Origin: Candidatus Anstonellales archaeon
GTDB taxonomy: Archaea > Micrarchaeota > Micrarchaeia > Anstonellales > CG1-02-47-40
Assembly (NCBI GenBank): GCA_038869735.1
Contig: JAWCQO010000001.1
Coordinates: forward strand, 106,967 to 170,966
Length of the DNA stretch: 64,000 nt
Direction of reading: 5' to 3'
Part shown: positions 1-64,000 of the stretch, in pieces
Layout of the letters: the number at the start of each line of letters is the position of its first letter
Position numbering within the stretch: position 1 is the stretch's first letter
Notes under the pieces: model-generated
The model's input: the letters and a program-made list of their open reading frames with translations, nothing else
The model's database searches: none
Told to the model about the DNA's origin: nothing
Position numbers and translations under genes: made by a program

Positions 1-1331
1 GTCTTATCGAGAACTATTTTTTTGATCTTATGCATTAACTCAAGACTCTCTGCGTTTTTGAAAAGTATTCCGTATTCGGCCCCTTTGCCGGTCCCCATCA
101 TCACCGCAGTTGGAGTTGCAAGGCCCATAGCACATGGACAGGCAATTATCAGCGTAGAAACAAAGATTGTAAGTGAGAAGACAAGTTTTTCTTTTGCAAC
201 AAAAAACCAGTATGAAAAGGACACGAGTGAGAGGATAAGGACGGCCCAAACAAAATTTCCTGCAACAATATCAACAAGTTTTTGAATGGGGGCTTTTGAG
301 CCTTGTGCCTCCTCAACTAGTTTTATTATTTGCGCCAACAGCGTATCTGAGCCTACCTTAGTGGCTCTAAATTTAATAAACCCTGTTTTATTTATTGTGC
401 CGCCTATAACAATACTTCCTTTCTTTTTGTGGATGGGCATGCTCTCTCCAGTCACCATGCTTTCATCAATGCTCGAAGAACCATCAATTACGACTCCATC
501 AACAGGAATCTTGCCTCCTGGCTTCACTAGGATTATGTCGCCGGGTATGACACTACTAATGGGGACTTCTATTTCTTTTCCATTTCTAATTATGGTAGCC
601 GTCTTTGGTTGTAAACCTATTAGCCGTTTTATTGCCTCAGAAGTCCTGCCTTTTGCTATGGATTCTAGATATTTACCGACAACTATAAATGAAAGTAGAA
701 GAGCGGCAGTTTCAAAATATACTTCACCTTCAATAAGCCCAATCGTTACTACGGCACTATAAAGATAAGCAGTACCTACTCCGATTGCCACAAGACTTTC
801 CATTCCTGGCATTCGATTTATAAGAGAACGAATTCCTCTTACAAAAAAATCTCTGTTTAGATATAGTACCGGAGTAGAAAATAGAAATTGGAGTATTGCA
901 GAGTTTTCAGATATTAGCGGCGGATATTCTAAAAGGATGATTCCTTTGACCATCTCTGGGAGGCCGAGTATTAGGGTTGGAAGTGAAAGGGTAAAGGAGT
1001 ATATTACCCTTAACCTAAGCTCTGCTATTTCTCGTTCACGCTGAATTTTTTCTTTGTCGCGGGCTTCCGAACCATAAAGAAGGGAGGAGGTACCGCTATC
1101 CTCACTTTTGTGTTGGCTTTCGTCTATTTCAGCCTTGTACCCAAGAAGGTCAATAGTTTTTTTGAAATCGTCAGGACTAGTTTTCTTCTCATCGAATTCA
1201 ACTATTGCATTATTAGTAGCAAAATTTACAACAGCCGCTTTCACGCCATCAATTTTTTTGAGTCTTTTTTCAATGTTTGTGGCGCACGAAGCACAGTGCA
1301 TCCCTAAAATGTAGAATTTTATTTTTTTCAT
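1..1331 (-). CDS. copA: Copper-type P1B ATPase, C-terminal part outside window
   Basis: Heavy-metal (CPx) P-type ATPase that pumps Cu(I) across the membrane using ATP. An N-terminal HMA domain carries GMHCASC (residues 10-16). The actuator loop has TGES near residue 292 and the ion-binding CPC lies near residue 397 in a membrane helix, followed by LATPTA. The reading frame is open to base 1; the window ends at the phosphorylation motif, with Asp442-Lys443 present and the Thr cut, so about half of the usual 700-800 residues is seen. The ATG at 1331 has GGAGGGATT just upstream. It is the last visible gene of a five-gene minus-strand operon whose other members also carry Cys/Met metal-binding motifs, which supports copper (or silver) rather than zinc. 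The CPC motif also favours copper. Confidence 0.95.
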   Translation of the reverse strand, partial: MKKIKFYILGMHCASCATNIEKRLKKIDGVKAAVVNFATNNAIVEFDEKKTSPDDFKKTIDLLGYKAEIDESQHKSEDSGTSSLLYGSEARDKEKIQREREIAELRLRVIYSFTLSLPTLILGLPEMVKGIILLEYPPLISENSAILQFLFSTPVLYLNRDFFVRGIRSLINRMPGMESLVAIGVGTAYLYSAVVTIGLIEGEVYFETAALLLSFIVVGKYLESIAKGRTSEAIKRLIGLQPKTATIIRNGKEIEVPISSVIPGDIILVKPGGKIPVDGVVIDGSSSIDESMVTGESMPIHKKKGSIVIGGTINKTGFIKFRATKVGSDTLLAQIIKLVEEAQGSKAPIQKLVDIVAGNFVWAVLILSLVSFSYWFFVAKEKLVFSLTIFVSTLIIACPCAMGLATPTAVMMGTGKGAEYGILFKNAESLELMHKIKKIVLDK

Positions 1332-1346
1332 CTAATCCCTCCGTCT

Positions 1347-2267
1347 CTATATGTATGTAAGCGGTCCTTTTGGTCCGGCTATCATTATGATGGAAGCAGC
1401 CAGAAAAAGAGATGCAGAAAAGTAGAAGAAGTCAGAAAGCCCTGAGTTATGATGCTCCTTCTTTGCAGCACCCACTTCTCGATACATCATATAACTTAAA
1501 CCAAATATTACAATAACACATAGTGAGAAGAAGATATAAAGAAATGGCAGAAGGTTATCAGAGAAGAGCATAATTGAGGTCATTGCACCCATTGGTCCTG
1601 ACATCATTCCCGCCATTATTCCCTCCATCGCCCCCATAACTCCACAAAAACGCCCTAAATTGACGCCTAACCCTATCCCTATAGTCATCCCAACTAGTGA
1701 ACCTATAAACATACCGTTTGTTGCACCTACGAGAAGGCCGAACATTGAACCGCAAACCATACCCATTGTCATTCCTATCATCATACCATTTGTGCAGGAC
1801 AAACCTTTGCGATAGCATGACATATGGTAATAAGCGAATGCAGTAGAGATTGATGCGAAGATAGCAAGCAGAAGAAAAGGGAGATAGGCTGAATCGAACA
1901 TCCCTCCAAAGTATCCCAAAGCACCTAAAAAGATAAGTGTTAGTAATGAAACGAGAGCATTAATAAGGAGTCTGCGTTCGACTTCTAAAGAAGCATCCCT
2001 ACCATCAACAAGACGCATGCAATAATCTTTTACAAACGCCCAGTTGCCGCGAGTCACAAAAGATTCTTTATTAGTCTCAATAAAGCCTTTTAGCGCAAGA
2101 GCTTCTTTCAATGATGAAAAGTCATTTTCGCTTGAGTAGAAAACAACTATGCCGGAGTCGTAATCTATGCTCTTTAGTTCTGCATTATGGTCCCGTGCAA
2201 TTTTCTCTAAAAGTTTCTCGCAACTGCTGCACGAAAGGCCGGTTAAATGCAAAGTTAAATCAGGCAT
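1347..2267 (-). CDS. HMA domain fused to Met/Gly-rich polytopic membrane protein
   Basis: 306 residues. The N-terminal ~70 residues form an HMA metal-binding domain with LSCSSC (Cys13 and Cys16). From about residue 95 to the end there are some six to seven membrane helices. The middle ones are extraordinarily rich in Met and Gly in GM..G..G spacing, resembling glycine-zipper helices lined with methionines. Methionine and cysteine are Cu(I) ligands, so a copper channel, exporter or membrane storage role is likely; this is inference. It lies between an HMA chaperone gene (5 bases away) and the CPx ATPase (15 bases), clearly in one operon. I do not recognise a named family for the membrane part. 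Confidence 0.8.
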   Translation of the reverse strand: MPDLTLHLTGLSCSSCEKLLEKIARDHNAELKSIDYDSGIVVFYSSENDFSSLKEALALKGFIETNKESFVTRGNWAFVKDYCMRLVDGRDASLEVERRLLINALVSLLTLIFLGALGYFGGMFDSAYLPFLLLAIFASISTAFAYYHMSCYRKGLSCTNGMMIGMTMGMVCGSMFGLLVGATNGMFIGSLVGMTIGIGLGVNLGRFCGVMGAMEGIMAGMMSGPMGAMTSIMLFSDNLLPFLYIFFSLCVIVIFGLSYMMYREVGAAKKEHHNSGLSDFFYFSASLFLAASIIMIAGPKGPLTYI

Positions 2268-2271
2268 AGGA

Positions 2272-2493
2272 TCACTTTTTGAGTAATGGAATTTTAGCTA
2301 CAGTATAGCCTTCTTTTTCTATTGCGACTATTGCTGACTCAATAGCATCTTTACTTTTGGCATCAAATCTTATCTCACCTTTTTTGGAATCTACGCTGAT
2401 GTTTGATATCCCTCCTATTTCTGAGAGAGCGTCTTGAAGAAGAAGTTCGCAAGAGCGGCAGTGAAGCCCAACTACTTTCAAAACTTCAGTCAT
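2272..2493 (-). CDS. copZ: Small HMA-type copper chaperone
   Basis: 73 residues, the length of a free-standing CopZ/Atx1-type metallochaperone. The metal site is GLHCRSC with Cys12 and Cys15, followed by the usual beta-alpha-beta-beta-alpha-beta pattern ending in GYTV. Such proteins deliver Cu(I) to the HMA domain of the cognate ATPase. I chose the ATG at 2493 over one nine codons upstream because GAGGTGAT sits directly before it; this ATG overlaps the stop of the preceding gene as ATGA, implying translational coupling. The genes on both sides also look metal-related. Confidence 0.88.
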   Translation of the reverse strand: MTEVLKVVGLHCRSCELLLQDALSEIGGISNISVDSKKGEIRFDAKSKDAIESAIVAIEKEGYTVAKIPLLKK

Positions 2494-2969
2494 TTTTTCA
2501 TCACCTCGCAGTTGCTGCATTGCCTTTTTAGGAGAAAGTGGATGGAGAGCGCAAGAAAGACTATGCTAATTAATCCTAAGGATAGGTTAAAACCAGAGAT
2601 AAACGCTGCGGCAGAACCCAGGCCTGCCCACATTAGAAGGGGGGGATAACAGAAAGGGCATGATGTTGTAAAGAATGCTAAAGTGCTACCAATAACAGAC
2701 AGTTTTAGTGGAAGAGTATGTTTCTCTTTGTTAGAGTGGTTGTAGAAGAGGAGAGTAGCATTAAGAGAAATGAGAAGAGAAATGCAAAATATTATGAGCA
2801 ATAGCAATGGGTCTGTAAAGGGATTTATCTGCAGTGGTAAAGGAACTATAAAGTTGGAAGTTATTGAGAGTATAATAAAAAATATGAGAAAGAGGAGACT
2901 AAACAAGAGAGTATATTCTCTTTTTGATAGTATGTTCCGTAGGTATAGGATAGAATGTGATGCGCTCAT
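2490..2969 (-). CDS. Membrane protein with CPFC and CSNC thiol motifs
   Basis: 159 residues with about four membrane helices. A CPFC motif (Cys104-Cys107) stands at the start of the third or fourth helix, followed by Pro-Pro and a small-residue stretch; a second pair, CSNC (151-154), is in the C-terminal tail. The layout resembles small mercury/copper-type membrane thiol proteins such as MerT in general form only; I cannot assign a family. The start overlaps the stop of the cupredoxin gene (ATGA) and its own stop overlaps the chaperone start (ATGA), so it is tightly coupled within the copper operon. Metal transfer through the membrane or disulfide exchange are both possible. Confidence 0.75.
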   Translation of the reverse strand: MSASHSILYLRNILSKREYTLLFSLLFLIFFIILSITSNFIVPLPLQINPFTDPLLLLIIFCISLLISLNATLLFYNHSNKEKHTLPLKLSVIGSTLAFFTTSCPFCYPPLLMWAGLGSAAAFISGFNLSLGLISIVFLALSIHFLLKRQCSNCEVMKK

Positions 2970-3685
2970 ACGACCACTAGTTTGCCTCCCCTAAACATTC
3001 TCATGCCGCAATTGTACTCGAAGGTACCTTCTCTGTTTGGAATAAAATCGACTATCTGTTCCTCACCGCTTTTTGAAATTGCACGGACGTTTAAACCATA
3101 TATGACGAGCTGTCTTCCACAACCTGCATTCTTATCGGCTGAGAAATGCAGCCTGACCGGTACTCCCTTTTTTACTTCTATTCTGTCTTTGTCATATCTC
3201 CCTGTCGAAAGCGCCCTAATATAGATATCCTGTACTTCTTTATTACCGGATGTTCCAGTAACATAAGAGGAGGGAGAGGTGTTTGATGAGGGAGAGCGGA
3301 TAGTGTTTAGAGTTGTAAGGGATGCATCAAGAGGACATGCTCCAACATTCCCACTTTCGCATGATGGTTGCGACGAAGATGACAGGATACCGGCAACAAG
3401 ATAAATCAGAAGAAGGATTGCAAGGGACGAAGCTAGTATAAAGGGGAAGGTATTCATTTGTGCATTTATTTGAGCGGTTTTTGCCATTTGATTATTTAGT
3501 TGAGTAGTTGCTTTGTTTTCTGAGGCTTTTTCATTTCTTGTCTCTTGATCGCAGCCACAACCAAAAGAGCTCCTGGGAATCTCGTTTGGTTCTTCTTGTG
3601 GTGTATTGCTTTGGTTTACAATGGGTTCAATATGGACCACCTCTATGTTAAATTTATTAAATTTAATTGCTGTTAGATGTATCAT
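2966..3685 (-). CDS. Membrane-anchored cupredoxin-like protein
   Basis: 239 residues: a cytoplasmic-like N-terminal segment with FGCGC (41-45), one membrane helix (about 80-100), a Ser/Thr-rich linker, then a cupredoxin-type beta-sandwich (150-239). The C-terminal domain has the typical pattern of a Cys in a loop (Cys189) and a final Tyr-Asn-Cys-Gly-Met cluster with Cys226, Met228 and Met230 as probable copper ligands. Cupredoxins bind copper for electron transfer or storage. It is first in the copper operon. A TATA-like AATTTATATTG lies about 15-25 bases upstream, and the regulator gene is divergent 65 bases away, so the two probably share a control region. Confidence 0.82.
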   Translation of the reverse strand: MIHLTAIKFNKFNIEVVHIEPIVNQSNTPQEEPNEIPRSSFGCGCDQETRNEKASENKATTQLNNQMAKTAQINAQMNTFPFILASSLAILLLIYLVAGILSSSSQPSCESGNVGACPLDASLTTLNTIRSPSSNTSPSSYVTGTSGNKEVQDIYIRALSTGRYDKDRIEVKKGVPVRLHFSADKNAGCGRQLVIYGLNVRAISKSGEEQIVDFIPNREGTFEYNCGMRMFRGGKLVVV

Positions 3686-3750
3686 TTGACTGAAACAATA
3701 TAAATTAGATAATGAAACAATGTTTTTAATGTAGGTTGTAGTGTGAAAAT
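3686..3750. promoter_or_regulatory. Divergent promoter region of copper operon and regulator
   Basis: The 65 bases between the two divergent start codons hold an AT-rich TATA-like element on the minus strand (around 3697-3710) for the copper operon and TTTTTAATG (around 3722-3731) on the plus strand for the regulator. The short distance means that a regulator bound here could control both. No clear palindrome was found by eye. Confidence 0.45.
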
Positions 3751-4221
3751 ATGGAAAACATAAATAAAGTAATAGCTGGGATTTTAGTTACGGCATTCTT
3801 TATTTTTCTTATTACGGCGCTTTCCTTTGTTTATGTAGCATCAATCGAAGGTGCGGAGATACCAAGTCTTTTTCAGCCGTTTCTCCAGTATCATGTTGAG
3901 TTCATGATAATTATGGGGCTTGTGGGTTTCGTTGCTGGGATTGTTATTTATAATAATCTTATATCGACCATTCAGAGGCAAAAAAAGACAAATGTTGGGA
4001 TAGTGATGAAGTTCCTTGAAGACAAAGAAAGGGAGATTTTGGAGCTGCTCTTAAAGAGAGACGGGATGACAACACAGAGTGAAATTTCAAGACTCCCTGG
4101 AATGAACAGATTAAAGGCTCACCGCATCGTAAAGAAACTTGAAAAAAGAGGAATAATATACATAGAAAAAAACGGAAAAGTGAATATGGTTCGCCTTATA
4201 GACGAACTGAAAGAAAAATGA
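3751..4221 (+). CDS. Membrane-anchored winged-helix regulator
   Basis: 156 residues: two N-terminal membrane helices (about 6-30 and 50-70) and a cytoplasmic C-terminal winged helix-turn-helix (about 88-150) with the pattern of MarR/archaeal wHTH proteins (EILELLLKRDGMTTQSEISR, then a recognition helix with LKAHRIVKKLEKRG). Membrane-bound wHTH proteins are common in archaea and usually sense membrane or extracytoplasmic signals. Its divergent position against the copper operon suggests that it controls that operon; this is inference. The gene ends 11 bases before the convergent TRAM gene. Confidence 0.8.
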   Translation: MENINKVIAGILVTAFFIFLITALSFVYVASIEGAEIPSLFQPFLQYHVEFMIIMGLVGFVAGIVIYNNLISTIQRQKKTNVGIVMKFLEDKEREILELLLKRDGMTTQSEISRLPGMNRLKAHRIVKKLEKRGIIYIEKNGKVNMVRLIDELKEK

Positions 4222-4231
4222 AAAGAAAAAG

Positions 4232-4477
4232 TTATCCTATGACTTCTCCAATTGCAAAGCTGGAACGAAGCTCCTTTATCTTTATCTTCACATTGTCGCC
4301 TTCCTTCGTATTCGGCACAAAGATTACAAAGCCGTCTTTCTTTGCTATTCCGTCTCCTTTTGCTGCTTTGGCCTCTATAGTGACATCAAGCTCATCGTTT
4401 ACCTTGACGGGTTTGGGGCCAAAATCTCGTATGCCTCGCCTACCAAATCTACTATCTTCTCCCTCTGAACCTTTCAT
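4232..4477 (-). CDS. TRAM-domain RNA-binding protein
   Basis: 81 residues, nearly all one TRAM domain (about residues 20-79): KVNDELDVTIEAKAAKGDGI, then GFVIFVPNT, GDNVKIKI and a final beta strand ending FAIGEVIG. Stand-alone TRAM proteins are typical of archaea and have been proposed as RNA chaperones or transcript regulators. The first ~15 residues are charged and Gly/Arg-rich. The ATG at 4477 is preceded by GGAGGT with a 7-base spacer; a GTG two codons upstream is less likely. It is convergent with the regulator gene. Confidence 0.92.
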   Translation of the reverse strand: MKGSEGEDSRFGRRGIRDFGPKPVKVNDELDVTIEAKAAKGDGIAKKDGFVIFVPNTKEGDNVKIKIKELRSSFAIGEVIG

Positions 4478-4526
4478 CCTCACTACCTCCTTTGTCAGAT
4501 TTTGCGTTGGTTGGTTATGGAAGAGG

Positions 4527-4537
4527 TTATTTAAAAA
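4527..4537 (+). promoter_or_regulatory. TATA box, probably for a leaderless transcript
   Basis: TTATTTAAAA lies about 27 bases before the ATG at 4557, the normal distance from TATA centre to transcription start in archaea. No Shine-Dalgarno precedes that ATG, so the mRNA is probably leaderless. This supports 4557 rather than 4545 or further upstream as the start. Confidence 0.5.
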
Positions 4538-4556
4538 TGATGGTATGAATAAAACT

Positions 4557-6854
4557 ATGAAAGGGAGAAGCTTCGGGTGGATTAGTTCATTTTTAGTTTT
4601 TATTTTTTTAGTCTGTTTTTCTTTTGGCTATGAGCCAACTTCCTTTTCTTTTGTCGTGGGAGGAGTAGTAAATGTAAATTCAACATTTTTTTTAGATATT
4701 GTCGCAAATAACAGCAACTATGTAGGAGGTTGTTCTGATAGAGTGAACGCCAACAGTAGCCGTGTCCTTGTCAATTCAAGTGGAAATTTTATTGCGCTTT
4801 CGGATTATAACATTTCAGAACGCTATAATGCTAGCGGAATTAGCGGGACTGCCCGCCTACAGATTAAGATTTCTGCATTGGGTATTTACAATATAAGCTT
4901 GAATACGACAGGATGTGAAAACGTCTCACCATATACCAGCACAACCATCTCTCTCTATGGAGGCAGATTTTTTGGCTATGTTTGGAATGGGAGTATAGGA
5001 AATCCATTTTTGGGAGCGGAAGTAAAATTATCTGGAAACTATGGAAATGAAACTGCATTTACGGATTCAGATGGATATTACCAGTTTTTTGATGTAGTAC
5101 CCTCTAATGGATATATGATATCAGCAAATGCAAGCGGGTATGAATCAAACCAGAGCTGGAATCTTACTCTAGTTGAAAACGAAAGCAAGAGCATAAATTT
5201 TACACTAAAAAGAATTAGTGGAGAAGATGTGACAAATGGTTCTCTTTTTGGTTTTGTACTAAATTCAAGCAGCGGTTATGGAATAGGCGGTGCAAATCTC
5301 AAAATGGATAACTCGACTCTAAACATAACACTAAAAACCAATACTTCACAGAATGGAAGCTACTCCTTTTTCAATATGATGCCTGGATTATATCTGCTTT
5401 CGGTCACTGCTACAGAATTTGAGGGCCACTCTAGAATTGTGTTAATTGTAGGGGGTTATAATTATCTCAATATAACACTCAACGAAAGCAAAGGTGGAAG
5501 AATTTTTGGTTATGTAAGAAATGTAAGCAACAATGCAAGTGTTCCAGATGCACTAATAAGGATATCAAAAAACAGATATTTAGTAACTAAAAATACAGGT
5601 AGCAACGGGTATTATTATTTTGATAATCTTACTGCCGGCAACTACACCTTGCTTGTAAATGCTACAAAGTTTATATCACGCACGTTATACTTTGAATTAA
5701 AAAATTCTTCAAGCGCTGTAGAGCTTAACATTTCATTATTTACAATTAGTCTTTCAAACTTATCAAACGGAGTTTCATGTGAAAATGATGATCAGTGTGC
5801 AAGCGGAAATTGTTGCAATAGAGTATGTACTGCTCTGGATTGCAATGTAAGCGCAGGGGGAACTTGTAGAGAAAGTGTTGAGTGCGAAGCTGGGCTTTCC
5901 TGCTGTTACGGAACCTGCCAATTGCCTCCGTGTATTCAGCTCAATGTTCCTGAAGGAGGTGCATGTAACAAAACTTATCAGTGCATAAGAGGACTTGTGT
6001 GTTGTGGGGGCTTTTGCAAAAGCGGCGAGTGCGTAGAGGACGTTGAAGTTGAGGTTGAAAAAACAGAAGTAATAGTGCTTGGGTTCGAAAGAATAGGTGT
6101 CAAGAGAAAAGTAATCTCAAATAAGAGCATGCAAAGAAGTGAAGTCTCTCTTAATATTATAAATATAGAAGAAGAAGCGATTTATAATGTAGAGCTTTGG
6201 GAGACCGTCCCGTCAAATGTTGCTGGAGTGGGTATTAGTGAAATAGAGCCAAAGGAGCATTACATACTTAATGGAAGCGGCGGAAGCAAGATCATTATAT
6301 GGAGATTTTCTGTCCTTGAGCCTCAAAAAGAGATAAGTATACGATACAAAATAAACAAATTTGTTGATGATGCAAGCGGCTTTTCTTCTTTTGGGAAGAG
6401 ATATGAAACAGTGACTCCTGAAAAGATTAAGATTGCAAGGCTAATTGCGCCAGCAAGGATAAATGTGGGAAAACAAGTTACACTCGCACTGAAGGACATT
6501 GATGGTACGCCTATCCCTAATGTTGGGATTATAATTTCTGCACCAAACGGACAGAATATGATACTCATCTCAAATGACGATGGAATGGTGAAATATGTAG
6601 CGAGCATAGAAGGCGAGTATACGTATTCGGTTGAAGGATGGCAACTTATAGAATCTGTAAGAAAAACGATGTCTGTAAAGGAATACGTTGAACATATAAA
6701 TATAAGTTCAGGGATAAAGGTTGGTCAGATACAGCTAAACGCAAGCGAGATTTTTTCGTTTGGACTCGCTGGATTAGTGTTAGTTTTTATAGCTGCAGGT
6801 ATTGTTCTTGTTTTGATTATTCTGTTTTATTATATTTATTTGAAAAAAAAGTGA
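4557..6854 (+). CDS. Large surface protein: CarboxypepD-like repeats, Cys-rich module, C-terminal anchor
   Basis: 765 residues. A signal peptide is followed by about 100 residues of beta-rich sequence, then three carboxypeptidase-regulatory-like repeats, each with G.FGYV..., a YYF/SFF strand and YEL/YLLSV.A. (about residues 135-430). A Cys-rich stretch (about 440-530) has three C....C..G..CC...C modules. A further beta domain with an Ig-like segment follows, then one membrane helix and YLKKK at the C terminus, so most of the protein is outside the cell. There are many N-glycosylation sequons (Asn-X-Ser/Thr). The frame is open upstream to 4218, but that stretch is antisense to the TRAM gene. 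Function unknown; adhesion or cell-wall role likely. Confidence 0.82.
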   Translation: MKGRSFGWISSFLVFIFLVCFSFGYEPTSFSFVVGGVVNVNSTFFLDIVANNSNYVGGCSDRVNANSSRVLVNSSGNFIALSDYNISERYNASGISGTARLQIKISALGIYNISLNTTGCENVSPYTSTTISLYGGRFFGYVWNGSIGNPFLGAEVKLSGNYGNETAFTDSDGYYQFFDVVPSNGYMISANASGYESNQSWNLTLVENESKSINFTLKRISGEDVTNGSLFGFVLNSSSGYGIGGANLKMDNSTLNITLKTNTSQNGSYSFFNMMPGLYLLSVTATEFEGHSRIVLIVGGYNYLNITLNESKGGRIFGYVRNVSNNASVPDALIRISKNRYLVTKNTGSNGYYYFDNLTAGNYTLLVNATKFISRTLYFELKNSSSAVELNISLFTISLSNLSNGVSCENDDQCASGNCCNRVCTALDCNVSAGGTCRESVECEAGLSCCYGTCQLPPCIQLNVPEGGACNKTYQCIRGLVCCGGFCKSGECVEDVEVEVEKTEVIVLGFERIGVKRKVISNKSMQRSEVSLNIINIEEEAIYNVELWETVPSNVAGVGISEIEPKEHYILNGSGGSKIIIWRFSVLEPQKEISIRYKINKFVDDASGFSSFGKRYETVTPEKIKIARLIAPARINVGKQVTLALKDIDGTPIPNVGIIISAPNGQNMILISNDDGMVKYVASIEGEYTYSVEGWQLIESVRKTMSVKEYVEHINISSGIKVGQIQLNASEIFSFGLAGLVLVFIAAGIVLVLIILFYYIYLKKK

Positions 6855-9390
6855 AGAATACTTTTTTTCCTATTTCATTTGTAACAAAATAAACAAGAAC
6901 CAAAAAAAGTATAATTAAAAGAAGCGTAGGGTTTGGAGGGGAAAACCTGAAAATTTCGGCTGTTATTGGCGTATAGATGAAAGCAAACGTAAGAATTATT
7001 GCAAAAAGCGAAGTGATGATCAATGAAAGGGAAGGTTGGCTTTTCCAGGCAGGGAGTGTTGTGCGGAGGGAGAAGATTATCGTTATCTCTGTGAGAATGG
7101 AGAGTAAGAACCAAGACGTTCTGAACTGTGATACTGGGGTATTAAGGAAAAGCAACATGAGAAGAATTAAGAGAACATCAAAAAATGAGCTAATGAGCCC
7201 AAAAAAGAGCATAAAGCGAAAAATCAATGAGTTATCCCATCTTTGAGGTTTTTTAGTGTATGATGAATCAACATTGTCTGTAGATATTGCAAACATTGGA
7301 ACGTCGGATATGAGATTTGTAAGAAGTATTTGTGAAGGGAGTAAAGGGATGAAAGGAAGAATGACTGACGAAAGGCTAACGGTCAGCATATTTCCAAGAT
7401 TTGCGCTAACCGTATAACGGACATATTTGAAAATGTTTCCAAAGATTTTTCTTCCCTCTTCAACGCCTTCTGAGATTATATCCAAACTTTTTTGTAGGAG
7501 GATTATATGAGATGCCCCCTTTGCTACGTCTGCTGCGGTATCAACGGATATACCAACATCAGCTGCCCGGAGAGCAGGAGCGTCATTTATTCCGTCGCCC
7601 AAAAAACCAACAACATGTCCGTTGGAGCGCAAAGCCTCAACAATTTTTAGTTTCTGATCAGGGGTAACGCGTGCAAAAACGTCATATTTTTCCACAGCCT
7701 CCAAGAGTTCTTTTTCGCTCATCTCTGAAATTTCGCTTCCAAGGATTATTCTGTTGTCTTTTAGTGGAAGACCAATGTCATTGCATAGTTTTCTCGTGAC
7801 ATTTGGGTCGTCACCTGTGAGAATCTTCACTTGGATGTTGAGTTGATTTAAGCGTTTTATCGCATGTGAAGCAGTCGCTTTTGGGGGATTTGAAAAAAGA
7901 ACAAAGCCTATGAATATGAGGTTCTTTTCGTCGTGAAGGGAATAATCGGATTTGGACTCTATCTCGCTATATGCAACTCCTATTGTACTTAACCCATCTT
8001 TTGTATATTGAGAGATTGCGTTCAATACCTCCTCTTTTTTCTTCTCAACTGGGAGGACAGTTGACTTCATCTTGATTCTTGAACAGACGTCTAAGACGGA
8101 TTCCGGCGCTCCTTTTGTTATTATATATTTCTTTGCTCCCTCTTTGACTATCACCGACATTCTTTTTCTTTTGAAATCAAAAGGAATCTCATAGAGCTTT
8201 TCAAATCTGGATATATCTGCACCGGCCTTTTTTCCTTCCTTTTTTATTGCAATATCTATTGGGTTTCCACGAATTCTTGTTGAACCAACCGCTGAGTTAC
8301 AGAGAAGAGCGTATTCAAAGACATCATGATTGTCTTGCATATCAAGGTCAACATACTTGAAGAAGCGAAGTCCCTCTTCAGTAAGAGTCCCTGTTTTATC
8401 AGTACAAAGAACATCCATGTTTCCTAAATCTTCTATTGCTGCCAGCTTTTTTGTAACAACCTTATTTTTTGCAAGTTTTAGGCTACCTACTGAAAGCGCT
8501 ATAGTAATTATTGCTGGAAGCGCTTCTGGAGTTATGCCAACAGCTAAGGCAAGCGCAAAGAGGGCTGAGTCAAGAAGAGGATTTTTCTCTCCATGACCTG
8601 CCAAATAGTTTGTAATAAATACAAAAAGAGTGATTGCAGCCATTAACTTCATAAGCATAAATCCAAACTTTCTTACACTAATCTGAAAATCGGATTCGGG
8701 CACACGCGAAGAAAAGACTGCAGTAGTCTTCCCAAAAAACGTATTATTACCAGTGAATACAACTACGCCTATGGCATAGCCTTCAAGGATCGTTGTTCCC
8801 ATAAAGAGTCCATTTGATATTTCTTGAGGAGTGTTTGATGATGGGGGGGAGGGACGGACGTTTTTTTCAACCGGTCTTGATTCTCCAGTTAAGATACTTT
8901 GGTCTACAATAATGCCTGACCTTGACTCCAAAATACGCAAGTCAGCTGGGACTATGTCTCCAAGACCGACAGAGACGACATCGCCAGGGACAAGCTCGGA
9001 GGAGGATATTTGGAACTTCTTACCTCCTCTTATTACGGTAGCTTTATAGCTGTAATATTTTTTGAGTTCGGACAAAACCTTTTCTGCTTTGTATTCTTGA
9101 AAGAAGCCAAAAACGACGCTTGCAAGGATAAGTAAAAAAATCACAAGAGAATCAAGTAGGTCTCCAAGGAAGATAGATATGAGGCACCCAAAAAGAAGTA
9201 TTAGAATGGGGGGAGTCTTTAGTTGAGATAGCAGGATTTCTTGGCTGTTGCGTCTATCTTTGTCAGGAATTATGTTTGGTCCGTATTTTTCCAGTCTATT
9301 TTTTGCTTCTTTTTCGGAAAGACCGTATGGGGAGCTTGCAAGCTCAGCTAATAGAGCATTCGCCTCTAAAGACCATATGGTTGAGTTCAC
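6817..9390 (-). CDS. mgtA: P-type ATPase, Mg2+-transporting (P3B) type
   Basis: 857 residues with complete P-type architecture: TGES (168-171), phosphorylation motif DKTGT (331-335), TGDDP (525-529) and GDGINDAP (598-605), with about ten membrane helices. The C-terminal half carries DVPM, DNVD and PQRWD, typical of the MgtA/MgtB magnesium importers, whereas SERCA-type Ca or plasma-membrane H+ pumps differ there. It most likely imports Mg2+; other divalent cations are possible. The start is a GTG at 9390, with TATA-like TTTTTATAAC about 20-25 bases upstream, so the transcript may be leaderless. Its 3' end overlaps the convergent surface-protein gene by 38 bases. Confidence 0.88.
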   Translation of the reverse strand: MNSTIWSLEANALLAELASSPYGLSEKEAKNRLEKYGPNIIPDKDRRNSQEILLSQLKTPPILILLFGCLISIFLGDLLDSLVIFLLILASVVFGFFQEYKAEKVLSELKKYYSYKATVIRGGKKFQISSSELVPGDVVSVGLGDIVPADLRILESRSGIIVDQSILTGESRPVEKNVRPSPPSSNTPQEISNGLFMGTTILEGYAIGVVVFTGNNTFFGKTTAVFSSRVPESDFQISVRKFGFMLMKLMAAITLFVFITNYLAGHGEKNPLLDSALFALALAVGITPEALPAIITIALSVGSLKLAKNKVVTKKLAAIEDLGNMDVLCTDKTGTLTEEGLRFFKYVDLDMQDNHDVFEYALLCNSAVGSTRIRGNPIDIAIKKEGKKAGADISRFEKLYEIPFDFKRKRMSVIVKEGAKKYIITKGAPESVLDVCSRIKMKSTVLPVEKKKEEVLNAISQYTKDGLSTIGVAYSEIESKSDYSLHDEKNLIFIGFVLFSNPPKATASHAIKRLNQLNIQVKILTGDDPNVTRKLCNDIGLPLKDNRIILGSEISEMSEKELLEAVEKYDVFARVTPDQKLKIVEALRSNGHVVGFLGDGINDAPALRAADVGISVDTAADVAKGASHIILLQKSLDIISEGVEEGRKIFGNIFKYVRYTVSANLGNMLTVSLSSVILPFIPLLPSQILLTNLISDVPMFAISTDNVDSSYTKKPQRWDNSLIFRFMLFFGLISSFFDVLLILLMLLFLNTPVSQFRTSWFLLSILTEITIIFSLRTTLPAWKSQPSLSLIITSLFAIILTFAFIYTPITAEIFRFSPPNPTLLLIILFLVLVYFVTNEIGKKVFFTFFSNKYNKTE

Positions 9391-9449
9391 AGAGATGGAT
9401 GTTATAAAAAAGGTTAAAAATATATTTGAGTAAGAGTGCTTGAAAATAA

Positions 9450-9458
9450 TTTAAATAT
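9450..9458 (+). promoter_or_regulatory. TATA box of tRNA-Ser
   Basis: TTTAAATAT centred 27 bases before the first base of the tRNA, the standard archaeal spacing. Confidence 0.6.
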
Positions 9459-9480
9459 AGGATGGCATTATTTTTATCAA

Positions 9481-9595
9481 GCTGAGGTCGCATAGCCTGG
9501 TTAGTGCGCTGGATTGCTAATCCAGTGTCGAAAGACGCGCAGGTTCAAAGCAAAAAAATGTATCAAGCTTCGTGGGGAAAATCCTGCCCTCAGCG
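9481..9595 (+). tRNA. tRNA-Ser (GCT) with T-loop intron
   Basis: Acceptor arms GCTGAGG / CCTCAGC pair perfectly. The anticodon stem CTGGA/TCCAG encloses TTGCTAA, anticodon GCT. A long variable arm (class II) fits serine. The T-arm GCAGG ... CCTGC is interrupted: after TTCAAA comes a 32-base insert before the T that completes the loop TTCAAAT. Exact splice sites are ambiguous within the A run; one solution is an intron at 9550-9581. The insert contains the short helix AAGC/GCTT (9548-9551 with 9567-9570), compatible with a bulge-helix-bulge substrate. A T-rich tract follows at 9596-9610 and probably ends transcription. Confidence 0.9.
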
Positions 9596-9663
9596 TTTTT
9601 TATTGTTTTTATAGTTTCTACTTTCTTCGGAAATTAGGAGAGTATTGAGAAGGATTAGAGAAT

Positions 9664-9929
9664 GGGAGGGTCCGGTATTGCCGAACGCACAAGTAGGGGT
9701 TGTTTGGGCCCGTGCTCCGCCTTGGCTCCTCCAAGCACAAATACAAAAATCTTAGGGCTGCTCCTTCCGGCCTGACCCGGTTCGATTTTTGCTTCGCCCT
9801 GCAGGTCAAGACATCTACGCACTAGAGCCCAAGCCGCCTGACTTGGGCGAAAGCGACGCAACCGGATTTTCGGTCCTGCCTTGAGGGGACATGCAGTTAC
9901 AAGGGACCCCTAGCCCCCCGACCTATCCC
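9664..9929 (-). ncRNA. ffs: Signal recognition particle RNA (7S)
   Basis: On the minus strand the hallmark helix 8 sequence GGTCAGGCCGGAAGGAGCAG is present, with the GGAA tetraloop and the asymmetric loop bound by SRP54. The 5' part has the archaeal Alu domain (TCGGGGGGCTAGGGGTCCC followed by TTGTAAC). The ends were placed by pairing GGGAT..GGTC at 9929 with GACCC.TCCC ending at 9664, giving about 266 bases; true ends may differ by a few bases. It is transcribed away from ftsZ2. It targets nascent membrane and secreted proteins with SRP19/SRP54, which are not encoded in this window. Confidence 0.93.
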
Positions 9930-9948
9930 ATAAATTTAGGGATTATTT

Positions 9949-9958
9949 CATTTATAAG
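9949..9958 (-). promoter_or_regulatory. TATA box of SRP RNA
   Basis: On the minus strand CTTATAAATG ends about 20 bases, and is centred about 25 bases, before the predicted 5' end of the SRP RNA. Confidence 0.6.
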
Positions 9959-10010
9959 ATTTCGTTATTATGGCTTTTTCAAATAAACAAAAACAGGATT
10001 ACCCAAAAAG

Positions 10011-10020
10011 TTATATATAA
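10011..10020 (+). promoter_or_regulatory. TATA box of ftsZ2
   Basis: TTATATATAA. With a start site about 25 bases downstream (near 10040), the mRNA would have a short leader containing GGAAGGG before the ATG at 10060. Confidence 0.55.
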
Positions 10021-10059
10021 GAGGTGATTAAGGATGTTTAGGCGTTGATAGGAAGGGTG

Positions 10060-11115
10060 ATGGGAATGCAGGCTGATGAGGGAGAGGGGTTTAAAGGGCA
10101 GGACAAAGTGTATGTAGAAAATGAAAACATCGGCCCAAAGATAATGGTAGTTGGTGTGGGTGGAGCAGGTTGCAATACAATAAATAGAATAATTAGAGGA
10201 GGGGGAGGAGCATACGCTGAGCTTCTTGCTATAAATACCGATAAGGTCCATTTGTCTACAGTCTCAAACGAAGCAAAGAGAATACTTATAGGAAAGGGAG
10301 TAACTAAGGGACTTGGTGCAGGAGGGTTTCCTGAAATAGGAAAGAAATGCGCAATGGTAGCAAAAAAAGAGCTTGAGAACATACTTCAAGGTGTTGATCT
10401 CCTTTTCATTACTGCAGGAATGGGAGGCGGCACAGGAACTGGTGCAGCACCAGTAATTGCTCAAATAGCAAAGGAAGCTGGCGCTATCGTTGTCTCAATG
10501 GTTACTTATCCATTTAATCTGGAGCGATCAAGATTGAAAATAGCGCAAGAAGGAGTAGATGAACTTTGCAAGAGTTCAGATACGTTAGTCTTGATAGATA
10601 ACAATAGATTATTGAATTATGCCCCGAATATCCCGATTGAGAAGGCTTTTGAACTTGTAGACGAGATTACTTCAAAAGCAGTTAAAGGGATTGTAGAGAC
10701 GATATCTGTGCCTTCACTTATAAATCTGGATTTTGCTGACGTCAGGTCAGTGATGAATGAAGGCGGAGTTTCTATGATTGCTGTTGGTGAGGCTTCGGGA
10801 GTGGATAGAGTAAATACAATTGCAGAAAACACTCTAAAGCATAGATTACTAGATGTTGATTATGAAGGCGCTAAGGGGGTGCTGCTTCACATAACTGGTG
10901 GACAGGACCTTACTCTTGGTGATGCAACAGCTGTTGGAGAGAGGTTTACTGAGATGGTTGACAAAAGTGCCAATGTAACTTTGGGAGCAAGAATTGACCC
11001 CGCAATGCGAGATAGAATTGAAGTAATCGCAATCTTTACCGGAGTAAAATCAGAAAGCCTGATGGGTAAAAAGAACGACGAAGGAGAAGGAAGAATCGAA
11101 GATCTGTTATTTTAG
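10060..11115 (+). CDS. ftsZ2: Cell-division tubulin homologue FtsZ2
   Basis: 351 residues from the ATG at 10060. The tubulin signature GGGTGTG is at 122-128, with GVGGAGCNT for nucleotide binding near the N terminus and the T7-loop sequence NLDFADVRSVM. NNRLL.Y.PN.PI and the MV.YPF segment match archaeal FtsZ2 better than FtsZ1; the second FtsZ in this window is the FtsZ1 type. FtsZ2 drives ring constriction in haloarchaea. A TTG at 10045 and GTG at 10057 are in frame upstream, but GGAAGGG favours 10057/10060. The gene is monocistronic and ends at a clear stem-loop. Confidence 0.95.
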   Translation: MGMQADEGEGFKGQDKVYVENENIGPKIMVVGVGGAGCNTINRIIRGGGGAYAELLAINTDKVHLSTVSNEAKRILIGKGVTKGLGAGGFPEIGKKCAMVAKKELENILQGVDLLFITAGMGGGTGTGAAPVIAQIAKEAGAIVVSMVTYPFNLERSRLKIAQEGVDELCKSSDTLVLIDNNRLLNYAPNIPIEKAFELVDEITSKAVKGIVETISVPSLINLDFADVRSVMNEGGVSMIAVGEASGVDRVNTIAENTLKHRLLDVDYEGAKGVLLHITGGQDLTLGDATAVGERFTEMVDKSANVTLGARIDPAMRDRIEVIAIFTGVKSESLMGKKNDEGEGRIEDLLF

Positions 11116-11119
11116 AAGT

Positions 11120-11172
11120 CCAGATAAGAGTGTAAGGAGCTAGCTTTCCGTTTATCTGGGCATTTTTATTTG
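11120..11172 (+). terminator. Stem-loop terminator after ftsZ2
   Basis: CCAGATAA (11120-11127) pairs with TTATCTGG (11152-11159), followed by GCATTTTTATTT. It lies 5 bases after the ftsZ2 stop, between convergent genes. Confidence 0.6.
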
Positions 11173-11186
11173 GGAAGGAAGAGCTT

Positions 11187-12404
11187 TTAGTGATTTCCCG
11201 AGCCGATGAATTCTTGGAGTGCTACTGTTCCGTAGGCTCCCTTTTGTAGTGAGAACCTGAAGAGTCCACTCTCTCTTACAAATGAGAAGTCCACCATAGG
11301 CGCAAGAGCAGACCTATAAGCGCCTTTTACTGAAAGAGCTGGGAACTTTTTAATTTTGAAAAGTGAGAGAGTTATTCCTTCCTCTTCTAAAAGCTTCTTT
11401 TCTATCTCAGTTAGTTCGCTTTCTTTTGTTTCGTATCCTAGCAGTTTGCAGACCAAAAAAGAGTTATTCTGCGACCCATCTTTTTTGATTGAGAGGTCTG
11501 GAAAGCCTAACTTTCCTCTTCCGCAGTAGAATTCCCCTTCTCTTGCAACAAAATCTCTCGTATGGACACGTACTTCAAGAGCCTTGTTGAATAAGTAAGA
11601 TTGATAGGCATGAAGGAACATAATTGATAGTGCCCGAGGGAGTCGCTGGACGGCTCCTACAAAGTCATTCGGGTATTTTGTTAGATGGTGTAGCATAAGT
11701 CTCTCATACTTGAGGTGAGAGGGAAAATTTTTTAGTGCTAAGTTAAAATCGTGGGTTTCTGCCAATTCTTTTCTTGCTTGTACTGCCTGCGGGTCTTTCT
11801 CGTTGCTTGAATCGGAGAGGTAGCTCATGATTGCTTCTTTAAATTTCTCTTGAAGAAGTAATTTTCCAATTTTATGCGTATTTGATCTAAGTGAGCCAAA
11901 CCTCTGAGAACCAAAGTAATTAGGGAACAAAAGTCTGGTTTCACTTGCGATTTCTTTTATTGCCTCCTCCTTGCCTGAGGTTTGAGGAATGAGAGCTGTA
12001 AACCTGTTTCCCAACAGTTCGCCCATTCTTACCGGTTCTTCGCAAGCCCATGAACCATTTATCTGAATATCCTGGATTTTGAGTGACAGGAGTTTTTCTG
12101 GCTCTATAGCAAATACGCTACAAAGTTGCGTTGTGGTGGCGTTTTTATCTTTTATTCCTGCGTGAGAGAAGCGCTTGTGAGTTATATGAAGTGCTTTTGC
12201 AATCGCAAGCTCGGCTTGTATTGTACTCCAACCTGATTTTTGGAGGACAAAGTGTGCAAACTTCCCATCGGAGGAAGATTTTTCAATCTTTTTTCCTACT
12301 TCAAGCACTTCACAAGTAGGGGTTATCTCCTCGACAACGAAAGTTTGAGGAGTGGGGAAGAATGGAATATTTAGAGAGGGGAGACTTGCAAGGCGACGCA
12401 TCAT
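11187..12404 (-). CDS. truD: tRNA pseudouridine synthase TruD
   Basis: 405 residues of the TruD/Pus7 family, which makes pseudouridine-13 in tRNA. The catalytic motif is GIKDKNATTTQ with Asp86. NYFGSQRFGS is the conserved signature after it, and the central TRUD insertion domain follows. The C terminus shows the usual LP..S....YR. Archaeal Pus7 proteins can also modify position 35 of tRNA-Tyr. Two adjacent ATGs (12404, 12401) can start it. Divergent from topA with a 54-base AT-rich gap that must hold both promoters. Confidence 0.95.
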   Translation of the reverse strand: MMRRLASLPSLNIPFFPTPQTFVVEEITPTCEVLEVGKKIEKSSSDGKFAHFVLQKSGWSTIQAELAIAKALHITHKRFSHAGIKDKNATTTQLCSVFAIEPEKLLSLKIQDIQINGSWACEEPVRMGELLGNRFTALIPQTSGKEEAIKEIASETRLLFPNYFGSQRFGSLRSNTHKIGKLLLQEKFKEAIMSYLSDSSNEKDPQAVQARKELAETHDFNLALKNFPSHLKYERLMLHHLTKYPNDFVGAVQRLPRALSIMFLHAYQSYLFNKALEVRVHTRDFVAREGEFYCGRGKLGFPDLSIKKDGSQNNSFLVCKLLGYETKESELTEIEKKLLEEEGITLSLFKIKKFPALSVKGAYRSALAPMVDFSFVRESGLFRFSLQKGAYGTVALQEFIGSGNH

Positions 12405-12458
12405 GGGTTATTTTAAACATTATTAATAAATAAAGAGAGGGTTTGAGGGAAATGAAGT

Positions 12459-14501
12459 ATGCAGCTTATTGTTTGCGAAAAGCCAAGAGTAGCACAGAAG
12501 ATAGCCTCTGCGCTTGCTGAAGGAGAGATTAGAATAGGAAAGTTTAGGAAGGTCAAATATTATATCTTAAAGCGAGAGGGGCAAGAGATTTGTGTTGCAC
12601 CTGCAGTTGGGCACGTCTATTCTCTTGACCAAAAATCAGGAGAAAAGAATAGCTATCCTGTTTTTGATGTAGATTGGAGAAAAGCTTATGAGGTTGAAAA
12701 AGAAGCTCATTACACAAAAGATTATATTGAACTTCTTGAGGAGCTGGGAAAAAAGGCAGATGAGATAATAATAGCTTGTGACTATGACATAGAAGGAAGT
12801 CTTATAGGGTATAATGTACTTCGCTTTGCCTGTGGACGAAGCGAAGGAGCGCGAATGAAGTTTTCGACTCTCACCTCTGAAGAGCTAATTGAAGCTTATG
12901 AAAAACGCACAGGGGTAGATGTTCTTAATGCCAAATCTGGTGAGGCACGGCATATCTTGGATTGGATATGGGGGATAAATTTAAGCCGCGCCTTGATGGA
13001 GGCTATAAGAAAAAGAGGAAGCTTCAAGATCATGAGCATAGGACGTGTACAGGGTCCCGCTCTCTCAATCCTTGCAAAAAGGGAGAAAGAGATATTACAA
13101 TTTAAGCCTACACCTTACTGGGAGGTATTATTTGAAGCAAAAGGAGTTACATTTACTCACGAAAAGGAAAGATTTGAAAAAAGAGAGGAAGCAAAAAAGG
13201 CGTATGAAACAACAAGTAAAGAAGGAAGAGTTATAAAAATAGAAAAGAAAGAGTATTTACAACCTGCGCCGTCTCCTTTTGATTTAACAAGCTTGCAGAT
13301 TGAGGCTCATGCCTGTCTCGGTATTGACCCAAAACGAACACTTGATATAGCTCAGAGGCTGTATGAGGCGTCTCTTATCTCCTATCCGCGCACAAGTTCC
13401 CAAAAACTTCCCTTACAGCTCAGGTTGCCGCTTATAATACAACGGCTATCTCAAAATCCCAAATATTCCGAACACGCTAGGGCGTTAATTGCAAATAAAA
13501 GATTTACGCCAAAGGAGGGAAAAAAGGAGGATGCGGCCCACCCAGCTATCCACCCTACCGGCATTATTAGCAAATTGGAGGGTACAGAAGAAAAACTCTA
13601 TGACCTTATAGTAAGGCGTTTTCTTTCTACTTTTGCCGAACCTGCACGAAGGGAAAGCCAAAAAATAATAATTGAAGCCGGCAGTCAGAGGTATAGGACT
13701 TCTGGAAACAGAACTTTGTTTGAAGGATGGTTTGAGATTTACAAGCCTTACTTGAGAATGGAAGAAGTAAGCTTACCCTCTTTTGCAGAAGGCGAAATAG
13801 TTAAGGTAGAAGGACTTAGAATCGTGGAAAAAAGGACTAAGCCTCCAAAGAGATACACGCCTGCATCCATAATAGCAGAGCTTGAGAGGATGGGGCTTGG
13901 CACAAAGGGCACGAGAGCTGTGATTATAGACACTCTATTTAAAAGAGGGTATATCCACGGAAAACAGATAAGGGTAACCCCATTTGGAATGTCAGTTTAT
14001 GAAACCCTCTCTGAGAATGTTCCTGAAATAATGGATGAGGGGATGACAAGAAAACTTGAATATGAAATGGAGAGGATACAGAATGGGGAAATTCAAGAAG
14101 AGATAGTAATCGAAAATGGAAAAAGGCTGTTGGAAGAAGCAATAGTTCATCTAAACTCCCTTCAAAATGAAGTAGGCAAGGCTTTGTCAGAGGGGTTAGT
14201 TGAAAAGAAGGCTGCAGATTCTATTTTAGGAAAATGTAGATGCGGGCATGATATTAAAGAAATAACATCAAAATCAAACAAAAGATTCGCAGGTTGCTCC
14301 AATTATCCAAACTGCAGTATAACTTACCCGCTTCCCCAAGAAGGTAAAATTGAACCACTTGGAAGTGTATGCGAAACTTGTGGGACTCCTCAAATAAAGG
14401 TTAGTAGAAAACGAAGGAAGGCATTTATTATGTGCCTAGACCCAAACTGTGCCACAAAGGAGGGATGGGGGGAGTGGAAGAGCAAGAAAAAAGAGGGATA
14501 A
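12459..14501 (+). CDS. topA: DNA topoisomerase I (type IA)
   Basis: 680 residues. The N-terminal TOPRIM domain has the acidic triad in ACDYDIEG (Asp108, Asp110, Glu112); the active-site tyrosine is Tyr309 in SLISYPRTSS. The type IA core is complete (GRVQGP at 195-200, HPAIHPTG, EMGLGT-like RMGLGTKGTRA). The C terminus has two zinc-finger-like modules, CRCG...C...C and CETCG...C...C. It relaxes negative supercoils by single-strand passage. No reverse-gyrase helicase domain is fused, so nothing here suggests hyperthermophily. Confidence 0.96.
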   Translation: MQLIVCEKPRVAQKIASALAEGEIRIGKFRKVKYYILKREGQEICVAPAVGHVYSLDQKSGEKNSYPVFDVDWRKAYEVEKEAHYTKDYIELLEELGKKADEIIIACDYDIEGSLIGYNVLRFACGRSEGARMKFSTLTSEELIEAYEKRTGVDVLNAKSGEARHILDWIWGINLSRALMEAIRKRGSFKIMSIGRVQGPALSILAKREKEILQFKPTPYWEVLFEAKGVTFTHEKERFEKREEAKKAYETTSKEGRVIKIEKKEYLQPAPSPFDLTSLQIEAHACLGIDPKRTLDIAQRLYEASLISYPRTSSQKLPLQLRLPLIIQRLSQNPKYSEHARALIANKRFTPKEGKKEDAAHPAIHPTGIISKLEGTEEKLYDLIVRRFLSTFAEPARRESQKIIIEAGSQRYRTSGNRTLFEGWFEIYKPYLRMEEVSLPSFAEGEIVKVEGLRIVEKRTKPPKRYTPASIIAELERMGLGTKGTRAVIIDTLFKRGYIHGKQIRVTPFGMSVYETLSENVPEIMDEGMTRKLEYEMERIQNGEIQEEIVIENGKRLLEEAIVHLNSLQNEVGKALSEGLVEKKAADSILGKCRCGHDIKEITSKSNKRFAGCSNYPNCSITYPLPQEGKIEPLGSVCETCGTPQIKVSRKRRKAFIMCLDPNCATKEGWGEWKSKKKEG

Positions 14502-14547
14502 AAGTTAAAAAAGAGAAGCTCCAAACTACTCCGTAAGGCGATGTAAC

Positions 14548-15204
14548 ATGAGGATAGGCACTCTTGTGATTTTCTTATTTTTGTTTGGAGTGTTTTATCC
14601 CCAGATAACTCCTGGTTCGTGTAGTGATGGAACGCCGTATGGGAAATGTTCTAATGTTACTGCAGGTAAGTTTTGTACTGGGTTAATAACTAATCCAACA
14701 CTTCAGGATAACGCAATACGGTGCAAGTGTAGCTCTGTGCCAGGATACACTACGGACCCGTCTAACCCTGATAGATGCATAGCTCTTCAGGCCGGATGTG
14801 CAAACAACAATCCCCCATGTAAGGAATATGAGGAATGTATAAACAACAAGTGTGAGAAAAAGAAAGGATGCCAATATGGCAATCCGCCGTGTCCTCCGAC
14901 ACAGGAATGTGTAGATAACCAGTGTGTAATTAAAAGCGGTTGTCTTTTCAACAACCCCCCATGTCCGTTAGGACAAGTTTGCAATGCAGTTACCAATACA
15001 TGCATCTCGGCATTGGAAATAGAAACGGCCCAACCTTCGCAATCACCTTCTGCTTCTCCGCCAACCAAAACTGAAGCACCTGAGACAGAGGAGGAGGGAC
15101 CACCTGAGCTTATTACTTATGAACCAAGAAAAGTAGGATTGTGTTGTGCAAGTGCCCTTGCCATTTTGGCAGTTGGGTTTATGGTTATTGTAAAGAAGAG
15201 TTAG
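14548..15204 (+). CDS. Small Cys-rich surface protein with C-terminal anchor
   Basis: 218 residues: signal peptide (about 1-22), an EGF-like Cys-rich part, then three tandem repeats of the pattern GC....NPPC.....C..N.C (about residues 88-155), a Pro/Ser/Thr/Glu-rich stalk, and a C-terminal membrane helix ending KKS. The repeats would be extracellular and disulfide-rich. Similar Cys modules occur in the surface protein at 4557 and in the giant protein at 58256. No enzymatic motif. It follows topA by 46 bases and may share its transcript, though a functional link is not evident. Confidence 0.8.
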   Translation: MRIGTLVIFLFLFGVFYPQITPGSCSDGTPYGKCSNVTAGKFCTGLITNPTLQDNAIRCKCSSVPGYTTDPSNPDRCIALQAGCANNNPPCKEYEECINNKCEKKKGCQYGNPPCPPTQECVDNQCVIKSGCLFNNPPCPLGQVCNAVTNTCISALEIETAQPSQSPSASPPTKTEAPETEEEGPPELITYEPRKVGLCCASALAILAVGFMVIVKKS

Positions 15205-15255
15205 ATTTTTTGCTTTAAAGTTGTTTACTTTAAAATTGATTTGTTTATCTTAATT

Positions 15256-15264
15256 ATTTATAAT
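15256..15264 (+). promoter_or_regulatory. TATA box of tRNA-His
   Basis: ATTTATAAT, about 27 bases before the G(-1) of tRNA-His. Confidence 0.55.
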
Positions 15265-15287
15265 AGCTAAGCTACAATTATTTTTGT

Positions 15288-15394
15288 GGCCACGGTGGTG
15301 TAGCTAGGCAGCACAGGGGACTGTGGATCCCCGGGCCCGAGTTCAAACTAACGCCAATTAACGGCGCTATAAAGAACAAATCTCGGCTGTGGCC
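15288..15394 (+). tRNA. tRNA-His (GTG) with T-loop intron and encoded G-1
   Basis: GCCACGG pairs with CTGTGGC; an extra G at 15288 opposite C at 15394 gives the G(-1):C73 identity pair of histidine tRNA. The anticodon stem GGGGA/TCCCC encloses CTGTGGA, anticodon GTG. The T-stem CCGAG/CTCGG is split: TTCAAA is followed by about 33 extra bases before the closing T at 15381. The insert folds as CGCC (15352-15355) with GGCG (15363-15366). Exact splice points are ambiguous by up to three bases because of flanking A runs. Confidence 0.9.
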
Positions 15395-15435
15395 CATTTG
15401 TTTTATATAAGAAGATGAAATAGGAGCGTATCCGG

Positions 15436-16431
15436 TTGAAAAAAATAGTTCTTCAGATGCTACTCTCGCTGGTCATCCTTGCTTTAATTATGTATTTGGC
15501 GGATTTTGAAAAAGTTGCTCAGATTATTTATGAGGCCAATCTTTTCTATCTTGCAGTTGCTGTTGTATTCTACTTTTCCATAAATATTGTAATGGTATTT
15601 AGAATTGGGATGATTCTAGATTATCTGGGAGAAAAAACAGATTATCGGAGGATACTAACCTCTCATTTTGGAGGTATGCTTGCATCTGATTTTACTCCTG
15701 CTCGTGCGGGTTATCTGTTAACGGCTTTTTTGATTTCAAGAAATCAGGGGGTTGACTTAAATAAATCGCTCGTTTCTATTCTTGGCCCGCAGATGTTTGA
15801 CTTCATATTCAAATTTGTGGCTGGAGGAATTGGAATCTGGTACCTATCTACGTTCATTCTTACTTTTTGGCAAGGAACTAAATTAAATCTCATTATGGGG
15901 CTGGTCGTTCTTGGGGGCATGATTTTGTGTATATGGCTCTTGCTCTTTTCAAAGAAGTTTTTAGAGTTAATTTCATTTATAAGAAACCTTCCCGCAGGGA
16001 AGCATGCATACGAGACTCTTTTAAATATGCAGCAGAATTCGCATGCTATTTCTAGCCTAACACCGCAGATATTGGTCCTCTTGTTTGTTACGTGGGTTCT
16101 CAAAGCAATAGAATGGTGGTTTATCTCAATGGGACTTGGGATAGAGCCAAATATAAATTTCCCGCCTATAATATTTTGGGGTTTTATTCAACCAATAGTT
16201 ACTCTCTTGCAATTTATGCCATTTCCGACTATTGCCGGGGTAGGATTGGCTGAAGGTGGGGCATCTATTCTGCTTATGCAGTTTGGTGTGAGCTTTCCTC
16301 ACTCTGTTGCATTTACCTTGATGACTCGTTTTGTGATGGTAATGGTGGATATTATAGGTATTGGTGAGGTCTTGAGGTTAATTTTCAGAAATGAGAAGAA
16401 AATGAGTCAAATTAAAGCGCCTAAAATCTGA
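15436..16431 (+). CDS. UPF0104/AglD-type flippase-like membrane protein
   Basis: 331 residues with about eight membrane helices; the family (lysylphosphatidylglycerol synthase TM region, UPF0104) is seen from F.R...L....G..........S...S.FTPARAGY near residues 65-95 and GLAEGGAS near 270. Archaeal members take part in lipid-linked sugar transfer or flipping during protein glycosylation (AglD is the studied case). The likely start is TTG at 15436 with GGAG 9 bases upstream; no better in-frame ATG exists before Met9. The 3' end overlaps NMD3 by 11 bases, convergently. Confidence 0.85.
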   Translation: MKKIVLQMLLSLVILALIMYLADFEKVAQIIYEANLFYLAVAVVFYFSINIVMVFRIGMILDYLGEKTDYRRILTSHFGGMLASDFTPARAGYLLTAFLISRNQGVDLNKSLVSILGPQMFDFIFKFVAGGIGIWYLSTFILTFWQGTKLNLIMGLVVLGGMILCIWLLLFSKKFLELISFIRNLPAGKHAYETLLNMQQNSHAISSLTPQILVLLFVTWVLKAIEWWFISMGLGIEPNINFPPIIFWGFIQPIVTLLQFMPFPTIAGVGLAEGGASILLMQFGVSFPHSVAFTLMTRFVMVMVDIIGIGEVLRLIFRNEKKMSQIKAPKI

Positions 16432-17044
16432 TTCTAAAAGTTGAGCGGTATAGCCTTTTTCCGTCTTTTCTCTGCCCTGCTATTTTCTCTGTCCGTAAAT
16501 AAGAAAGACCAGATGCCTGGATTACACTCTGCGTCACTCTCTTGCTTCCGACGCAAAGGTTTATACCTTCTTTTAGCTTTATTTCGCGAGAAACAAACGT
16601 GATTGGAGCAAGTTGCTTCTTAAAAATAGAGGCATATTTCTGAACTTTAGCTGGATCGCCTCTAAGCTGGATTATAGCTTCGTGATAATGTCCAAGAGAT
16701 TTTGAACATGTGGGGCAGGTAGTTCTCGTATACTCAACAGCAACATTGTAAGAGCGCATAATCTTCGCGTCGCTCATATGTATGGATACAATTAAACTTG
16801 ATGTGTTCTTATCAAAATGAAATGATGAGGCTTGACCCTTGCTATTTTTTATGATTATTTCAGCTATATTGTGTGTCGTAGGGGGAACCCAGCCTCGGCC
16901 TTTTATTTTATTGCAGACTTTACAAAGAGGGATTTTGACAGAATCTGGTGGCAAAAAAGAGATAGGATAGCAGCTTGTGCAAAAATTTCCTGCAAACTCT
17001 GCCTGGGAGGATGACCTACCACACTTTGGGCATATTTTGTGCAT
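16421..17044 (-). CDS. NMD3 family ribosome biogenesis protein
   Basis: 207 residues. The N terminus has two zinc pairs, CPKCG...C..C and C.VC, as in NMD3, and a third CPTC (about 120-123) with LGHYHEAIIQLRG after it. Eukaryotic NMD3 exports and checks the 60S subunit; archaeal versions are shorter and presumably aid 50S maturation. The C-terminal SH3/OB-like part is short, ending LYRSTFRIRF. ATG at 17044. Confidence 0.88.
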   Translation of the reverse strand: MHKICPKCGRSSSQAEFAGNFCTSCYPISFLPPDSVKIPLCKVCNKIKGRGWVPPTTHNIAEIIIKNSKGQASSFHFDKNTSSLIVSIHMSDAKIMRSYNVAVEYTRTTCPTCSKSLGHYHEAIIQLRGDPAKVQKYASIFKKQLAPITFVSREIKLKEGINLCVGSKRVTQSVIQASGLSYLRTEKIAGQRKDGKRLYRSTFRIRF

Positions 17045-17101
17045 TTTAAAATTGATGATTAGTTAAATTATAAATATTTACATTGCTAAAAAGAAGGGGA
17101 G

Positions 17102-18886
17102 ATGATGGGTTCAGCTGAACGAGCGATTGGACTTACAAAGTATTTTGTTAGCTTGCCGCGAGCAAGAACGATTGGAGCGTACCTTATTTTGGTTGGTGCT
17201 CTCTTCGGGCTTATAGTTAGCATTTCAACTCAAAAAATTGCAGAAATAGAAATTATAGGAAGTGTCGGGATGGGTGTGTTTCTCATCTCTCTCCCGGCTT
17301 TCCTCTCAGCTTTTACAGTTTATCTAGTGTGTAGGTGGATACCTCTAAAGCGAGTGCTAGTTCTTTCACTTTTTGGAGCAATGAGCTATGGGGTATTTTA
17401 TGTAATAGGGATTTTGCTTTTAGAGAGTGGAGTTTCCTTTGGAGGGGAAGTGATTCTCGTAGGATTTGGGCTTATCTTTGTAATATGGTTTTTGATTGCA
17501 AAGCTTGTGTTTGGTCTTGGAAAGATTTCTTTTGTTTTTGCAACACTCCAGCTCTTTTATAACGCAATATTTCTTATGACTACCCACCTCATCTCCTTTG
17601 ACGAAGGCTGGATGCCGATCATCTTAAAGATGTATTTTTCATCATTACTGTTTTTGATTGCGCTATATTCTCTTTTTTTCGTATTGAATGCGCCTATGAA
17701 GAGAAACATTGGTGTAGATAGTACGCAAGCAATCTCTATGTTTGCAGCTCAATGGCTTGAAGGCGGAAAAGAGCTTGAAGAAACTTTTGAATCTATGGGG
17801 GAAGAAGTTGAGACATTATTGGGGACTATTGTGTTTAAGGGCTCAAAAAAAGAAACGGTTTTCCTGGTGCCGGGAGTGCATTTTGGACCTTTTGGAAATC
17901 TCGGCGGCAGTGAATTTTCAAAGTTGCTTGCAAATAGACTGGAAGGTGAGAACAGAGACGTGTTTGTATTTCATTCTCTCGTTACAAATGACATGAATCC
18001 TGTCTCATCGCGTGAAATTGAGAAGATAATCGCCTGTTTTGAGGGACAATATAAAAAAATGGAATTTTCGCCTGCGGTTGGGAACATTTGTAGAGGACGT
18101 GGCGGAAATTCACATGCCCTCTGCCTCAAAATAAACGACTTTGCATTTGTCGGATTTTCCAGAGCACCTCTTACGACTGAGGATGTAAATTTCGGGATTG
18201 GTAGAAGCTTGCAGATGCTTGCAAATAGATTTGTTAGGGAAGCTGTTTTAGTGGACCAACATAATTCTGAAACAGGAGACATAACTTCGGTTGAGCCGGG
18301 TTCTCACATCCAATTTGAAATGGAAGAGGCGCTTTTGGACGCTCTGGAAAAAAATAAAAGGATGGAGAGATTGGAACTTGGATGCGGTGCACAAAAACTT
18401 GAGTGCAAATCGGTAGGGGGAGGTGGGATAAAAACTGCTCTCTTTGGATTTGGAAAAAAGTTTTTTGCGTTAATTTTGTTAGACTCTAATGGAGTCGTTC
18501 CCTCTTTTAGAGATGAGGTAATAAGAGAGGTAAAAGAATGGGGAAAGAAGAAAAAAATGGAAGTAGAAGCCGAGATTTTTACTACAGATACTCATGAGGT
18601 GAATATTGTTCAGGGAGTCTTGAATCCTGTAGGAAAGAGGCGTGAAGAGGGTGAGGAAGTTATTTCTGCTATTGTTAATTGCCTAGAAGAAGCTAAAAGG
18701 AACATGGAAGGAGTAAGCGCGGGCGTTTCTGTGGACAGATTCACCACAACTGTATTGGGAGCGAAAGTCTCCACTGAAGTAGTTGCAACTATAAGTGCAG
18801 TAATTGCAATCGCAAGGATAGCTATACCTGTGATACTTATAGGCACCGTTATCTTGATTTTATGGAGCCTTACAAAAATTAAGTAA
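17102..18886 (+). CDS. DUF2070 archaeal membrane protein
   Basis: 594 residues: five to seven N-terminal membrane helices (about 20-200), a large soluble domain with the conserved VPGVHFGPFGNLGGS (about 258-272), a second His motif DQHNSET (about 385-391) and a final C-terminal membrane helix. This matches the archaeal DUF2070 family, whose function is unknown; the paired His motifs look like a metal-dependent enzyme site, which is inference. The start ATGATG at 17102 follows GAAGGGG. The glycosyltransferase gene follows about 20 bases later and is probably co-transcribed, hinting at an envelope or glycolipid role. Confidence 0.88.
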   Translation: MMGSAERAIGLTKYFVSLPRARTIGAYLILVGALFGLIVSISTQKIAEIEIIGSVGMGVFLISLPAFLSAFTVYLVCRWIPLKRVLVLSLFGAMSYGVFYVIGILLLESGVSFGGEVILVGFGLIFVIWFLIAKLVFGLGKISFVFATLQLFYNAIFLMTTHLISFDEGWMPIILKMYFSSLLFLIALYSLFFVLNAPMKRNIGVDSTQAISMFAAQWLEGGKELEETFESMGEEVETLLGTIVFKGSKKETVFLVPGVHFGPFGNLGGSEFSKLLANRLEGENRDVFVFHSLVTNDMNPVSSREIEKIIACFEGQYKKMEFSPAVGNICRGRGGNSHALCLKINDFAFVGFSRAPLTTEDVNFGIGRSLQMLANRFVREAVLVDQHNSETGDITSVEPGSHIQFEMEEALLDALEKNKRMERLELGCGAQKLECKSVGGGGIKTALFGFGKKFFALILLDSNGVVPSFRDEVIREVKEWGKKKKMEVEAEIFTTDTHEVNIVQGVLNPVGKRREEGEEVISAIVNCLEEAKRNMEGVSAGVSVDRFTTTVLGAKVSTEVVATISAVIAIARIAIPVILIGTVILILWSLTKIK

Positions 18887-18906
18887 AAGAAGTGAGAGGG
18901 GATTTT

Positions 18907-20034
18907 CTGAAGCTTGGATTTTTTACAGATACTTATCTTCCAAATAGAGACGGCGTAGTTAGGGTTATATTAAACACGAAGGAAGTTATTGAAAGAAAAG
19001 GACATAGAGTATACACGTTTGCACCTTATGGAAATGAAAAAACGAACGTCGATGAAGATAACGACGTATTTTACTATCATTCTGCAAGTTTTTTTCCCTA
19101 TCCAGATTACAGAGTTGCACTATTTCCGTTTTTTGCTTATAAGAGGGCACAGAAGGTTGGAGTGGAGATAGTGCATTCTCACGGCGTTGCAACGATGGGA
19201 ATTGCGGCTTTAAAGACTGCGCGCATGCTTAGGGTTGGGTCGGTTGCAACGTTCCACACTCTTTTGCCAAATGCTGCGCGTTACATAGGTGGAAGCTGGT
19301 TTCTTGAAGGCATAACCAAAAGAGCAATATGGAGATATTTGGAGTGGTATTATAGTCAGTTTGAGCGCGTTATATCTCCAACCAATTATACAAAAAAGAT
19401 CCTTCAAAAGCATGGAATAGAGGCTGTTGTCTTGCCAAGTGGTGTGGATACAGCAAGATTTACACCTAATAAAAAGTTAGGGGAAAGGATAAAAAAGAAA
19501 TGGGGAATTTGTGGCAAGAAAGTTGCTCTTTATCTTGGAAGAATTGCTCGAGAAAAAAGGTTGGAGATTTTTTTTGAGGCTGCAAGCAAAATAAACAAGG
19601 AATCTGAAATCTTTTTTGTTGTTGCAGGGAAGGGACCAGCTTTGGATTACTACAGGGCAATGGCAGAGAGGATGAACATCTCTGGAAAGGTTATTTTCAC
19701 AGGATTTGTTCCTGAGGACCAACTTTCGGCGTATTATAATGCAGCTGACGTGTTCATTATGCCATCATCCTTTGAGACACAGGGTTTAAGTGCTCTGGAA
19801 GCACTTGCTTGTGGGGTTCCGATATGTGTTGAGAGGGATTCTGCCACTGCAGAATTCGTCAAGAATGGAAAAAATGGGGGTTTGTTTTCAGATGCGGAAG
19901 AGTGTGCAGAGAGCATATTAAAGATTTCTACTCAAAAAATCAAGATGAAAGAATTTGCAAGAAAAACTGCGTTGGAATACTCAAACGAAAAAATGGTTGG
20001 AAAGCTCCTCGAGCTTTATAAGCAGCTCATCTGA
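18907..20034 (+). CDS. GT4 family glycosyltransferase, probable CTG start
   Basis: 375 residues of GT-B fold, GT4 family. The N-terminal KLGFFTDTYLPNRDGV is the classic first strand and Gly-rich loop. The C-terminal donor site has LGRIAREKR, then ETQGLSALEALACGVP with the EX7E-type glutamates. Members transfer hexoses to lipids (alpha-mannosyl or glucosyl-diacylglycerol synthases and similar). The start is unusual: a GTG at 18892 has no Shine-Dalgarno, whereas the CTG at 18907 gives the expected N terminus (M-K-L-G-F-F-T-D) and stands 5 bases after GAGGGG. It follows the DUF2070 gene closely. Confidence 0.88.
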   Translation: MKLGFFTDTYLPNRDGVVRVILNTKEVIERKGHRVYTFAPYGNEKTNVDEDNDVFYYHSASFFPYPDYRVALFPFFAYKRAQKVGVEIVHSHGVATMGIAALKTARMLRVGSVATFHTLLPNAARYIGGSWFLEGITKRAIWRYLEWYYSQFERVISPTNYTKKILQKHGIEAVVLPSGVDTARFTPNKKLGERIKKKWGICGKKVALYLGRIAREKRLEIFFEAASKINKESEIFFVVAGKGPALDYYRAMAERMNISGKVIFTGFVPEDQLSAYYNAADVFIMPSSFETQGLSALEALACGVPICVERDSATAEFVKNGKNGGLFSDAEECAESILKISTQKIKMKEFARKTALEYSNEKMVGKLLELYKQLI

Positions 20035-20048
20035 TTAAATACCTCAGA

Positions 20049-22601
20049 TTAGATAATTATTGAATCTATAAATGATGGCAACTGCTCAAGAGATATTAGA
20101 AAGAGTCTCTTTGAAGCAACTTCAAGTTTGATTCTTACTGCAAGTGGAGTTGTAGAGGTGAGTCGCTTAGAAAACTCTTCAAGCACTATTGAATTTTCAA
20201 AAAGGAGGATTGTTGGGTATTCGGAAATGGAGCATAGTGCGCGATAAGCAGATGAATCATCCTCAAAGAAGCAGATAGCGTATTCTCTTCCAGATATAGA
20301 AAATTTTACGTCTGCCTCTTCATTGCTTGTTGGTCTTGAAAATTTGATTGCTTTGGTTATAAGTACATCTCTAACGTGTCTGAATAGAGATAGATTCTTG
20401 AGGCTTCTTTTTGCTTCGGTTTCCCATCTTTTCAGACACCAGAAGCCTAGTACTTCTTTTACCTCGCCAGTACGGTTTTGGATTTGGAGCAAAATGCGCT
20501 CAAGATTGTAATCACCAATGATTATTGGACTGCCGTTATGCTTCAACTTCCTAAACCCGCTTTTGAGGTCTTCAAGTGAAAGTGGCATGTATCGCCATTG
20601 GTACGTTTTATTTACGGTATCAAAGAGCTCCAGTACTTGATCTTTCTTTATTGGAATCTTTATTTGTGATATTGGTGGAAATTCAGGTATATCTATAACA
20701 AGAAGCTGTTTTTCTGGCTTGCGGAGATAGGTGCCTATTGCAAAAAACAGAATAGTCAGCATTCCCATGAAGATGATTAGTGGATTTTCATAAAACTGCT
20801 TTTGAAGTATATACTCGATTTGAATAGATTTTTTAAAGCCGCCGTCGAACTCGAAGGTGAAGTTATGGGTACCGGGTGGAAGATTCGGAACATAATAGAG
20901 AAGAACGGTTGATGGTTGGATTTCTTTCTCAAATTTGCCATCCACCGAGACTTTTAGGCGCTGGAATGGTATTTTCTCCTCTTTGGATGATGTAAAGGAA
21001 AATGAGAAATTCCCGTTTTTAAAGTCTTGATTGGCTACATAGACAGAAAAGTCTTCTACCTCTACCTGCGCCTGAGCGTAAACTCGGTTCGTAGAATCAA
21101 CTACCCGGAGTATGTAAATTCCAGAAGGAAGAGAGGAGTCATAATCAAATGGAAGCGGTGATTGGAGATTGGTTAATCCTTCTTGTACTTGCTCAGATTT
21201 TATTACTTGTCCATCTTTTATTGTCTGAAGGAATAGCTTTCTTTGACCTCCCCCGGATTCTTTAAAATCGAGTATTAAACGAATCTTTTGCCCAGTCAGA
21301 TAGGTTGGCAAGAATGAGCTTCCTCCTTTTACATAGATGTTTGAATTTTGCTTCTTGCTTAATGCTAAATCAACTCGTCGGCTTATCTTTTGTCCGTCTG
21401 GCGATTCGCCTTCAAAGCGTATTATTGAGAAGATTTCTGATGGCAGAAGAGGGGGGGAGTAGATATAAACGGTATCAGAGGTTGAATTCTCGACCATAAG
21501 TTGCACTTCTGTTTTTGCCAAAACATTCTGCCATGCATAATTGGAGATTAGTCGAGAAATGTCCTCAGCTGCGGTTTCGCCGTTTCTTCGCCATCCTCCA
21601 TCGAGTGTTTGGGGTAGGAAGACGAAATAACTCGAGTTTAAGGCGAGTGCTGATATTGACCCATAAATTTTGGTTTTTGCGATCTGAGACGCGATTCGGG
21701 GTGCGACGCTGTATTGTGGGTCGAACAATCGAAAGTCCTCGTCAGATGGTGTCGGACGTTCAAATATAAATGGCAGGGAGGAAAGCAGTTCCTTTGACGA
21801 TACGATTGGAATGCCCTCATCATTAAGAATGCGGTCAAATGGAAGGCCTATATAAATAATTATTATCCCTTTTGAAAGGAGATCCTGATAAAAAAAACTG
21901 CTTTCAAATAATTTAGTGGGAAAATAACCAGTTGGTATTATTAGAACTGAGCGAGGCGGAAGTGACTTAAGTTGCGCATATGTAACATCATTGACGGATA
22001 TTTCGTTGAGAGTTAATAGCTCTTCTAGCTTTGACCTAAAGGTCTGGTAAGTTTCTGCTTGATGGCTCTTTGTTTGAAGAATAAAAACTTGTCTTGGAAG
22101 GGGATTTGGGAAAAATGTTGCAAGAATTTTTGCTGATGAAAGGTCCTTTTGATTATAGGAAATCTCGAAATAGGCTGTGTGAAATTGAGGGGTCTCGCCC
22201 CAATCAAGAATCTGAAAGTCTTTGACTTCGACATCAACCCAGGGAGTATACGGCGCTTTTTGTGGTGGCGGTGGCTGGTTTTGTGAAAATGAAAAGTAGA
22301 AAGCCGCCAAAAGAAGAAAAAAAGCAAATGCAGCTATGGGCAAAAGAATGGTTTTGATGGTGGGTGAAGTTTTAGGAGCTTCTTCTGCTTTTTTTTCATC
22401 TGCCTTTTGCGCAACCGGAACTTTTTTTTGGGGAGTGGAAAGAAAAGACGAAACGCGTTCAATCAGATTTTTTGATAATGGTGGCTTCTTCTGAACAAAT
22501 CTCTTTACATTCTCATATTTCTTTCTTATTGTAAAGATATATGCCTTTTTTGAAATGCGAAATTTGAGCGTTTCTTCATCCACCATAGGACCAGATCCCA
22601 T
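20049..22601 (-). CDS. Two-pass membrane protein with large outer domain (operon with VirB4-like ATPase)
   Basis: 850 residues, not recognised. A basic cytoplasmic N terminus (1-80, Lys/Pro/Glu-rich) is followed by one membrane helix (83-105), about 500 residues of beta-rich outer domain, a second helix (about 608-628) and a ~220-residue cytoplasmic C terminus. The first outer part (SVLIIPTGYFP ... GIIIIYIG) resembles a Rossmann-like or GATase-like fold such as DUF4350; the rest looks like beta-sandwich modules with N-glycosylation sequons. It is the last gene of the five-gene operon. By size and topology it could be the structural spanning part of a membrane machine. ATG at 22601, alternative at 22586. 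Confidence 0.72.
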   Translation of the reverse strand: MGSGPMVDEETLKFRISKKAYIFTIRKKYENVKRFVQKKPPLSKNLIERVSSFLSTPQKKVPVAQKADEKKAEEAPKTSPTIKTILLPIAAFAFFLLLAAFYFSFSQNQPPPPQKAPYTPWVDVEVKDFQILDWGETPQFHTAYFEISYNQKDLSSAKILATFFPNPLPRQVFILQTKSHQAETYQTFRSKLEELLTLNEISVNDVTYAQLKSLPPRSVLIIPTGYFPTKLFESSFFYQDLLSKGIIIIYIGLPFDRILNDEGIPIVSSKELLSSLPFIFERPTPSDEDFRLFDPQYSVAPRIASQIAKTKIYGSISALALNSSYFVFLPQTLDGGWRRNGETAAEDISRLISNYAWQNVLAKTEVQLMVENSTSDTVYIYSPPLLPSEIFSIIRFEGESPDGQKISRRVDLALSKKQNSNIYVKGGSSFLPTYLTGQKIRLILDFKESGGGQRKLFLQTIKDGQVIKSEQVQEGLTNLQSPLPFDYDSSLPSGIYILRVVDSTNRVYAQAQVEVEDFSVYVANQDFKNGNFSFSFTSSKEEKIPFQRLKVSVDGKFEKEIQPSTVLLYYVPNLPPGTHNFTFEFDGGFKKSIQIEYILQKQFYENPLIIFMGMLTILFFAIGTYLRKPEKQLLVIDIPEFPPISQIKIPIKKDQVLELFDTVNKTYQWRYMPLSLEDLKSGFRKLKHNGSPIIIGDYNLERILLQIQNRTGEVKEVLGFWCLKRWETEAKRSLKNLSLFRHVRDVLITKAIKFSRPTSNEEADVKFSISGREYAICFFEDDSSAYRALCSISEYPTILLFENSIVLEEFSKRLTSTTPLAVRIKLEVASKRLFLISLEQLPSFIDSIII

Positions 22602-22627
22602 CAGCCCAAGTTTAAAATTAAATCAAC

Positions 22628-23365
22628 TCATTCCTTGATTGCGAGGTAGCCTTCCAATACAAGCCTGTTTAACACTGCCTCTACCCGACTTTCTGGAACG
22701 CCGTAAGTTTTTGAAAATTCAGTTATGTTTATCTCTGAGTTGTGTTCGTGAATCCAATTTTGTATTTTTGATGCAAGAACTTCGTCAGAAATGGACTGGA
22801 ACTCTGCAAGCTTATTTGCAAGCTCATCTTTTGACACTTTTAGTTCATAGTTTTCCCGCGAAAGGAGAGTATTTGCCTCCTGTAGGTCTCGAACTCTCTT
22901 TTGAAGAGAAATAACCTCTGATTTTAGGCTGTCGTAGAGAGAGTAGAGTTTATCGTAATCGCTAGTAACGTATTCCTCCATTTCAGATAGAGCATTTTCC
23001 AGCATTTGGTATATCTTTCGATTGTCAATGCTATAGTTGGATCCCAACAGCGTAAGAAGATTGAGGAGATACTTTAACATATCAAGTTTTCTTTTTTTTG
23101 GACTCATTCCGGCTGTATAGGTGTAGAGAAGCTCTATTTTGTCTGGATGGAAGTAGGTTAGTGAAAACAAGAATGGGTTTTTGTGGATATCTCTACTCTC
23201 GACGTTTATTCCAATGATGGTTTCGTTTTCTTCTACCAACTTTAAAAACGAAAGTTGAGAAAGTGATTCAAAAACGTCTTTTTTGCTGCCTACCCTTGAA
23301 GCCTCTAAGAATATTCCGCTAACCTTTGGCGGAGTCGTTGCTTTTTGCTGTTTTTGTGGAGGCAG
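22628..23365 (-). CDS. Coiled-coil and winged-helix protein, probable CTG start
   Basis: 245 residues if started at CTG 23365. A TTG at 23239 would give 203 residues but has no Shine-Dalgarno and would discard a well-formed segment (PPKVSGIFLEASRVGSKKD). AGGTGA, 6 bases before the CTG, is formed with the TGA stop of the preceding gene. Domains: an N-terminal alpha/beta part with ETIIGINVES and a strand pair (about 50-95), a long coiled coil (about 125-205) and a C-terminal winged helix (INITEFSKTYGVPESRVEAV...). It has no signal peptide and is probably a cytoplasmic adaptor for the ATPase. Function unknown. Confidence 0.7.
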   Translation of the reverse strand: MPPQKQQKATTPPKVSGIFLEASRVGSKKDVFESLSQLSFLKLVEENETIIGINVESRDIHKNPFLFSLTYFHPDKIELLYTYTAGMSPKKRKLDMLKYLLNLLTLLGSNYSIDNRKIYQMLENALSEMEEYVTSDYDKLYSLYDSLKSEVISLQKRVRDLQEANTLLSRENYELKVSKDELANKLAEFQSISDEVLASKIQNWIHEHNSEINITEFSKTYGVPESRVEAVLNRLVLEGYLAIKE

Positions 23366-23371
23366 ATGATA

Positions 23372-23836
23372 TCACCTTTTTTTCTTTTTGATTTTTTTTG
23401 ATTTAGATTTAGTGGCAAGAATGGCTTGTTTAGACGTCTTTTTCTCTAAAGAAGGCTGCTCAGACAGAGACGGCGGTGGTTGAGGAGTCTCTTCAATTGC
23501 AGGAACGTATGAGGTAAGAGAAAACAGCACAAGAAAAGCTCCGATGAAGATAGATATAATAAAAGTTCCGAGGGACAGTGTCCCGCTAAGAAGAGAGAGA
23601 CCAACAAAGGCAATGAAGATGATGACTGCAAGGGCAATGTACTGAACCAGTGTCTTTTCAAATTTAGTCCTTCTTTTCTTATATTCTTCATACATCTCTT
23701 CGCTCACAATAAGTCTGTTATTTTTTGCGATTCCAAAAAAACGCTTTATTTTTCTTATTGAGCGTATCACTATGTCTTCCTTGACTGGATAGCCAACGCC
23801 TTCATTTCCTGACATTATGCAAATCCCTCTTTCCAT
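23372..23836 (-). CDS. Two-helix membrane protein of the VirB4-like operon
   Basis: 154 residues: a cytoplasmic N terminus (VKEDIVIRSIRKIKRFFGI), a charged helix KRRTKFEKTLVQY, two adjacent membrane helices (about 68-110) and a Pro/Ser/Lys-rich C-terminal tail ending KKIKKKKR. No family recognised. By analogy with small inner-membrane subunits of type IV-like machines it may anchor the ATPase, which is inference. ATG at 23836 has AGAGGTG 9 bases upstream; a second ATG at 23815 is possible. It lies 27 bases after the ATPase gene. Confidence 0.72.
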   Translation of the reverse strand: MERGICIMSGNEGVGYPVKEDIVIRSIRKIKRFFGIAKNNRLIVSEEMYEEYKKRRTKFEKTLVQYIALAVIIFIAFVGLSLLSGTLSLGTFIISIFIGAFLVLFSLTSYVPAIEETPQPPPSLSEQPSLEKKTSKQAILATKSKSKKIKKKKR

Positions 23837-23863
23837 ATCTCAAAACACCTCTTTTATGTGTGT

Positions 23864-25438
23864 CTACTCCTCCAATATAACTTGGGTTATATCTCGTCCA
23901 GTCATCCCAAGTTTTTTGAAATCTGTTTTGGAGAATATATTTATTATAGTTAAGTCGTCGATTCCCATATCTTTGAGAAGGGAAGTTATATTATTTCTTC
24001 CAAGGCCGTAGCGTTCAAGAAGGATAACAAATGAGATCACATCAAGATGGTTGTTTTTCTTTGAAAATAAAGAGACTATTTCTTCTATATGAACTGTGTC
24101 GAGGCCAAAAGACAGCAACTTCTTTTTTAATTCTCCTCTCTCAAATGAGACTACTTTAGCCATAAGCTCATCCCTCCGTTCCTCCTCTGAAAGAGCAGAA
24201 GAGAGATCCAAGAAAAGCTCTTGCAGAGGTTCTTCACCGTCAACGCGCTCCATTATAAATGTCTCTGAAAACTGCATTGTTGTCTGAAAAGCCATATTTA
24301 CTGCGCAGGACCCAAGCCCCAGCTTTGCAATCTCATCTCTCATAAAATCCGAAAAATTGAGAGTGTTTTGCAGATAGTTCAAAAAGCGCTCAAATTTCAC
24401 TCTAAAAATAAATGTGGTCCCAACGTTTGAGAAGATTGCTTCTGAGATATCTGTAGGATTTTGTGAAGCAACAATAAGCCCAAACTGGTATTTTCTTCCT
24501 TCCCGGACAATCATAACTGCATCTGAATTATCGTCCTTTGCAATTTTCCATGCTTCATCAAGCACAACCAAAAGACGCAGGCCAGCCGTTGAGCTCCAAC
24601 CTGACTCACGCATCTTTTCCTTTATGAACTGGAGCATAGATAGAGCAGCTAAGCCTCTGAAGACTTCATCAGGGAGTCCAGATAGGTCCAAATCTACAAG
24701 ACCAGCATTTAAAAGTTGCTCTAAGTTAACGGTTGATTGTTGTGCAAAATAATCTTCGCCTTCGCGAGTAAACTGCTTTATTCGATAGATTGCATTTTCA
24801 AGTTCTGCCGGAAATTCGTATGTTCCTGCTGCAAGCTGATCTTCAAGGATGTGTTGTACATCCCGCAATGTTGGCGGTTGAAGTGGGCGACCTGCACGGT
24901 CACGCTGGACTTTTCTATCAAGCTTAAATCCAGCCTCAACATAAGCTTTTTCTATGGCATTTTCGGTAAGTCTTTTTTGTTCAGGGTAATGACTTATGTC
25001 TGTGAGTATCTCCAACGTTCGGATAATCTGTTTTATCCTATCATTTGGTTTCATTCCGCCCAAATCAAGGAGATTTATATAAGAGCCCTTGCCAAGTGAA
25101 ATTACAATGCCGCCTGTTTGTTTTACCCACTCCTTGTATTCTCCTGCCCAGTCAATTATAAACGCATTGGTTCCCCAGACAAAGCTGGCTCGAGTTAGAA
25201 AAGTTTTTACAAAATAGCTTTTTCCAGAGCCGGTTATTCCAACCACACAGATATGTGGATTAGTGATTCGCTGGAATGTCCAATAAAAAGGAACGTGAAA
25301 AATCTTTGTTCTTCCTATATAAATGGAATTTGTGGGGTCTGCCATGAGGTAATCCTCTGGCGGCTCTGGCGGCCTGACAAAAAAATTGCGCCTAGCTACA
25401 TCGCGATTAAAGACGTGAGATAGTTTTAGCCTTCCCAT
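23864..25438 (-). CDS. VirB4/HerA-like secretion or conjugation ATPase
   Basis: 524 residues. Walker A GITGSGKS (67-74), Walker B LLVVLDEAW (about 289-297) and the sensor-like ASQNP (about 324-328) mark a VirB4/TraC/HerA-FtsK superfamily ATPase. FIIDWAGEY after Walker A is typical of the VirB4/HerA branch. A C-terminal ~130-residue helical extension (VVSFERGELKKK... to VILEE) is less familiar. The usual VirB4 N-terminal domain is missing here and seems to be encoded by the gene just upstream (25449-26258). ATG at 25438 is preceded by AAGGTGG; a GTG three codons upstream is weaker. Confidence 0.85.
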   Translation of the reverse strand: MGRLKLSHVFNRDVARRNFFVRPPEPPEDYLMADPTNSIYIGRTKIFHVPFYWTFQRITNPHICVVGITGSGKSYFVKTFLTRASFVWGTNAFIIDWAGEYKEWVKQTGGIVISLGKGSYINLLDLGGMKPNDRIKQIIRTLEILTDISHYPEQKRLTENAIEKAYVEAGFKLDRKVQRDRAGRPLQPPTLRDVQHILEDQLAAGTYEFPAELENAIYRIKQFTREGEDYFAQQSTVNLEQLLNAGLVDLDLSGLPDEVFRGLAALSMLQFIKEKMRESGWSSTAGLRLLVVLDEAWKIAKDDNSDAVMIVREGRKYQFGLIVASQNPTDISEAIFSNVGTTFIFRVKFERFLNYLQNTLNFSDFMRDEIAKLGLGSCAVNMAFQTTMQFSETFIMERVDGEEPLQELFLDLSSALSEEERRDELMAKVVSFERGELKKKLLSFGLDTVHIEEIVSLFSKKNNHLDVISFVILLERYGLGRNNITSLLKDMGIDDLTIINIFSKTDFKKLGMTGRDITQVILEE

Positions 25439-25448
25439 TTTTACCACC

Positions 25449-26258
25449 TTATGAGAGGCGAGCCTCGAGCTCCTTTTCGTTGGGAGGTATCATGTACTCC
25501 CAATCAAAACATGTTTTCATTTCCTCTCCGGTTAGAACGATTACATCAACGTTTAGTGCGTTTGACACCGTAGCTCTTATTTCGTTTGCCTGAGATTTTA
25601 CTGCAGCAAGTGCCGCTTCCTTTGAGACACCGGTTGCTGTTGTCATTACATAAGCTACGCACCCCATTGGCTTAATACCGCGTGTGAGTTTTGCTATTTG
25701 GTTTTCCCACATCGCAACTTCGCGCTCGTAGCGGTCTATTTTGAGGATGTCAGGCTCAGGTTTGTCGCGTTCTCTGGAGAGTCTAAGCTGAGCCTCTGCA
25801 TATTTCGTCTCCATTTTTTCGCGGAATTCGTTTAAATCTTTTAGATAGATAAGAAGGCAGAATTTGGTAACAAACCGCACTGAGGATATTGCCCGCTCAA
25901 AATATTCTGAGTAAATTATGTTTTCTTCAGGTGTTTTGTCTGTTGTTGACTCGTAGATCCTGACTCCCAAGAACATGGATGCATAGTAAGTTGAGCCGAC
26001 TTTTTTTAAGATAGCATCCTGCTCTGGTGGGATTTCATAGCCTGTATCAGTTATCTGTACTATCCTTGCACCACTAGTCAAGAAAGGGAATAGAACGTAG
26101 CCATACTTGTAGAAAGCTATTGCACCTACCGCACCTAGACCGGCAAATATGCCTCCTATGAGGGAAAGAGGCCCTCCGCCTCCTGTGAATGCGCCTATAA
26201 CTCCAAGCAATCCTATTAAAGCAGAACCGTATCCCATCTGCTTTGTATCAACTATCAT
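25449..26258 (-). CDS. Membrane-anchored VirB4 N-domain-like protein
   Basis: 269 residues: two Gly-rich membrane helices at the N terminus (about 10-55), then a soluble alpha/beta domain. The soluble part (YYASMFLGVRIYES..., a long charged coiled coil about 145-200, then MGCVAYVMTTATGVSKEAALAAV and NVDVIVLTGEEM) has the order of the N-terminal TraC/VirB4 domain that precedes the ATPase core in conjugation systems. It lies 10 bases before the ATPase gene, so VirB4 looks split with an added membrane anchor. ATG at 26258 with GGGGATC upstream. The homology call is my reading of pattern, not a database result. Confidence 0.65.
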   Translation of the reverse strand: MIVDTKQMGYGSALIGLLGVIGAFTGGGGPLSLIGGIFAGLGAVGAIAFYKYGYVLFPFLTSGARIVQITDTGYEIPPEQDAILKKVGSTYYASMFLGVRIYESTTDKTPEENIIYSEYFERAISSVRFVTKFCLLIYLKDLNEFREKMETKYAEAQLRLSRERDKPEPDILKIDRYEREVAMWENQIAKLTRGIKPMGCVAYVMTTATGVSKEAALAAVKSQANEIRATVSNALNVDVIVLTGEEMKTCFDWEYMIPPNEKELEARLS

Positions 26259-26293
26259 ACTGATCCCCTTCAAAACTTACAAAGAGGCTATTT

Positions 26294-28012
26294 TTAAAGT
26301 TTATTAAGAGGGGAAAGATTTTTTGGGTTTGCCTCTCTTAAAAAAAGCCAGATAAAAAGACCAGAAAGAGACACCGCAGATAAGAGCGATAGGTACAGCA
26401 CAAGCCTTCCAAGTTGATGGAGAGGGTTGTCTGTATTGTAGTTATCCCAGGCTAAGCGCTTATCTTTCCACCCCACAGGATAGAAATAGAAGACATGTAG
26501 ATAGTCAATTGCAAGAAGCGAATAAGGTTCTAATCTTGCTGTTCCAACGTAAATGCGGTAATAGGGCGTCTCTTCCTTTTTTATCTCTCTAACAAGAGCA
26601 AGGTTGCTTTTTAAGCTGTTTATTTCTTTTTCATAGAGAGTTTTATCGGCCTTGCTTTCTCCCCATCCACAATCTCCCGGTACGCACTCTATAAGAACCA
26701 TTTTTGCAAGTACATAATTATTTGGGTCGCGAAGCTGGGGAAAATAATTAAGCTCTGCTGTCTCAAGATAGTGACGATCCATCAGAGCCCATGCTATTTT
26801 TCCTCTGTATATACGAGTATCTGCAATATAAAGAGTATTTTGAGGGGAATGCTTTTCAATTTCTTCTCTAAGTTCTAGTGTCGGATGCGACCTTTCATAA
26901 TTAAGCACTATTACGTAAACGGAAAAGATCACAATCAAAAGAGAGATGGAGGGGAGAACTAGCGGCGATTTGATAAACCGAGAAATGGCACGCTCAGAAG
27001 CTAACACTGCTTCGGAGGCAAAAAAGGAAAGAAGCGGAGCAAAAACCGTAAAATTTTTTGGAAGGCCGGTCGACGCCAGAAGAAATATGAAGGGAAAAAC
27101 AAAGCAAGAAGCCAAAAGCATGTGAAAATGAGTTGGCCTACGGATGAGCAATACTCCGAGACCTATAGTTCCTGCTAATAGGATTGCAGGGTCGTATTTG
27201 AAGAGGTGTTCAATGACTACTCTTGAAAAGTGCTCTGGTAAAACCCCAATGTCAAACTCCGGCATGCCAAGGCCCTCATAGATACCCGGGTCAAGTCGAA
27301 AGAATCTTGTAAAGATTATATCCATTTGTCCCTTCTCGTTGAACAGAAGAAAGTTGTATATTAGGAGAGGGGATATTAGGAGAATTAACAAAATCGCAGA
27401 TAGAATCATATTTTTTGGTTCAAGAGCGAAGGTCTGGTTTTGGACTTTGCTTTTGTATATCCGCCAAACTAGAAAAGCTGCAGATACAAAACCAAATGCT
27501 AGCGCATATGACTTTATCAGAGTAGCAATTCCCAGAGTTAGAGATGAAAGAAAAAGATATTTGGGTTCTGTGGTTTTTATCAGCTTCACGGAGAAATAGA
27601 GGAAAAGCAGGATGAAAAAACTGCATGTAAGTCCCATATCGCCTATTGTATACGAAATATGAAACCCTGAAAATGAGAGAAAGAGCGATGAAAGAATGGC
27701 CTGAGTGGGGGATGAAAACTCCTTTATTAAAAGATAGAGAAGTGGGATTGATAGAAGGCCGTATACCAATGAAAGAAATCTGGAAGAAAGAATGGAAAGC
27801 CCAAAAATTTTATAGACCAAGTCGGCCATATAAAAATAAAGCGGTGATTGGTCAATTGTAGAGATGTGATCGGAATTAAAGAAATTGTAAGGACGCACAG
27901 TATAGAGATTTTCGTCCCACCAAGGCTCAGTAGTATAAAGTGTATAAAGGCGAAGGCCAAGGGAGAGAACGAAGGCAAGAAAAAAGATGAAATAGTGAAC
28001 GTTTCCTTTCAT
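26294..28012 (-). CDS. GT39/ArnT-like polytopic glycosyltransferase
   Basis: 572 residues, about 11-12 membrane helices, GT-C fold. The first outer loop has EPWWDEN, the acidic motif that binds the donor phosphate in ArnT/PMT-type enzymes. Such enzymes move a sugar from a polyprenyl-phosphate carrier to a lipid or protein on the outer face. The ATG at 28012 was chosen because the open frame further upstream runs through tRNA-Phe (28072-28145). A C-terminal membrane helix is followed by a short basic tail. It is separated by 35 bases from the VirB4-like operon and may precede it on the same transcript. Confidence 0.82.
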   Translation of the reverse strand: MKGNVHYFIFFLAFVLSLGLRLYTLYTTEPWWDENLYTVRPYNFFNSDHISTIDQSPLYFYMADLVYKIFGLSILSSRFLSLVYGLLSIPLLYLLIKEFSSPTQAILSSLFLSFSGFHISYTIGDMGLTCSFFILLFLYFSVKLIKTTEPKYLFLSSLTLGIATLIKSYALAFGFVSAAFLVWRIYKSKVQNQTFALEPKNMILSAILLILLISPLLIYNFLLFNEKGQMDIIFTRFFRLDPGIYEGLGMPEFDIGVLPEHFSRVVIEHLFKYDPAILLAGTIGLGVLLIRRPTHFHMLLASCFVFPFIFLLASTGLPKNFTVFAPLLSFFASEAVLASERAISRFIKSPLVLPSISLLIVIFSVYVIVLNYERSHPTLELREEIEKHSPQNTLYIADTRIYRGKIAWALMDRHYLETAELNYFPQLRDPNNYVLAKMVLIECVPGDCGWGESKADKTLYEKEINSLKSNLALVREIKKEETPYYRIYVGTARLEPYSLLAIDYLHVFYFYPVGWKDKRLAWDNYNTDNPLHQLGRLVLYLSLLSAVSLSGLFIWLFLREANPKNLSPLNKL

Positions 28013-28071
28013 TGGAAAATGATTGGTAAGCAAGATTATTAAAAGTAGTTTGAGAAAAGCAAAGATGTTCT

Positions 28072-28145
28072 GCCGCGTTAGCTCAGCCTGGGAGAGCATT
28101 CGGCTGAAGACCGAAGTGTCGCTGGTTCAAATCCGGCACGCGGCA
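28072..28145 (+). tRNA. tRNA-Phe (GAA)
   Basis: GCCGCGT/ACGCGGC acceptor stem, anticodon stem TTCGG/CCGAA around CTGAAGA (anticodon GAA), T-arm GCTGG TTCAAAT CCGGC. No intron. CCA is not encoded. The sequence ATTATTAAAA about 32 bases upstream may be its TATA box. Confidence 0.96.
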
Positions 28146-28194
28146 TATCAAACAATTAGGCATATTAAATTAGGAGTTTGTCTGCTCTTGCAAA

Positions 28195-28205
28195 GGTATA
28201 AATAG
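28195..28205 (+). promoter_or_regulatory. TATA box of tRNA-Gly (GCC)
   Basis: GGTATAAATAG, centred about 32 bases before the tRNA; slightly longer than usual spacing. Confidence 0.5.
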
Positions 28206-28232
28206 AATTTTGATGTTAGAAAATCAAAAAAA

Positions 28233-28306
28233 GCGACTATAGTCTAGCCTGGTTAGGACACGAGATTGCCAATCTCGAGAGCCGGGTTCAAATCCCGGTG
28301 GTCGCA
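28233..28306 (+). tRNA. tRNA-Gly (GCC)
   Basis: GCGACTA/TGGTCGC acceptor stem with one G:U pair, anticodon stem CGAGA/TCTCG around TTGCCAA (GCC), T-arm CCGGG TTCAAAT CCCGG. No intron. Discriminator A at 28306. Confidence 0.96.
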
Positions 28307-28341
28307 TAGATGCACATAAATGCGTTATAGTTTATGAAGGT

Positions 28342-28415
28342 GCGACTGTCGTTCAACCTGGTTAGGATGCGAGCCTTCCAAGCTCATGATCCGGGTTCAA
28401 ATCCCGGCAGTCGCA
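28342..28415 (+). tRNA. tRNA-Gly (TCC)
   Basis: GCGACTG/CAGTCGC acceptor stem, loop CTTCCAA with anticodon TCC, T-arm CCGGG TTCAAAT CCCGG. The outermost anticodon-stem position is a C:A mismatch (27:43), leaving four pairs. No intron. ATAAAT about 25 bases upstream is a likely TATA. Confidence 0.93.
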
Positions 28416-28472
28416 TTTAATCTTTGCGGCTATTTTATTAGATTGATAATGTTGGTTTGCTAGGTTGGTTTG

Positions 28473-29570
28473 TTAGGCGGAAGCAAGAAAATAGGCGCAA
28501 GAAAAGGTGTCTCCAAGACCAACAGTTATGGCTGGATGTGAGATTTTAAGCGACGTCGCTTTTTGTGCGTATTTAAAGAGAGCTGTCCAAGTTGGGTTTT
28601 TGCCATATTTTGCTTTGTATGAGCAAACGATTCTTGCAAAAAGAAGAGCCAAATCGTCTCCCTGTTCTTTTGGAAATGTAAAGGAGGTAAACGGGGTGTG
28701 ATAAAGAATTTTTACAACGCTTTTTGGAAGTTTATTTATTGCTCCGATACCGTGTGTGTATGTAAGCTGAAAAAGCTCTTCATCGTTTAAACCCACGCAA
28801 TAAGCAAAAGGAAAAGCATACTTTTTTATTACTTCCATAACGGTTTTTTTCTGAAAGTCTCCAAGTTCAATGAAGATTTTGAGTTTCTTGTTTTTGGCTT
28901 TTAGAGATTTAAGAAAATTGCATGCCTCCATCGCTTCATGTGCAGAGCTCATAAGGTGAAACCCTCCAACAAAAAGGTGTGAAAAATGTTGAGCTCCTGT
29001 GTGTAGGCTTTTTGAAGAAATAATAGGACAAGGGTCATAAGAGAAAATTATGCGATTTCTGACATCTGGACGCACGCAATATTCGAGAATGTAATGAATT
29101 GGAAACCTTTGAAGCTGGTTTTTTAGCTTATCTGCACGCACTGCCGATTTGCCACAAAGAGCATATATGAGTTTGGGATTAGAAAAAAAAGAAAAAAGGT
29201 GTTTGCTTGAACATGCGCAGATTATGTTGCATCTTGTTCCCAGAGAAGATGCAAGCTCAGCGGCCTGACCTGCTTGTCCCCCTATTTTAAGTGTTGGGTT
29301 GGGAAAGGCGTTTTGAAGACATAAAAGCTCTCGTTTTCCTATTTTTACCTCTCTCTGGATGCCTGACCTAATATCAAGAGAGAGGCGAGTATTTTTCTTG
29401 ACAAAGGGCAGGTTTAGTATTTTGCTTGTGCTGGTATGCAATATTGCATCTAAGCAGACATTAAAGGCAAAGAAAGAGTTTTTGGGAAATGCTGCCTTTG
29501 CGCATGCTACGGCTTCAACAAATTGTTGCATAGAAAAACGAACGCAGGGGTATTTTAAATAAATTCGCAT
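28473..29570 (-). CDS. ADP-dependent phosphofructokinase/glucokinase
   Basis: 365 residues of the ADP-PFK/GK family (ribokinase fold), which phosphorylates fructose-6-phosphate or glucose with ADP in the modified Embden-Meyerhof pathway. Visible marks: NVCLDAI near the N terminus, the family segment GGFHLMSS, IELGDFQKK, and the C-terminal catalytic GLGDTFS with the general-base Asp. It is shorter than usual (about 450), with trimmed loops. The ATG at 29570 was chosen since upstream frame runs into tRNA-Gly (CCC). Substrate preference (glucose or F6P) cannot be told by eye. Confidence 0.87.
   Translation of the reverse strand: MRIYLKYPCVRFSMQQFVEAVACAKAAFPKNSFFAFNVCLDAILHTSTSKILNLPFVKKNTRLSLDIRSGIQREVKIGKRELLCLQNAFPNPTLKIGGQAGQAAELASSLGTRCNIICACSSKHLFSFFSNPKLIYALCGKSAVRADKLKNQLQRFPIHYILEYCVRPDVRNRIIFSYDPCPIISSKSLHTGAQHFSHLFVGGFHLMSSAHEAMEACNFLKSLKAKNKKLKIFIELGDFQKKTVMEVIKKYAFPFAYCVGLNDEELFQLTYTHGIGAINKLPKSVVKILYHTPFTSFTFPKEQGDDLALLFARIVCSYKAKYGKNPTWTALFKYAQKATSLKISHPAITVGLGDTFSCAYFLASA
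29552..29565 (+). promoter_or_regulatory. TATA box of tRNA-Gly (CCC), inside the kinase gene
   Basis: ATTTTAAATAAATT centred about 29 bases before the tRNA. It lies within the first codons of the divergent ADP-dependent kinase gene, so promoter and coding sequence overlap. Confidence 0.5.
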
Positions 29571-29587
29571 ATAATCACTTTGATAGT

Positions 29588-29730
29588 GCATCCGTAGTCT
29601 AGCCTGGTAGGATCCGAGCTTCCCAAGAAACTCCGACAAAAACAAATAGTATGGATAGTTTGGGTTTTCGGAAGAAGCTTGAGACCCGGGTTCAAATGGA
29701 GTAAATTCTCCGGAAATCCCGGCGGATGCA
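29588..29730 (+). tRNA. tRNA-Gly (CCC) with two introns
   Basis: GCATCCG/CGGATGC acceptor stem. The anticodon stem CGAGC/GCTTG is interrupted after A37: an intron of about 50 bases at 29626-29675 lies at the canonical 37/38 site, with CTTCC pairing to GGAAG next to it. The anticodon is CCC (29622-29624). A second insert of about 20 bases (near 29697-29716) interrupts the T-loop TTCAAAT between CCGGG and CCCGG; it folds as GGAG/CTCC (29698-29701 with 29708-29711). Spliced, the tRNA is a normal glycine tRNA, completing the set of three Gly isoacceptors within 1.5 kb. Confidence 0.9.
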
Positions 29731-29750
29731 CTTTATTACGGAGATGTTCT

Positions 29751-31520
29751 ATGAAAATTAAGGATTTAGTAACCCTGTTTTTTCTCTTTCTTCTGCTTTA
29801 TCCACATTGCCCGGAGGGTTCGTCGCGAGTTATTGTCCCTGCTGTTTTGGGGGATTCGGAGAAAGGAGGGCTTGCCGAATTCACGGTGCAAATCAAGAAT
29901 GGAAGCGGGAAAGTTTATACTGCAGTAAGCCCAAAGGTAGATGTAACGGTTCAGCTGTCTGAAGAAATTGCAAGCTTTGTAGGTTTTAAATATCTGAATT
30001 TAAGCCAAGAGGAATGTGACGTCTTTTTCACAATTAAGGAAGAGGAGCTTGGAGCAAACTCAATAAATGGAATGTCTGGTGGTGCAGGAATGGCTCTTGG
30101 AGTTATAGCTGCTGCAACAAATAGGACTATCGGGAAGGGTATTGCAATAACAGGGACAATTGAGCCAGACGGTAGCATTGGTTCAGTGAGTGGGATTATT
30201 GAAAAAGCAGAGGCCGCACGGAGGGGGGGACTGGTGTACCTCATTGCCCCCAAGAGAAGTTTTTTTGAGACACTATTATTTAGTACCGTGAATACGAGTA
30301 TACGAATTATTGAAGCGGCTAATATAGATGAGGTAGTCCAGATAGCACTATTTGGAAAAATAGAGAAAAACGAGAGTAGGCTGAACGTAGAACGATTACC
30401 AGTAAACATCAGCGAAAACGATATAGGTAAGAGAAGGGATGCCGTCAAACTGCTTGCAAAGGAGATGCTGGTCGAGAATTTTGACGTCGAACTAAATGAG
30501 AAGACAAAAGAATATTTCAGGATAAGAAAAGAAAATGCGGAGACTCTCTTTGAAAAAGGTTATTATTACAGCTCTGCAAATGAGGCCTTTTTATTATGGA
30601 TCGACCTAGAGTTTCTAAAACTTCTTGAAGAAGGGAGGGACATTGCATGGAGTGCGACTCGTATTGAGGAGTGCTTATCCAAGCTTGAATCAAAGAGCAT
30701 CTCTCCAACTGAGGTTAACTGGGAGTTTTATGTGGGATCCAAACTTCGTGAGCGATGGAGCAAAAAAAAGATTTCTGACACATTAAATAAAACACCGCGA
30801 GTTTCAGAGGAAAGGGGCTATCTTTTGAGAGAGTCGCTTTACTCATTTGGATGGTGCAGAGTATCAAATAGGCTCGCTGATATGGCAATTAGCTATGAAC
30901 AAAGTAGTAGTAGAATAGACGAAAACAGCTTTAAGCAGATGGCAGCTGATAAGATTTATGTAGCAAAAAACCTAGTTGGAAAAGGAGGGATAGTAGATGA
31001 AGAAGCTCTATGGAGACTGGAAAATGCTGAAATACTTTATGAAGATGGAGAATACCTGGCATCCATTTTTGATTCTACTTATGTATATGCCATACACAGT
31101 GCACGTCTAGAAGCATTAAAGACTGCTCCTGAGGAACTTGAAAAGAAGGTGCTTGATTTTCTGAAATGGGAGTATAATGGAACATGGGCAGGTGCATACG
31201 CTTCTCATGGAAAATATCTCTACGAAGCGGACAATAAGGCAAACCTTATTATTGCTTATTACTCTCTTAGGTTTGCATCTGAGCTTGAGAAAGCTACCAA
31301 TGAGATTGAGAGAAAAATTTTGGACTTGAAAAAAGAAAATTTGAAAAATAAAAATGATAGGCTAGAGGTAGAAGAAAAGAGGGAGGGGGTAGAACAAAGT
31401 TTTTATAGCAAAATGCGCGAAGTCCTGATTATAGGTGCCGTTTTGGCTTTAGCGGCATTGTTGGTCATGTTCCTTCTGTTAAGATTCAGAAAGAGGAAAA
31501 AAGGGAAGAGAAAGATTTAG
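29751..31520 (+). CDS. Exported, membrane-anchored Lon-like (S16) serine protease
   Basis: 589 residues: signal peptide (about 1-24), Lon-type proteolytic domain (about 40-220), a long helical region (about 240-540) and a C-terminal membrane helix with a basic tail (RKRKKGKRK). The Ser-Lys dyad of Lon is present: Ser109 in NGMSGGAGMA and Lys152 in SGIIEKAEAA. No AAA+ domain is attached, so this is an ATP-independent protease acting outside the membrane, like the predicted archaeal serine proteases of COG1750. ATG at 29751 has GGAGAT 5 bases upstream; the upstream open frame lies in the tRNA. Its stop overlaps aRF1 by four bases. Confidence 0.87.
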   Translation: MKIKDLVTLFFLFLLLYPHCPEGSSRVIVPAVLGDSEKGGLAEFTVQIKNGSGKVYTAVSPKVDVTVQLSEEIASFVGFKYLNLSQEECDVFFTIKEEELGANSINGMSGGAGMALGVIAAATNRTIGKGIAITGTIEPDGSIGSVSGIIEKAEAARRGGLVYLIAPKRSFFETLLFSTVNTSIRIIEAANIDEVVQIALFGKIEKNESRLNVERLPVNISENDIGKRRDAVKLLAKEMLVENFDVELNEKTKEYFRIRKENAETLFEKGYYYSSANEAFLLWIDLEFLKLLEEGRDIAWSATRIEECLSKLESKSISPTEVNWEFYVGSKLRERWSKKKISDTLNKTPRVSEERGYLLRESLYSFGWCRVSNRLADMAISYEQSSSRIDENSFKQMAADKIYVAKNLVGKGGIVDEEALWRLENAEILYEDGEYLASIFDSTYVYAIHSARLEALKTAPEELEKKVLDFLKWEYNGTWAGAYASHGKYLYEADNKANLIIAYYSLRFASELEKATNEIERKILDLKKENLKNKNDRLEVEEKREGVEQSFYSKMREVLIIGAVLALAALLVMFLLLRFRKRKKGKRKI

Positions 31521-32722
31521 CGTTTGTATCTTAAAAATGCGCCTATTCCATAAAACGATTGCAAAAACTGTAAGCCTTCATCTGTCTCCTTGGAGATGAG
31601 TTTTACTTCTATATTGTTTTTTTCTGCTATTTCCATAAAGTCGTCAATAAGTGGCTTTGATTCTGCCAGAGTAAAACCCAAAGCGGAGAGTTCTGCCTCC
31701 TTCGCTTTTAGCTCCTGCTCGTTTTTCAGATTGAAGAACAGCTCCTCTTTGGAGTTACTGACAAACCTAGCACGCAGATAAGAAAGCCCTTCTGAAAGTA
31801 ATAAGAGAGATACTGCCTTCGCTTCCAATGCTTTTCTTACATCTGGTTCGCCATAAATTGCAAGTCCGCCGTGGGCAACCTCTTTCATAAATGAGTCAAT
31901 CAGTTTCTTTTCAGAGATGAGTTCTTGGTTTTCAAGAATTTCCTCGCTTTTTGAAAGAACCTCGCGAATTCCGTATTCGTCTGTGTAGCCAGTATCGACC
32001 ACTCCAAGTATCTTTATCTGGTAGTTAAATGGCTTTTCTTTATAGAAGAACTCTTTTGTGGGCCCTGGACCTCCGATTATCACTCCTTTTATTCCGGAAA
32101 GAAAATATTGGTCCATTGCTTCTCCGACACGCTTGTAGTATCTTTCTATTGATTCTTCTATGAGGCGCTCGAATCTTCTTGCAGACTGCCCTCCTTTTCT
32201 GATTTTGGCGTGCGCTGTGGAGTTTAGTCGCTTGAGAATCTGTATATTTGTACCACGAACAGTTGCAAGTGTTGCCTCTCTTCCGTCCATAACGACGATT
32301 CCATAGGTGTCTTTGACCTCAAGTAGATTTTGGAGAGGCTCCAAAAAGAACTTAGAGTCGCACCTGTAAAGCTGTATATTGAGCGGCTCTGGGGGCTCAA
32401 GAGAGAATAACTTTATGTCGGTTTTGGCTGGATTATCAGATACGTTGCCGCAGAATATAACAAGCCCGTTTTTTGGCGTTTCTCTAAAAATTTTTAGATA
32501 GCCTATTATTTTTTCAAGTGCGTCCTGGACGTTCTTGCGCGTGGATTTGCTCTTTATGTTTGAAGCTTGACCGGCCTCATTTTTCAATTTGTTTGACATC
32601 TCAAAAATGGGATAGGAGGGAGGGATATAAACAGAAATAAGCTCAGTTGAGCCTCCAGAATAGGAGGAAAGCTCTTTGAGGAATTTTTTTAGCTTAAATA
32701 CTGCCTTTCCGCTGTCTTCCAT
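31517..32722 (-). CDS. prf1: Peptide chain release factor aRF1
   Basis: 401 residues, eRF1/aRF1 family, recognising all three stop codons. Domain 1 has NIKS (55-58) for stop decoding, domain 2 has GGQ (177-179) for peptidyl-tRNA hydrolysis, and domain 3 (about 280-401) contacts aRF3/aIF2-like GTPases and ABCE1. Length matches the archaeal family. Monocistronic, ATG at 32722 with an AT-rich TTATAC about 20 bases upstream. Confidence 0.97.
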   Translation of the reverse strand: MEDSGKAVFKLKKFLKELSSYSGGSTELISVYIPPSYPIFEMSNKLKNEAGQASNIKSKSTRKNVQDALEKIIGYLKIFRETPKNGLVIFCGNVSDNPAKTDIKLFSLEPPEPLNIQLYRCDSKFFLEPLQNLLEVKDTYGIVVMDGREATLATVRGTNIQILKRLNSTAHAKIRKGGQSARRFERLIEESIERYYKRVGEAMDQYFLSGIKGVIIGGPGPTKEFFYKEKPFNYQIKILGVVDTGYTDEYGIREVLSKSEEILENQELISEKKLIDSFMKEVAHGGLAIYGEPDVRKALEAKAVSLLLLSEGLSYLRARFVSNSKEELFFNLKNEQELKAKEAELSALGFTLAESKPLIDDFMEIAEKNNIEVKLISKETDEGLQFLQSFYGIGAFLRYKR

Positions 32723-32749
32723 TTTTGCTCTTGTATAATTAGAGATGCC

Positions 32750-33436
32750 TTATTTAAAAGAAGGGATGCCTCCTATTATCTCTACTCTGCCAGTTGATAT
32801 GAAGTATTTTGCTCCAAGGACTATTAGCTTGCCGTCTGATTCAAGCTTCGAGATTATGTTGCTTTTTCGGATTTCAGATACAGAGTTTAGGATGTTTTTG
32901 ATGCATAAGTCTTCTGGGTCATGAATTTTTGAATCTTTGGTTAATGACCCTATTTTGGTTAAGAGTTGCTCTATGCTTTTGCTGTTGTGTTGCTTTTCGT
33001 TAAAAGAGGCGGCAGCTATCACTGCACCGCATTTCTCGTGTCCCAGAACAAGTATGAGTGAGACCCCAAGGTGCTCTGCGGCGTATTCCAACGAGGCAAG
33101 AGTACTTATGTCTACAACATTGCCGGCGTTTCTTACGACAAAAATCTCGCCAAGCGAGCAGTCAAATATGATTTCTGGGCTTACGCGAGAATCTGAACAG
33201 CAGAGGATCGAGGCAAACGGTTTCTGACCAAGAGCCAAGGATTCCCGTTTTTCCGCAGGAACTTTGACGTTGCCTTGGTCTGCACAGAACCTCTTATTTC
33301 CTTCAAGTAGTTTTAAAACAAATGGGTTATGTTGAAGAGTCAGTGGTGCCACCACGTTGGCAGGAATGTTCCGCTTTTCTTTGTCAGCCAATGGGCCCTT
33401 ATTTATTTCAAGGAATCTTGTCAAGTCTCGTTGCAT
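32750..33436 (-). CDS. Beta-class carbonic anhydrase
   Basis: 228 residues. Zinc ligands Cys80 in CCSDSRV (with the Asp82-Arg84 dyad), His133 and Cys136 in GHEKCGAV identify a beta carbonic anhydrase, interconverting CO2 and bicarbonate. The N-terminal helices (1-40) are the usual dimer-forming segment. The ATG at 33436 has AGGTGA six or so bases upstream; an in-frame ATG 18 codons earlier is less likely. It is upstream of nothing obviously related; it may supply bicarbonate for carboxylation or pH control. Confidence 0.95.
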   Translation of the reverse strand: MQRDLTRFLEINKGPLADKEKRNIPANVVAPLTLQHNPFVLKLLEGNKRFCADQGNVKVPAEKRESLALGQKPFASILCCSDSRVSPEIIFDCSLGEIFVVRNAGNVVDISTLASLEYAAEHLGVSLILVLGHEKCGAVIAAASFNEKQHNSKSIEQLLTKIGSLTKDSKIHDPEDLCIKNILNSVSEIRKSNIISKLESDGKLIVLGAKYFISTGRVEIIGGIPSFK

Positions 33437-33634
33437 AAAATTCACCTCATGACTTTTCATTATTATCTTGTTTAATGGGAAATTTTTCATATGCTAATTT
33501 GTTTTTTTTAGATTGCTTGAAGATAGAGCATACACTTCGAGAGTCGGGACATGCTGGTATAGCTTATCCTCGCCCCGTAGATAAATACATTTGTTCCCAA
33601 GGATTTCTGGTAAAGAATTTTGTGAGAAAGAAGT
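33437..33634. other. Intergenic region between argG and carbonic anhydrase gene
   Basis: 198 bases after argG and before the carbonic anhydrase start (both minus strand). It should contain the argG terminator and the carbonic anhydrase promoter; GTATTTATC near 33580 and T-rich segments are visible, but I see no convincing RNA gene, stem-loop or coding sequence. Confidence 0.4.
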
Positions 33635-34912
33635 TTAAAATAGTTTCTCTTTTTCAAAAAGTTTTGAGGCATCCATTCTGTAGGCAATTATATCTTGAAG
33701 CCCCCAAAGTTTTGCAAATCCTCGTGAATCTCGCTGGTCAAAAAGCGCGTTTTTGGCTCTGGACGAAAGCCTTGGGTCATATAGGGCATAGCTAGAGCTC
33801 ATTTCCACAAGCTCAATAGTGCCCCTGCAGATTGAAAGCTCTACTGTGCCGGTAACTGCATTTTGAGTGTAGGAGATAAAGCCTTCAAGAGCGTGGCGCA
33901 GTCTTGTGTACCAGCCGCCATCATAAACTAAACGTGACCAGACGTGGTCAAGATAATTTTTAAGCTCAAGTTCCTTTGAGGTTAGAGTAAGGCGTTCAAG
34001 TTCCTTGTGAGCCATAGTTATGATAGTAGCTGCAGGACACTCAAAAACCTTGTGGGATTTCAGGCCTATTAGATTATCTTGGACAGAGTTGTATCTGCCT
34101 ATTCCGTTTTTGCCGCCTACCTTATTTAGAGCCAAAAAAACGTCGCTGTTTTTGTAATATTTCTTGTCTGGCAGGATTCTGAGCCTATCAGGAAAACCGT
34201 GTTTGAAATCAATAATAAGCCTCGTGGAGGATGAAGGACACTCCTGAGGGCTTTTTGTCCAGTTATATGCTTGTTCTGGAACGCGAAAGGAAGGAGATGA
34301 CAGCAACCCGTATCTTATTGTCCGGCACCAAAGGTTTTCATCAATGGAAAATGGAGGTTGCTTGCCTAATTTTATCCCGACATTTTTCTTTTTTACATAT
34401 TCAACTGAATCTTCTCTTGAAAGGTTCCAATCTCGCACAGGGGCAATTATTCGAAGATGTGGCGCAAGCACGCGTATTGAGTTTTCCATCCTAAATTGGT
34501 CGTTTCCGCTTCCGCTTGAACCATGCACGACTGCATCGCACCCTTCCATTTCGGCTGCTTTGACTAGATATTTTGCAATGATTGGCCGGCTAAGTCCCTC
34601 GCTGTTGATGAATCCCTCGTGAAGAGTGTTTGCCCACACTCCCTTTTTTATGTTAGCTAAAAGATCCTCTTTTGCATCAAAAAAGAGATTTTTTTCACAC
34701 ACAAGAGGGGCCGTTTGGCGGGCTTTTTTGAGGTTTTGGCCCAGGTCAAGACTCACGGTTACGATTTCTATGCCCAGGTCTTGAAGGATAAGGGCCATTG
34801 CTGTAGAATCAATTCCACCAGAGTAGGCAATCGCGCACCTTTTTATATCTTTATATTCCAGTTCAAAGCTCTTTCTTATGCGCTCAAGTAAATCGGATTG
34901 CACTCCGATCAC
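33635..34912 (-). CDS. argG: Argininosuccinate synthase
   Basis: 425 residues. The PP-loop AYSGGIDST (29-37) binds ATP, and SSGSGNDQFR and the C-terminal region follow the ArgG fold; the enzyme joins citrulline and aspartate. It is longer than usual at the C terminus and somewhat divergent (the common GKGNDQ-type motif reads SGSGNDQ). No argH or other arginine gene is nearby. The start is GTG at 34912, overlapping the upstream stop (GTGA), or GTG 34903, which has AGGGGTGAT at better spacing. Confidence 0.9.
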   Translation of the reverse strand: MIGVQSDLLERIRKSFELEYKDIKRCAIAYSGGIDSTAMALILQDLGIEIVTVSLDLGQNLKKARQTAPLVCEKNLFFDAKEDLLANIKKGVWANTLHEGFINSEGLSRPIIAKYLVKAAEMEGCDAVVHGSSGSGNDQFRMENSIRVLAPHLRIIAPVRDWNLSREDSVEYVKKKNVGIKLGKQPPFSIDENLWCRTIRYGLLSSPSFRVPEQAYNWTKSPQECPSSSTRLIIDFKHGFPDRLRILPDKKYYKNSDVFLALNKVGGKNGIGRYNSVQDNLIGLKSHKVFECPAATIITMAHKELERLTLTSKELELKNYLDHVWSRLVYDGGWYTRLRHALEGFISYTQNAVTGTVELSICRGTIELVEMSSSYALYDPRLSSRAKNALFDQRDSRGFAKLWGLQDIIAYRMDASKLFEKEKLF

Positions 34913-35376
34913 CCCTGACGCTGCACTATTGTGCAGCTGCCTTCGTAAAACGATGGGATTTGTATCTCTGCGCGGTTTGTGTAAAATTTTGAACCACCAG
35001 TGCCTTCGGAGATATGAAGCTTAAAATAGCGTGAGTAGATACTTTCGCATTCAGCTACGCTAGTGGTTCTATTTTCGTATATGCACTTGTTATTATCATA
35101 CGCAACTATATATGTTTGGTTTTTTCCAAGGAGGTTTAAGGAAGCGACTATATCCACGCCGCATTGCATAACCGCTCTTCTCCCCTCAGCCGTCCGGGCA
35201 TTTCTTAAATCCATGACAACATAAAAGCTTTGGGACTTTTCTATTGATTGCTTAAATTCATTTATACTTACTTCTTGCTCAGTAACAAAAAATGCAAAAA
35301 TGACAGCGAGTGCAATAGTTAAAGTTATTGCCAGCAGAAAAATTAGGATATGCTTCTGAAAGTCTGCAGCGTTCAT
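34909..35376 (-). CDS. Single-pass membrane protein of unknown function
   Basis: 155 residues: one N-terminal membrane helix (about 9-31) and an outer domain with three Cys (two likely to form a disulfide) and Asn-X-Thr sequons. The segment QSFYVVMDLRNARTAEGRRAVMQCGVD suggests an alpha/beta domain. Family not recognised. GGGGGAGAT precedes the ATG. It sits between the 686-residue membrane protein and argG in the same direction, with only short gaps; coupling to argG through GTGA is probably positional. Confidence 0.7.
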   Translation of the reverse strand: MNAADFQKHILIFLLAITLTIALAVIFAFFVTEQEVSINEFKQSIEKSQSFYVVMDLRNARTAEGRRAVMQCGVDIVASLNLLGKNQTYIVAYDNNKCIYENRTTSVAECESIYSRYFKLHISEGTGGSKFYTNRAEIQIPSFYEGSCTIVQRQG

Positions 35377-35424
35377 TTAATCTCCCCCTATCTGCGAGGT
35401 CCATCTTTATTTCCAATCTTACTT

Positions 35425-37485
35425 TTAGGAAATGACCTTTGAGATATCACACCTTTTCATATAAAGCGCGTCCCCCGAGATATGCGCCTCTTTAGTATAT
35501 ACAACAAAAAATTTTGGCGTAAGGTTTTTTGGAGAATATGAAAGTTTAATTATAGGAACATCTCCTATTTGGGAGTAGCAGTAGTCCTTGCTTTTGGCTG
35601 TTGTGTTTCCTGAAAGGTAACAGTTCTCATCTTCTATTTCGTATCTTATATAAGAAAGATTCAAAGCCTGAAGACTGGAGCCCACCTTATCTGCACAAGA
35701 GGAGAGGTAAAGCCGCGCTCCAACAGTGGAATTAGTGTTATCAACTATTATAACTGAGCTGTTGTGCTTATAAAGTTCGCTTTTGAACTCGAGAAACGTC
35801 GCAGCGTTTGCTGCTTCATTTAGCAGTGCATAAAACCCTAATGAGGAGATGGCAAGGACAAATATGAAAACAAGGACAGTAGCAGTCCAACCAAGCAGTA
35901 CTATGCGCCTTATAACGTATTTTCTCATTCTGACTATGAAAGCTGCAAATAAGAGAAGAGCAAGAGAGATTAGAGAAAAATCAGTTAATATTATGAGAAC
36001 TGGTGGGATTATTGCAGCATAGGTCTTGCGTGTTTTGTAATTGATGCTTATAAACGGAGTAGAGAGCTTGAGGACGCCATCAACAGTGGCTCTCCCTATA
36101 TTTCCTACAAGCCAATAAACGGTGTTTTTTACTGACCCATGAACTTTTGCAAATCCCTTGGTTTCATTTAGTAGCTGGGAGTAGTTATAGTATAGGTTGC
36201 GGTAGGATGCAATGCTCATTGGTGGGGAAAAGCGCTTATCTAACTCGTACTTTCTTAATTGCAAATCGCGGTAGGTAGTGACCTCTTCAAGATTTGAACG
36301 GTCAACTATCCATCCTGTCAGTATGAGCTCATCTGTTACGTTTTCTTTTATCTCTGAAGTTGAGGTGTAGGGTTCTGTGAAGTTTTTCAGAGTGTTATTT
36401 AGTTTGTTTACAAGGATTCTGTACCGTTCAAAAGCGCTGTTAAGTCCGAAGAAGCGATTTTGAGCAAGTGAAGCTTGGATGTCGAGTGTGAGTGTTCCGA
36501 GTTCAGAGACATCTTTGTTAAAGCTCTCATCGTAGACAAGCGTTTGAGCTTCCGTTGCCGCATCTATGGTCTTTTGAGCTTCTTTTTGCATCTGAGAAAA
36601 AGTTGCGCCATATGAGCCTGACAGCTGTGCGTTTGTCCGATAGGAGATGCGCGTCTGGGTTAAGTTTGCAATCTGGGCTGCCGACTGGTTTATGTTTGAT
36701 ATTATCACAACCTTCGTTTTTATAGCATTTATCTTTGAGCTTGCGATGTCAAGCTTTGAGAGATTTATAGGAACAGGGGCGCACAAGAGAAGGCAGTCTC
36801 CGCAAGTTGGATCGCTTCTGCTTAGCTTTGAGTTGATTATGGTTTTTGCGCTCTCCCGCATCCTTGGGATGGAGCTTATTATTTCATCTACTTTTGAGAC
36901 TATGTTTTCAATGCTGATGGAAGAGAAGGCTTCGTCTACTTTTCTCATTTCTTCATCAAGCGTTTGCGTTGCAACTGCAAATTCAGTCGTGTAGTTTGTA
37001 AGGGTAGTGTAATAGGAGAGGCATTCAGAGCTCCCAATCCTGCTGCAGAAAGAAAGTACCGTAGCAGAACAGCTTTGTGTATTATTGCAGGGAATCGCAA
37101 GAAGCCCAAGATATTGCTTGCAATAGTATTCTGCGCCCTTTTTGGCAGTTCCTGCTAGAACTGTTTCGCGAGTTGCGTTAAATTCAAGAAACGCCCGTCT
37201 TGCGTCCTCGATATCAGAGGGGGTAGGATAATATGTAGACAGATCGTAAGCTCTGATTATCTCTCTTATTTTTTCTGTTCTGTTTAAAGGTGTGCCGTTT
37301 TCAAGAAGGAACGTTTCTACTCCTCCAAAGGATATAAGTTCATAGAATGTTCCATTTATAGTGAATTTTGTTGAGGTTATAATAGATGGCCTTTCTCCGG
37401 GGTAGAGATAATCAGAAGCATTAAACGAAAAGACAGGATAAATAAGCATCAGTACAAGTAAAGCAGCAGCTGCTGGCCGCACCAT
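35425..37485 (-). CDS. Large membrane protein with coiled-coil outer domain, unknown
   Basis: 686 residues: signal peptide (1-20), a long outer region (about 25-470) rich in helices, Cys pairs (CNNTQSC, CGDCLLLC) and N-glycosylation sequons, then three membrane helices (about 490-575), and a C-terminal outer domain (about 580-686) with four Cys. The C-terminal domain resembles in composition the neighbouring 155-residue protein (VIIVDNTNST... vs YVVMDLRNA), so the two may be partners. No enzyme motif. The transcript is probably leaderless: TTTTAAACTATA is about 25 bases before the ATG. Confidence 0.7.
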   Translation of the reverse strand: MVRPAAAALLVLMLIYPVFSFNASDYLYPGERPSIITSTKFTINGTFYELISFGGVETFLLENGTPLNRTEKIREIIRAYDLSTYYPTPSDIEDARRAFLEFNATRETVLAGTAKKGAEYYCKQYLGLLAIPCNNTQSCSATVLSFCSRIGSSECLSYYTTLTNYTTEFAVATQTLDEEMRKVDEAFSSISIENIVSKVDEIISSIPRMRESAKTIINSKLSRSDPTCGDCLLLCAPVPINLSKLDIASSKINAIKTKVVIISNINQSAAQIANLTQTRISYRTNAQLSGSYGATFSQMQKEAQKTIDAATEAQTLVYDESFNKDVSELGTLTLDIQASLAQNRFFGLNSAFERYRILVNKLNNTLKNFTEPYTSTSEIKENVTDELILTGWIVDRSNLEEVTTYRDLQLRKYELDKRFSPPMSIASYRNLYYNYSQLLNETKGFAKVHGSVKNTVYWLVGNIGRATVDGVLKLSTPFISINYKTRKTYAAIIPPVLIILTDFSLISLALLLFAAFIVRMRKYVIRRIVLLGWTATVLVFIFVLAISSLGFYALLNEAANAATFLEFKSELYKHNSSVIIVDNTNSTVGARLYLSSCADKVGSSLQALNLSYIRYEIEDENCYLSGNTTAKSKDYCYSQIGDVPIIKLSYSPKNLTPKFFVVYTKEAHISGDALYMKRCDISKVIS

Positions 37486-37533
37486 AGTGCTTTGATTCGG
37501 AAGTATAGTTTAAAATCTTATCTAAAATTTTGG

Positions 37534-37587
37534 ACAAAAAAAATGCAAAAAAAGAAAGGGAGAGAAGGGCTTTTTCCCTTCTCTTTT
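37534..37587 (-). terminator. Terminator of the S-layer gene
   Basis: On the minus strand AGAGAAGGG pairs with CCCTTCTCT around AAAAAG, followed by CCCTTTCTTTTTTT and another T run. It lies about 40 bases after the S-layer stop. A smaller hairpin GAGGC/GCCTC sits just before it. Confidence 0.7.
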
Positions 37588-37627
37588 GTTGGTTAGATAG
37601 AGGCCAAGCCTCCCCTCAGCTTTTCGT

Positions 37628-40318
37628 TTACAGCTTTCTTATTCCAGCTATAAACTGTTGGGCTGCTGTCACGGTGTCAGCTGCAGTATAACCTGCAACG
37701 ACAATCGTGTCGCCAACTTCCTTGACAACCACGGAGGTCGTGGTAAAGTCAACAGTGTTTCCAAGCGCCTCTCTTGTTACGGTGTTGACAAGCGGGCCAC
37801 CTACAGAAATCTTCTTGCCGACTCCTGCAGCTGCGCTGTCAAGGACAACAAGGTCGCTTGAAAGCCTATAAGGTTCTGTGACTTCAACTGAGGCAGCATT
37901 GTTTGGCATAATTACAGCAGACACTCCGCTGGAGTCTACCGTGCATTCAGGTGTTGCGCCTCCAACTGCACCGGCAACACAAGAGCCGACTGTCTCTGTA
38001 ATTGATGCTACCTTAATCTTTATGCCTCCCGATACCTCCAAGGTTTCGCCTTCGCCAAGAGACCTCTTAAGAACATTGGCTGTCTCAACACCACTGCTCT
38101 TAAGCACGTACTTTGCCTCTGCCACCTTCTTTGCAACGTCAAAGATGACTTCGTCAGAGCTGAGAGAGACAAACTTTGAACCCCTCTCTGAAATGACTGG
38201 CGCATCATAGTACCTTGTGACTGGGTCAAGGTCGATGCTTGAATCCTTTGGACTGGTGTAATAGATTGCGTCTGTGTTGTCACCGTTGGGCGCCGTGAAT
38301 GTGAAGCTGCCGTTTGACCTTCCAGATACATCGAAGACAAAGGCACCGTGTTTTTGGGTTACTGTGTTTACCTTTCCTACATCCTCCTGCAGATAGATAG
38401 AGAGGTTTCCGGAAGATACTGGCTTACCCAAGAAGCTGAGATATCCTTGAGCTGTTCCTGTGCCTGCAACATCGTACTCAACAGCACCTGAGGCTGTCGT
38501 GTTGGCGGTGGTGTTTTCATCACCTAGTTTCCCTTGCCAGTAATAGCAGCCTGCGTTAGATGGCTTGTAATATACCGATACCGCGGGAGTTATCCCCGAC
38601 CCGTTAACGAGGGGTCTGTACCGAACGTAGAACTGCTTTACGTATTCGCCTCCTGAGCCTGGTATCTTGAAGGCATTGGACTGCTGAGACTCAACCTTGA
38701 CAAGCTTTTCTCCTGATAGAGATGTTGCACCTGTGCATGAAGTGTTTGATGTGACAGTGGAGCTCGGAAGTCCGGGTGAAACAAGCCCGATATCAGAGCT
38801 GTCAACGATTGCAAATTTCAGCCTGTCATAGTCAGTTCCTGACAACGAAAGCCCATCATACATCAGCTGATAGGACGCTGGCTTCCCTATAATGTCAATA
38901 CCTGACCCTGCAGTAATGTCAGAGTAAGTCTCGCCATTATAGAGAATTATCTCTCTCAAGGTGTCAGCGGTGCCTCCTCCTGTTGGAAGTCCACTTGTCC
39001 AGCCCTTGTTCTTCCATCTTAGGTATACATACCATGGGTAGTTAGGATTAGACGGTTCAGTTGAAACCCTCTCGCCACTTTTAAGGGACAGCTCGTCTGT
39101 TAGTATTGCCATGTCTGCCCACTTGGCGTTAAGGGTGAATCCCGGGGCTGTTTTGTACACCTTTATCCTGACAGTTGAGCCGTCTGGTGCAGTGTATGTG
39201 TATGTGCTTCCTTCGTTTATTGTGGTTTGCTTAAGCACAGCACCATTTGCATCCAGTATGTCAACGATTGCAGGATGGAGGTTGCTTGCGCCTGATGCAA
39301 CCGATATGTCTGAGAGCCTTACCTTGACGCTTCCGGCATCAAGCTCGTCTCCAACGTTGATGATTCCTGACTGGGAAGCTTTTGCAAGTTTAATTGAACC
39401 ACCAAACAACGTTGAAGTGGCTGAGTCAAGAGTGCCGCTTGGAACTGAGACTTCCGATAAAACCCAGCTCTGGCCAAGGAACTGTATCTCCAGCTTGTGG
39501 GTGTCTATGTGCTCGCTGTCTGTTGAGGAACAGCTTGCATAATTGTTTGTCGTGGTGTCGTAATTTGTGCCTGAACAGACCACTATTCCGTAGTCTCCTG
39601 AATCAAATTTTACGCTGTAGCCGATTCCCTTAAACTTTCCAACTACTTGGTCAAGAGTTGGGCTGAAGTCTGTCTCACCATGAACCCAGAGAGCCTGTGT
39701 CTCTGTGTATGTCGCGCCTCCTCCTGCTGTGTCAGTCAGAGTCACTGGTGAGAAGGCTGGGAAAACATCCCCGCTTATCTTGTATACATCCTGTGTGCTT
39801 CTTATCTTACTGGTGTCATTAGCGTCGCCGTATAGGCTTGAGAAGAGAGATGACGTATCAACTGTTGCAGAATAGGTGTCATCTGAAGAAGTCTTATTTC
39901 TGTTTCCAGGACTTCTATCAATATAGTCTGCAATCAGTGTTGTAAACTGATACGCCCCACCGGCAACTCCCGGCAGTGTCACCTCCAAGTTTGCCTTTTT
40001 GTTTGTAACGGCGCACGTACCTCCTCCTGTTCCGCCTCCGGTTACACCGCCAACAGAACAGGTCGCTGTACCTTTAACCTCAGCTGTAAGAGTTGAGCTC
40101 TTATAGGCGAGGTTTGCAATTCTTGCAGCGATGTTTGCCGCAGCGACTCCATCTGAAGCTGCTGCATTCGCGCCAACCACAACCTTCACAAGGGGTTGCC
40201 CATTAACATCTACAAGCTCGGTGTTGCCATACATTACTTGAGCAACTGAAACCGAGGCTCCAAGGAGGGCTACTCCCGATGCGAGGGCTGCGATTTTCCT
40301 CACATTTATGCCTTTCAC
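37628..40318 (-). CDS. slaA: S-layer protein
   Basis: 896 residues. After a signal peptide (KIAALASGVALLGASVSVAQ) comes the S-layer N-terminal motif LVKVVVGANAAASDGVAAAN, and the C terminus ends with the matching GGPLVNTVTREALGN ... VVAGYTAADTVTAAQQF segment, both typical of methanococcal-type S-layer proteins. The middle is beta-rich, Ser/Thr/Gly-rich. Codons look more GC-rich and regular than in neighbouring genes, as for a highly expressed gene. The GTG at 40318 is the start: GAGGTGG is 4 bases before it and the signal peptide begins right after. The in-frame sequence upstream to 40408 belongs to the leader. Confidence 0.93.
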   Translation of the reverse strand: MKGINVRKIAALASGVALLGASVSVAQVMYGNTELVDVNGQPLVKVVVGANAAASDGVAAANIAARIANLAYKSSTLTAEVKGTATCSVGGVTGGGTGGGTCAVTNKKANLEVTLPGVAGGAYQFTTLIADYIDRSPGNRNKTSSDDTYSATVDTSSLFSSLYGDANDTSKIRSTQDVYKISGDVFPAFSPVTLTDTAGGGATYTETQALWVHGETDFSPTLDQVVGKFKGIGYSVKFDSGDYGIVVCSGTNYDTTTNNYASCSSTDSEHIDTHKLEIQFLGQSWVLSEVSVPSGTLDSATSTLFGGSIKLAKASQSGIINVGDELDAGSVKVRLSDISVASGASNLHPAIVDILDANGAVLKQTTINEGSTYTYTAPDGSTVRIKVYKTAPGFTLNAKWADMAILTDELSLKSGERVSTEPSNPNYPWYVYLRWKNKGWTSGLPTGGGTADTLREIILYNGETYSDITAGSGIDIIGKPASYQLMYDGLSLSGTDYDRLKFAIVDSSDIGLVSPGLPSSTVTSNTSCTGATSLSGEKLVKVESQQSNAFKIPGSGGEYVKQFYVRYRPLVNGSGITPAVSVYYKPSNAGCYYWQGKLGDENTTANTTASGAVEYDVAGTGTAQGYLSFLGKPVSSGNLSIYLQEDVGKVNTVTQKHGAFVFDVSGRSNGSFTFTAPNGDNTDAIYYTSPKDSSIDLDPVTRYYDAPVISERGSKFVSLSSDEVIFDVAKKVAEAKYVLKSSGVETANVLKRSLGEGETLEVSGGIKIKVASITETVGSCVAGAVGGATPECTVDSSGVSAVIMPNNAASVEVTEPYRLSSDLVVLDSAAAGVGKKISVGGPLVNTVTREALGNTVDFTTTSVVVKEVGDTIVVAGYTAADTVTAAQQFIAGIRKL

Positions 40319-40463
40319 GAAACCACCTCGTGGTTTTCTTTCCGCCGCCTCTTTTCGGGCGCTTTTTTGTTCAAAAATATTATCGGCGACGGAAATTCTT
40401 GCGCCCAAACAATTTCCTTCTCCTGTGTTAGAAACCCTCGGGTAGGGTCTCCAATCTGGAGAG
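40319..40463 (-). promoter_or_regulatory. Long structured 5' leader of the S-layer mRNA
   Basis: From a TATA box near 40474-40496 the expected start is 40453-40463, giving a leader of about 135-145 bases. It can form several hairpins: ACCCT/AGGGT (40444-40448 with 40434-40438), GGGCGC/GCGCCC (40401-40406 with 40357-40362), and AAACCAC-GAG-GTGGTTT (40320-40336). The last one contains the Shine-Dalgarno GAGGTGG in its loop and 3' arm and ends one base before the GTG start codon. Mutual exclusion with upstream pairing could control translation or stability. Confidence 0.6.
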
Positions 40464-40473
40464 TTGGAGTTAT

Positions 40474-40496
40474 CTCTATAAAAAGATATTTAAACC
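40474..40496 (-). promoter_or_regulatory. TATA boxes of the S-layer gene
   Basis: On the minus strand two candidates lie side by side: GGTTTAAATATC and CTTTTTATAGAG. Either gives a long leader. A third AATTTATAAATAC lies further upstream near 40515-40530. Confidence 0.5.
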
Positions 40497-40625
40497 TTAT
40501 GAAAATAGATAAAGTCGTATTTATAAATTGAAAGATATGAATAGTCATTTGACGAACTAAAAGGTGGTATACTGACGAATTTTTTTAAGATTTGAGAGCA
40601 AAAGGGGCATTCGTTCGTTTTGCGT

Positions 40626-43334
40626 CTATTTCCGTTCACCGTATTCTTCCAAGAATTCCTCAAACTCATACAGGTCTGAAGGAGTTATTGATGGCTTGCG
40701 GCTTTTTATTATTTTGACAAGGTCAGTTACAGCAATGGTTTCTTTTTTGTCTGTGCCTTTTATTTTGTTTCTAACAAGCTCCATCTTTGCTTCTTGGCAG
40801 ATGGAGGCTATATCTGAGCCTGAGAACCCCTTGGTTACTGATGCAAGATGAAGGAACGCATCTTTAGACGTCTCGGAAAGAAAATCACCTACGTTGAGGC
40901 GGAATATTTCAGCACGCGCTGTCTGGTCAGGTGGAGGCACGTAGATTATTTTGTCAAATCTGCCAGGCCTTAAAATTGCTGGGTCAAGCATCTTTGGCTT
41001 GTTGGTCGCGCCAATTAGCATCACGTTTTTTAATTCATAAACTCCATCCAGCTCAGTTAAAAGCTGAGATACCAGGGGGCGGAAGGCAGGCGAGGCAGAT
41101 GCAGGTGCGATTGACTCTATCTCGTCTATGAAAATGAGCGCTGGCGCGTTTTCTCTTGCCCTATTGAAGGTTTCCTTTATAACATGCACTGCGTAATCAT
41201 ATCCCTTTTTTGTAAGTTCTGCACCAGAAAGCGTAAGGAATGTTGCATTAAGTTCATAAGAGGCAGCTTTTACAACAAGCGTTTTTCCGCATCCTGGCGG
41301 GCCAAAGAGAAGAAGCCCTTTTGATGGTTTTATTTTGTATTTTTTTATTAAATCCTCATGAAGAAGGGGAAGTTCAACTGCTTCCTTTATGGCCCTCTTC
41401 ACGTCTTCCAGTCCTGCCACATCCTGCCATGAAACTTGCGTTTTCTTTTCCTTTTTCTTATCTGCTGTCACACTGCGCTCAAAGTCAAGCCTGAATTTTT
41501 CGTATTCTGCCAATGCCTCTAGTGAAACAGATGGTTTTAGTTGAGACAAGACAGTATGAAAATGAGTCATGTTAATGGGCACTATTCTGCCTTTTACCTT
41601 TGATTCTGATGCTGCAAGTCTGGCAACTTCCATGCAAGCGTTTGCTATATCGGCGCCAGAGAACCTCTCAGTCATTGAGGCGAGTCTGGCAAGATCTACA
41701 TCCTCTGAAAGCGGAAGCTTCTTTGTGTGGATTTTGAAGATTGCCTTTCTTGCTTCAAAATCAGGCAGTGGCATATAGATAAGCTTGTCAAGCCTCCCTG
41801 GACGGAGAAGGGCGGGGTCCAGCTGATTGGGAATGTTGGTTGCACCTATTGTAATCACGCTGTTAGTTGTTTTGAAGCCGTCAAGCTCTTGTAAGAAAAG
41901 TGAAAGGAGTCTTGGTCCTACATCATCTGATGAGTATGCCGTTCTCTTTTTTCCTATAGAATCTATTTCATCAAAAAATAGGACGCAGGGAGCGTTTTTT
42001 CTTGCAATGGAAAAGACCTCGCTGAGATTTTTTTCGCTTTCCCCATACCATTGGGATAGAAGATCTGAGCACTTGACGTAGTAAAAGCCGTAAGAAAGCT
42101 CCTTTGATAGGGCCTGCACAAGAATCGTTTTTCCTGTTCCGGGGGGCCCAAAGAGGAGAATTCCTTTTGGTGGAGTGAGCCCGAATTTGCTGGATATCCC
42201 TTTTTGTTCAAGAGGAGTTATGATTGCTTCACGAATTTCTTTTTTTACGTTGTCGTATCCGCCTATATCGTCAAGGGAACTAGCGCCTGCCGAGTCGCTG
42301 AGGTCCTGGAGTCCAAACTTGCCAAATTGCTTTACTTTTTCAGCCCTTTTTATCTGTGCTTCACGCGCAAAGTGTATATTGAAGTGCTCAAGAGTGCCTA
42401 TTATTAATATAGTTATAATAGAGTAGGGAACAATGTGTGGTTTATAGGGTGTGTTATACATCTGAGAAAGAAAGAAATAAAAAAGTGGAACAAGAAGCAG
42501 AAGGGAGGAAGCTATAAGCTGCTTTCTTTGGCCTGAAATCCTTGCAGGTACATGGCCTATTACAAACAGCAGAGCCGCCCAAAAACCGATTTGGAATAAT
42601 GCACTATCTTCAAAGAGGAGATAATAAATATTGTTAAGAAGGATTTGAAGAGCTAGTGAGGCGTATTGAAAATTCTCTGTCAAACCAAGGTTTGATATTG
42701 CATTTATCATCTGCGGCAAAACTGAGAAGAGGTCTACAGGCCCAAACCGGGAATTTGAAAGAATGCTTTCTTTGGGATATAGTCCCATATTTATTGGGAG
42801 CAACGCGGCGTTTTCTGTATGCCAAAGCGACGAGAGGAGAAGAATTAGAAAAATGCTTGGAATAGAAATTGCGGCGCTTTCGCGCGAGCCCACATAGAGG
42901 GAAGCAAGAGTCATTGCAAGATAAACGAATGGAGAAAAGAGTGAGAATGGAAACGAAGCAAATGGTGCAAGTATTACTATTTCAAGAAATGAAATGATTG
43001 CCCAAGATGAAAAGATATAGAAAAGAGCAATGGAGAGCGGTATCAAAAACATCCAGCCCAAAAGAGGAGATTGATAAGCTATTGCAGGAAAAGCTGCCAG
43101 AAGACCAAAGACAACTCCAACTGGCGGATTTTTGTATGCTACTAAGCCGCAGGCTATGGGAATAAGGGCCAAAAGCTCAAACGGATAGAATGGAAAGGCC
43201 AGAAGAAGAGAAAGCGCGCCTAAAAAAACCAAGATGCTGTTCCATATTGATATGTTCCCCTCAGCCTGAATCAAGCGAGCCTTTATTTCTTCTTTTAGTA
43301 GCTGGTCGTGGCGAAAGAGCTTTTCCAACTGCAT
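40626..43334 (-). CDS. Double AAA+ (Cdc48-like) ATPase fused to a polytopic membrane domain
   Basis: 902 residues. Residues 30-315 hold about eight or nine membrane helices in place of the Cdc48 N-domain. Then come two AAA+ modules: Walker A GPPGTGKT (396-403) with FFDEID (453-458), and GPPGCGKT (678-685) with FIDEIE (735-740). Both have RPGR arginine-finger segments, so both should hydrolyse ATP. DDIGGYDNVKKEIREAI and QDVAGLEDVKRAIKEAV are the Cdc48/VCP linker signatures. It likely unfolds or extracts membrane proteins, a role FtsH fills elsewhere, but no protease domain is attached. The gene is preceded by a repeat-rich 262-base region. Confidence 0.9.
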   Translation of the reverse strand: MQLEKLFRHDQLLKEEIKARLIQAEGNISIWNSILVFLGALSLLLAFPFYPFELLALIPIACGLVAYKNPPVGVVFGLLAAFPAIAYQSPLLGWMFLIPLSIALFYIFSSWAIISFLEIVILAPFASFPFSLFSPFVYLAMTLASLYVGSRESAAISIPSIFLILLLSSLWHTENAALLPINMGLYPKESILSNSRFGPVDLFSVLPQMINAISNLGLTENFQYASLALQILLNNIYYLLFEDSALFQIGFWAALLFVIGHVPARISGQRKQLIASSLLLLVPLFYFFLSQMYNTPYKPHIVPYSIITILIIGTLEHFNIHFAREAQIKRAEKVKQFGKFGLQDLSDSAGASSLDDIGGYDNVKKEIREAIITPLEQKGISSKFGLTPPKGILLFGPPGTGKTILVQALSKELSYGFYYVKCSDLLSQWYGESEKNLSEVFSIARKNAPCVLFFDEIDSIGKKRTAYSSDDVGPRLLSLFLQELDGFKTTNSVITIGATNIPNQLDPALLRPGRLDKLIYMPLPDFEARKAIFKIHTKKLPLSEDVDLARLASMTERFSGADIANACMEVARLAASESKVKGRIVPINMTHFHTVLSQLKPSVSLEALAEYEKFRLDFERSVTADKKKEKKTQVSWQDVAGLEDVKRAIKEAVELPLLHEDLIKKYKIKPSKGLLLFGPPGCGKTLVVKAASYELNATFLTLSGAELTKKGYDYAVHVIKETFNRARENAPALIFIDEIESIAPASASPAFRPLVSQLLTELDGVYELKNVMLIGATNKPKMLDPAILRPGRFDKIIYVPPPDQTARAEIFRLNVGDFLSETSKDAFLHLASVTKGFSGSDIASICQEAKMELVRNKIKGTDKKETIAVTDLVKIIKSRKPSITPSDLYEFEEFLEEYGERK

Positions 43335-43424
43335 GCAACAATAAACTATGAGGATAATTAAAAGGTTGTCGGATGACTGTGAGGTTGAGGTAATAAAGTG
43401 GGCAGGATTTTATAAAAGTAGAAA

Positions 43425-43472
43425 GGTTCAAACGGAGGAACTCTTGGGAGGTTCAAGGGGAGGAACTGTTGG
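43425..43472 (+). repeat. Imperfect tandem repeat, 23-base unit
   Basis: Two copies (43425-43447 and 43450-43472) beginning GGTTCAA and containing GGAGGAACT; 20 of 23 bases agree. Period 25. Confidence 0.7.
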
Positions 43473-43497
43473 TGGTTTTTATGATTTTTGGAGAACG
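43469..43497 (+). repeat. Direct repeat, 29 bases, copy 1
   Basis: Begins TTGGTGGTTTTTATG and ends GGAGAACG; identical to the copy at 43543. Confidence 0.8.
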
Positions 43498-43542
43498 TTG
43501 ATTATTTGCGTGTGGTTTGAGTAGTAGATGTTAAGGAAGCTA

Positions 43543-43571
43543 TTGGTGGTTTTTATGATTTTTGGAGAACG
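43543..43571 (+). repeat. Direct repeat, 29 bases, copy 2
   Basis: Exact copy of 43469-43497 at a distance of 74 bases. Only two copies exist, so it is not a CRISPR array. Confidence 0.8.
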
Positions 43572-43596
43572 GGAGGGAGTGTGTTAGAGCAAGGAA

Positions 43597-44787
43597 TTAT
43601 TTTTTTTCCTCCTGCGCAACGCGGCTTGAAAAATCTTGCAGTATGTTCATAAGGTTGATATAGGATTCAAATGGGTTTGGATAGGGCGAAAAGTAATTGT
43701 GCACGTCCTGGTCAGAGAGGCTTTTTGTGGATAGGTAGTAGAGATGGTCTGAGCTTTGGAGGAGCCTCCATGCGTGGATAAGCTCTTCGTTTTTTGTGGC
43801 TTTTACCTGCTCTTCTAGACTTTCCAGAAGGGAAAAGCAACTCTTCTGCATTTCATTGCCAAGCCACGCTGAAGTATCTCTTTCCATATCTGCCCAAGAG
43901 ATTGTATTTGGAACATCTATCTCATCGAGGGCATGTAGCGCCTTGACTATCCTTGAGGGAGTAGAAAACTCCAAGTGTTTATGAGAAAGAATTTCGCCGG
44001 GCAGATATCTTAAAAAGTCAAATATGCCAGTATCGCTCCAATGATGCTCCCCGAAAGTTTCGTAGTCCATGAATATTTGACAGCAGTCGCCTTTAAGCGA
44101 TGAGAGCCAGCTTGCGTACTTTTTTGCAGTTAGAGGATATTCATTCCATCCTTGTGCTGAGAATCTGTACCCTATGTCATCTGAAAGGCGGTAGTTCCTA
44201 AACAGGAGTTTGAGGTTTGGGAGGTCTTTTGCATGGTAAACATAATTTGGGCTCCTCCATCCAAGAATGTGTTCTATTCCTTCAGTTAGGATTCCCTCAA
44301 ATCCAAGTGAATGGACAACACGAGCTATTTTGTTTGAGTAAATGGCTTCAGTGTTTCTAAATATAGATGAAGGGGTAGCCAGCTCCGAGATTGTTTGTTG
44401 GTGAAGGGATATCTGCTCTATGAATTCAGCTGCTGTTGAAAAAAGAGAGGCAAGCGAGTGGTAGTAAGTTTCTGATAGAAATTCAACTTTTCCTGTTTTT
44501 GAAAGTGCAGCAAATGAATCCAAAATTTCCGGAGCAAAATTTTTGCATTGCTCAATAAAAACTCCTGTAAGCGAGAAAGTAACGTAAAACTCTGGGAATT
44601 TTTCAAGAAGCTCAAGCATAATTTGGTTGGCAGGCAAGTAGCACTTCTCCGCAACTTTTTTCATTATTCTTGCGTTAAGCTCATGGTTAAAATAGTCTTC
44701 AAGGGGGGAGGAGGATGGGGAAGAAAAAATAGAAAACCGTTTAAGTCTCATTGGCTGATGAACCTGGAAATAAAAGCAAACGTACAT
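43597..44787 (-). CDS. GH57 glycoside hydrolase (alpha-amylase type)
   Basis: 396 residues of family GH57. HQP (10-12) is conserved region 1; ILTEGIEHILGW has the expected nucleophile Glu169; FMDYETFGEH has the acid/base candidate Asp241. The length is typical of the short alpha-amylase-like GH57 subgroup. It has no signal peptide and so acts in the cytoplasm, probably on a glycogen-like alpha-glucan. It lies 37 bases downstream of a glycogen-synthase-like gene in the same direction, a pairing common in archaea. Confidence 0.92.
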   Translation of the reverse strand: MYVCFYFQVHQPMRLKRFSIFSSPSSSPLEDYFNHELNARIMKKVAEKCYLPANQIMLELLEKFPEFYVTFSLTGVFIEQCKNFAPEILDSFAALSKTGKVEFLSETYYHSLASLFSTAAEFIEQISLHQQTISELATPSSIFRNTEAIYSNKIARVVHSLGFEGILTEGIEHILGWRSPNYVYHAKDLPNLKLLFRNYRLSDDIGYRFSAQGWNEYPLTAKKYASWLSSLKGDCCQIFMDYETFGEHHWSDTGIFDFLRYLPGEILSHKHLEFSTPSRIVKALHALDEIDVPNTISWADMERDTSAWLGNEMQKSCFSLLESLEEQVKATKNEELIHAWRLLQSSDHLYYLSTKSLSDQDVHNYFSPYPNPFESYINLMNILQDFSSRVAQEEKK

Positions 44788-44824
44788 CTTCTATCACTTT
44801 TTAATTTTCTACCCCTAAGCCCTA

Positions 44825-46012
44825 TTAGCTATGGTGTTTCTGAATTAGCTCATTGTAGACATTTAAGGTTTGCTTAGCTGCGCTTTCCCATGAGAATTTT
44901 CTTGCTTCATAAGAGGAGAAGGCCGAGAGAGTTTTTGCAAGGGGCTTGTAGCGAAGAAGAGCCACTATCTGCTCTGCCATCTTGTCCTTATCCCAAAAAT
45001 CAACTTTTAGGACATACTTAATGGTTTCACAAACTCCTGCATTTTTGGATATTATTGTAGGTGTGCCACTTGCCATTGCTTCTAGTGCTGAAATTCCAAA
45101 GGGCTCTGAGACCGAAGGAAGAACGTAGACGTCGCACTCTGAGTATATACGCCTTCGCTCCTCTTCTGAGATGTAGCCCAAGAAAAGGACGTTTTGTGAA
45201 ATTCCAAGCGAAATAGAATAGTTTATTAGGTGAGGGAGCAAATCCCCAGTTCCTGCAATGATAAATAGGGTATTTGGTTCAAGTGTAAGGACTTTTTTTG
45301 CTGCCTCAAGAAAAAATGTTGGACCCTTCTGAGAGGTAAGCCTTCCGAGAAAAAGCACTTTTTTTCTGTTTCTCATAACAGGAGGCAAAGGCTTAGATGG
45401 GGTATTCATCTGGTGCTCAAACTCCTCATGCGCAACTGCATTATAGATAACCCGTATCTTGCCTGGATCCGCAGAAAAATTAGTTATGAGCCGCTTTTTC
45501 ATAAGATGTGAAACTGTTATTATCCGGTCTGCCGTTTGGACTGCCTCCTTTTCGGTAGATAATATAAAATCCCAAGTAAAAGAAGTCCTGTCAAATTCGG
45601 TAGAATGAAACGTCTGCACTAAAGGTATTCCAAGTTCTTGTCTTAGAACTTTTCCTGCAGGAAAGCAGAGCCAATCATGGGCGTGGATTATGTTGTAAGG
45701 GTTCTGTTTGTGAAGCTTCTTAACAAGAGAAACAGCGTTAGCAGTGTATTGTGAGAGAGAGCTGATGATGTTGTCTCCGTAGAGTGAAACATTTTTTTGT
45801 AATTGGAGATAGGGGCTAAAGAGTGAGTCTGAAACTTCAAAAAGTCGCAATTTGGGGTTTGCTTCGCGAGTTATTTTTTCACCAAATGAGGGCATAAAAA
45901 AATCTATATAAACTCCAAGAAGTGAAAGGGCTGAGGTTAAATAAAAGCAGTGAACTCCCATCCCACCTGAAATGAACGGTGGAAACTCCCATCCAAGCAT
46001 TGCAATTCTCAT
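44825..46012 (-). CDS. Glycogen-synthase-like glycosyltransferase (GT4/GT5)
   Basis: 395 residues, GT-B fold. The N-terminal GWEFPPFISGGMGVHC is the glycogen/starch-synthase-type Gly loop, and the C-terminal SEPFGISALEAMASGTP carries the donor-binding glutamates. LGRLTSQKGP marks the phosphate-binding loop. With the GH57 enzyme downstream it forms a two-gene alpha-glucan unit. It probably elongates or makes glycogen from a nucleotide sugar; other lipid-sugar roles cannot be excluded. The start ATG at 46012 is divergent from a small membrane-protein gene, 61 bases apart. Confidence 0.88.
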   Translation of the reverse strand: MRIAMLGWEFPPFISGGMGVHCFYLTSALSLLGVYIDFFMPSFGEKITREANPKLRLFEVSDSLFSPYLQLQKNVSLYGDNIISSLSQYTANAVSLVKKLHKQNPYNIIHAHDWLCFPAGKVLRQELGIPLVQTFHSTEFDRTSFTWDFILSTEKEAVQTADRIITVSHLMKKRLITNFSADPGKIRVIYNAVAHEEFEHQMNTPSKPLPPVMRNRKKVLFLGRLTSQKGPTFFLEAAKKVLTLEPNTLFIIAGTGDLLPHLINYSISLGISQNVLFLGYISEEERRRIYSECDVYVLPSVSEPFGISALEAMASGTPTIISKNAGVCETIKYVLKVDFWDKDKMAEQIVALLRYKPLAKTLSAFSSYEARKFSWESAAKQTLNVYNELIQKHHS

Positions 46013-46073
46013 AATTTAATCCATTTTGGGTTATCAGAGATGGTTTATATATCTAATGCGAGATAAGGAATTT

Positions 46074-46484
46074 ATGATAGACGAGATAAAAAGGGCCCTC
46101 GTAGAATTTGTTGTTGAAAGCTACAAAAATGAATGGGAGTCAGGCAAGGAAAGGATGACTTTCTACGAGCCAGTCGAGGAAAATGAAGAAGAGAGGGTGA
46201 TAGCTGCTTTGGCGTATCTTTTAGGGCCAGTCGGAGCTATCTGTTTTTATCTCATAAAAGAGAAAGACCGATTTGTGAGGTTTCATGCAATACAGTCTAT
46301 ACTCTTTTGGCTATCCGGGATATTTTTTGTACTAATCCTTATTTTGGGAATTGTAACCATCTCGCTTGTGCCGGTATTTATAATGCTTTTTGTTGGGTGG
46401 CTTGTTTACCTGATGTACCATGCAGAGCGAGGGGAATGGATAGAGGTTCCATTTATAGGGAATTTTGCAGAAGAAAACTGCTGA
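46074..46484 (+). CDS. DUF4870/Tic20-like membrane protein
   Basis: 136 residues: a ~50-residue acidic N terminus, then three membrane helices with the DUF4870 pattern: ERVIAALAYLLGPVGAICFYLIKE, DRFVRFHAIQSI and a final ...YLMYHAERGEWIEVPFIG. I chose the ATG at 46074 because a TATA element (TTTATATA, about 46044) is 27 bases upstream, as in a leaderless transcript; ATG 46056 and TTG 46026 are alternatives. A paralogue lies convergently next to it. Function unknown. Confidence 0.8.
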   Translation: MIDEIKRALVEFVVESYKNEWESGKERMTFYEPVEENEEERVIAALAYLLGPVGAICFYLIKEKDRFVRFHAIQSILFWLSGIFFVLILILGIVTISLVPVFIMLFVGWLVYLMYHAERGEWIEVPFIGNFAEENC

Positions 46485-46500
46485 GTGTCATTTTTGGGTT

Positions 46501-46878
46501 TTAGATATGCGTCTTTGTAATGTCAGTAATAAGAGGGATGTGGACTATCTTTCCATTGTAGGCTTCTATTGCTGCCCAGGCACAGAAAATCCAGAATAAG
46601 ATTATGCTTGGAATCGATACAATAAGACCCAATATTGTAAGAGATAGAAGAACAAAGACGATAGTGTATGAAGTTGCAAGAAGAAAAGATTGTAACGCGT
46701 TAAATCTGACAAATTTGTCTTCTTTTACAAAGATGTAAATAAGAATTGAAACAAGGTAAGGCACTAAAAGGAAGAAAAATGGAAAAATAAAAGCAATTGA
46801 AGCATATGAAACAGCTGAGAGAAGCCGTGAATCGCGAAAATCATCTTCTCTTGGGTTTTGCAGTAAACGGGGGGACAT
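46501..46878 (-). CDS. DUF4870/Tic20-like membrane protein, paralogue
   Basis: 125 residues with three membrane helices and the same landmarks as its convergent neighbour: a cytosolic start, FVKEDKFVRFNALQSF, and a final AYNGKIVHIPLI. The family resembles Tic20/YtpI-like small membrane proteins with no established job. The two genes end 16 bases apart, tail to tail, suggesting an inverted duplication. ATG at 46878. Confidence 0.82.
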   Translation of the reverse strand: MSPRLLQNPREDDFRDSRLLSAVSYASIAFIFPFFFLLVPYLVSILIYIFVKEDKFVRFNALQSFLLATSYTIVFVLLSLTILGLIVSIPSIILFWIFCAWAAIEAYNGKIVHIPLITDITKTHI

Positions 46879-46966
46879 AATGATTTTTTAATGGCTGTAG
46901 AATTTAATAAATTTAGCCAAAGAATATAAGAAAAGGTGAAGGAAAAGAGGGGGCAGTTTTGATTTT

Positions 46967-47845
46967 ATGGACAGCGTAGAACGTGTTCCCGTAGAACGTG
47001 TTCCGTTTAATTTTGGTGCAGTGCAATGCAAACTTTCAGACGCAAAGGCAGTCATAATTCCAGTTCCGTATGATTCAACAGCTTCATATAGAACGGGGAT
47101 GCGGAGTGGTCCGCGTGAGATAATCGAAGCTTCAAGGAATATGGAGCTCTATGACTTAGAGCTCAAAAGAGACATAATAGATGATGCACCAATCTTTACT
47201 ATGGATGAGATTGTATGCAGTAAAGAAAGCCCACAGGAAGTTGTTGAGGCTGTAGAGAATGCTGTTAGTTGGGTGCTCTTAGAAGGCAAATTTCCGCTAA
47301 TGCTTGGAGGAGAACACTCAGTTACTCTTGGTTCTCTGAAAGCGTGCAAAAAAAAATACGAAAGGCTTTCTGTTGTCCAGATTGACGCTCATGCGGATAT
47401 GCGAGATAGTTACGAGGGAACAGGATATAGCCATGCTTGTGTTATGAGGCGTGTTCGCGAACTCTGCCCCAACGCTGTGGGTGTTGGAATCAGAAGCATG
47501 AGTAAAGACGAAGCCGAATATATAAAAGAAAAGGGGCTTGAGCCGTACATATTCGGACCTGAATTTGACGAAAAAGAGATTGTCAGTAAAATTGAAAATG
47601 AAAGGGTTTATGTAACCTTTGATCTTGACGCCTTTGACCCTTCAATTATGCCTGCAGTTGGGACTCCTGAACCAGACGGGATTTCTTGGAAGCAGGCTAT
47701 ATCTTTATTGAGGAAAGTTTACGAAGAGAAGGAAGTTGTAGGAGCTGATGTTGTTGAACTATGCCCTACAATTGGGGACATTGCATCTGCCTTTACTGCT
47801 GCAAAGCTCGTATATAAGTTGGTGGGCTACAAATTTATGTTGTGA
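46967..47845 (+). CDS. speB: Agmatinase (ureohydrolase family)
   Basis: 292 residues. Mn-binding motifs GGEHS (114-118), DAHAD (140-144) and DLDAFDP (219-225) are all present. The enzyme hydrolyses agmatine to putrescine and urea for polyamine synthesis; archaeal homologues can also act on related guanidino compounds. The N-terminal VERVPVERVP is coded by an exact 15-base tandem duplication (46976-47005, last base differing). Its 3' end overlaps the convergent TyrRS by 19 bases. Confidence 0.92.
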   Translation: MDSVERVPVERVPFNFGAVQCKLSDAKAVIIPVPYDSTASYRTGMRSGPREIIEASRNMELYDLELKRDIIDDAPIFTMDEIVCSKESPQEVVEAVENAVSWVLLEGKFPLMLGGEHSVTLGSLKACKKKYERLSVVQIDAHADMRDSYEGTGYSHACVMRRVRELCPNAVGVGIRSMSKDEAEYIKEKGLEPYIFGPEFDEKEIVSKIENERVYVTFDLDAFDPSIMPAVGTPEPDGISWKQAISLLRKVYEEKEVVGADVVELCPTIGDIASAFTAAKLVYKLVGYKFML

Positions 47846-48900
47846 AATTTAAGCAAATGCTTGTTCTTTTCAAAATATTCTCGTGATGGAGCAAGAGCTT
47901 TTATCAGATATTCCGATACTGCCTCCTTAAGGTCAGCGGGGTGAAGGCGTCCTTTTTTATAGTCAAGAATAAGCTCCTCAGCCGAGGTGTATGTTACTTC
48001 GCCTCCGTATTTTGAAGGCCTTTGGATTGTAAGTGAGTCCTTTTCAGTACGGAGAATTATGAGATTGCAAATGTCAATTATGGGGTTTGCTTCTATCTCT
48101 TTTGGAGGGCAATATGCGGCGTTTATCTTGTTTTTTATTTGTTCAGGGGAGTCATGGAGATATATGCAACTTGAAGGATTTGATTTGCTCATTTTTGAAG
48201 ATATTTGGATATCTGCCTTTTCATCCTCTTCAAATCCCATTCTTTTCGGCCCAAGAAGTCCTGATAAGAGGCTGTGATGAAGGATGGCGAAGGGCTTTCG
48301 TTTAAACTTTTCCCCAATTTCGCGGGCAAGGATGTGTGCTTTTCTTTGGTCGAGCCCTGCATGAGCAATATCCACATCAAGTTTAAATATATCCGCAACT
48401 TGCATGGCAGGGTAGATGAGAGAGGAAGAGAAGAGTTTTTCCTTGGATGTCCTTCCCATTATAGTTAGGCATCGCGTCATTCTATCCAATGTCGTTTTGT
48501 TGGAAATATCGAGAACGAGTTTCCAATAATCTGAATCGTAGTTCTCGCTTGCAAGTTGGTATTCTACCTTGTCATCGCTCAATCCAAGCGAATTAAACGC
48601 AGATTTAAAATAGCCTCTTGCTATCTCTTGAATTTTTTTTAAGTCGCCACCGAGCTTTCTATTTATCCATGTGTGGTAATCTGCCAGCCAGATTAGTGGT
48701 TTTATTCCAACTTCAAGAAAATCTTTAATCTTGAGTGCGGTTATCAGCCCGCTTCCGAGATGAACATAGCCCGATATTTCAAATCCGATATAATGGGTCG
48801 GGTGAGGATTGGTTTGAAATAGGTGTAGAAGGTCCGAGTCGGTTATTGTCTCAACGATAGGTTTTCTTTTTACTATTTCTATTTTCTTTTCTATATCCAT
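47827..48900 (-). CDS. tyrS: Tyrosyl-tRNA synthetase, archaeal type
   Basis: 357 residues from the ATG at 48900. Class I signatures: YVHLGSG (HIGH-like) and SSKMSKSNP (KMSKS). GFEISGYVHLG, LADYHTW and QVADIF..DVDIAHAG.DQRK fit TyrRS of the archaeal/eukaryotic kind; TrpRS lacks these. The in-frame region before 48900 is probably untranslated, since TTTATAA about 30 bases upstream indicates a leaderless transcript. Divergent from ftsZ1. Confidence 0.95.
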   Translation of the reverse strand: MDIEKKIEIVKRKPIVETITDSDLLHLFQTNPHPTHYIGFEISGYVHLGSGLITALKIKDFLEVGIKPLIWLADYHTWINRKLGGDLKKIQEIARGYFKSAFNSLGLSDDKVEYQLASENYDSDYWKLVLDISNKTTLDRMTRCLTIMGRTSKEKLFSSSLIYPAMQVADIFKLDVDIAHAGLDQRKAHILAREIGEKFKRKPFAILHHSLLSGLLGPKRMGFEEDEKADIQISSKMSKSNPSSCIYLHDSPEQIKNKINAAYCPPKEIEANPIIDICNLIILRTEKDSLTIQRPSKYGGEVTYTSAEELILDYKKGRLHPADLKEAVSEYLIKALAPSREYFEKNKHLLKFHNINL

Positions 48901-48989
48901 GGTCAGATTTATAACAGAAGCGGTTATAAATATGTTCGCCGACAAAATAGGCAAAACATTGGATTAGTGGAAGCTAAAGAGAGACGGTA

Positions 48990-50108
48990 ATGAGTATGGA
49001 TGAGATAAAAGTAAGCGACCTACCAAAAGATATTATAGTTTCAAAGGAAGACGAGGAACTGTTGAAGTTTATAGAGCAGTCACGCCCAAAAATATATGTA
49101 ATTGGAACTGGGGGGAGTGGTTGCAACACCCTCAACAGGATGTATCAGCTTGGAATTGAAGGGGTGCGATTTGTTGCTCTCAACACAGATGTACAGCACC
49201 TCGTTAGAGTGCGTGCTGACAAAAAGATTCTTCTGGGGAAAAAAACTACTCGAGGGATGGGTGCAGGAAGCAATCCAAAAGTAGGAGAAGAAGCTACAAA
49301 AGAGAGTGAGGAGGAGGTGGCCGCAGCTATTGCTGACGCAAATTTGGTGTTCGTTACGTGTGGTCTTGGTGGGGGAACCGGAACTGGGTCTGCACATATC
49401 ATCGCAAAAAAAGCCCGTGATAATGGAGCTCTTGTAGTTTCAATAGTAACTCTTCCCTTTTCTTCGGAAGGGAAGCAGAGAATGGACAATGCCATCGAAG
49501 GATTGGAAAAACTAAGAAAAAATTCCGACACTGTTATTGTTATCCCAAATGATAAGCTTCTCGGAATTGCATCCGATCTTCCGCTTAATATGGCATTCAG
49601 AATTTCAGACGAAGTACTTGCCAGCTCAGTCAAGGGGATTGCTGAGCTTGTCACTAAAGCAGGGCTTGTCAATTTGGATTTTGCTGACCTTCGCACTATA
49701 CTTTCAAATGCAGGATGCGCTGTTGTAGGAATGGGAGAATCAACCATTGAAACCAAGGCTGACCAGCGGGCTATGCTAGCAGTTGAAACCGCACTCAACT
49801 CTCCCCTTCTTGATGTAAACATCTCTCAAGCCGATAAGGCTCTTATAAATGTGATTGGAGGGGAGGATATGACATTAAAGGAAGCTGAGCTTATAGTATC
49901 TGAAGTATCTAGGCGGATAAGTCCAACTTCACATATAATATGGGGAGCTCGCATTGAAAAAAGCTCAAAGAAGTCTTCTATAAGAGTATTGGTGGTCATT
50001 GCAGGAGCAAAGTTTCCAGATTATACATCAAAGAAAGTTGATGTTGAGACTCCCGAAGACAGGTTGAAGATGCAAGAGATGGAACTTGAACTTGACTTAA
50101 TAAACTAA
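48990..50108 (+). CDS. ftsZ1: Cell-division tubulin homologue FtsZ1
   Basis: 372 residues. GLGGGTGTGSAH is the tubulin signature; NTDVQHLV, TTRGMGAGSNP and the acidic C-terminal tail match archaeal FtsZ1. FtsZ1 organises the division ring assembled with FtsZ2, which is encoded at 10060. Its neighbours secE and spt5 are the normal companions of ftsZ1 in euryarchaea, which supports the call. ATG at 48990, with another at 48996 (MDEIK). Confidence 0.96.
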   Translation: MSMDEIKVSDLPKDIIVSKEDEELLKFIEQSRPKIYVIGTGGSGCNTLNRMYQLGIEGVRFVALNTDVQHLVRVRADKKILLGKKTTRGMGAGSNPKVGEEATKESEEEVAAAIADANLVFVTCGLGGGTGTGSAHIIAKKARDNGALVVSIVTLPFSSEGKQRMDNAIEGLEKLRKNSDTVIVIPNDKLLGIASDLPLNMAFRISDEVLASSVKGIAELVTKAGLVNLDFADLRTILSNAGCAVVGMGESTIETKADQRAMLAVETALNSPLLDVNISQADKALINVIGGEDMTLKEAELIVSEVSRRISPTSHIIWGARIEKSSKKSSIRVLVVIAGAKFPDYTSKKVDVETPEDRLKMQEMELELDLIN

Positions 50109-50188
50109 CTCGATTTAACAACTAAATAAGGACTAAATAGCTAAAAAGAGTTGTCAAAGATTCAAAGATGAAAGATGCGTGAGAGCCA

Positions 50189-50353
50189 ATGTTGAACATT
50201 CGGGAGTTTTTTAGCAGATGCGCACGCATTATGAATGTGTTCTCAAGACCAAAGAAGAAGGAATTTATAAAGATGGCTACAGTTACAGGATTAGGAATAA
50301 TAGTTATAGGATTAATTGGCCTCATCATTTCAGTTGTGTTTCATATTATATAA
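50189..50353 (+). CDS. secE: SecE/Sec61-gamma preprotein translocase subunit
   Basis: 54 residues: an amphipathic N-terminal helix (REFFSRCARIMNVFSRPKKK), then EFIKMATVTGLG and a single membrane helix (about 33-53). This is the pattern of archaeal SecE, which clamps SecY. It lies between ftsZ1 and spt5, the conserved archaeal order. The ATG at 50189 has GAGAG upstream. Confidence 0.9.
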   Translation: MLNIREFFSRCARIMNVFSRPKKKEFIKMATVTGLGIIVIGLIGLIISVVFHII

Positions 50354-50417
50354 AAAATTTTATAGATGTATAGAGGATAGTTAACATGAAAAATTGAAAA
50401 AGGAAGAGGAGAATGGC

Positions 50418-50867
50418 ATGCTTTATGTTTACCGGGTAACGGCTGGACAGGAGAAAGTAGTTGCAGAGATGCTCATAAAAAGGATAAAGAAGGAAGGCAT
50501 CCCAGTTTATGCAATTGCTGTTTTTGATGACCTTAAAGGATACTTGATTGTTGAGGCTGCTGATGAGGTTGCTGCACGCCAAGCAGCTATGAAGATATCA
50601 CACATCAAAGGCGTTTTGCAAAAGCAGATGGATTTTTCAGATATTGATGCGCTAATTGAAGCTTCTAAACCAGCAGTCATGACACTAAACATAGGCGACA
50701 TAGTTGAACTTGTGTCAGGTCCATTTAAAGGAGAAAAAGCAAAGGTAGTGAAAATTGAAGAGGGAAAGGATGAAGTTACTGTTGAGCTAACGGAAGTCGC
50801 TGTTCCCATTCCGGTTACAGTGAAGGCAGGTGTTCTGCGTGTCTACCAAAAAGTTGAGGATAGGTAG
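50418..50867 (+). CDS. spt5: Transcription elongation factor Spt5 (NusG)
   Basis: 149 residues: NGN domain (about 1-85; YRVTAGQEKVVAEML, IKGYLIVEA-type strand, HIKGV) and KOW domain (about 95-149; NIGDIVELVSGPFKGEKAKV). With Spt4 it binds the RNA-polymerase clamp and raises processivity. ATG at 50418 follows GGAAGAGGAG; a TTG 8 codons earlier is less likely. Confidence 0.95.
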   Translation: MLYVYRVTAGQEKVVAEMLIKRIKKEGIPVYAIAVFDDLKGYLIVEAADEVAARQAAMKISHIKGVLQKQMDFSDIDALIEASKPAVMTLNIGDIVELVSGPFKGEKAKVVKIEEGKDEVTVELTEVAVPIPVTVKAGVLRVYQKVEDR

Positions 50868-50898
50868 GCATAAAAGCAGACAAGAATCTTTCTTTTGA

Positions 50899-52539
50899 TT
50901 AATCTTTCTTTTTTCCAAAGACCTTGAAATAAAGTATCAGACCAACAAGAAGGATAGCTATCGGAAGTAGTAGCTCACTTTGAAAGTTCTTGTTTTCCTT
51001 CTCAACTGCTATATTGATGGATTTTGTTACATAGCCTGCTTTTGATATTGTAAGTGTCTTTGTACCGGATGAAGAGGATGATAGCAAAAGCGGACTTGAA
51101 CCTTTAATTTCTTGTCCTTCCCATGAGTAGTAAAAGTCACTTAGAGGATTATCGTACTCATCTGTGATATTCACATAAAAATGAGTTGACACTCTAACTT
51201 GGCTTGGGGCTGAAACATTTATCGGTTTGGGCATTGCAAAATTAGAACGATGGACTTTTATAGTGGTATAAAGACCTCTTTCTTCTCTCCCAGATTTATC
51301 TACAACCTTGCACACTATTGTAAATGGGCCTTGCAGAATTGGTCGGGGGTCAAAAAAATATGACCAACTGGCAGCTTCTTCTATATTTTTAGTGTCTAAG
51401 TTTGCCTTTTTCCATGGTCCTTCGTTTACACTTACATATACGTCTCTAACTCCGTTGGTTGCAAACGCTTTTCCAAAAATGCGCTGAAGAGCCATCCCGA
51501 TTTTTTCATCATTTTGTGGCTCCTCTATTGAACAAAAGGAATTAAGAGAGATTGAATGTAAGAATCCATCTCCTGTTGCAATTATGAGATTATAATTGGA
51601 GATTGCTGTATGCTGAATAAACTCTCCAAAGCGGATACTAGAAATAACTTTGCCCGAGACGGGGTTTAGGAAATATAGCTTTCCATCATTTGAGCCAACT
51701 AAAAGAAAGCCTGAGCTGAGTGTGGGTTTGGATTGTACTGCCCCTCCTACTTTTGTTATAAAAACCTCCTGACCGCTGCTTATGTTGACGCAATGCACTT
51801 TTCCGTCGTTCGTGCCAAAAAAGAGTAACTGCCCGTCTTTGAGAAATTCGCCTGCTGCAAGCGCTTGGAGAGGATATTGCCAAAGCTTCTTACCGCTTTC
51901 TAAGGAATAGAGGGTTAATGAATAGTCTGTTGTTGAAACTACGACACCAAGCTCAGTCAGCGTTAGGGATGTGGGCCATCCGCCAGATATGGGAACTCTC
52001 CAAAGAAGGGAGTTATTTGCGGTAGAGTATAGAGAAAGAGAAGACTCAGATGCAACAGCTAAATAACCACTCCAAAATGCTGTGCGAGAAACGCTTCCAT
52101 CAGTGTCATTTATGTGCGAAAAGAGTGAGCCTGAGCGCGGATTATAAAAAAAGATTCCATCATCTTTTTCGATAACAAGCGCATCGTTATGGATGAGGAG
52201 TCTTAGCGCATTTGAAATTGGAATGGTGTATTTTTCTTTTCCTGTTAGAGAATCAAGCGCGTATACGGCTGTAGCATCTGCCACAAATATAATATCTTTG
52301 TATGCAACAGGATTTGTAAGTGGGGTTGGAAAACTGAGCAAAAAAAACAGTGAGCCATCTTCTTTGTTTACTGAATAAAGCTCGTTTTTGATAGTTGTAA
52401 CGGAAATTGCACTTTCGCTAACATCTAATCCAATTGGCTCTGAGTGGAAGTTAAAAATCCAATTTGAAAGAGAAAACGAAAACGCTGCAAAAAGGACAAA
52501 CAGAAAGGGGATTATGAATGGTTTGCGCAAGCGTATCAA
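50899..52539 (-). CDS. PQQ-type beta-propeller surface protein
   Basis: 546 residues: an N-terminal signal or anchor helix, a propeller of PQQ-like repeats (about 40-320; each with a YALD..TGK or FLNPVSGK turn), a fibronectin/Ig-like C-terminal part (about 345-500), and a final membrane helix with tail KVFGKKKD. It resembles BamB-like or quinoprotein-related surface proteins; no PQQ dehydrogenase catalytic site is visible, so a structural or binding role is more likely. The start is TTG at 52539 overlapping the rpl11 stop (TTGA), or TTG 52530. Confidence 0.78.
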   Translation of the reverse strand: MIRLRKPFIIPFLFVLFAAFSFSLSNWIFNFHSEPIGLDVSESAISVTTIKNELYSVNKEDGSLFFLLSFPTPLTNPVAYKDIIFVADATAVYALDSLTGKEKYTIPISNALRLLIHNDALVIEKDDGIFFYNPRSGSLFSHINDTDGSVSRTAFWSGYLAVASESSLSLYSTANNSLLWRVPISGGWPTSLTLTELGVVVSTTDYSLTLYSLESGKKLWQYPLQALAAGEFLKDGQLLFFGTNDGKVHCVNISSGQEVFITKVGGAVQSKPTLSSGFLLVGSNDGKLYFLNPVSGKVISSIRFGEFIQHTAISNYNLIIATGDGFLHSISLNSFCSIEEPQNDEKIGMALQRIFGKAFATNGVRDVYVSVNEGPWKKANLDTKNIEEAASWSYFFDPRPILQGPFTIVCKVVDKSGREERGLYTTIKVHRSNFAMPKPINVSAPSQVRVSTHFYVNITDEYDNPLSDFYYSWEGQEIKGSSPLLLSSSSSGTKTLTISKAGYVTKSINIAVEKENKNFQSELLLPIAILLVGLILYFKVFGKKKD

Positions 52540-53006
52540 CCAAGCTTATTATCATGAAGGCCTGCGTTTATATCTTTAATCACTTCCTTTGCTGATTTAC
52601 CATCGCATGTAACTCCAAGTGAGACGCAAGTTCCCAATATTTCTTTTACCTTTGCTTTGAGGGATTTGGAGAGTGTCTCTTTCATTTTTGCAATTTTTAT
52701 GACCTGCTCAATTGTTATGTTGCCTGCTATCTGTCCTTTTTCTTTTCTTCCTTTTTCTATCTTGAGTTCTCCCTTTATTAGTTCTCCGGTTGGAGGAGAG
52801 CCCACAATTATCTCATAGCTTTTTGTTTTAGGGTCAACGACCACTTTTATTGGGACTTTTAAACCATCCAAGTGCTTTGTTTGCTCATTTATCTTCGCAA
52901 TAATTTGCGGTATGTTGACTCCGAGTGGCCCAAGTGCTGGTCCAAGAGGAGGACCTGCTGAAGCTCTTCCTCCTTCTACTATTGCTTCAATTGTCGCCTT
53001 TGACAT
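52536..53006 (-). CDS. rpl11: Ribosomal protein uL11
   Basis: 156 residues. The N-terminal GGRASAGPPLGPALGPLGVNIPQI is the L11 signature, and the C-terminal rRNA-binding domain (about 75-150) is complete. uL11 binds the GTPase-associated centre of 23S rRNA. In most archaea rpl11 follows spt5 on the same strand; here it is on the opposite strand, with the propeller-protein gene between. ATG at 53006; GAGGGGT lies nearby upstream. Confidence 0.96.
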   Translation of the reverse strand: MSKATIEAIVEGGRASAGPPLGPALGPLGVNIPQIIAKINEQTKHLDGLKVPIKVVVDPKTKSYEIIVGSPPTGELIKGELKIEKGRKEKGQIAGNITIEQVIKIAKMKETLSKSLKAKVKEILGTCVSLGVTCDGKSAKEVIKDINAGLHDNKLG

Positions 53007-53076
53007 ATAGATAAACCCCTCATAAAAGAGATAGAAATCCTCAGCTACAGATTTTATGTATATGAGCTACCCTATT

Positions 53077-53649
53077 TTAAATCTTTTTGGGTTTTTGGAT
53101 GGAGTCTAGCCACCATGACGAAGGAGAAGTTTTTGAGATGATATCAAAAATTTTCTTTGCCGACTCTGTTTTTAGTTTGCTTTTTGTATTTTCCATCCAT
53201 TTTTCTGTTGGATAACCAAACCACATGTATTCTCTTGCGCTTATTGCCATTTCAAGGTAGTCTGCATCCTTGGCTATTATTGCTGCGGGTTTGAGCCTCT
53301 CCTCGAAATTCTTCCACAAATCAAAAATTTTTTTTCCTATATTTCCAATGCGTCGAGTTTGGTGAAAGACAGCTTCTTTTTCGTTTGTTTTAGTGTAAAC
53401 TTTAGCAAGCGAGTGGAGATCACCAATTCTGCATTCTCCAATATCGTGAAAAATTAGCATTGCTGAAACCTCAGATGGGTTAGGGTATCCTTCAAGCTCT
53501 GCTAAGATGAAGCCTATTTGGGCTGCTCTTAGGCAGTGGTCTGCCACGCTTTCTGGGCGTTCAACTCCTGCAACTCGCCAGCCCTCCCGCTTTATTCTTT
53601 TGAGCATTGAAAGCTCGTAGATAAATTTGGCTATTTCTTTTTTGTCCGT
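53077..53649 (-). CDS. HD-domain nucleotidase (YfbR-like), probable ACG start
   Basis: 190 residues from the ACG at 53649. HD hydrolase of the YfbR/YGK1 type: SVADHCLRAAQ (first His), then FHDIGE (HD pair) and KDADYLEM (final Asp). Such enzymes remove phosphate from dNMPs. The first in-frame ATG (53607) would remove the conserved first helix KEIAKFIYELSMLKR. Upstream the frame has no ATG, GTG or TTG, but an ACG stands exactly 6 bases after AGGTGA, whose TGA is the stop of the antiporter gene. An ATA is also in frame. Confidence 0.82.
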   Translation of the reverse strand, partial: TDKKEIAKFIYELSMLKRIKREGWRVAGVERPESVADHCLRAAQIGFILAELEGYPNPSEVSAMLIFHDIGECRIGDLHSLAKVYTKTNEKEAVFHQTRRIGNIGKKIFDLWKNFEERLKPAAIIAKDADYLEMAISAREYMWFGYPTEKWMENTKSKLKTESAKKIFDIISKTSPSSWWLDSIQKPKKI

Positions 53650-53655
53650 GGCTGC

Positions 53656-55059
53656 TCACCTTTCTCTTCTTCTTTTTGAAAGAGCCATTTTTATTATTGG
53701 GGGAGTCAGAAATGCGGTCAAAAAAGACATTGAAGCAATGATAGTATACTCCTTTTGTGTAAGAATGCCAGCTGACAGGCCCATAAGCGCTATTATAAGA
53801 GCAATTTCCCCTCTGGGGCTCATCCCTATTCCTACAAGAAGGGAGTCGATTCCCTTAAGCCCAAGCATGAGGCTTGGAATTGTGCAACCAGCTATTTTCG
53901 TGATTATAGCAATGGAGGAGATTAGGAGGATGGGTATCAGCAGGTCGCTTATTCCTGAAAAGTCAATCAGCAGTCCCAAAGAAATGAAAAAGATTGGCAC
54001 AAATAAAAGTTCAAGTGGCAGTATAAATGAATGAATGTGCTTTACTATCTTGGAGTTGCCAAGAATTATTCCTGCAAGAAACGTCCCTACTATTCCGGAC
54101 AAACCTATAAACTCAGCGACGTAGGCATATAGCAGAAAAAAAACCATAACCGAAAGATAGGTTTTCTTTGGTAAAACATTCTCATCTCCGATGGTTAGAT
54201 CGATAAATTTAGCGACAAGAATCCTGCCAAGGTAGATTCCGCCAACCACAAAGATTAGGGCAGAAAAAAGGACACCTCCAAGAGGACTTATTGTTTCTAT
54301 ACTCAGAGTGGATGGAAAGTTTGTAACTATTGATAGGACAAGCAAACCGAGTATGTCGTCAATTACGGCTGCTCCTATTATTATTTTTGCAAATTCCTCT
54401 TTTAGCATGCCATATTCGGCAAGGAGAGCCACTGTAATTCCTACTGATGTTGCGGTGAGGGCAGCTCCGAGAAACATTGAATAAGAAAAGGAATGGCCGG
54501 TCATCTCCGCATATAGAAAACCAACAAAGAAAGGGAGAATAACGCCGCCAAGACCTACAAGGAGATTTTTTTTATTAAACACGCTTGATATTTCTGACTC
54601 AAGCCCAACTTTAAATAGAAGGATGAGGGCGCCGAGCTGGGCAACTACTTCAACTACCCCTTCTGGAGCTACCACATGAGGAATAGAAAAAGGGATGCGC
54701 AAATTTAAAGGAAAAAGCGAAAGAATGCTGTTTACAGTTTGAGCCATTGTTGGCCAGAAAAATGAAACAAAGCTAGGGGAAATTATTGCACCGACTAGCA
54801 TAAGAGCCATAACGGTTGGTTGGCGGAGGTAAAGCACTATGAACTCTGCAAGTATTGCTGCAAATAGCAAGAAAAGTAAGTCAAACCAAATGCGGGTTTC
54901 TTCCTCGATATCAGAAAAAAGGCTCGCTCGTATGGCTGAAAAGAAGAGGAGGGCAGTCAGTCCAAGGATTGTAGCAGGCAATACCCACTCAATCTTTTTT
55001 TTAATTTTTCCAGCAGAATAGAAATCCAACAGTTCAGGAATCTCTTTGAGAGTAGGCAT
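53656..55059 (-). CDS. CPA2-family cation/proton antiporter (KefB/NapA-like)
   Basis: 467 residues, about 12-13 membrane helices. The ion-binding helix has GAAVIDDILGL with the Asp pair typical of electrogenic CPA2 Na+/H+ antiporters; TATSVGITV precedes it. There is no cytoplasmic RCK/TrkA domain, so a NapA-like type is more likely than KefC. It exchanges Na+ or K+ for H+. ATG 55059 was chosen (GAGTGG a few bases upstream) over GTG 55068. It ends in RKRRRER-like basic residues and its TGA is part of the Shine-Dalgarno of the HD gene. Confidence 0.9.
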   Translation of the reverse strand: MPTLKEIPELLDFYSAGKIKKKIEWVLPATILGLTALLFFSAIRASLFSDIEEETRIWFDLLFLLFAAILAEFIVLYLRQPTVMALMLVGAIISPSFVSFFWPTMAQTVNSILSLFPLNLRIPFSIPHVVAPEGVVEVVAQLGALILLFKVGLESEISSVFNKKNLLVGLGGVILPFFVGFLYAEMTGHSFSYSMFLGAALTATSVGITVALLAEYGMLKEEFAKIIIGAAVIDDILGLLVLSIVTNFPSTLSIETISPLGGVLFSALIFVVGGIYLGRILVAKFIDLTIGDENVLPKKTYLSVMVFFLLYAYVAEFIGLSGIVGTFLAGIILGNSKIVKHIHSFILPLELLFVPIFFISLGLLIDFSGISDLLIPILLISSIAIITKIAGCTIPSLMLGLKGIDSLLVGIGMSPRGEIALIIALMGLSAGILTQKEYTIIASMSFLTAFLTPPIIKMALSKRRRER

Positions 55060-55339
55060 GATTACCACTCAATTAAACGTTCTCGATTTGACACTTTCCT
55101 TAAAAGTGACCACCTAGTCTCTACGCGTTGCGTACCCCATTTTTTCTGAAAGTTCTGCCCCAAAAGTATAAATTTTGGATTGTAAGCTATAGGCGTTATC
55201 TAAAACGCATACGGTCAGGAGTTTTCATGTTTACATTTTTCCGACTTTAGCTAACTAGCGAAAATGTTTGCCTTTAAAGTTTAAATATGTATTGCGATTA
55301 TAAAGAAAGCCTAAGTTATAGTTAGGAGGAGGTAAGTAT
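55060..55339. other. Intergenic region between antiporter and thioredoxin genes
   Basis: 280 bases between divergent genes. Visible: a palindrome CCAAAA-N7-TTTTGG enclosing TATAAA (about 55160-55180), which could be an operator; a second TATA (GTTTAAATATG, near 55280) correctly placed for thioredoxin; GCGTT/AACGC inverted repeat near 55190-55208; and a seven-codon ORF (55227-55250) with AGGAG before it. No known RNA gene recognised. Confidence 0.4.
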
Positions 55340-55657
55340 ATGTTGGAGCTCAATTTAGGAAACTTTGAAGTGGCAATTAAGAATTCAAAGGTTCCAGTAC
55401 TGGTAGATTTCTGGGCAGCCTGGTGTGGTCCGTGCAGAATGCTTGCACCTGTTTTTGAGAAAGTATCTCAAGATTATAGCGGCAAAGTTCAGTTTGCAAA
55501 GGTCAATGTAGATGAAAACCAAGAACTGGCTGAGGATTTTGGAATTATGGGCATACCCACGCTTATTTTGTTTGAAAACGGAAAAGAGAAGGCGAGGATT
55601 TCTGGTGCTCTTCCCGAGGATGAGCTAAAAGAGTGGATTAAAGAAAATTTAGGTTAG
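55340..55657 (+). CDS. trxA: Thioredoxin
   Basis: 105 residues, the standard thioredoxin length. The active site is WCGPC (28-32), with DFWAAWCGPCRMLAP flanks and the cis-Pro loop GIMGIPTL. It reduces protein disulfides in the cytoplasm. AGGAGGAGGT precedes the ATG at ideal spacing. HisRS follows 11 bases later, so the two are co-transcribed. Confidence 0.97.
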   Translation: MLELNLGNFEVAIKNSKVPVLVDFWAAWCGPCRMLAPVFEKVSQDYSGKVQFAKVNVDENQELAEDFGIMGIPTLILFENGKEKARISGALPEDELKEWIKENLG

Positions 55658-55667
55658 GTAGAATTAG

Positions 55668-56936
55668 ATGGTCAGTTTTGCACGGCCAAGAGGGATGAAG
55701 GACTTTTTTCCTTCAGAAATGAAAATCAGGGAACAAGTAATAGAGTCCATTAGAGAAACGTTTAGAACGTACGGCTATCTACCGTTTGACACGCCATCTG
55801 TGGAAAGATTGGATGTGCTGGAAAGAAAGGGAGGAGACGAGATAGAAGGACAGATTTTCAGAATTGAAGGAGACTTGGGACTGCGGTTTGATTTAACTGT
55901 GCCGCTTGCAAGAGTTTGTGGGGGCAATCAGTTCGTCCTACCATTTAAGCGTTATGCAATAGGGCCCGTGTGGAGAAGAGAGGAGCCGCAGAGAGGGAGG
56001 ATGAGAGAATTTTATCAAGCTGATATAGATATTGTAGGTTCTGCTCGCCCAGAATGCGAAGCTGAACTTCTTTCCTGCGCAAATGATTGCATAGAGAGGT
56101 TGGGGTTTCAAAAGCCAAGGATAAGAATCAATTCAAGAAAAGTATTGGATTCTCTGTGCAAAAAGTTTATGATTGAGGACAAAAAAAAGAGTTGTCTCCT
56201 TCGCATACTTGACAAAAAAAACAAAGTTTCGGATGATCAAATAAAAAAAGAAATGATTGACTGTGGAATTTCCCAAACTCAGGTTGAGAATATCCTCTCG
56301 TTTATTGGAGCAAAGATGAAAAACGAGGAAGCTCTCGAAGCTGTTAGGCAGGTCGTAAACGGAAAGGAAGTTGCAGACGAGATTGAGAGAGTGTTGGCGC
56401 TTTGTAAGGATTACGGAATCTCCCCGGCGATAGATCTCTCCCTCGTGAGGGGTCTTGCATACTATACAGGAATGGTGTTTGAAATGGAGCTTGGTAGAGA
56501 GATTGGCTCGGTTGCTGGCGGAGGACGGTACGACAATCTGGTGGGGTTATTTGGACGTAATCTCCCTGCTGTTGGAATTTCTCTTGGCGTTGAGAGGCTT
56601 TGTACGCTGCTTGAAGAAAAGAAAGGAAGAGACGAATCTGTCACATACGCAAAGGTATATGTCGCAGCTGTAAGAGAGGAGTTTTCTTCTTATGCACGAA
56701 AAGTTGCTGTTAAGTTGCGCAGAAACGGTATCCCGTGCGAAACTGACACAATGGGAAGAAATTTAGCACGACAGATTGAATATGCTAAAAAGCTCGGGAT
56801 TCCTTTTGTTATAATTGTTGGAGAGAAAGAGACGAAAGAGGATAAAGTCACTCTTCGGGAACTGGAAAGTGGAATGGAGAGAATGTTAAAAGTTGACGAT
56901 GTAGGAGATGCTATTGAGGAGAAAAATAACTCTTAA
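55668..56936 (+). CDS. hisS: Histidyl-tRNA synthetase
   Basis: 422 residues, class II. Motif 2 region: GPVWRREEPQRGRMREFYQ; histidine-binding segment GLAYYTGMVFEM; motif 3 AVGISLGVERL. The C-terminal anticodon-binding domain (about 325-415) is present. It pairs with the tRNA-His at 15288, which carries the G(-1):C73 identity pair. Its end overlaps the convergent scpB by 26 bases. Confidence 0.97.
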   Translation: MVSFARPRGMKDFFPSEMKIREQVIESIRETFRTYGYLPFDTPSVERLDVLERKGGDEIEGQIFRIEGDLGLRFDLTVPLARVCGGNQFVLPFKRYAIGPVWRREEPQRGRMREFYQADIDIVGSARPECEAELLSCANDCIERLGFQKPRIRINSRKVLDSLCKKFMIEDKKKSCLLRILDKKNKVSDDQIKKEMIDCGISQTQVENILSFIGAKMKNEEALEAVRQVVNGKEVADEIERVLALCKDYGISPAIDLSLVRGLAYYTGMVFEMELGREIGSVAGGGRYDNLVGLFGRNLPAVGISLGVERLCTLLEEKKGRDESVTYAKVYVAAVREEFSSYARKVAVKLRRNGIPCETDTMGRNLARQIEYAKKLGIPFVIIVGEKETKEDKVTLRELESGMERMLKVDDVGDAIEEKNNS

Positions 56937-57363
56937 ACTTTGGGGTTACATAAAGCGCTGTTGTTCTTCCTGCCTTCTTCTGAATAATAAAGCCCTTATC
57001 AACCAATTCTTTGCAGTCTTTATATATCTGGCTTCCCAAAATTCCAAATAATTTTCTTTTTGTGATTCCATTTTTGTTGTGTATGAGGGCAAGAGTTTTG
57101 AGAGCATGTTTTGATATTTCGAGCTCTTGAGCAAATGACCTCACCTTTGGAAAGTACTCCCCTTTTACTGCCATTGCATACTTTTCCCCTTCGTTTATTA
57201 TGCAAAGTGATGAAGAAGAGGACTGGTATTCACTTGCAAGCTCTTCTACAAGTGATTTTACAAAGCCTTTTGCAGGAGTTCCCAATAGTTTTGCAAGCTC
57301 GTCTAGGGAGAGGGCCCTTCCTGAAATGAAAAGCGCTGCCTCAATTATTCGTTTGCCTTCCAT
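56911..57363 (-). CDS. scpB: Segregation and condensation protein ScpB
   Basis: 150 residues with two winged helices (about 5-80 and 95-145), as in ScpB. RIIEAALFISGRALSLDELAKLLG at the start is typical. It dimerises and clamps the ScpA kleisin bound to SMC. The ATG at 57363 overlaps the scpA stop by 23 bases; a TTG at 57432 is in frame but less likely. No smc gene in this window. Confidence 0.85.
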   Translation of the reverse strand: MEGKRIIEAALFISGRALSLDELAKLLGTPAKGFVKSLVEELASEYQSSSSSLCIINEGEKYAMAVKGEYFPKVRSFAQELEISKHALKTLALIHNKNGITKRKLFGILGSQIYKDCKELVDKGFIIQKKAGRTTALYVTPKFKSYFSPQ

Positions 57364-58159
57364 CTCCAAAACCCGCCGTTTTTTCTCTAGAAACTTTAAC
57401 TTTTGATGGAAGCTCGATAAAAATCTCTCCAAAGAAGGTGTCCTGAGATATTCGGATTAATCTTTCCTGCGCAAGATGGAGAAGCGCAATGAAGCTAAAT
57501 ATTGTTTGCTCTCTGTTTTTTCCCTCAACTATTTGTGAAAACAGAGCCATATTTTCTGAATCGACGTTTTTTCTTATTTGTTGCAAGAGAGACTGCATTT
57601 CTCTGTCTATGTCAAACTCAGAAACAGGAAAAGAAAGAGTGGTAAGCTGATGCTTTTTTTTATCAAGCTCCTTCTCCTCCCTTTTTTTCTGTTTTGCAAA
57701 AACCTCCTCAAGCGCAGCAGTAAGCTCCTCAAGGGTGAACTTGCGCTTTGGGGGTATCCTCCCTGCAAGAAAAATCGGTGGTATCTCTTCAGCCTCAGTG
57801 ATGCTTTCTTCCGATACCACTAAGGCTTCCTCTTCTAGAACCTCACCAATTTTAAATGCTTCGGCCTTTAGGCGCAAGAGGACTGAAGCAACTAGAATTA
57901 CATTTGCAGGTATATGGAGGGATAGACGCTTAAGAGATTTTATTTTGGATATGTATGCTCCGCATAGGCGTTCTATGTCTATATCCCAAGGATCAAAACC
58001 ACCCGAATAGACAAGCTCGTAGAGCATCTCTTTCCATAGAGGATTTGATGCAAGCTCTTCCAACTCTACGCTCTCTTTGGTAATAAGGGATGGTGACAGC
58101 TCGCTATATTGTGATGGCTTAATCTCCTCTGCAATTATTTCCTGTCCTCTGATCGCCAT
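57341..58159 (-). CDS. scpA: Segregation and condensation protein ScpA (kleisin)
   Basis: 272 residues of the ScpA kleisin family. N-terminal (about 45-110) YELVYSGGFDPWDIDIERL is the SMC-neck-binding helix region with the classic WDIDI; the C-terminal winged helix (about 215-262; FSFIALLHLAQERLIRISQDTFFGEI) binds the SMC cap. Together with ScpB it forms the archaeal condensin. ATG at 58159. Confidence 0.92.
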   Translation of the reverse strand: MAIRGQEIIAEEIKPSQYSELSPSLITKESVELEELASNPLWKEMLYELVYSGGFDPWDIDIERLCGAYISKIKSLKRLSLHIPANVILVASVLLRLKAEAFKIGEVLEEEALVVSEESITEAEEIPPIFLAGRIPPKRKFTLEELTAALEEVFAKQKKREEKELDKKKHQLTTLSFPVSEFDIDREMQSLLQQIRKNVDSENMALFSQIVEGKNREQTIFSFIALLHLAQERLIRISQDTFFGEIFIELPSKVKVSREKTAGFGDGRQTNN

Positions 58160-58255
58160 TGAGGATAAGATAAAAGAAAAGATATTAAAAAGGAGATGGT
58201 TGGCTTGAAAATTTTACTTAGATATTAGGTAGAGTCTATCCTTTTCGTATCCGAA

Positions 58256-61200
58256 TTAAAGTAGAATCTCGTGAAAAGTGCCATCTTTTTCTTTTACACA
58301 TAATTTGAACTCTGAGTTTGATTCACCTCTTATCGAAATAGAGTGAGTTGAATAAGTTAGAGAAGGACAAGAGCCCAGAGAGAAAGAAAGTGGCTCTCCA
58401 ACAAGTGGATATGAGACAAATTGCGAAGCAAAATAGGCATCAGAGATTATTGCGGAGTGTAAAAATTTATCCGATTTATTTGGCGGAACGATATAGTAGA
58501 TATACGTGAATGGTGAGACAGCATAGCGGTTTTGTGGAAATACCTGTCCGTCCCTGTTCAGGGGATAAAACGGAATTCTTTCGGCTTTCTCATGATTTGT
58601 TCCTGTGTAATTTGCATTTACCAAATAAATGCTTGCAAACAAGTTATTTGCATATGTTGAAGCAGAATCTAGAGAGGATAATAAGGTAGTTCCTATTATG
58701 GAATATGTCTCTGTCCCAGAGATAAATGCAGCCACCGCAAGTATTATTGCAATGAACACTACCAGTGCAATTGCCAAAACCCAATATGGCTTTTCTTCTA
58801 TAAGCAACTTTCTTGATACAAACATTGCAACTGAACCAAATATCCCAAAAATCGAAATTGCATATAGAAGGAGGAGGGTGTTTAGCTCTATTACCATATA
58901 CTCTGCATCAATTACTATGGGTTGCATTCCTACTACTGACGAAATAAGCATCAATCCTGAAGAAAATGCAAACAGAACGAAGGCAAGTAATTCATAGGCA
59001 AGTTCAAGCAGATTTAGCCTGTATGTTGGAAGAATGTGGCTTACCTTAATTCGAGGTACTGAGAGCTGGATTAGAGGCTTTGGGGGATGGACTTCTGGAA
59101 CAACTATCCTTGGAAGTATTATTCTGATGTGGGGAAGGTAGAGATGAGGGATCTCAATTCTCATTTTTGGTACTCTGAAAACTGGTGCTCTAACCTTTAT
59201 TTTTGGAATTCTTAATATAGGAACCCTTATAAGCGGTGCGTAGAGGTGGAACTGAGGTATTACAATGCGTGGTATGGGTATAGAGAGCCGTATGTGGGGG
59301 AGGTGAATAGGCGGAAGGGAGATACGAATTGAAGGCATGGATATGTGAGGAAGTACTATCACTCTCTGAGATGGAAGAGTTTGTGGCTCTCTTGCGACTG
59401 CTTCTGTGGTGTGGATTGGTTTGTAGGGTCTTAGTGAGATATATTGTGAAGTAAGGTAAATGACACTTACAATAAGTCCACCTGCAATTATGGACAAAAC
59501 GGAATAGATGGCATCTATTTCAATTATATATTCTTGCTGCTCGATGCTAATGATACCTTCCTTGGTCTGGAAAAGGTATAATAATGAGACTGAAACAAGC
59601 AGAGCAACAAACATAATTCCATAAACGACTTTTGCCTGATGACTCCAGAAGACTTGTGCAAGATCTATTGTTGGAAAGAGTGGTTCCGGAGGAGCTTCTT
59701 CTACTTTTACTTCAAGCTTTCTCTTGGCTGCAATCTCAAGCTCTGGATAGTAGCGAACCTGAAGTGTGCTGACCTTGTGCTTTCTAAGTAAGATGACCAT
59801 TAAAGCAAGCAACGAACCTACAGAGATTGCTGCAAAAAGAACAAGCACATATGCGGCTCCAAAGAGGACTGAGTAGTAGGGAAGCTGACTTGGGGATGGC
59901 GGCTTTGGAATAAGCGTTTTGGGAGGGGCGTTCTTTGCAGAGAGTTTAGAAGCCTTAGCAAGTTTTAGGGCTTCTTCATAGTTTCCTTTTGAAAATGCAT
60001 ATAATGCGTTGTTTAGCTCCTCATAAGCCTGTCTTGTCTCTTTTCCGGTGGCTTCGTTCAATGCTTTCTTTGCCTCTTCGATTTCCTTCTGCGCCTCCTG
60101 CTTGAGAATCAGAGGTGAAATGACGCATCTGTTATCGATGCACTCCTCACCTTCCTTGCAGTCAAGTGATGAGCAACATTCATAATTTATCCAAGTGTGA
60201 TTAGCTGCATAGCCGCATTTTCCGCTTATTTGTAGACATCTACCCCAACTACAGTATTGATTATCTAAGCATTGAGAATCGTCATCGCATGAAGCTCGTA
60301 TGCAAAATCCTCCTACGCATATCTCTCCTTTCTTGCAATCAGAATCTGCAAGGCAGGCTAGGTCAGGTAGTGTCTGGTTGAGGACGATCTGAACGCACTT
60401 TCTTCCCTCGCATAGGTATCCGGAAGGGCAGTCCAAACTTGAGAGACATTGGGGTTCTTCTTTTTCTTTGGTACAGCTTACACTATATATTCGTGAGAAT
60501 GGGTAGAAATCTGTCTTTGAAAGCGAGAGAGAATACTGCCCTTGCGTTGGTGGAACAAAGGCTATCTTTCCATTTTTATCTGTTCTTCCTGAAGCAATTA
60601 TATTTCCGCCAATTCGTCCTTCTTCTCTTATAGAGTAGGATGCATCTTGAAGCGGAGAACCAGCATACTCAACGATTATGACTGATTTTGTTCCCGCACA
60701 ACCGATCCTTGCTACAACGCTGAATGTTTTGAGTGGTTCGCCTGGACAAATTCCGCAGTCCTCTGAGCAAGTGGCGCAATTTTCGCCTACAGAATAATGG
60801 CATACTCCGTCGCCGCAATAAGGCTTTATTACAATTAAGTATGCGGGGTCAGAAGATGTTTCAGTGAGAAGATAAATGTCATTTTCAAGTACCTTTGTTG
60901 CGTTTGCAACTATCCAACTTGACAGACATATGCTCTTCTCAAAATCCCACTTTGAGCATTTATAAAGAACTGCATTTTGTTCATCGCTTAAGGACAGATT
61001 GAGCCACGAATAGCTAAACGAAATATCTGCGTTTGTAAAGTTAAGTGATGTATTGAATGCTACCCCGCCCTTGAAGTTAAGGTCTCCAGAAGGAGCGTAT
61101 GCGAAGAGGTCCATTTGCAGATTTCCGCCATTTTCTCTTGAGACGTTTATTTCCATAAACGTTATGTTGAAGCTCCCGTTAAAGCTCTTTGTCTTCAGGT

Positions 61201-64000
61201 CAAGAATAGACTCTGACAATTCAACTACAAAACTGGAATTTCCAAGAAGATTCTTAACTATTGCAGTAGAATTGGGGTATAAGAAGGTCATATTGACGTA
61301 TAAATCGGATTGGTTTGCAGTTAGCGTTGAGAAGTGGAACTGTACAGGCTCGGAGACCTCAAAGTAGTCACTTGCATTTGCTGTGTTGCCGGCAGTATCA
61401 TTTGCATAGAAGGTTATGTTATACCTCCCATAAATTTGCGGTGTGACGTAGGTTGTTGGTATTGAGCTTATTTCAACCATTGATGAGTTTGGAAGTGTGA
61501 TGTTTGCCCACATCTTGTCAACCTGAACATTATCTGTTACAGTGGCGTAGAGATACACTTGAGATCCGTTTGAAGCGATTTTTGGAGTTATAGAAGTATC
61601 GACGACAACTGGGGGTGAAATATCATAAACAGAGATTGTTATGTTTATTATTTCTGTTCTAGTGTTTGACACAAAGCTTGAGTAATTAGTGGTATTGAAA
61701 TCCACAAAGAAAGCATGGATGGTAAAGAGGTTGCCAGTTGCATTCACATTCCAGCTGAAGGTACATGATTCATCCTTTTTTAGAGAGGTACAGTTGGTCT
61801 GCGGATTCGGGCTTATTGTATAGAAAGGAATCGCTCCTTGGACGGTCGAGATTGCTCCTGTCTTTGTGGTAGGTAGGATTATGTTATCAGTTGTATTCTG
61901 ACTCTTGTATTCGCTTGAGTTGCAGGATACCCTGAAAGTATAGGATGTATTCTCAGCCAATATAGAGTGGTTTTCATACAAAGAGCTTGTGGAATTGAAA
62001 CTCATTTGGAGTGGCTCGGTGTAGGCTGAATCTGGATCTGCCTGCTTTTTGAATTGGATGATACAGGTTCCTTCTGAAGGGCCTATTACGTCTCCGACTT
62101 GTCCTTGCGTGTAGTTTGCCAAGAACTTTATTTCTTTGCCAGCTGCTCTGCTCTTCCCTCCATACGGCATTCTGGGATTTGTCTCGCTCCAGATAACCAA
62201 GTAAGACTCATTGAGAAGGCCACCGGCGTATCCTGAAAATGAAGAGACATTGAACTCAATGTATGTGGGATACTGAACAAAGGGAATTTGGGTTGCTTTC
62301 CACTCTGGACAGCTGAATGATTCTTGATCAAAGTTCGGACAGTGCAGAATAGCGTCTACTTTATCCTCTGTGGGTAGGATTATTTTTGCTGATTCGATAG
62401 TAATATTTGAAACAGCAACTACGTCGGTCTTTATTCGCGAATCGTCCACATAGTCTATAACGACTTTTACTTCACCAGGCACCACTCCATATAATTCTAC
62501 TTTTGGTTGTGGCACGCTTTCAGCAATCCTGTAAAGGGCAGCTCTTTGTGGGGGGGAGATAGCTGAACCGGTAGTTGCTGCGTCCTGGCGCTTTACAAAC
62601 GTAATGTTGAATTTTCCATCAGTTCCGTTTGTTATGGTATATTCCCCTCCCTTACTAGTATTTTTTAAGGTAAAGACAACTGTGAGTTGCTGAGAAACAT
62701 TCTCAGTGGACTTGAGTATTTGGAGATTTACGTTTATGGAAGTATTCTGACCTAAGATAACTTCAACTGATGGAAGATAATAGGAAGCAAATCCGCTTTT
62801 TTCTAATCTTAGCGAGTAATTTGCTTCTGAGAGGTTTCCAATAACAAGCGGAGTCACGCCAATCGGACTTTCATTTAGATAGATGGTTGCGTTCTCAGGA
62901 GTTGAGTAAACCAAGATACTTCCATATTTTATCTGTTGGTTTTCTGCTGATATATTTTGTATGTGGTTTTGATCTTGTGTTTCTTTTTTGCTTATATTTA
63001 CCTCTTCGCCAATCACGTTTAGTATCACAAAGCCTTCTTTTCTTTCATCTTCCGGCGTCTTTAGCTGGTGGATTAGATTACTTGCAAGCTCTGATATGTC
63101 ATCAAGTATAGTTATATTTCCAAACAGCGGTAGTTCTATTGGATCAAGGGTCGCTTCAACTCCACCGCATTCCCCGCCAAGGCAAGTTACACGAGCAGTA
63201 AAGGTAAAGAATTCGCCTTGAACAACACTCGCATTTGATGAATGTGAAACAACGCTTGCCGCTAGGTGTCCCCAAGGTATGCTCCAATTGTTAGTTATAT
63301 TTGCTGTGTTTCCATATTCATCTATGCATGAAGCTGTAAGATTGAAGTCGCCCGAATCGTTTATAGTATGATTTACCTCGGCAATCCAGTCAGTTAGAAC
63401 AACGACTGTTGCATTTGATGTGTTGATCAAAGCAATTGTGTCTGGTTCATTTGTCAATAGATAGCTTGCGCGTACTATGTTGTTGTTAGGGTCAGTACAA
63501 CTTAAAGAGATATTTACAATTTTTTCACCATAGACAAATTCCGTGCAGTTTTTGTATATGCCGGTTTCATTGGAACAAGTCAGATTGCTTATTTCAGGAA
63601 TCTGGCCACCGGATATGTTTATTGAAAATATGGATTGCGCTCCGGTTGAGGAGAGACTGAATGAATTGTTGCAATAAGGTTGCCATGAATAATTGCCATT
63701 TGGGAGATTTCGCCATATTGTAAGATTTGAATTGTGCTGCGCTGGAGTGGATTCATTATAAGTGGTTCCGTTTATGATTACTGCGCAAGAGACTTCACCC
63801 ACTGGATTTTCAACATAAAATGTGAAGTTGATAAGTGTGGTGTCTATGAAAAGGGAGTTATTCTCCGGATATAAGGGGGTCAATGATGGTGGTGCTGCTT
63901 GTGAGGAAGCTCTTGGTCCCCAGTCCTGGCCATATCCTGTCCAGTTTCCTCCCTGAGTTGAGGCTGACAGTGGATAGCCGCTTCCATAATCTCCCCAGCC
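58256..64000 (-). CDS. Giant surface/membrane protein, N terminus outside window
   Basis: The frame is open from base 64000 down to the stop, at least 1,914 residues, so the start is not in the window (the TTG at 63883 is internal). The outer part has Ig-like and PEGA-type repeats (PEGA at about 62760-62930), Asn sequons, and Cys-rich modules at about 60120-60450 (C....DC..GE.C...RC). A helical segment precedes three membrane helices, then a cytoplasmic stretch of alternating Pro/Ile/Arg repeats (59041-59380), three more helices and a C-terminal outer domain of about 130 residues. Role unknown; a cell-envelope structural element or adhesin is plausible. Confidence 0.8.
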   Translation of the reverse strand, partial: GWGDYGSGYPLSASTQGGNWTGYGQDWGPRASSQAAPPSLTPLYPENNSLFIDTTLINFTFYVENPVGEVSCAVIINGTTYNESTPAQHNSNLTIWRNLPNGNYSWQPYCNNSFSLSSTGAQSIFSINISGGQIPEISNLTCSNETGIYKNCTEFVYGEKIVNISLSCTDPNNNIVRASYLLTNEPDTIALINTSNATVVVLTDWIAEVNHTINDSGDFNLTASCIDEYGNTANITNNWSIPWGHLAASVVSHSSNASVVQGEFFTFTARVTCLGGECGGVEATLDPIELPLFGNITILDDISELASNLIHQLKTPEDERKEGFVILNVIGEEVNISKKETQDQNHIQNISAENQQIKYGSILVYSTPENATIYLNESPIGVTPLVIGNLSEANYSLRLEKSGFASYYLPSVEVILGQNTSINVNLQILKSTENVSQQLTVVFTLKNTSKGGEYTITNGTDGKFNITFVKRQDAATTGSAISPPQRAALYRIAESVPQPKVELYGVVPGEVKVVIDYVDDSRIKTDVVAVSNITIESAKIILPTEDKVDAILHCPNFDQESFSCPEWKATQIPFVQYPTYIEFNVSSFSGYAGGLLNESYLVIWSETNPRMPYGGKSRAAGKEIKFLANYTQGQVGDVIGPSEGTCIIQFKKQADPDSAYTEPLQMSFNSTSSLYENHSILAENTSYTFRVSCNSSEYKSQNTTDNIILPTTKTGAISTVQGAIPFYTISPNPQTNCTSLKKDESCTFSWNVNATGNLFTIHAFFVDFNTTNYSSFVSNTRTEIINITISVYDISPPVVVDTSITPKIASNGSQVYLYATVTDNVQVDKMWANITLPNSSMVEISSIPTTYVTPQIYGRYNITFYANDTAGNTANASDYFEVSEPVQFHFSTLTANQSDLYVNMTFLYPNSTAIVKNLLGNSSFVVELSESILDLKTKSFNGSFNITFMEINVSRENGGNLQMDLFAYAPSGDLNFKGGVAFNTSLNFTNADISFSYSWLNLSLSDEQNAVLYKCSKWDFEKSICLSSWIVANATKVLENDIYLLTETSSDPAYLIVIKPYCGDGVCHYSVGENCATCSEDCGICPGEPLKTFSVVARIGCAGTKSVIIVEYAGSPLQDASYSIREEGRIGGNIIASGRTDKNGKIAFVPPTQGQYSLSLSKTDFYPFSRIYSVSCTKEKEEPQCLSSLDCPSGYLCEGRKCVQIVLNQTLPDLACLADSDCKKGEICVGGFCIRASCDDDSQCLDNQYCSWGRCLQISGKCGYAANHTWINYECCSSLDCKEGEECIDNRCVISPLILKQEAQKEIEEAKKALNEATGKETRQAYEELNNALYAFSKGNYEEALKLAKASKLSAKNAPPKTLIPKPPSPSQLPYYSVLFGAAYVLVLFAAISVGSLLALMVILLRKHKVSTLQVRYYPELEIAAKRKLEVKVEEAPPEPLFPTIDLAQVFWSHQAKVVYGIMFVALLVSVSLLYLFQTKEGIISIEQQEYIIEIDAIYSVLSIIAGGLIVSVIYLTSQYISLRPYKPIHTTEAVAREPQTLPSQRVIVLPHISMPSIRISLPPIHLPHIRLSIPIPRIVIPQFHLYAPLIRVPILRIPKIKVRAPVFRVPKMRIEIPHLYLPHIRIILPRIVVPEVHPPKPLIQLSVPRIKVSHILPTYRLNLLELAYELLAFVLFAFSSGLMLISSVVGMQPIVIDAEYMVIELNTLLLLYAISIFGIFGSVAMFVSRKLLIEEKPYWVLAIALVVFIAIILAVAAFISGTETYSIIGTTLLSSLDSASTYANNLFASIYLVNANYTGTNHEKAERIPFYPLNRDGQVFPQNRYAVSPFTYIYYIVPPNKSDKFLHSAIISDAYFASQFVSYPLVGEPLSFSLGSCPSLTYSTHSISIRGESNSEFKLCVKEKDGTFHEILL

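Follow-up and report, generated by a model that had tools for sequence, protein, structure and literature searches.

A Micrarchaeota operon of five genes with a putatively divided VirB4-type ATPase: probable core of a chromosomal type IV secretion-like machine

The exchange of material between DPANN archaea and their hosts is, to our knowledge, an open question. Some Micrarchaeota physically interact with Thermoplasmatales, as described in the part of a report drawn on here (PMC5864196). The stretch of DNA analysed here (64,000 nucleotides, hereafter the window) contains an operon around a VirB4-like ATPase, which an initial annotation tentatively attributed to a chromosomal system of the lineage rather than to a mobile element. 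Here we ask what kind of machine this operon encodes, which partners it has elsewhere in the genome and what it may move across the membrane.

Positions 20049–26258 of the window hold an intact operon of five genes (g1–g5), all on the minus strand and each with only its terminal stop. The intergenic gaps are 10, 27, 6 and 26 bases, in agreement with the 6–27 bases given in the initial annotation, and its account of the gene types likewise held up against domain profiles, predicted models of g1 and g5, and alignments. The features are as follows.

g1, 25449..26258, minus strand: ATG start, 269 residues; two N-terminal helices, then a domain resembling part of the VirB4 N-terminal domain; likely a membrane-anchored VirB4-N-like protein
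g2, 23864..25438, minus strand: ATG start, 524 residues; VirB4/CedB-type P-loop ATPase by sequence, without an N-domain of its own
g2 Walker A, 25217..25240, minus strand: GITGSGKS, residues 67–74 (alignment A5)
g2 Walker B, 24554..24571, minus strand: LVVLDE, residues 290–295, with V292, D294 and E295 invariant in alignment A5
g2 C-terminal tail domain, 23867..24196, minus strand: about residues 415–524
g3, 23372..23836, minus strand: ATG start, 154 residues; membrane protein with a basic tail, its zinc-ribbon-like cysteines lost here (alignment A4)
g4, 22628..23365, minus strand: CTG start, 245 residues; N-terminal domain, coiled coil and C-terminal winged-helix-like end (alignment A3)
g5, 20049..22601, minus strand: ATG start, 850 residues; surface protein with two predicted membrane helices (AF2 model, fold searches)

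The CTG start of g4 was accepted because conservation among homologues extends past the mechanical TTG start at 23239 into upstream residues. Gene order, named beforehand as a point on which the interpretation could fail, is conserved: g1–g5 are complete and in order in 29 of 39 related loci from other genomes, a recurrence that places the operon beyond chance, and of the remaining ten loci nine end at a contig edge and one is without g1. In other families, a small gene of its own, placed between g2 and g3, encodes a second copy of the g2 tail domain. In the operon of family f20, g3 and g4 are absent between g2 and g5, which overlap there.

The ATPase g2 matches the Pfam families AAA_10 (2.3e-13), DUF87 (6.6e-12) and P-loop_TraG (3.2e-10). 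The comparison of TraC/VirB4 with HerA profiles, proposed at the outset, mostly favoured the former: the NCBIfam models CedD, CedB, VirB4_plasma, TraC and CD1110 outrank the HerA models, with VirB4_CagE, which falls below them, as the exception. In the g2 alignment, all 31 rows match CedB (best 1.6e-27), CD1110-VirB4 (2.9e-25), CedD and VirB4_plasma, and the best HerA model follows behind these at 2.7e-16. The scores lie below the curated cut-offs, at 72.7 of 700 bits for CedB, 72.8 of 600 bits for CedD and 39.1 of 970 bits for HerA; g2 reaches none of the curated VirB4 cut-offs, and no protein of the same genome exceeds that for CedB. In a small tree of 19 of the 24 ATPases collected, from which four ATPases without a Walker B by the pattern used, the ATPase of a giant protein and canonical HerA were omitted, the g2 branch joins VirB4/TraC with support 88/93. 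By the NCBIfam ranking, VirB4_CagE excepted, and the tree, g2 is, at the level of sequence, a VirB4-type ATPase.

The initial annotation had also considered that the ATPase might group with the HerA–NurA repair helicases, and no such grouping was seen. NurA is absent from the source genome and present in 51 of 146 genomes of the phylum, and on these grounds, together with the position of g2 in the tree, a HerA–NurA repair operon was rejected, although a PDB sequence search with g2 ranks HerA entries above the VirB4 entry and VirB4_CagE scores below the HerA models. At the NurA loci (L121–L128), the short flanks contain no P-loop ATPase frame to serve as a HerA outgroup.

In the predicted model of g1, a helical hairpin at the N-terminus is followed by a VirB4-N-like domain. 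Its best Foldseek match and its best VIA match are both R388 type IV secretion entries, and the matched residue range is the one shown by entries titled TrwK/VirB4; no Foldseek match reaches E 0.001, the TM-scores are 0.27–0.28 and the VIA match has an rmsd of 5.9. Profile searches found no sequence link between g1 and VirB4 N-domains, and profile–profile comparison, with templates of two sequences each, found none to a VirB4 N-domain or to the PrgI-VirB4N protein of family f17. PrgI was matched by the f17 protein alone, which scores 26.0 of 27 bits, and g1 itself shows the hairpin in its model. Matches of g1 to GPS2_interact (9 of 36) and to coiled-coil PDB entries were read as coiled-coil resemblance. 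Among the 120 listed of the 298 relatives of g1, most are unnamed and all that are named are hypothetical or uncharacterised proteins. Fold and genomic place together suggest that g1 is likely VirB4-N-like, and that a membrane-anchored VirB4 is likely split between g1 and g2.

The three remaining proteins are likely undescribed partners of this split VirB4. g3 has two hydrophobic stretches and a basic tail; a hydropathy scan of four f16 homologues counted a single stretch in three of them and two stretches in the fourth. Many g3 homologues contain a four-cysteine CxxC...CxxC pattern that the g3 of the window has lost, and 5 of 28 family members weakly match DUF2116, a 'probable treble clef' (best 0.0016). 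The assignment of g3 as VirB3 was dropped in favour of a cysteine ribbon with a membrane stretch. Matches of g4 to EAP30/Vps36 (ESCRT-II), found in 19 of 29 members (best 1.2e-6), were read as winged-helix resemblance. g5 consists of a basic N-terminal tail, a helix (residues 82–106), an outer domain (about 118–600), a second helix (607–625) and a C-terminal domain (about 650–850), and its AF2 model has a pLDDT of 83.9. Fold searches identify the outer domain, of about 480 residues, as Ig-like plus Rossmann-like; its matches to complement, alpha-2-macroglobulin, fibronectin and glycoside hydrolase domains were taken as common folds from which no function was derived. The f20 operon and the orphan paralogues of g5 are linked through a further surface protein, g6 (hhalign probability 96.5), but the g6 profiles do not reach the f17 surface proteins.

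The initial annotation saw no pilin nearby. This is true of the window, in which a profile scan found neither pilin-like nor VirB6-like genes, but not of the rest of the genome, where both are scattered, nor of four f16 loci (L117–L120), where genes for VirB2-like pilins and six genes of the polytopic VirB6-like kind lie directly upstream of the operon. There, a single run comprises the pilin-like genes, the six VirB6-like genes, two copies of g1, g2, the tail gene, g3, g4 and g5. Similarly, a VirB2-like gene and a polytopic gene precede g1–g2 in f20. In the source genome, the VirB6-like family occurs at 13 places, and on contig C2 a pilin-like gene adjoins a VirB6-like gene, with the operon on another contig. 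Pfam T4SS_pilin is matched by 24 of 28 pilin-like proteins (best 5.4e-7) and TrbC/VirB2 by 14 of 28 (best 1.8e-5); the best PDB match of the pilin profile is TrwL (E 0.008), the VirB2 pilin of R388. Four pilins scanned singly all fall below the Pfam cut-offs, the pilin-like protein of the source genome matches weakly (E 0.013), and a single f16 pilin gives chance-level PDB matches (best 0.12). The VirB6-like profile finds nothing notable in the PDB (best 0.047), and the family has no sequence link to solved VirB6, to Pfam or NCBIfam models, or to the f17 polytopic protein, the last compared with templates of two sequences each; the candidate label VirB6-like is based on topology, on gene order and on a shared motif. 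A search with PF02534 as the only coupling-protein profile found no VirD4-type coupling protein in the source genome, and the machine is therefore filed as type IV secretion-like rather than as a member of the type IV secretion systems. PF02534 is matched in 1 of 102 genomes of the phylum (E 9.4e-5).

The g2 ATPase is present in 173 of 196 genomes of the phylum, in 86 of 93 high-quality ones and in 247 of 295 genomes of a wider draw, all counts being drawn from the phylum of the window or its relatives, with the rows listed all of one class. This presence is not patchy, and a conjugative mobile element was rejected; the operon therefore belongs to a chromosomal system of the lineage, as first proposed. 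The g5 profile finds 106 of 116 phylum genomes. Scored as both present, one alone, the other alone and neither, g2 and g5 give 106/0/0/10 of 116 genomes and g2 and the VirB6-like family 98/0/1/7 of 106, counts that are not independent because the genomes are related. The seven genomes without g2 and the VirB6-like family also give no match to the pilin profile, whose presence elsewhere is partly by construction where the genomes searched had contributed to it. The pilin, VirB6-like, ATPase and g5 families are thus almost always present or absent together, with genome G071 as the exception. For a second ATPase and the g5 paralogue, the counts, read by hand from tables and open to inflation by gene fragments, are 26/5/1/84 of 116.

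Comparison with known systems was based on portions of the published descriptions. The Ced system of Sulfolobales (CedA, CedA1, CedA2, CedB and CedD), which serves chromosomal DNA exchange, is described there as having VirB4-type ATPases with the N-domain divided between proteins, a VirB6-like membrane protein, a VirB2-like pilin and no outer-membrane parts (PMC11868833, PMC9905601). Unlike in Ced, the putative N-domain here stands alone as a membrane protein of its own and is lacking from the ATPase, and the same portions do not mention g3, g4 or g5 for Ced (PMC11868833, PMC9905601). In the search for CedA and CedA1 homologues by sequence, the polytopic proteins scanned gave no relevant Pfam or NCBIfam match, and the pilins match generic T4SS pilin models. 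Like the f16 loci, the Ted system of Thermoproteales (TedA, TedB and TedC) has VirB6-like, VirB4-like and VirB2-like genes in one region, as far as its description was drawn on, which gives one VirB6-like gene in Ted, whereas the four f16 loci have six in a row (PMC9905601); the likely split VirB4 and its three extra partners also set the present machine apart. The MPF-FATA system of Patescibacteria is similarly retained widely in a reduced-genome lineage, with VirB4, VirB3/PrgI, VirB6 and VirB2-like components, and the description used handles its VirB4 as a single protein (PMC12102498). A PrgI-like protein and an undivided VirB4 occur in the f17 cluster of Micrarchaeota (L076, L079), which looks closer to this Patescibacterial type. 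Giant nanohaloarchaeal VirB4/TraG (SPEARE) proteins likewise place VirB4-type ATPases of DPANN archaea at the membrane, according to the part of the report consulted (PMC10266531); unlike in the operon, where the ATPase is a separate gene among five, the ATPase domain there lies within a giant surface protein. The source genome also encodes one protein of SPEARE build.

Five genes in conserved order, with an ATPase of VirB4 type, thus co-occur with families of VirB2-like pilins and polytopic VirB6-like proteins. We consider it probable that these five genes specify the membrane core, driven by ATP, of a type IV secretion-like machine that is chromosomal in Micrarchaeota and would move DNA through the cell membrane. 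The operon would be the motor of a minimal machine of this kind, akin to the archaeal DNA-import systems Ced and Ted. In the proposed mechanism, g1 would combine a VirB3-like hairpin with part of the VirB4 N-domain and would anchor the ring of g2 ATPases at the membrane, the VirB6-like proteins, whose genes lie elsewhere in the genome, would form the pore, and VirB2-like pilins would make a short filament; g3 and g4 may couple the ATPase ring and the substrate, and the outer domain of g5 may sense or grip something outside the cell. The machine would probably carry DNA or protein through the membrane, perhaps into a host cell or out of one, and we infer DNA transfer. As to direction and cargo, we would favour uptake of DNA, by analogy with Ced and Ted, because the machine is chromosomal, nearly all genomes of the lineage have it, and PF02534 found no VirD4-type coupling protein in the source genome. 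More tentatively, it may be a nearly phylum-wide organelle for DNA uptake or host tapping, in which a VirB4 in two parts, anchored in the membrane, is combined with VirB6-like pores in arrays, VirB2-like pili and g5 as outer receptor.

The same parts could instead serve protein export, placing adhesins on a host cell or delivering effectors to it. Effector secretion into hosts has been proposed for the VirB4/TraG proteins of nanohaloarchaea (PMC10266531), and epibiont growth reportedly depends on PrgI/VirB3 and virB6 in Patescibacteria, where they are essential (PMC12102498), both in the portions of the sources used, and the source genome has a giant surface protein with an ATPase-like domain at its end; the best-matching archaeal models, however, are the DNA-import ATPases CedB and CedD, and we regard protein export as rather unlikely. 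That the ATPase only assembles VirB2-like filaments for adhesion or surface assembly, with no cargo moved, would fit the pilin-like families, which co-occur with g2 and adjoin it in f16, and the Ig-like outer domain of g5, typical of adhesive proteins; yet a polytopic VirB6-like family present in many copies points to pores more than to a simple filament, and type IV pilus-type ATPases (T2SSE) are already present in 102 of 102 genomes, which makes this account unlikely. A membrane-tethered HerA- or FtsK-like translocase acting in the cell's own chromosome segregation or repair, with unrelated neighbours, is highly improbable: g2 does belong to the HerA/FtsK superfamily, HerA entries top its PDB search and g4 ends in a winged-helix-like domain, but NurA is missing from the source genome and present in only 51 of 146 genomes, g2 joins VirB4/TraC in the tree, f16 and f20 link it to pilin-like and VirB6-like genes, and some lineages are without g2.

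The source archaeon has a very small genome, and the machine is kept in most of the relatives examined, together with pilus-like genes. As a chromosomal type IV secretion-like machine that is nearly universal in Micrarchaeota, it offers genes that can be tested in co-cultures. If our reading of the operon as a DNA-moving machine is correct, the domesticated type IV secretion solution reported for Ced and Ted would have arisen or been kept in a further lineage, in a form in which VirB4 is divided and joined by three undescribed partners. If the organelle reading also holds, the machine would be the way in which these archaea, reduced and host-associated, obtain nucleic acids or further cargo from the host, a counterpart, in another domain of life, of the Patescibacterial type IV system.

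The five-gene operon proposed in the initial annotation is present as described. All five genes are intact, each frame contains a terminal stop only, and the intergenic gaps from g1 to g5 are 10, 27, 6 and 26 bases:

g1, start ATG 26258, minus strand: membrane-anchored VirB4-N-like protein
g2, start ATG 25438, minus strand: ATPase
g3, start ATG 23836, minus strand: membrane protein with a basic tail
g4, start CTG 23365, minus strand: coiled-coil and winged-helix-like protein
g5, start ATG 22601, minus strand: 850-residue two-helix protein with an outer domain

The CTG start of g4 is preferred because conserved residues lie ahead of the mechanically assigned TTG start. Among the five products, g2 alone passes a Pfam cut-off (AAA_10, 2.3e-13; DUF87, 6.6e-12; P-loop_TraG, 3.2e-10). 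The operon is adjoined by genes for a GT4-type glycosyltransferase (18892-20034), relatives of which lie near the operon, on either side, in 18 of 39 related loci, and a DUF2070 membrane protein (17102-18886). The product of 29679-31520 matches a Lon-type (S16) protease domain.

Scanning named genomes yielded the 39 related loci. The titles of 31 of their records read Micrarchaeota; those of the other eight read archaeon, uncultured archaeon, Woesearchaeota, Euryarchaeota, ainarchaeum or Burarchaeum. Searches with a profile of each protein found g1 to g5 in order on one strand in 29 of the 39; nine of the other ten are truncated by a contig end, and the tenth, L021, has no g1 profile match in the 1.7 kb upstream of g2. 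Across the phylum, the g2 profile matches 173 of 196 genomes at E 1e-60, including 86 of 93 high-quality ones, which bears out the earlier proposal that the operon is a system of the lineage and no mobile element. A broader set of genomes, searched at 1e-40, had matches in 247 of 295, the rows listed all being of the same class. Of the 20 listed genomes lacking g2, families f15, f17, f19, f20 and f23 account for 13; the remaining seven are spread over f11 and f12, families in which g2 is present in most genomes. All names shown for the 120 listed of 298 g1 relatives are hypothetical or uncharacterised protein, and we did not find the system in the titles and abstract openings of the Micrarchaeota, DPANN and archaeal type IV secretion system (T4SS), Ced and HerA literature outside subscription journals and preprints.

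The operon varies in detail. An additional copy of the ATPase tail domain, encoded by its own gene of ~100 aa, lies between g2 and g3 in L012-L017, L019, L020, L035-L037, L042 and L117-L120, and two successive g1 copies precede one ATPase in L031, L035-L037 and L117-L120. In two metagenome loci (L018:3930-5501 and L041:969-2777) the g2 frame is in pieces, possibly through sequence error or decay.

Two further components emerged from family f20 (genomes G072 and G074), in which a polytopic membrane gene precedes g1-g2, a small two-helix gene lies further upstream, and a g5-like gene overlaps g2 with g3 and g4 absent between them. A two-helix protein of 104 aa at L077 matches TrbC/VirB2 at 1.8e-5 (25.3 bits; cut-off 27.9). 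The polytopic-family profile, built solely from G072 and G074, has matches at E 1e-4 in 99 of 106 genomes of the phylum, frequently with many copies per genome. It matches the window's own genome at 13 places (best 8.3e-17), none within the window. Contig C4 of that genome holds six copies and C5 holds five; another, on C2, adjoins a pilin-like gene. The family has the invariant positions P, G, R, R, G and P, and a sequence link to known VirB6 was not found; we call it VirB6-like. A pilin-like gene occurs in the short flanks of 24 of 30 polytopic-family loci, mostly immediately upstream. The 28 pilin-like proteins include 24 with a T4SS_pilin match and 14 with a TrbC/VirB2 match; their profile has TrwL as its best PDB match (E 0.008), and the own genome's protein alone matches weakly (E 0.013). 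Pilin-like genes open the run in the four f16 loci studied (L117-L120); then come six polytopic genes, directly upstream of two copies of g1, and after these g2, the tail gene, g3, g4 and g5.

These components co-occur. Both g2 and the VirB6-like family are present in 98 of 106 genomes and both absent from seven (G036, G058, G061, G068, G069, G076 and G096); G071 has the latter without g2, and none has g2 alone. The g5 profile matches 106 of 116 genomes, exactly those with g2; the other ten lack both. The seven polytopic-less genomes serve as a negative control, because membrane composition alone should produce matches there too, and they are also the seven of 102 without a pilin profile match (E 1e-3). 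The pilin profile contains sequences of some searched genomes, so that presence there, though not absence, is partly by construction, and the genomes are related, so that co-occurrences are not independent events.

In the window's order, a second ATPase set and an unlinked g5 paralogue are both frequent, occurring together in 26 of the 32 genomes having either. In the own genome, the second set comprises g1-, g2- and g4-like genes on C5 (L004:9680-12663), its ATPase being 45-46% identical to g2, and the unlinked g5 paralogue is on C6. Orphan g5 paralogues at L049:5352-8755, L050:4139-7517 and L051:3799-7079 are each paired with a surface protein, g6, found again in the f20 operon. C6 also encodes (L129:1-9813, plus strand) a surface protein whose reading frame runs off the start of the contig and which has at least 3271 residues. 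Its outer part is repetitive, a hydrophobic helix lies close to the C-terminus, and the end of the protein resembles a P-loop ATPase (Walker A GASGSGKT) and matches g2 at E 1.2e-4. It has the same build as the nanohaloarchaeal SPEARE proteins described in PMC10266531.

Closest to the machine among described systems are Ced and Ted, which according to PMC9905601 are domesticated derivatives of T4SSs and import DNA, and the patescibacterial T4SS, for which PMC12102498 reports PrgI/VirB3 and virB6 to be essential for epibiont growth. We propose that g1 and g2 would form a membrane-bound ring supplying a VirB6-like pore. In this machine, which would include VirB2-like pilins, g3 and g4 would act as couplers and g5 would make the contact on the outside. 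A VirD4-type protein was not found in the own genome by PF02534, which matches one of 102 genomes in the phylum; T2SSE ATPases occur in all 102. DNA uptake is our first choice for the role of this machine, and protein export is a serious rival.

Family f17 lacks g2 and instead carries a more classical T4SS-like cluster (L076:4052-12390 and, only in part, L079:1738-8032), consisting of a VirB2-like pilin (37.8 bits in L076, above the Pfam cut-off of 27.9), a polytopic protein, a PrgI-like and VirB4-N protein (26.0 bits against a cut-off of 27), a VirB4 of 756-762 aa and a HerA-like ATPase. This VirB4 matches a plasmid-borne CD1110-type conjugation ATPase (2e-68). In Crenarchaea, CedB/CedD and VirB4 are reported to replace each other (PMC11868833). 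The two f17 loci, together with a fragment in G162, suggest that the split and canonical systems may likewise replace each other within Micrarchaeota.
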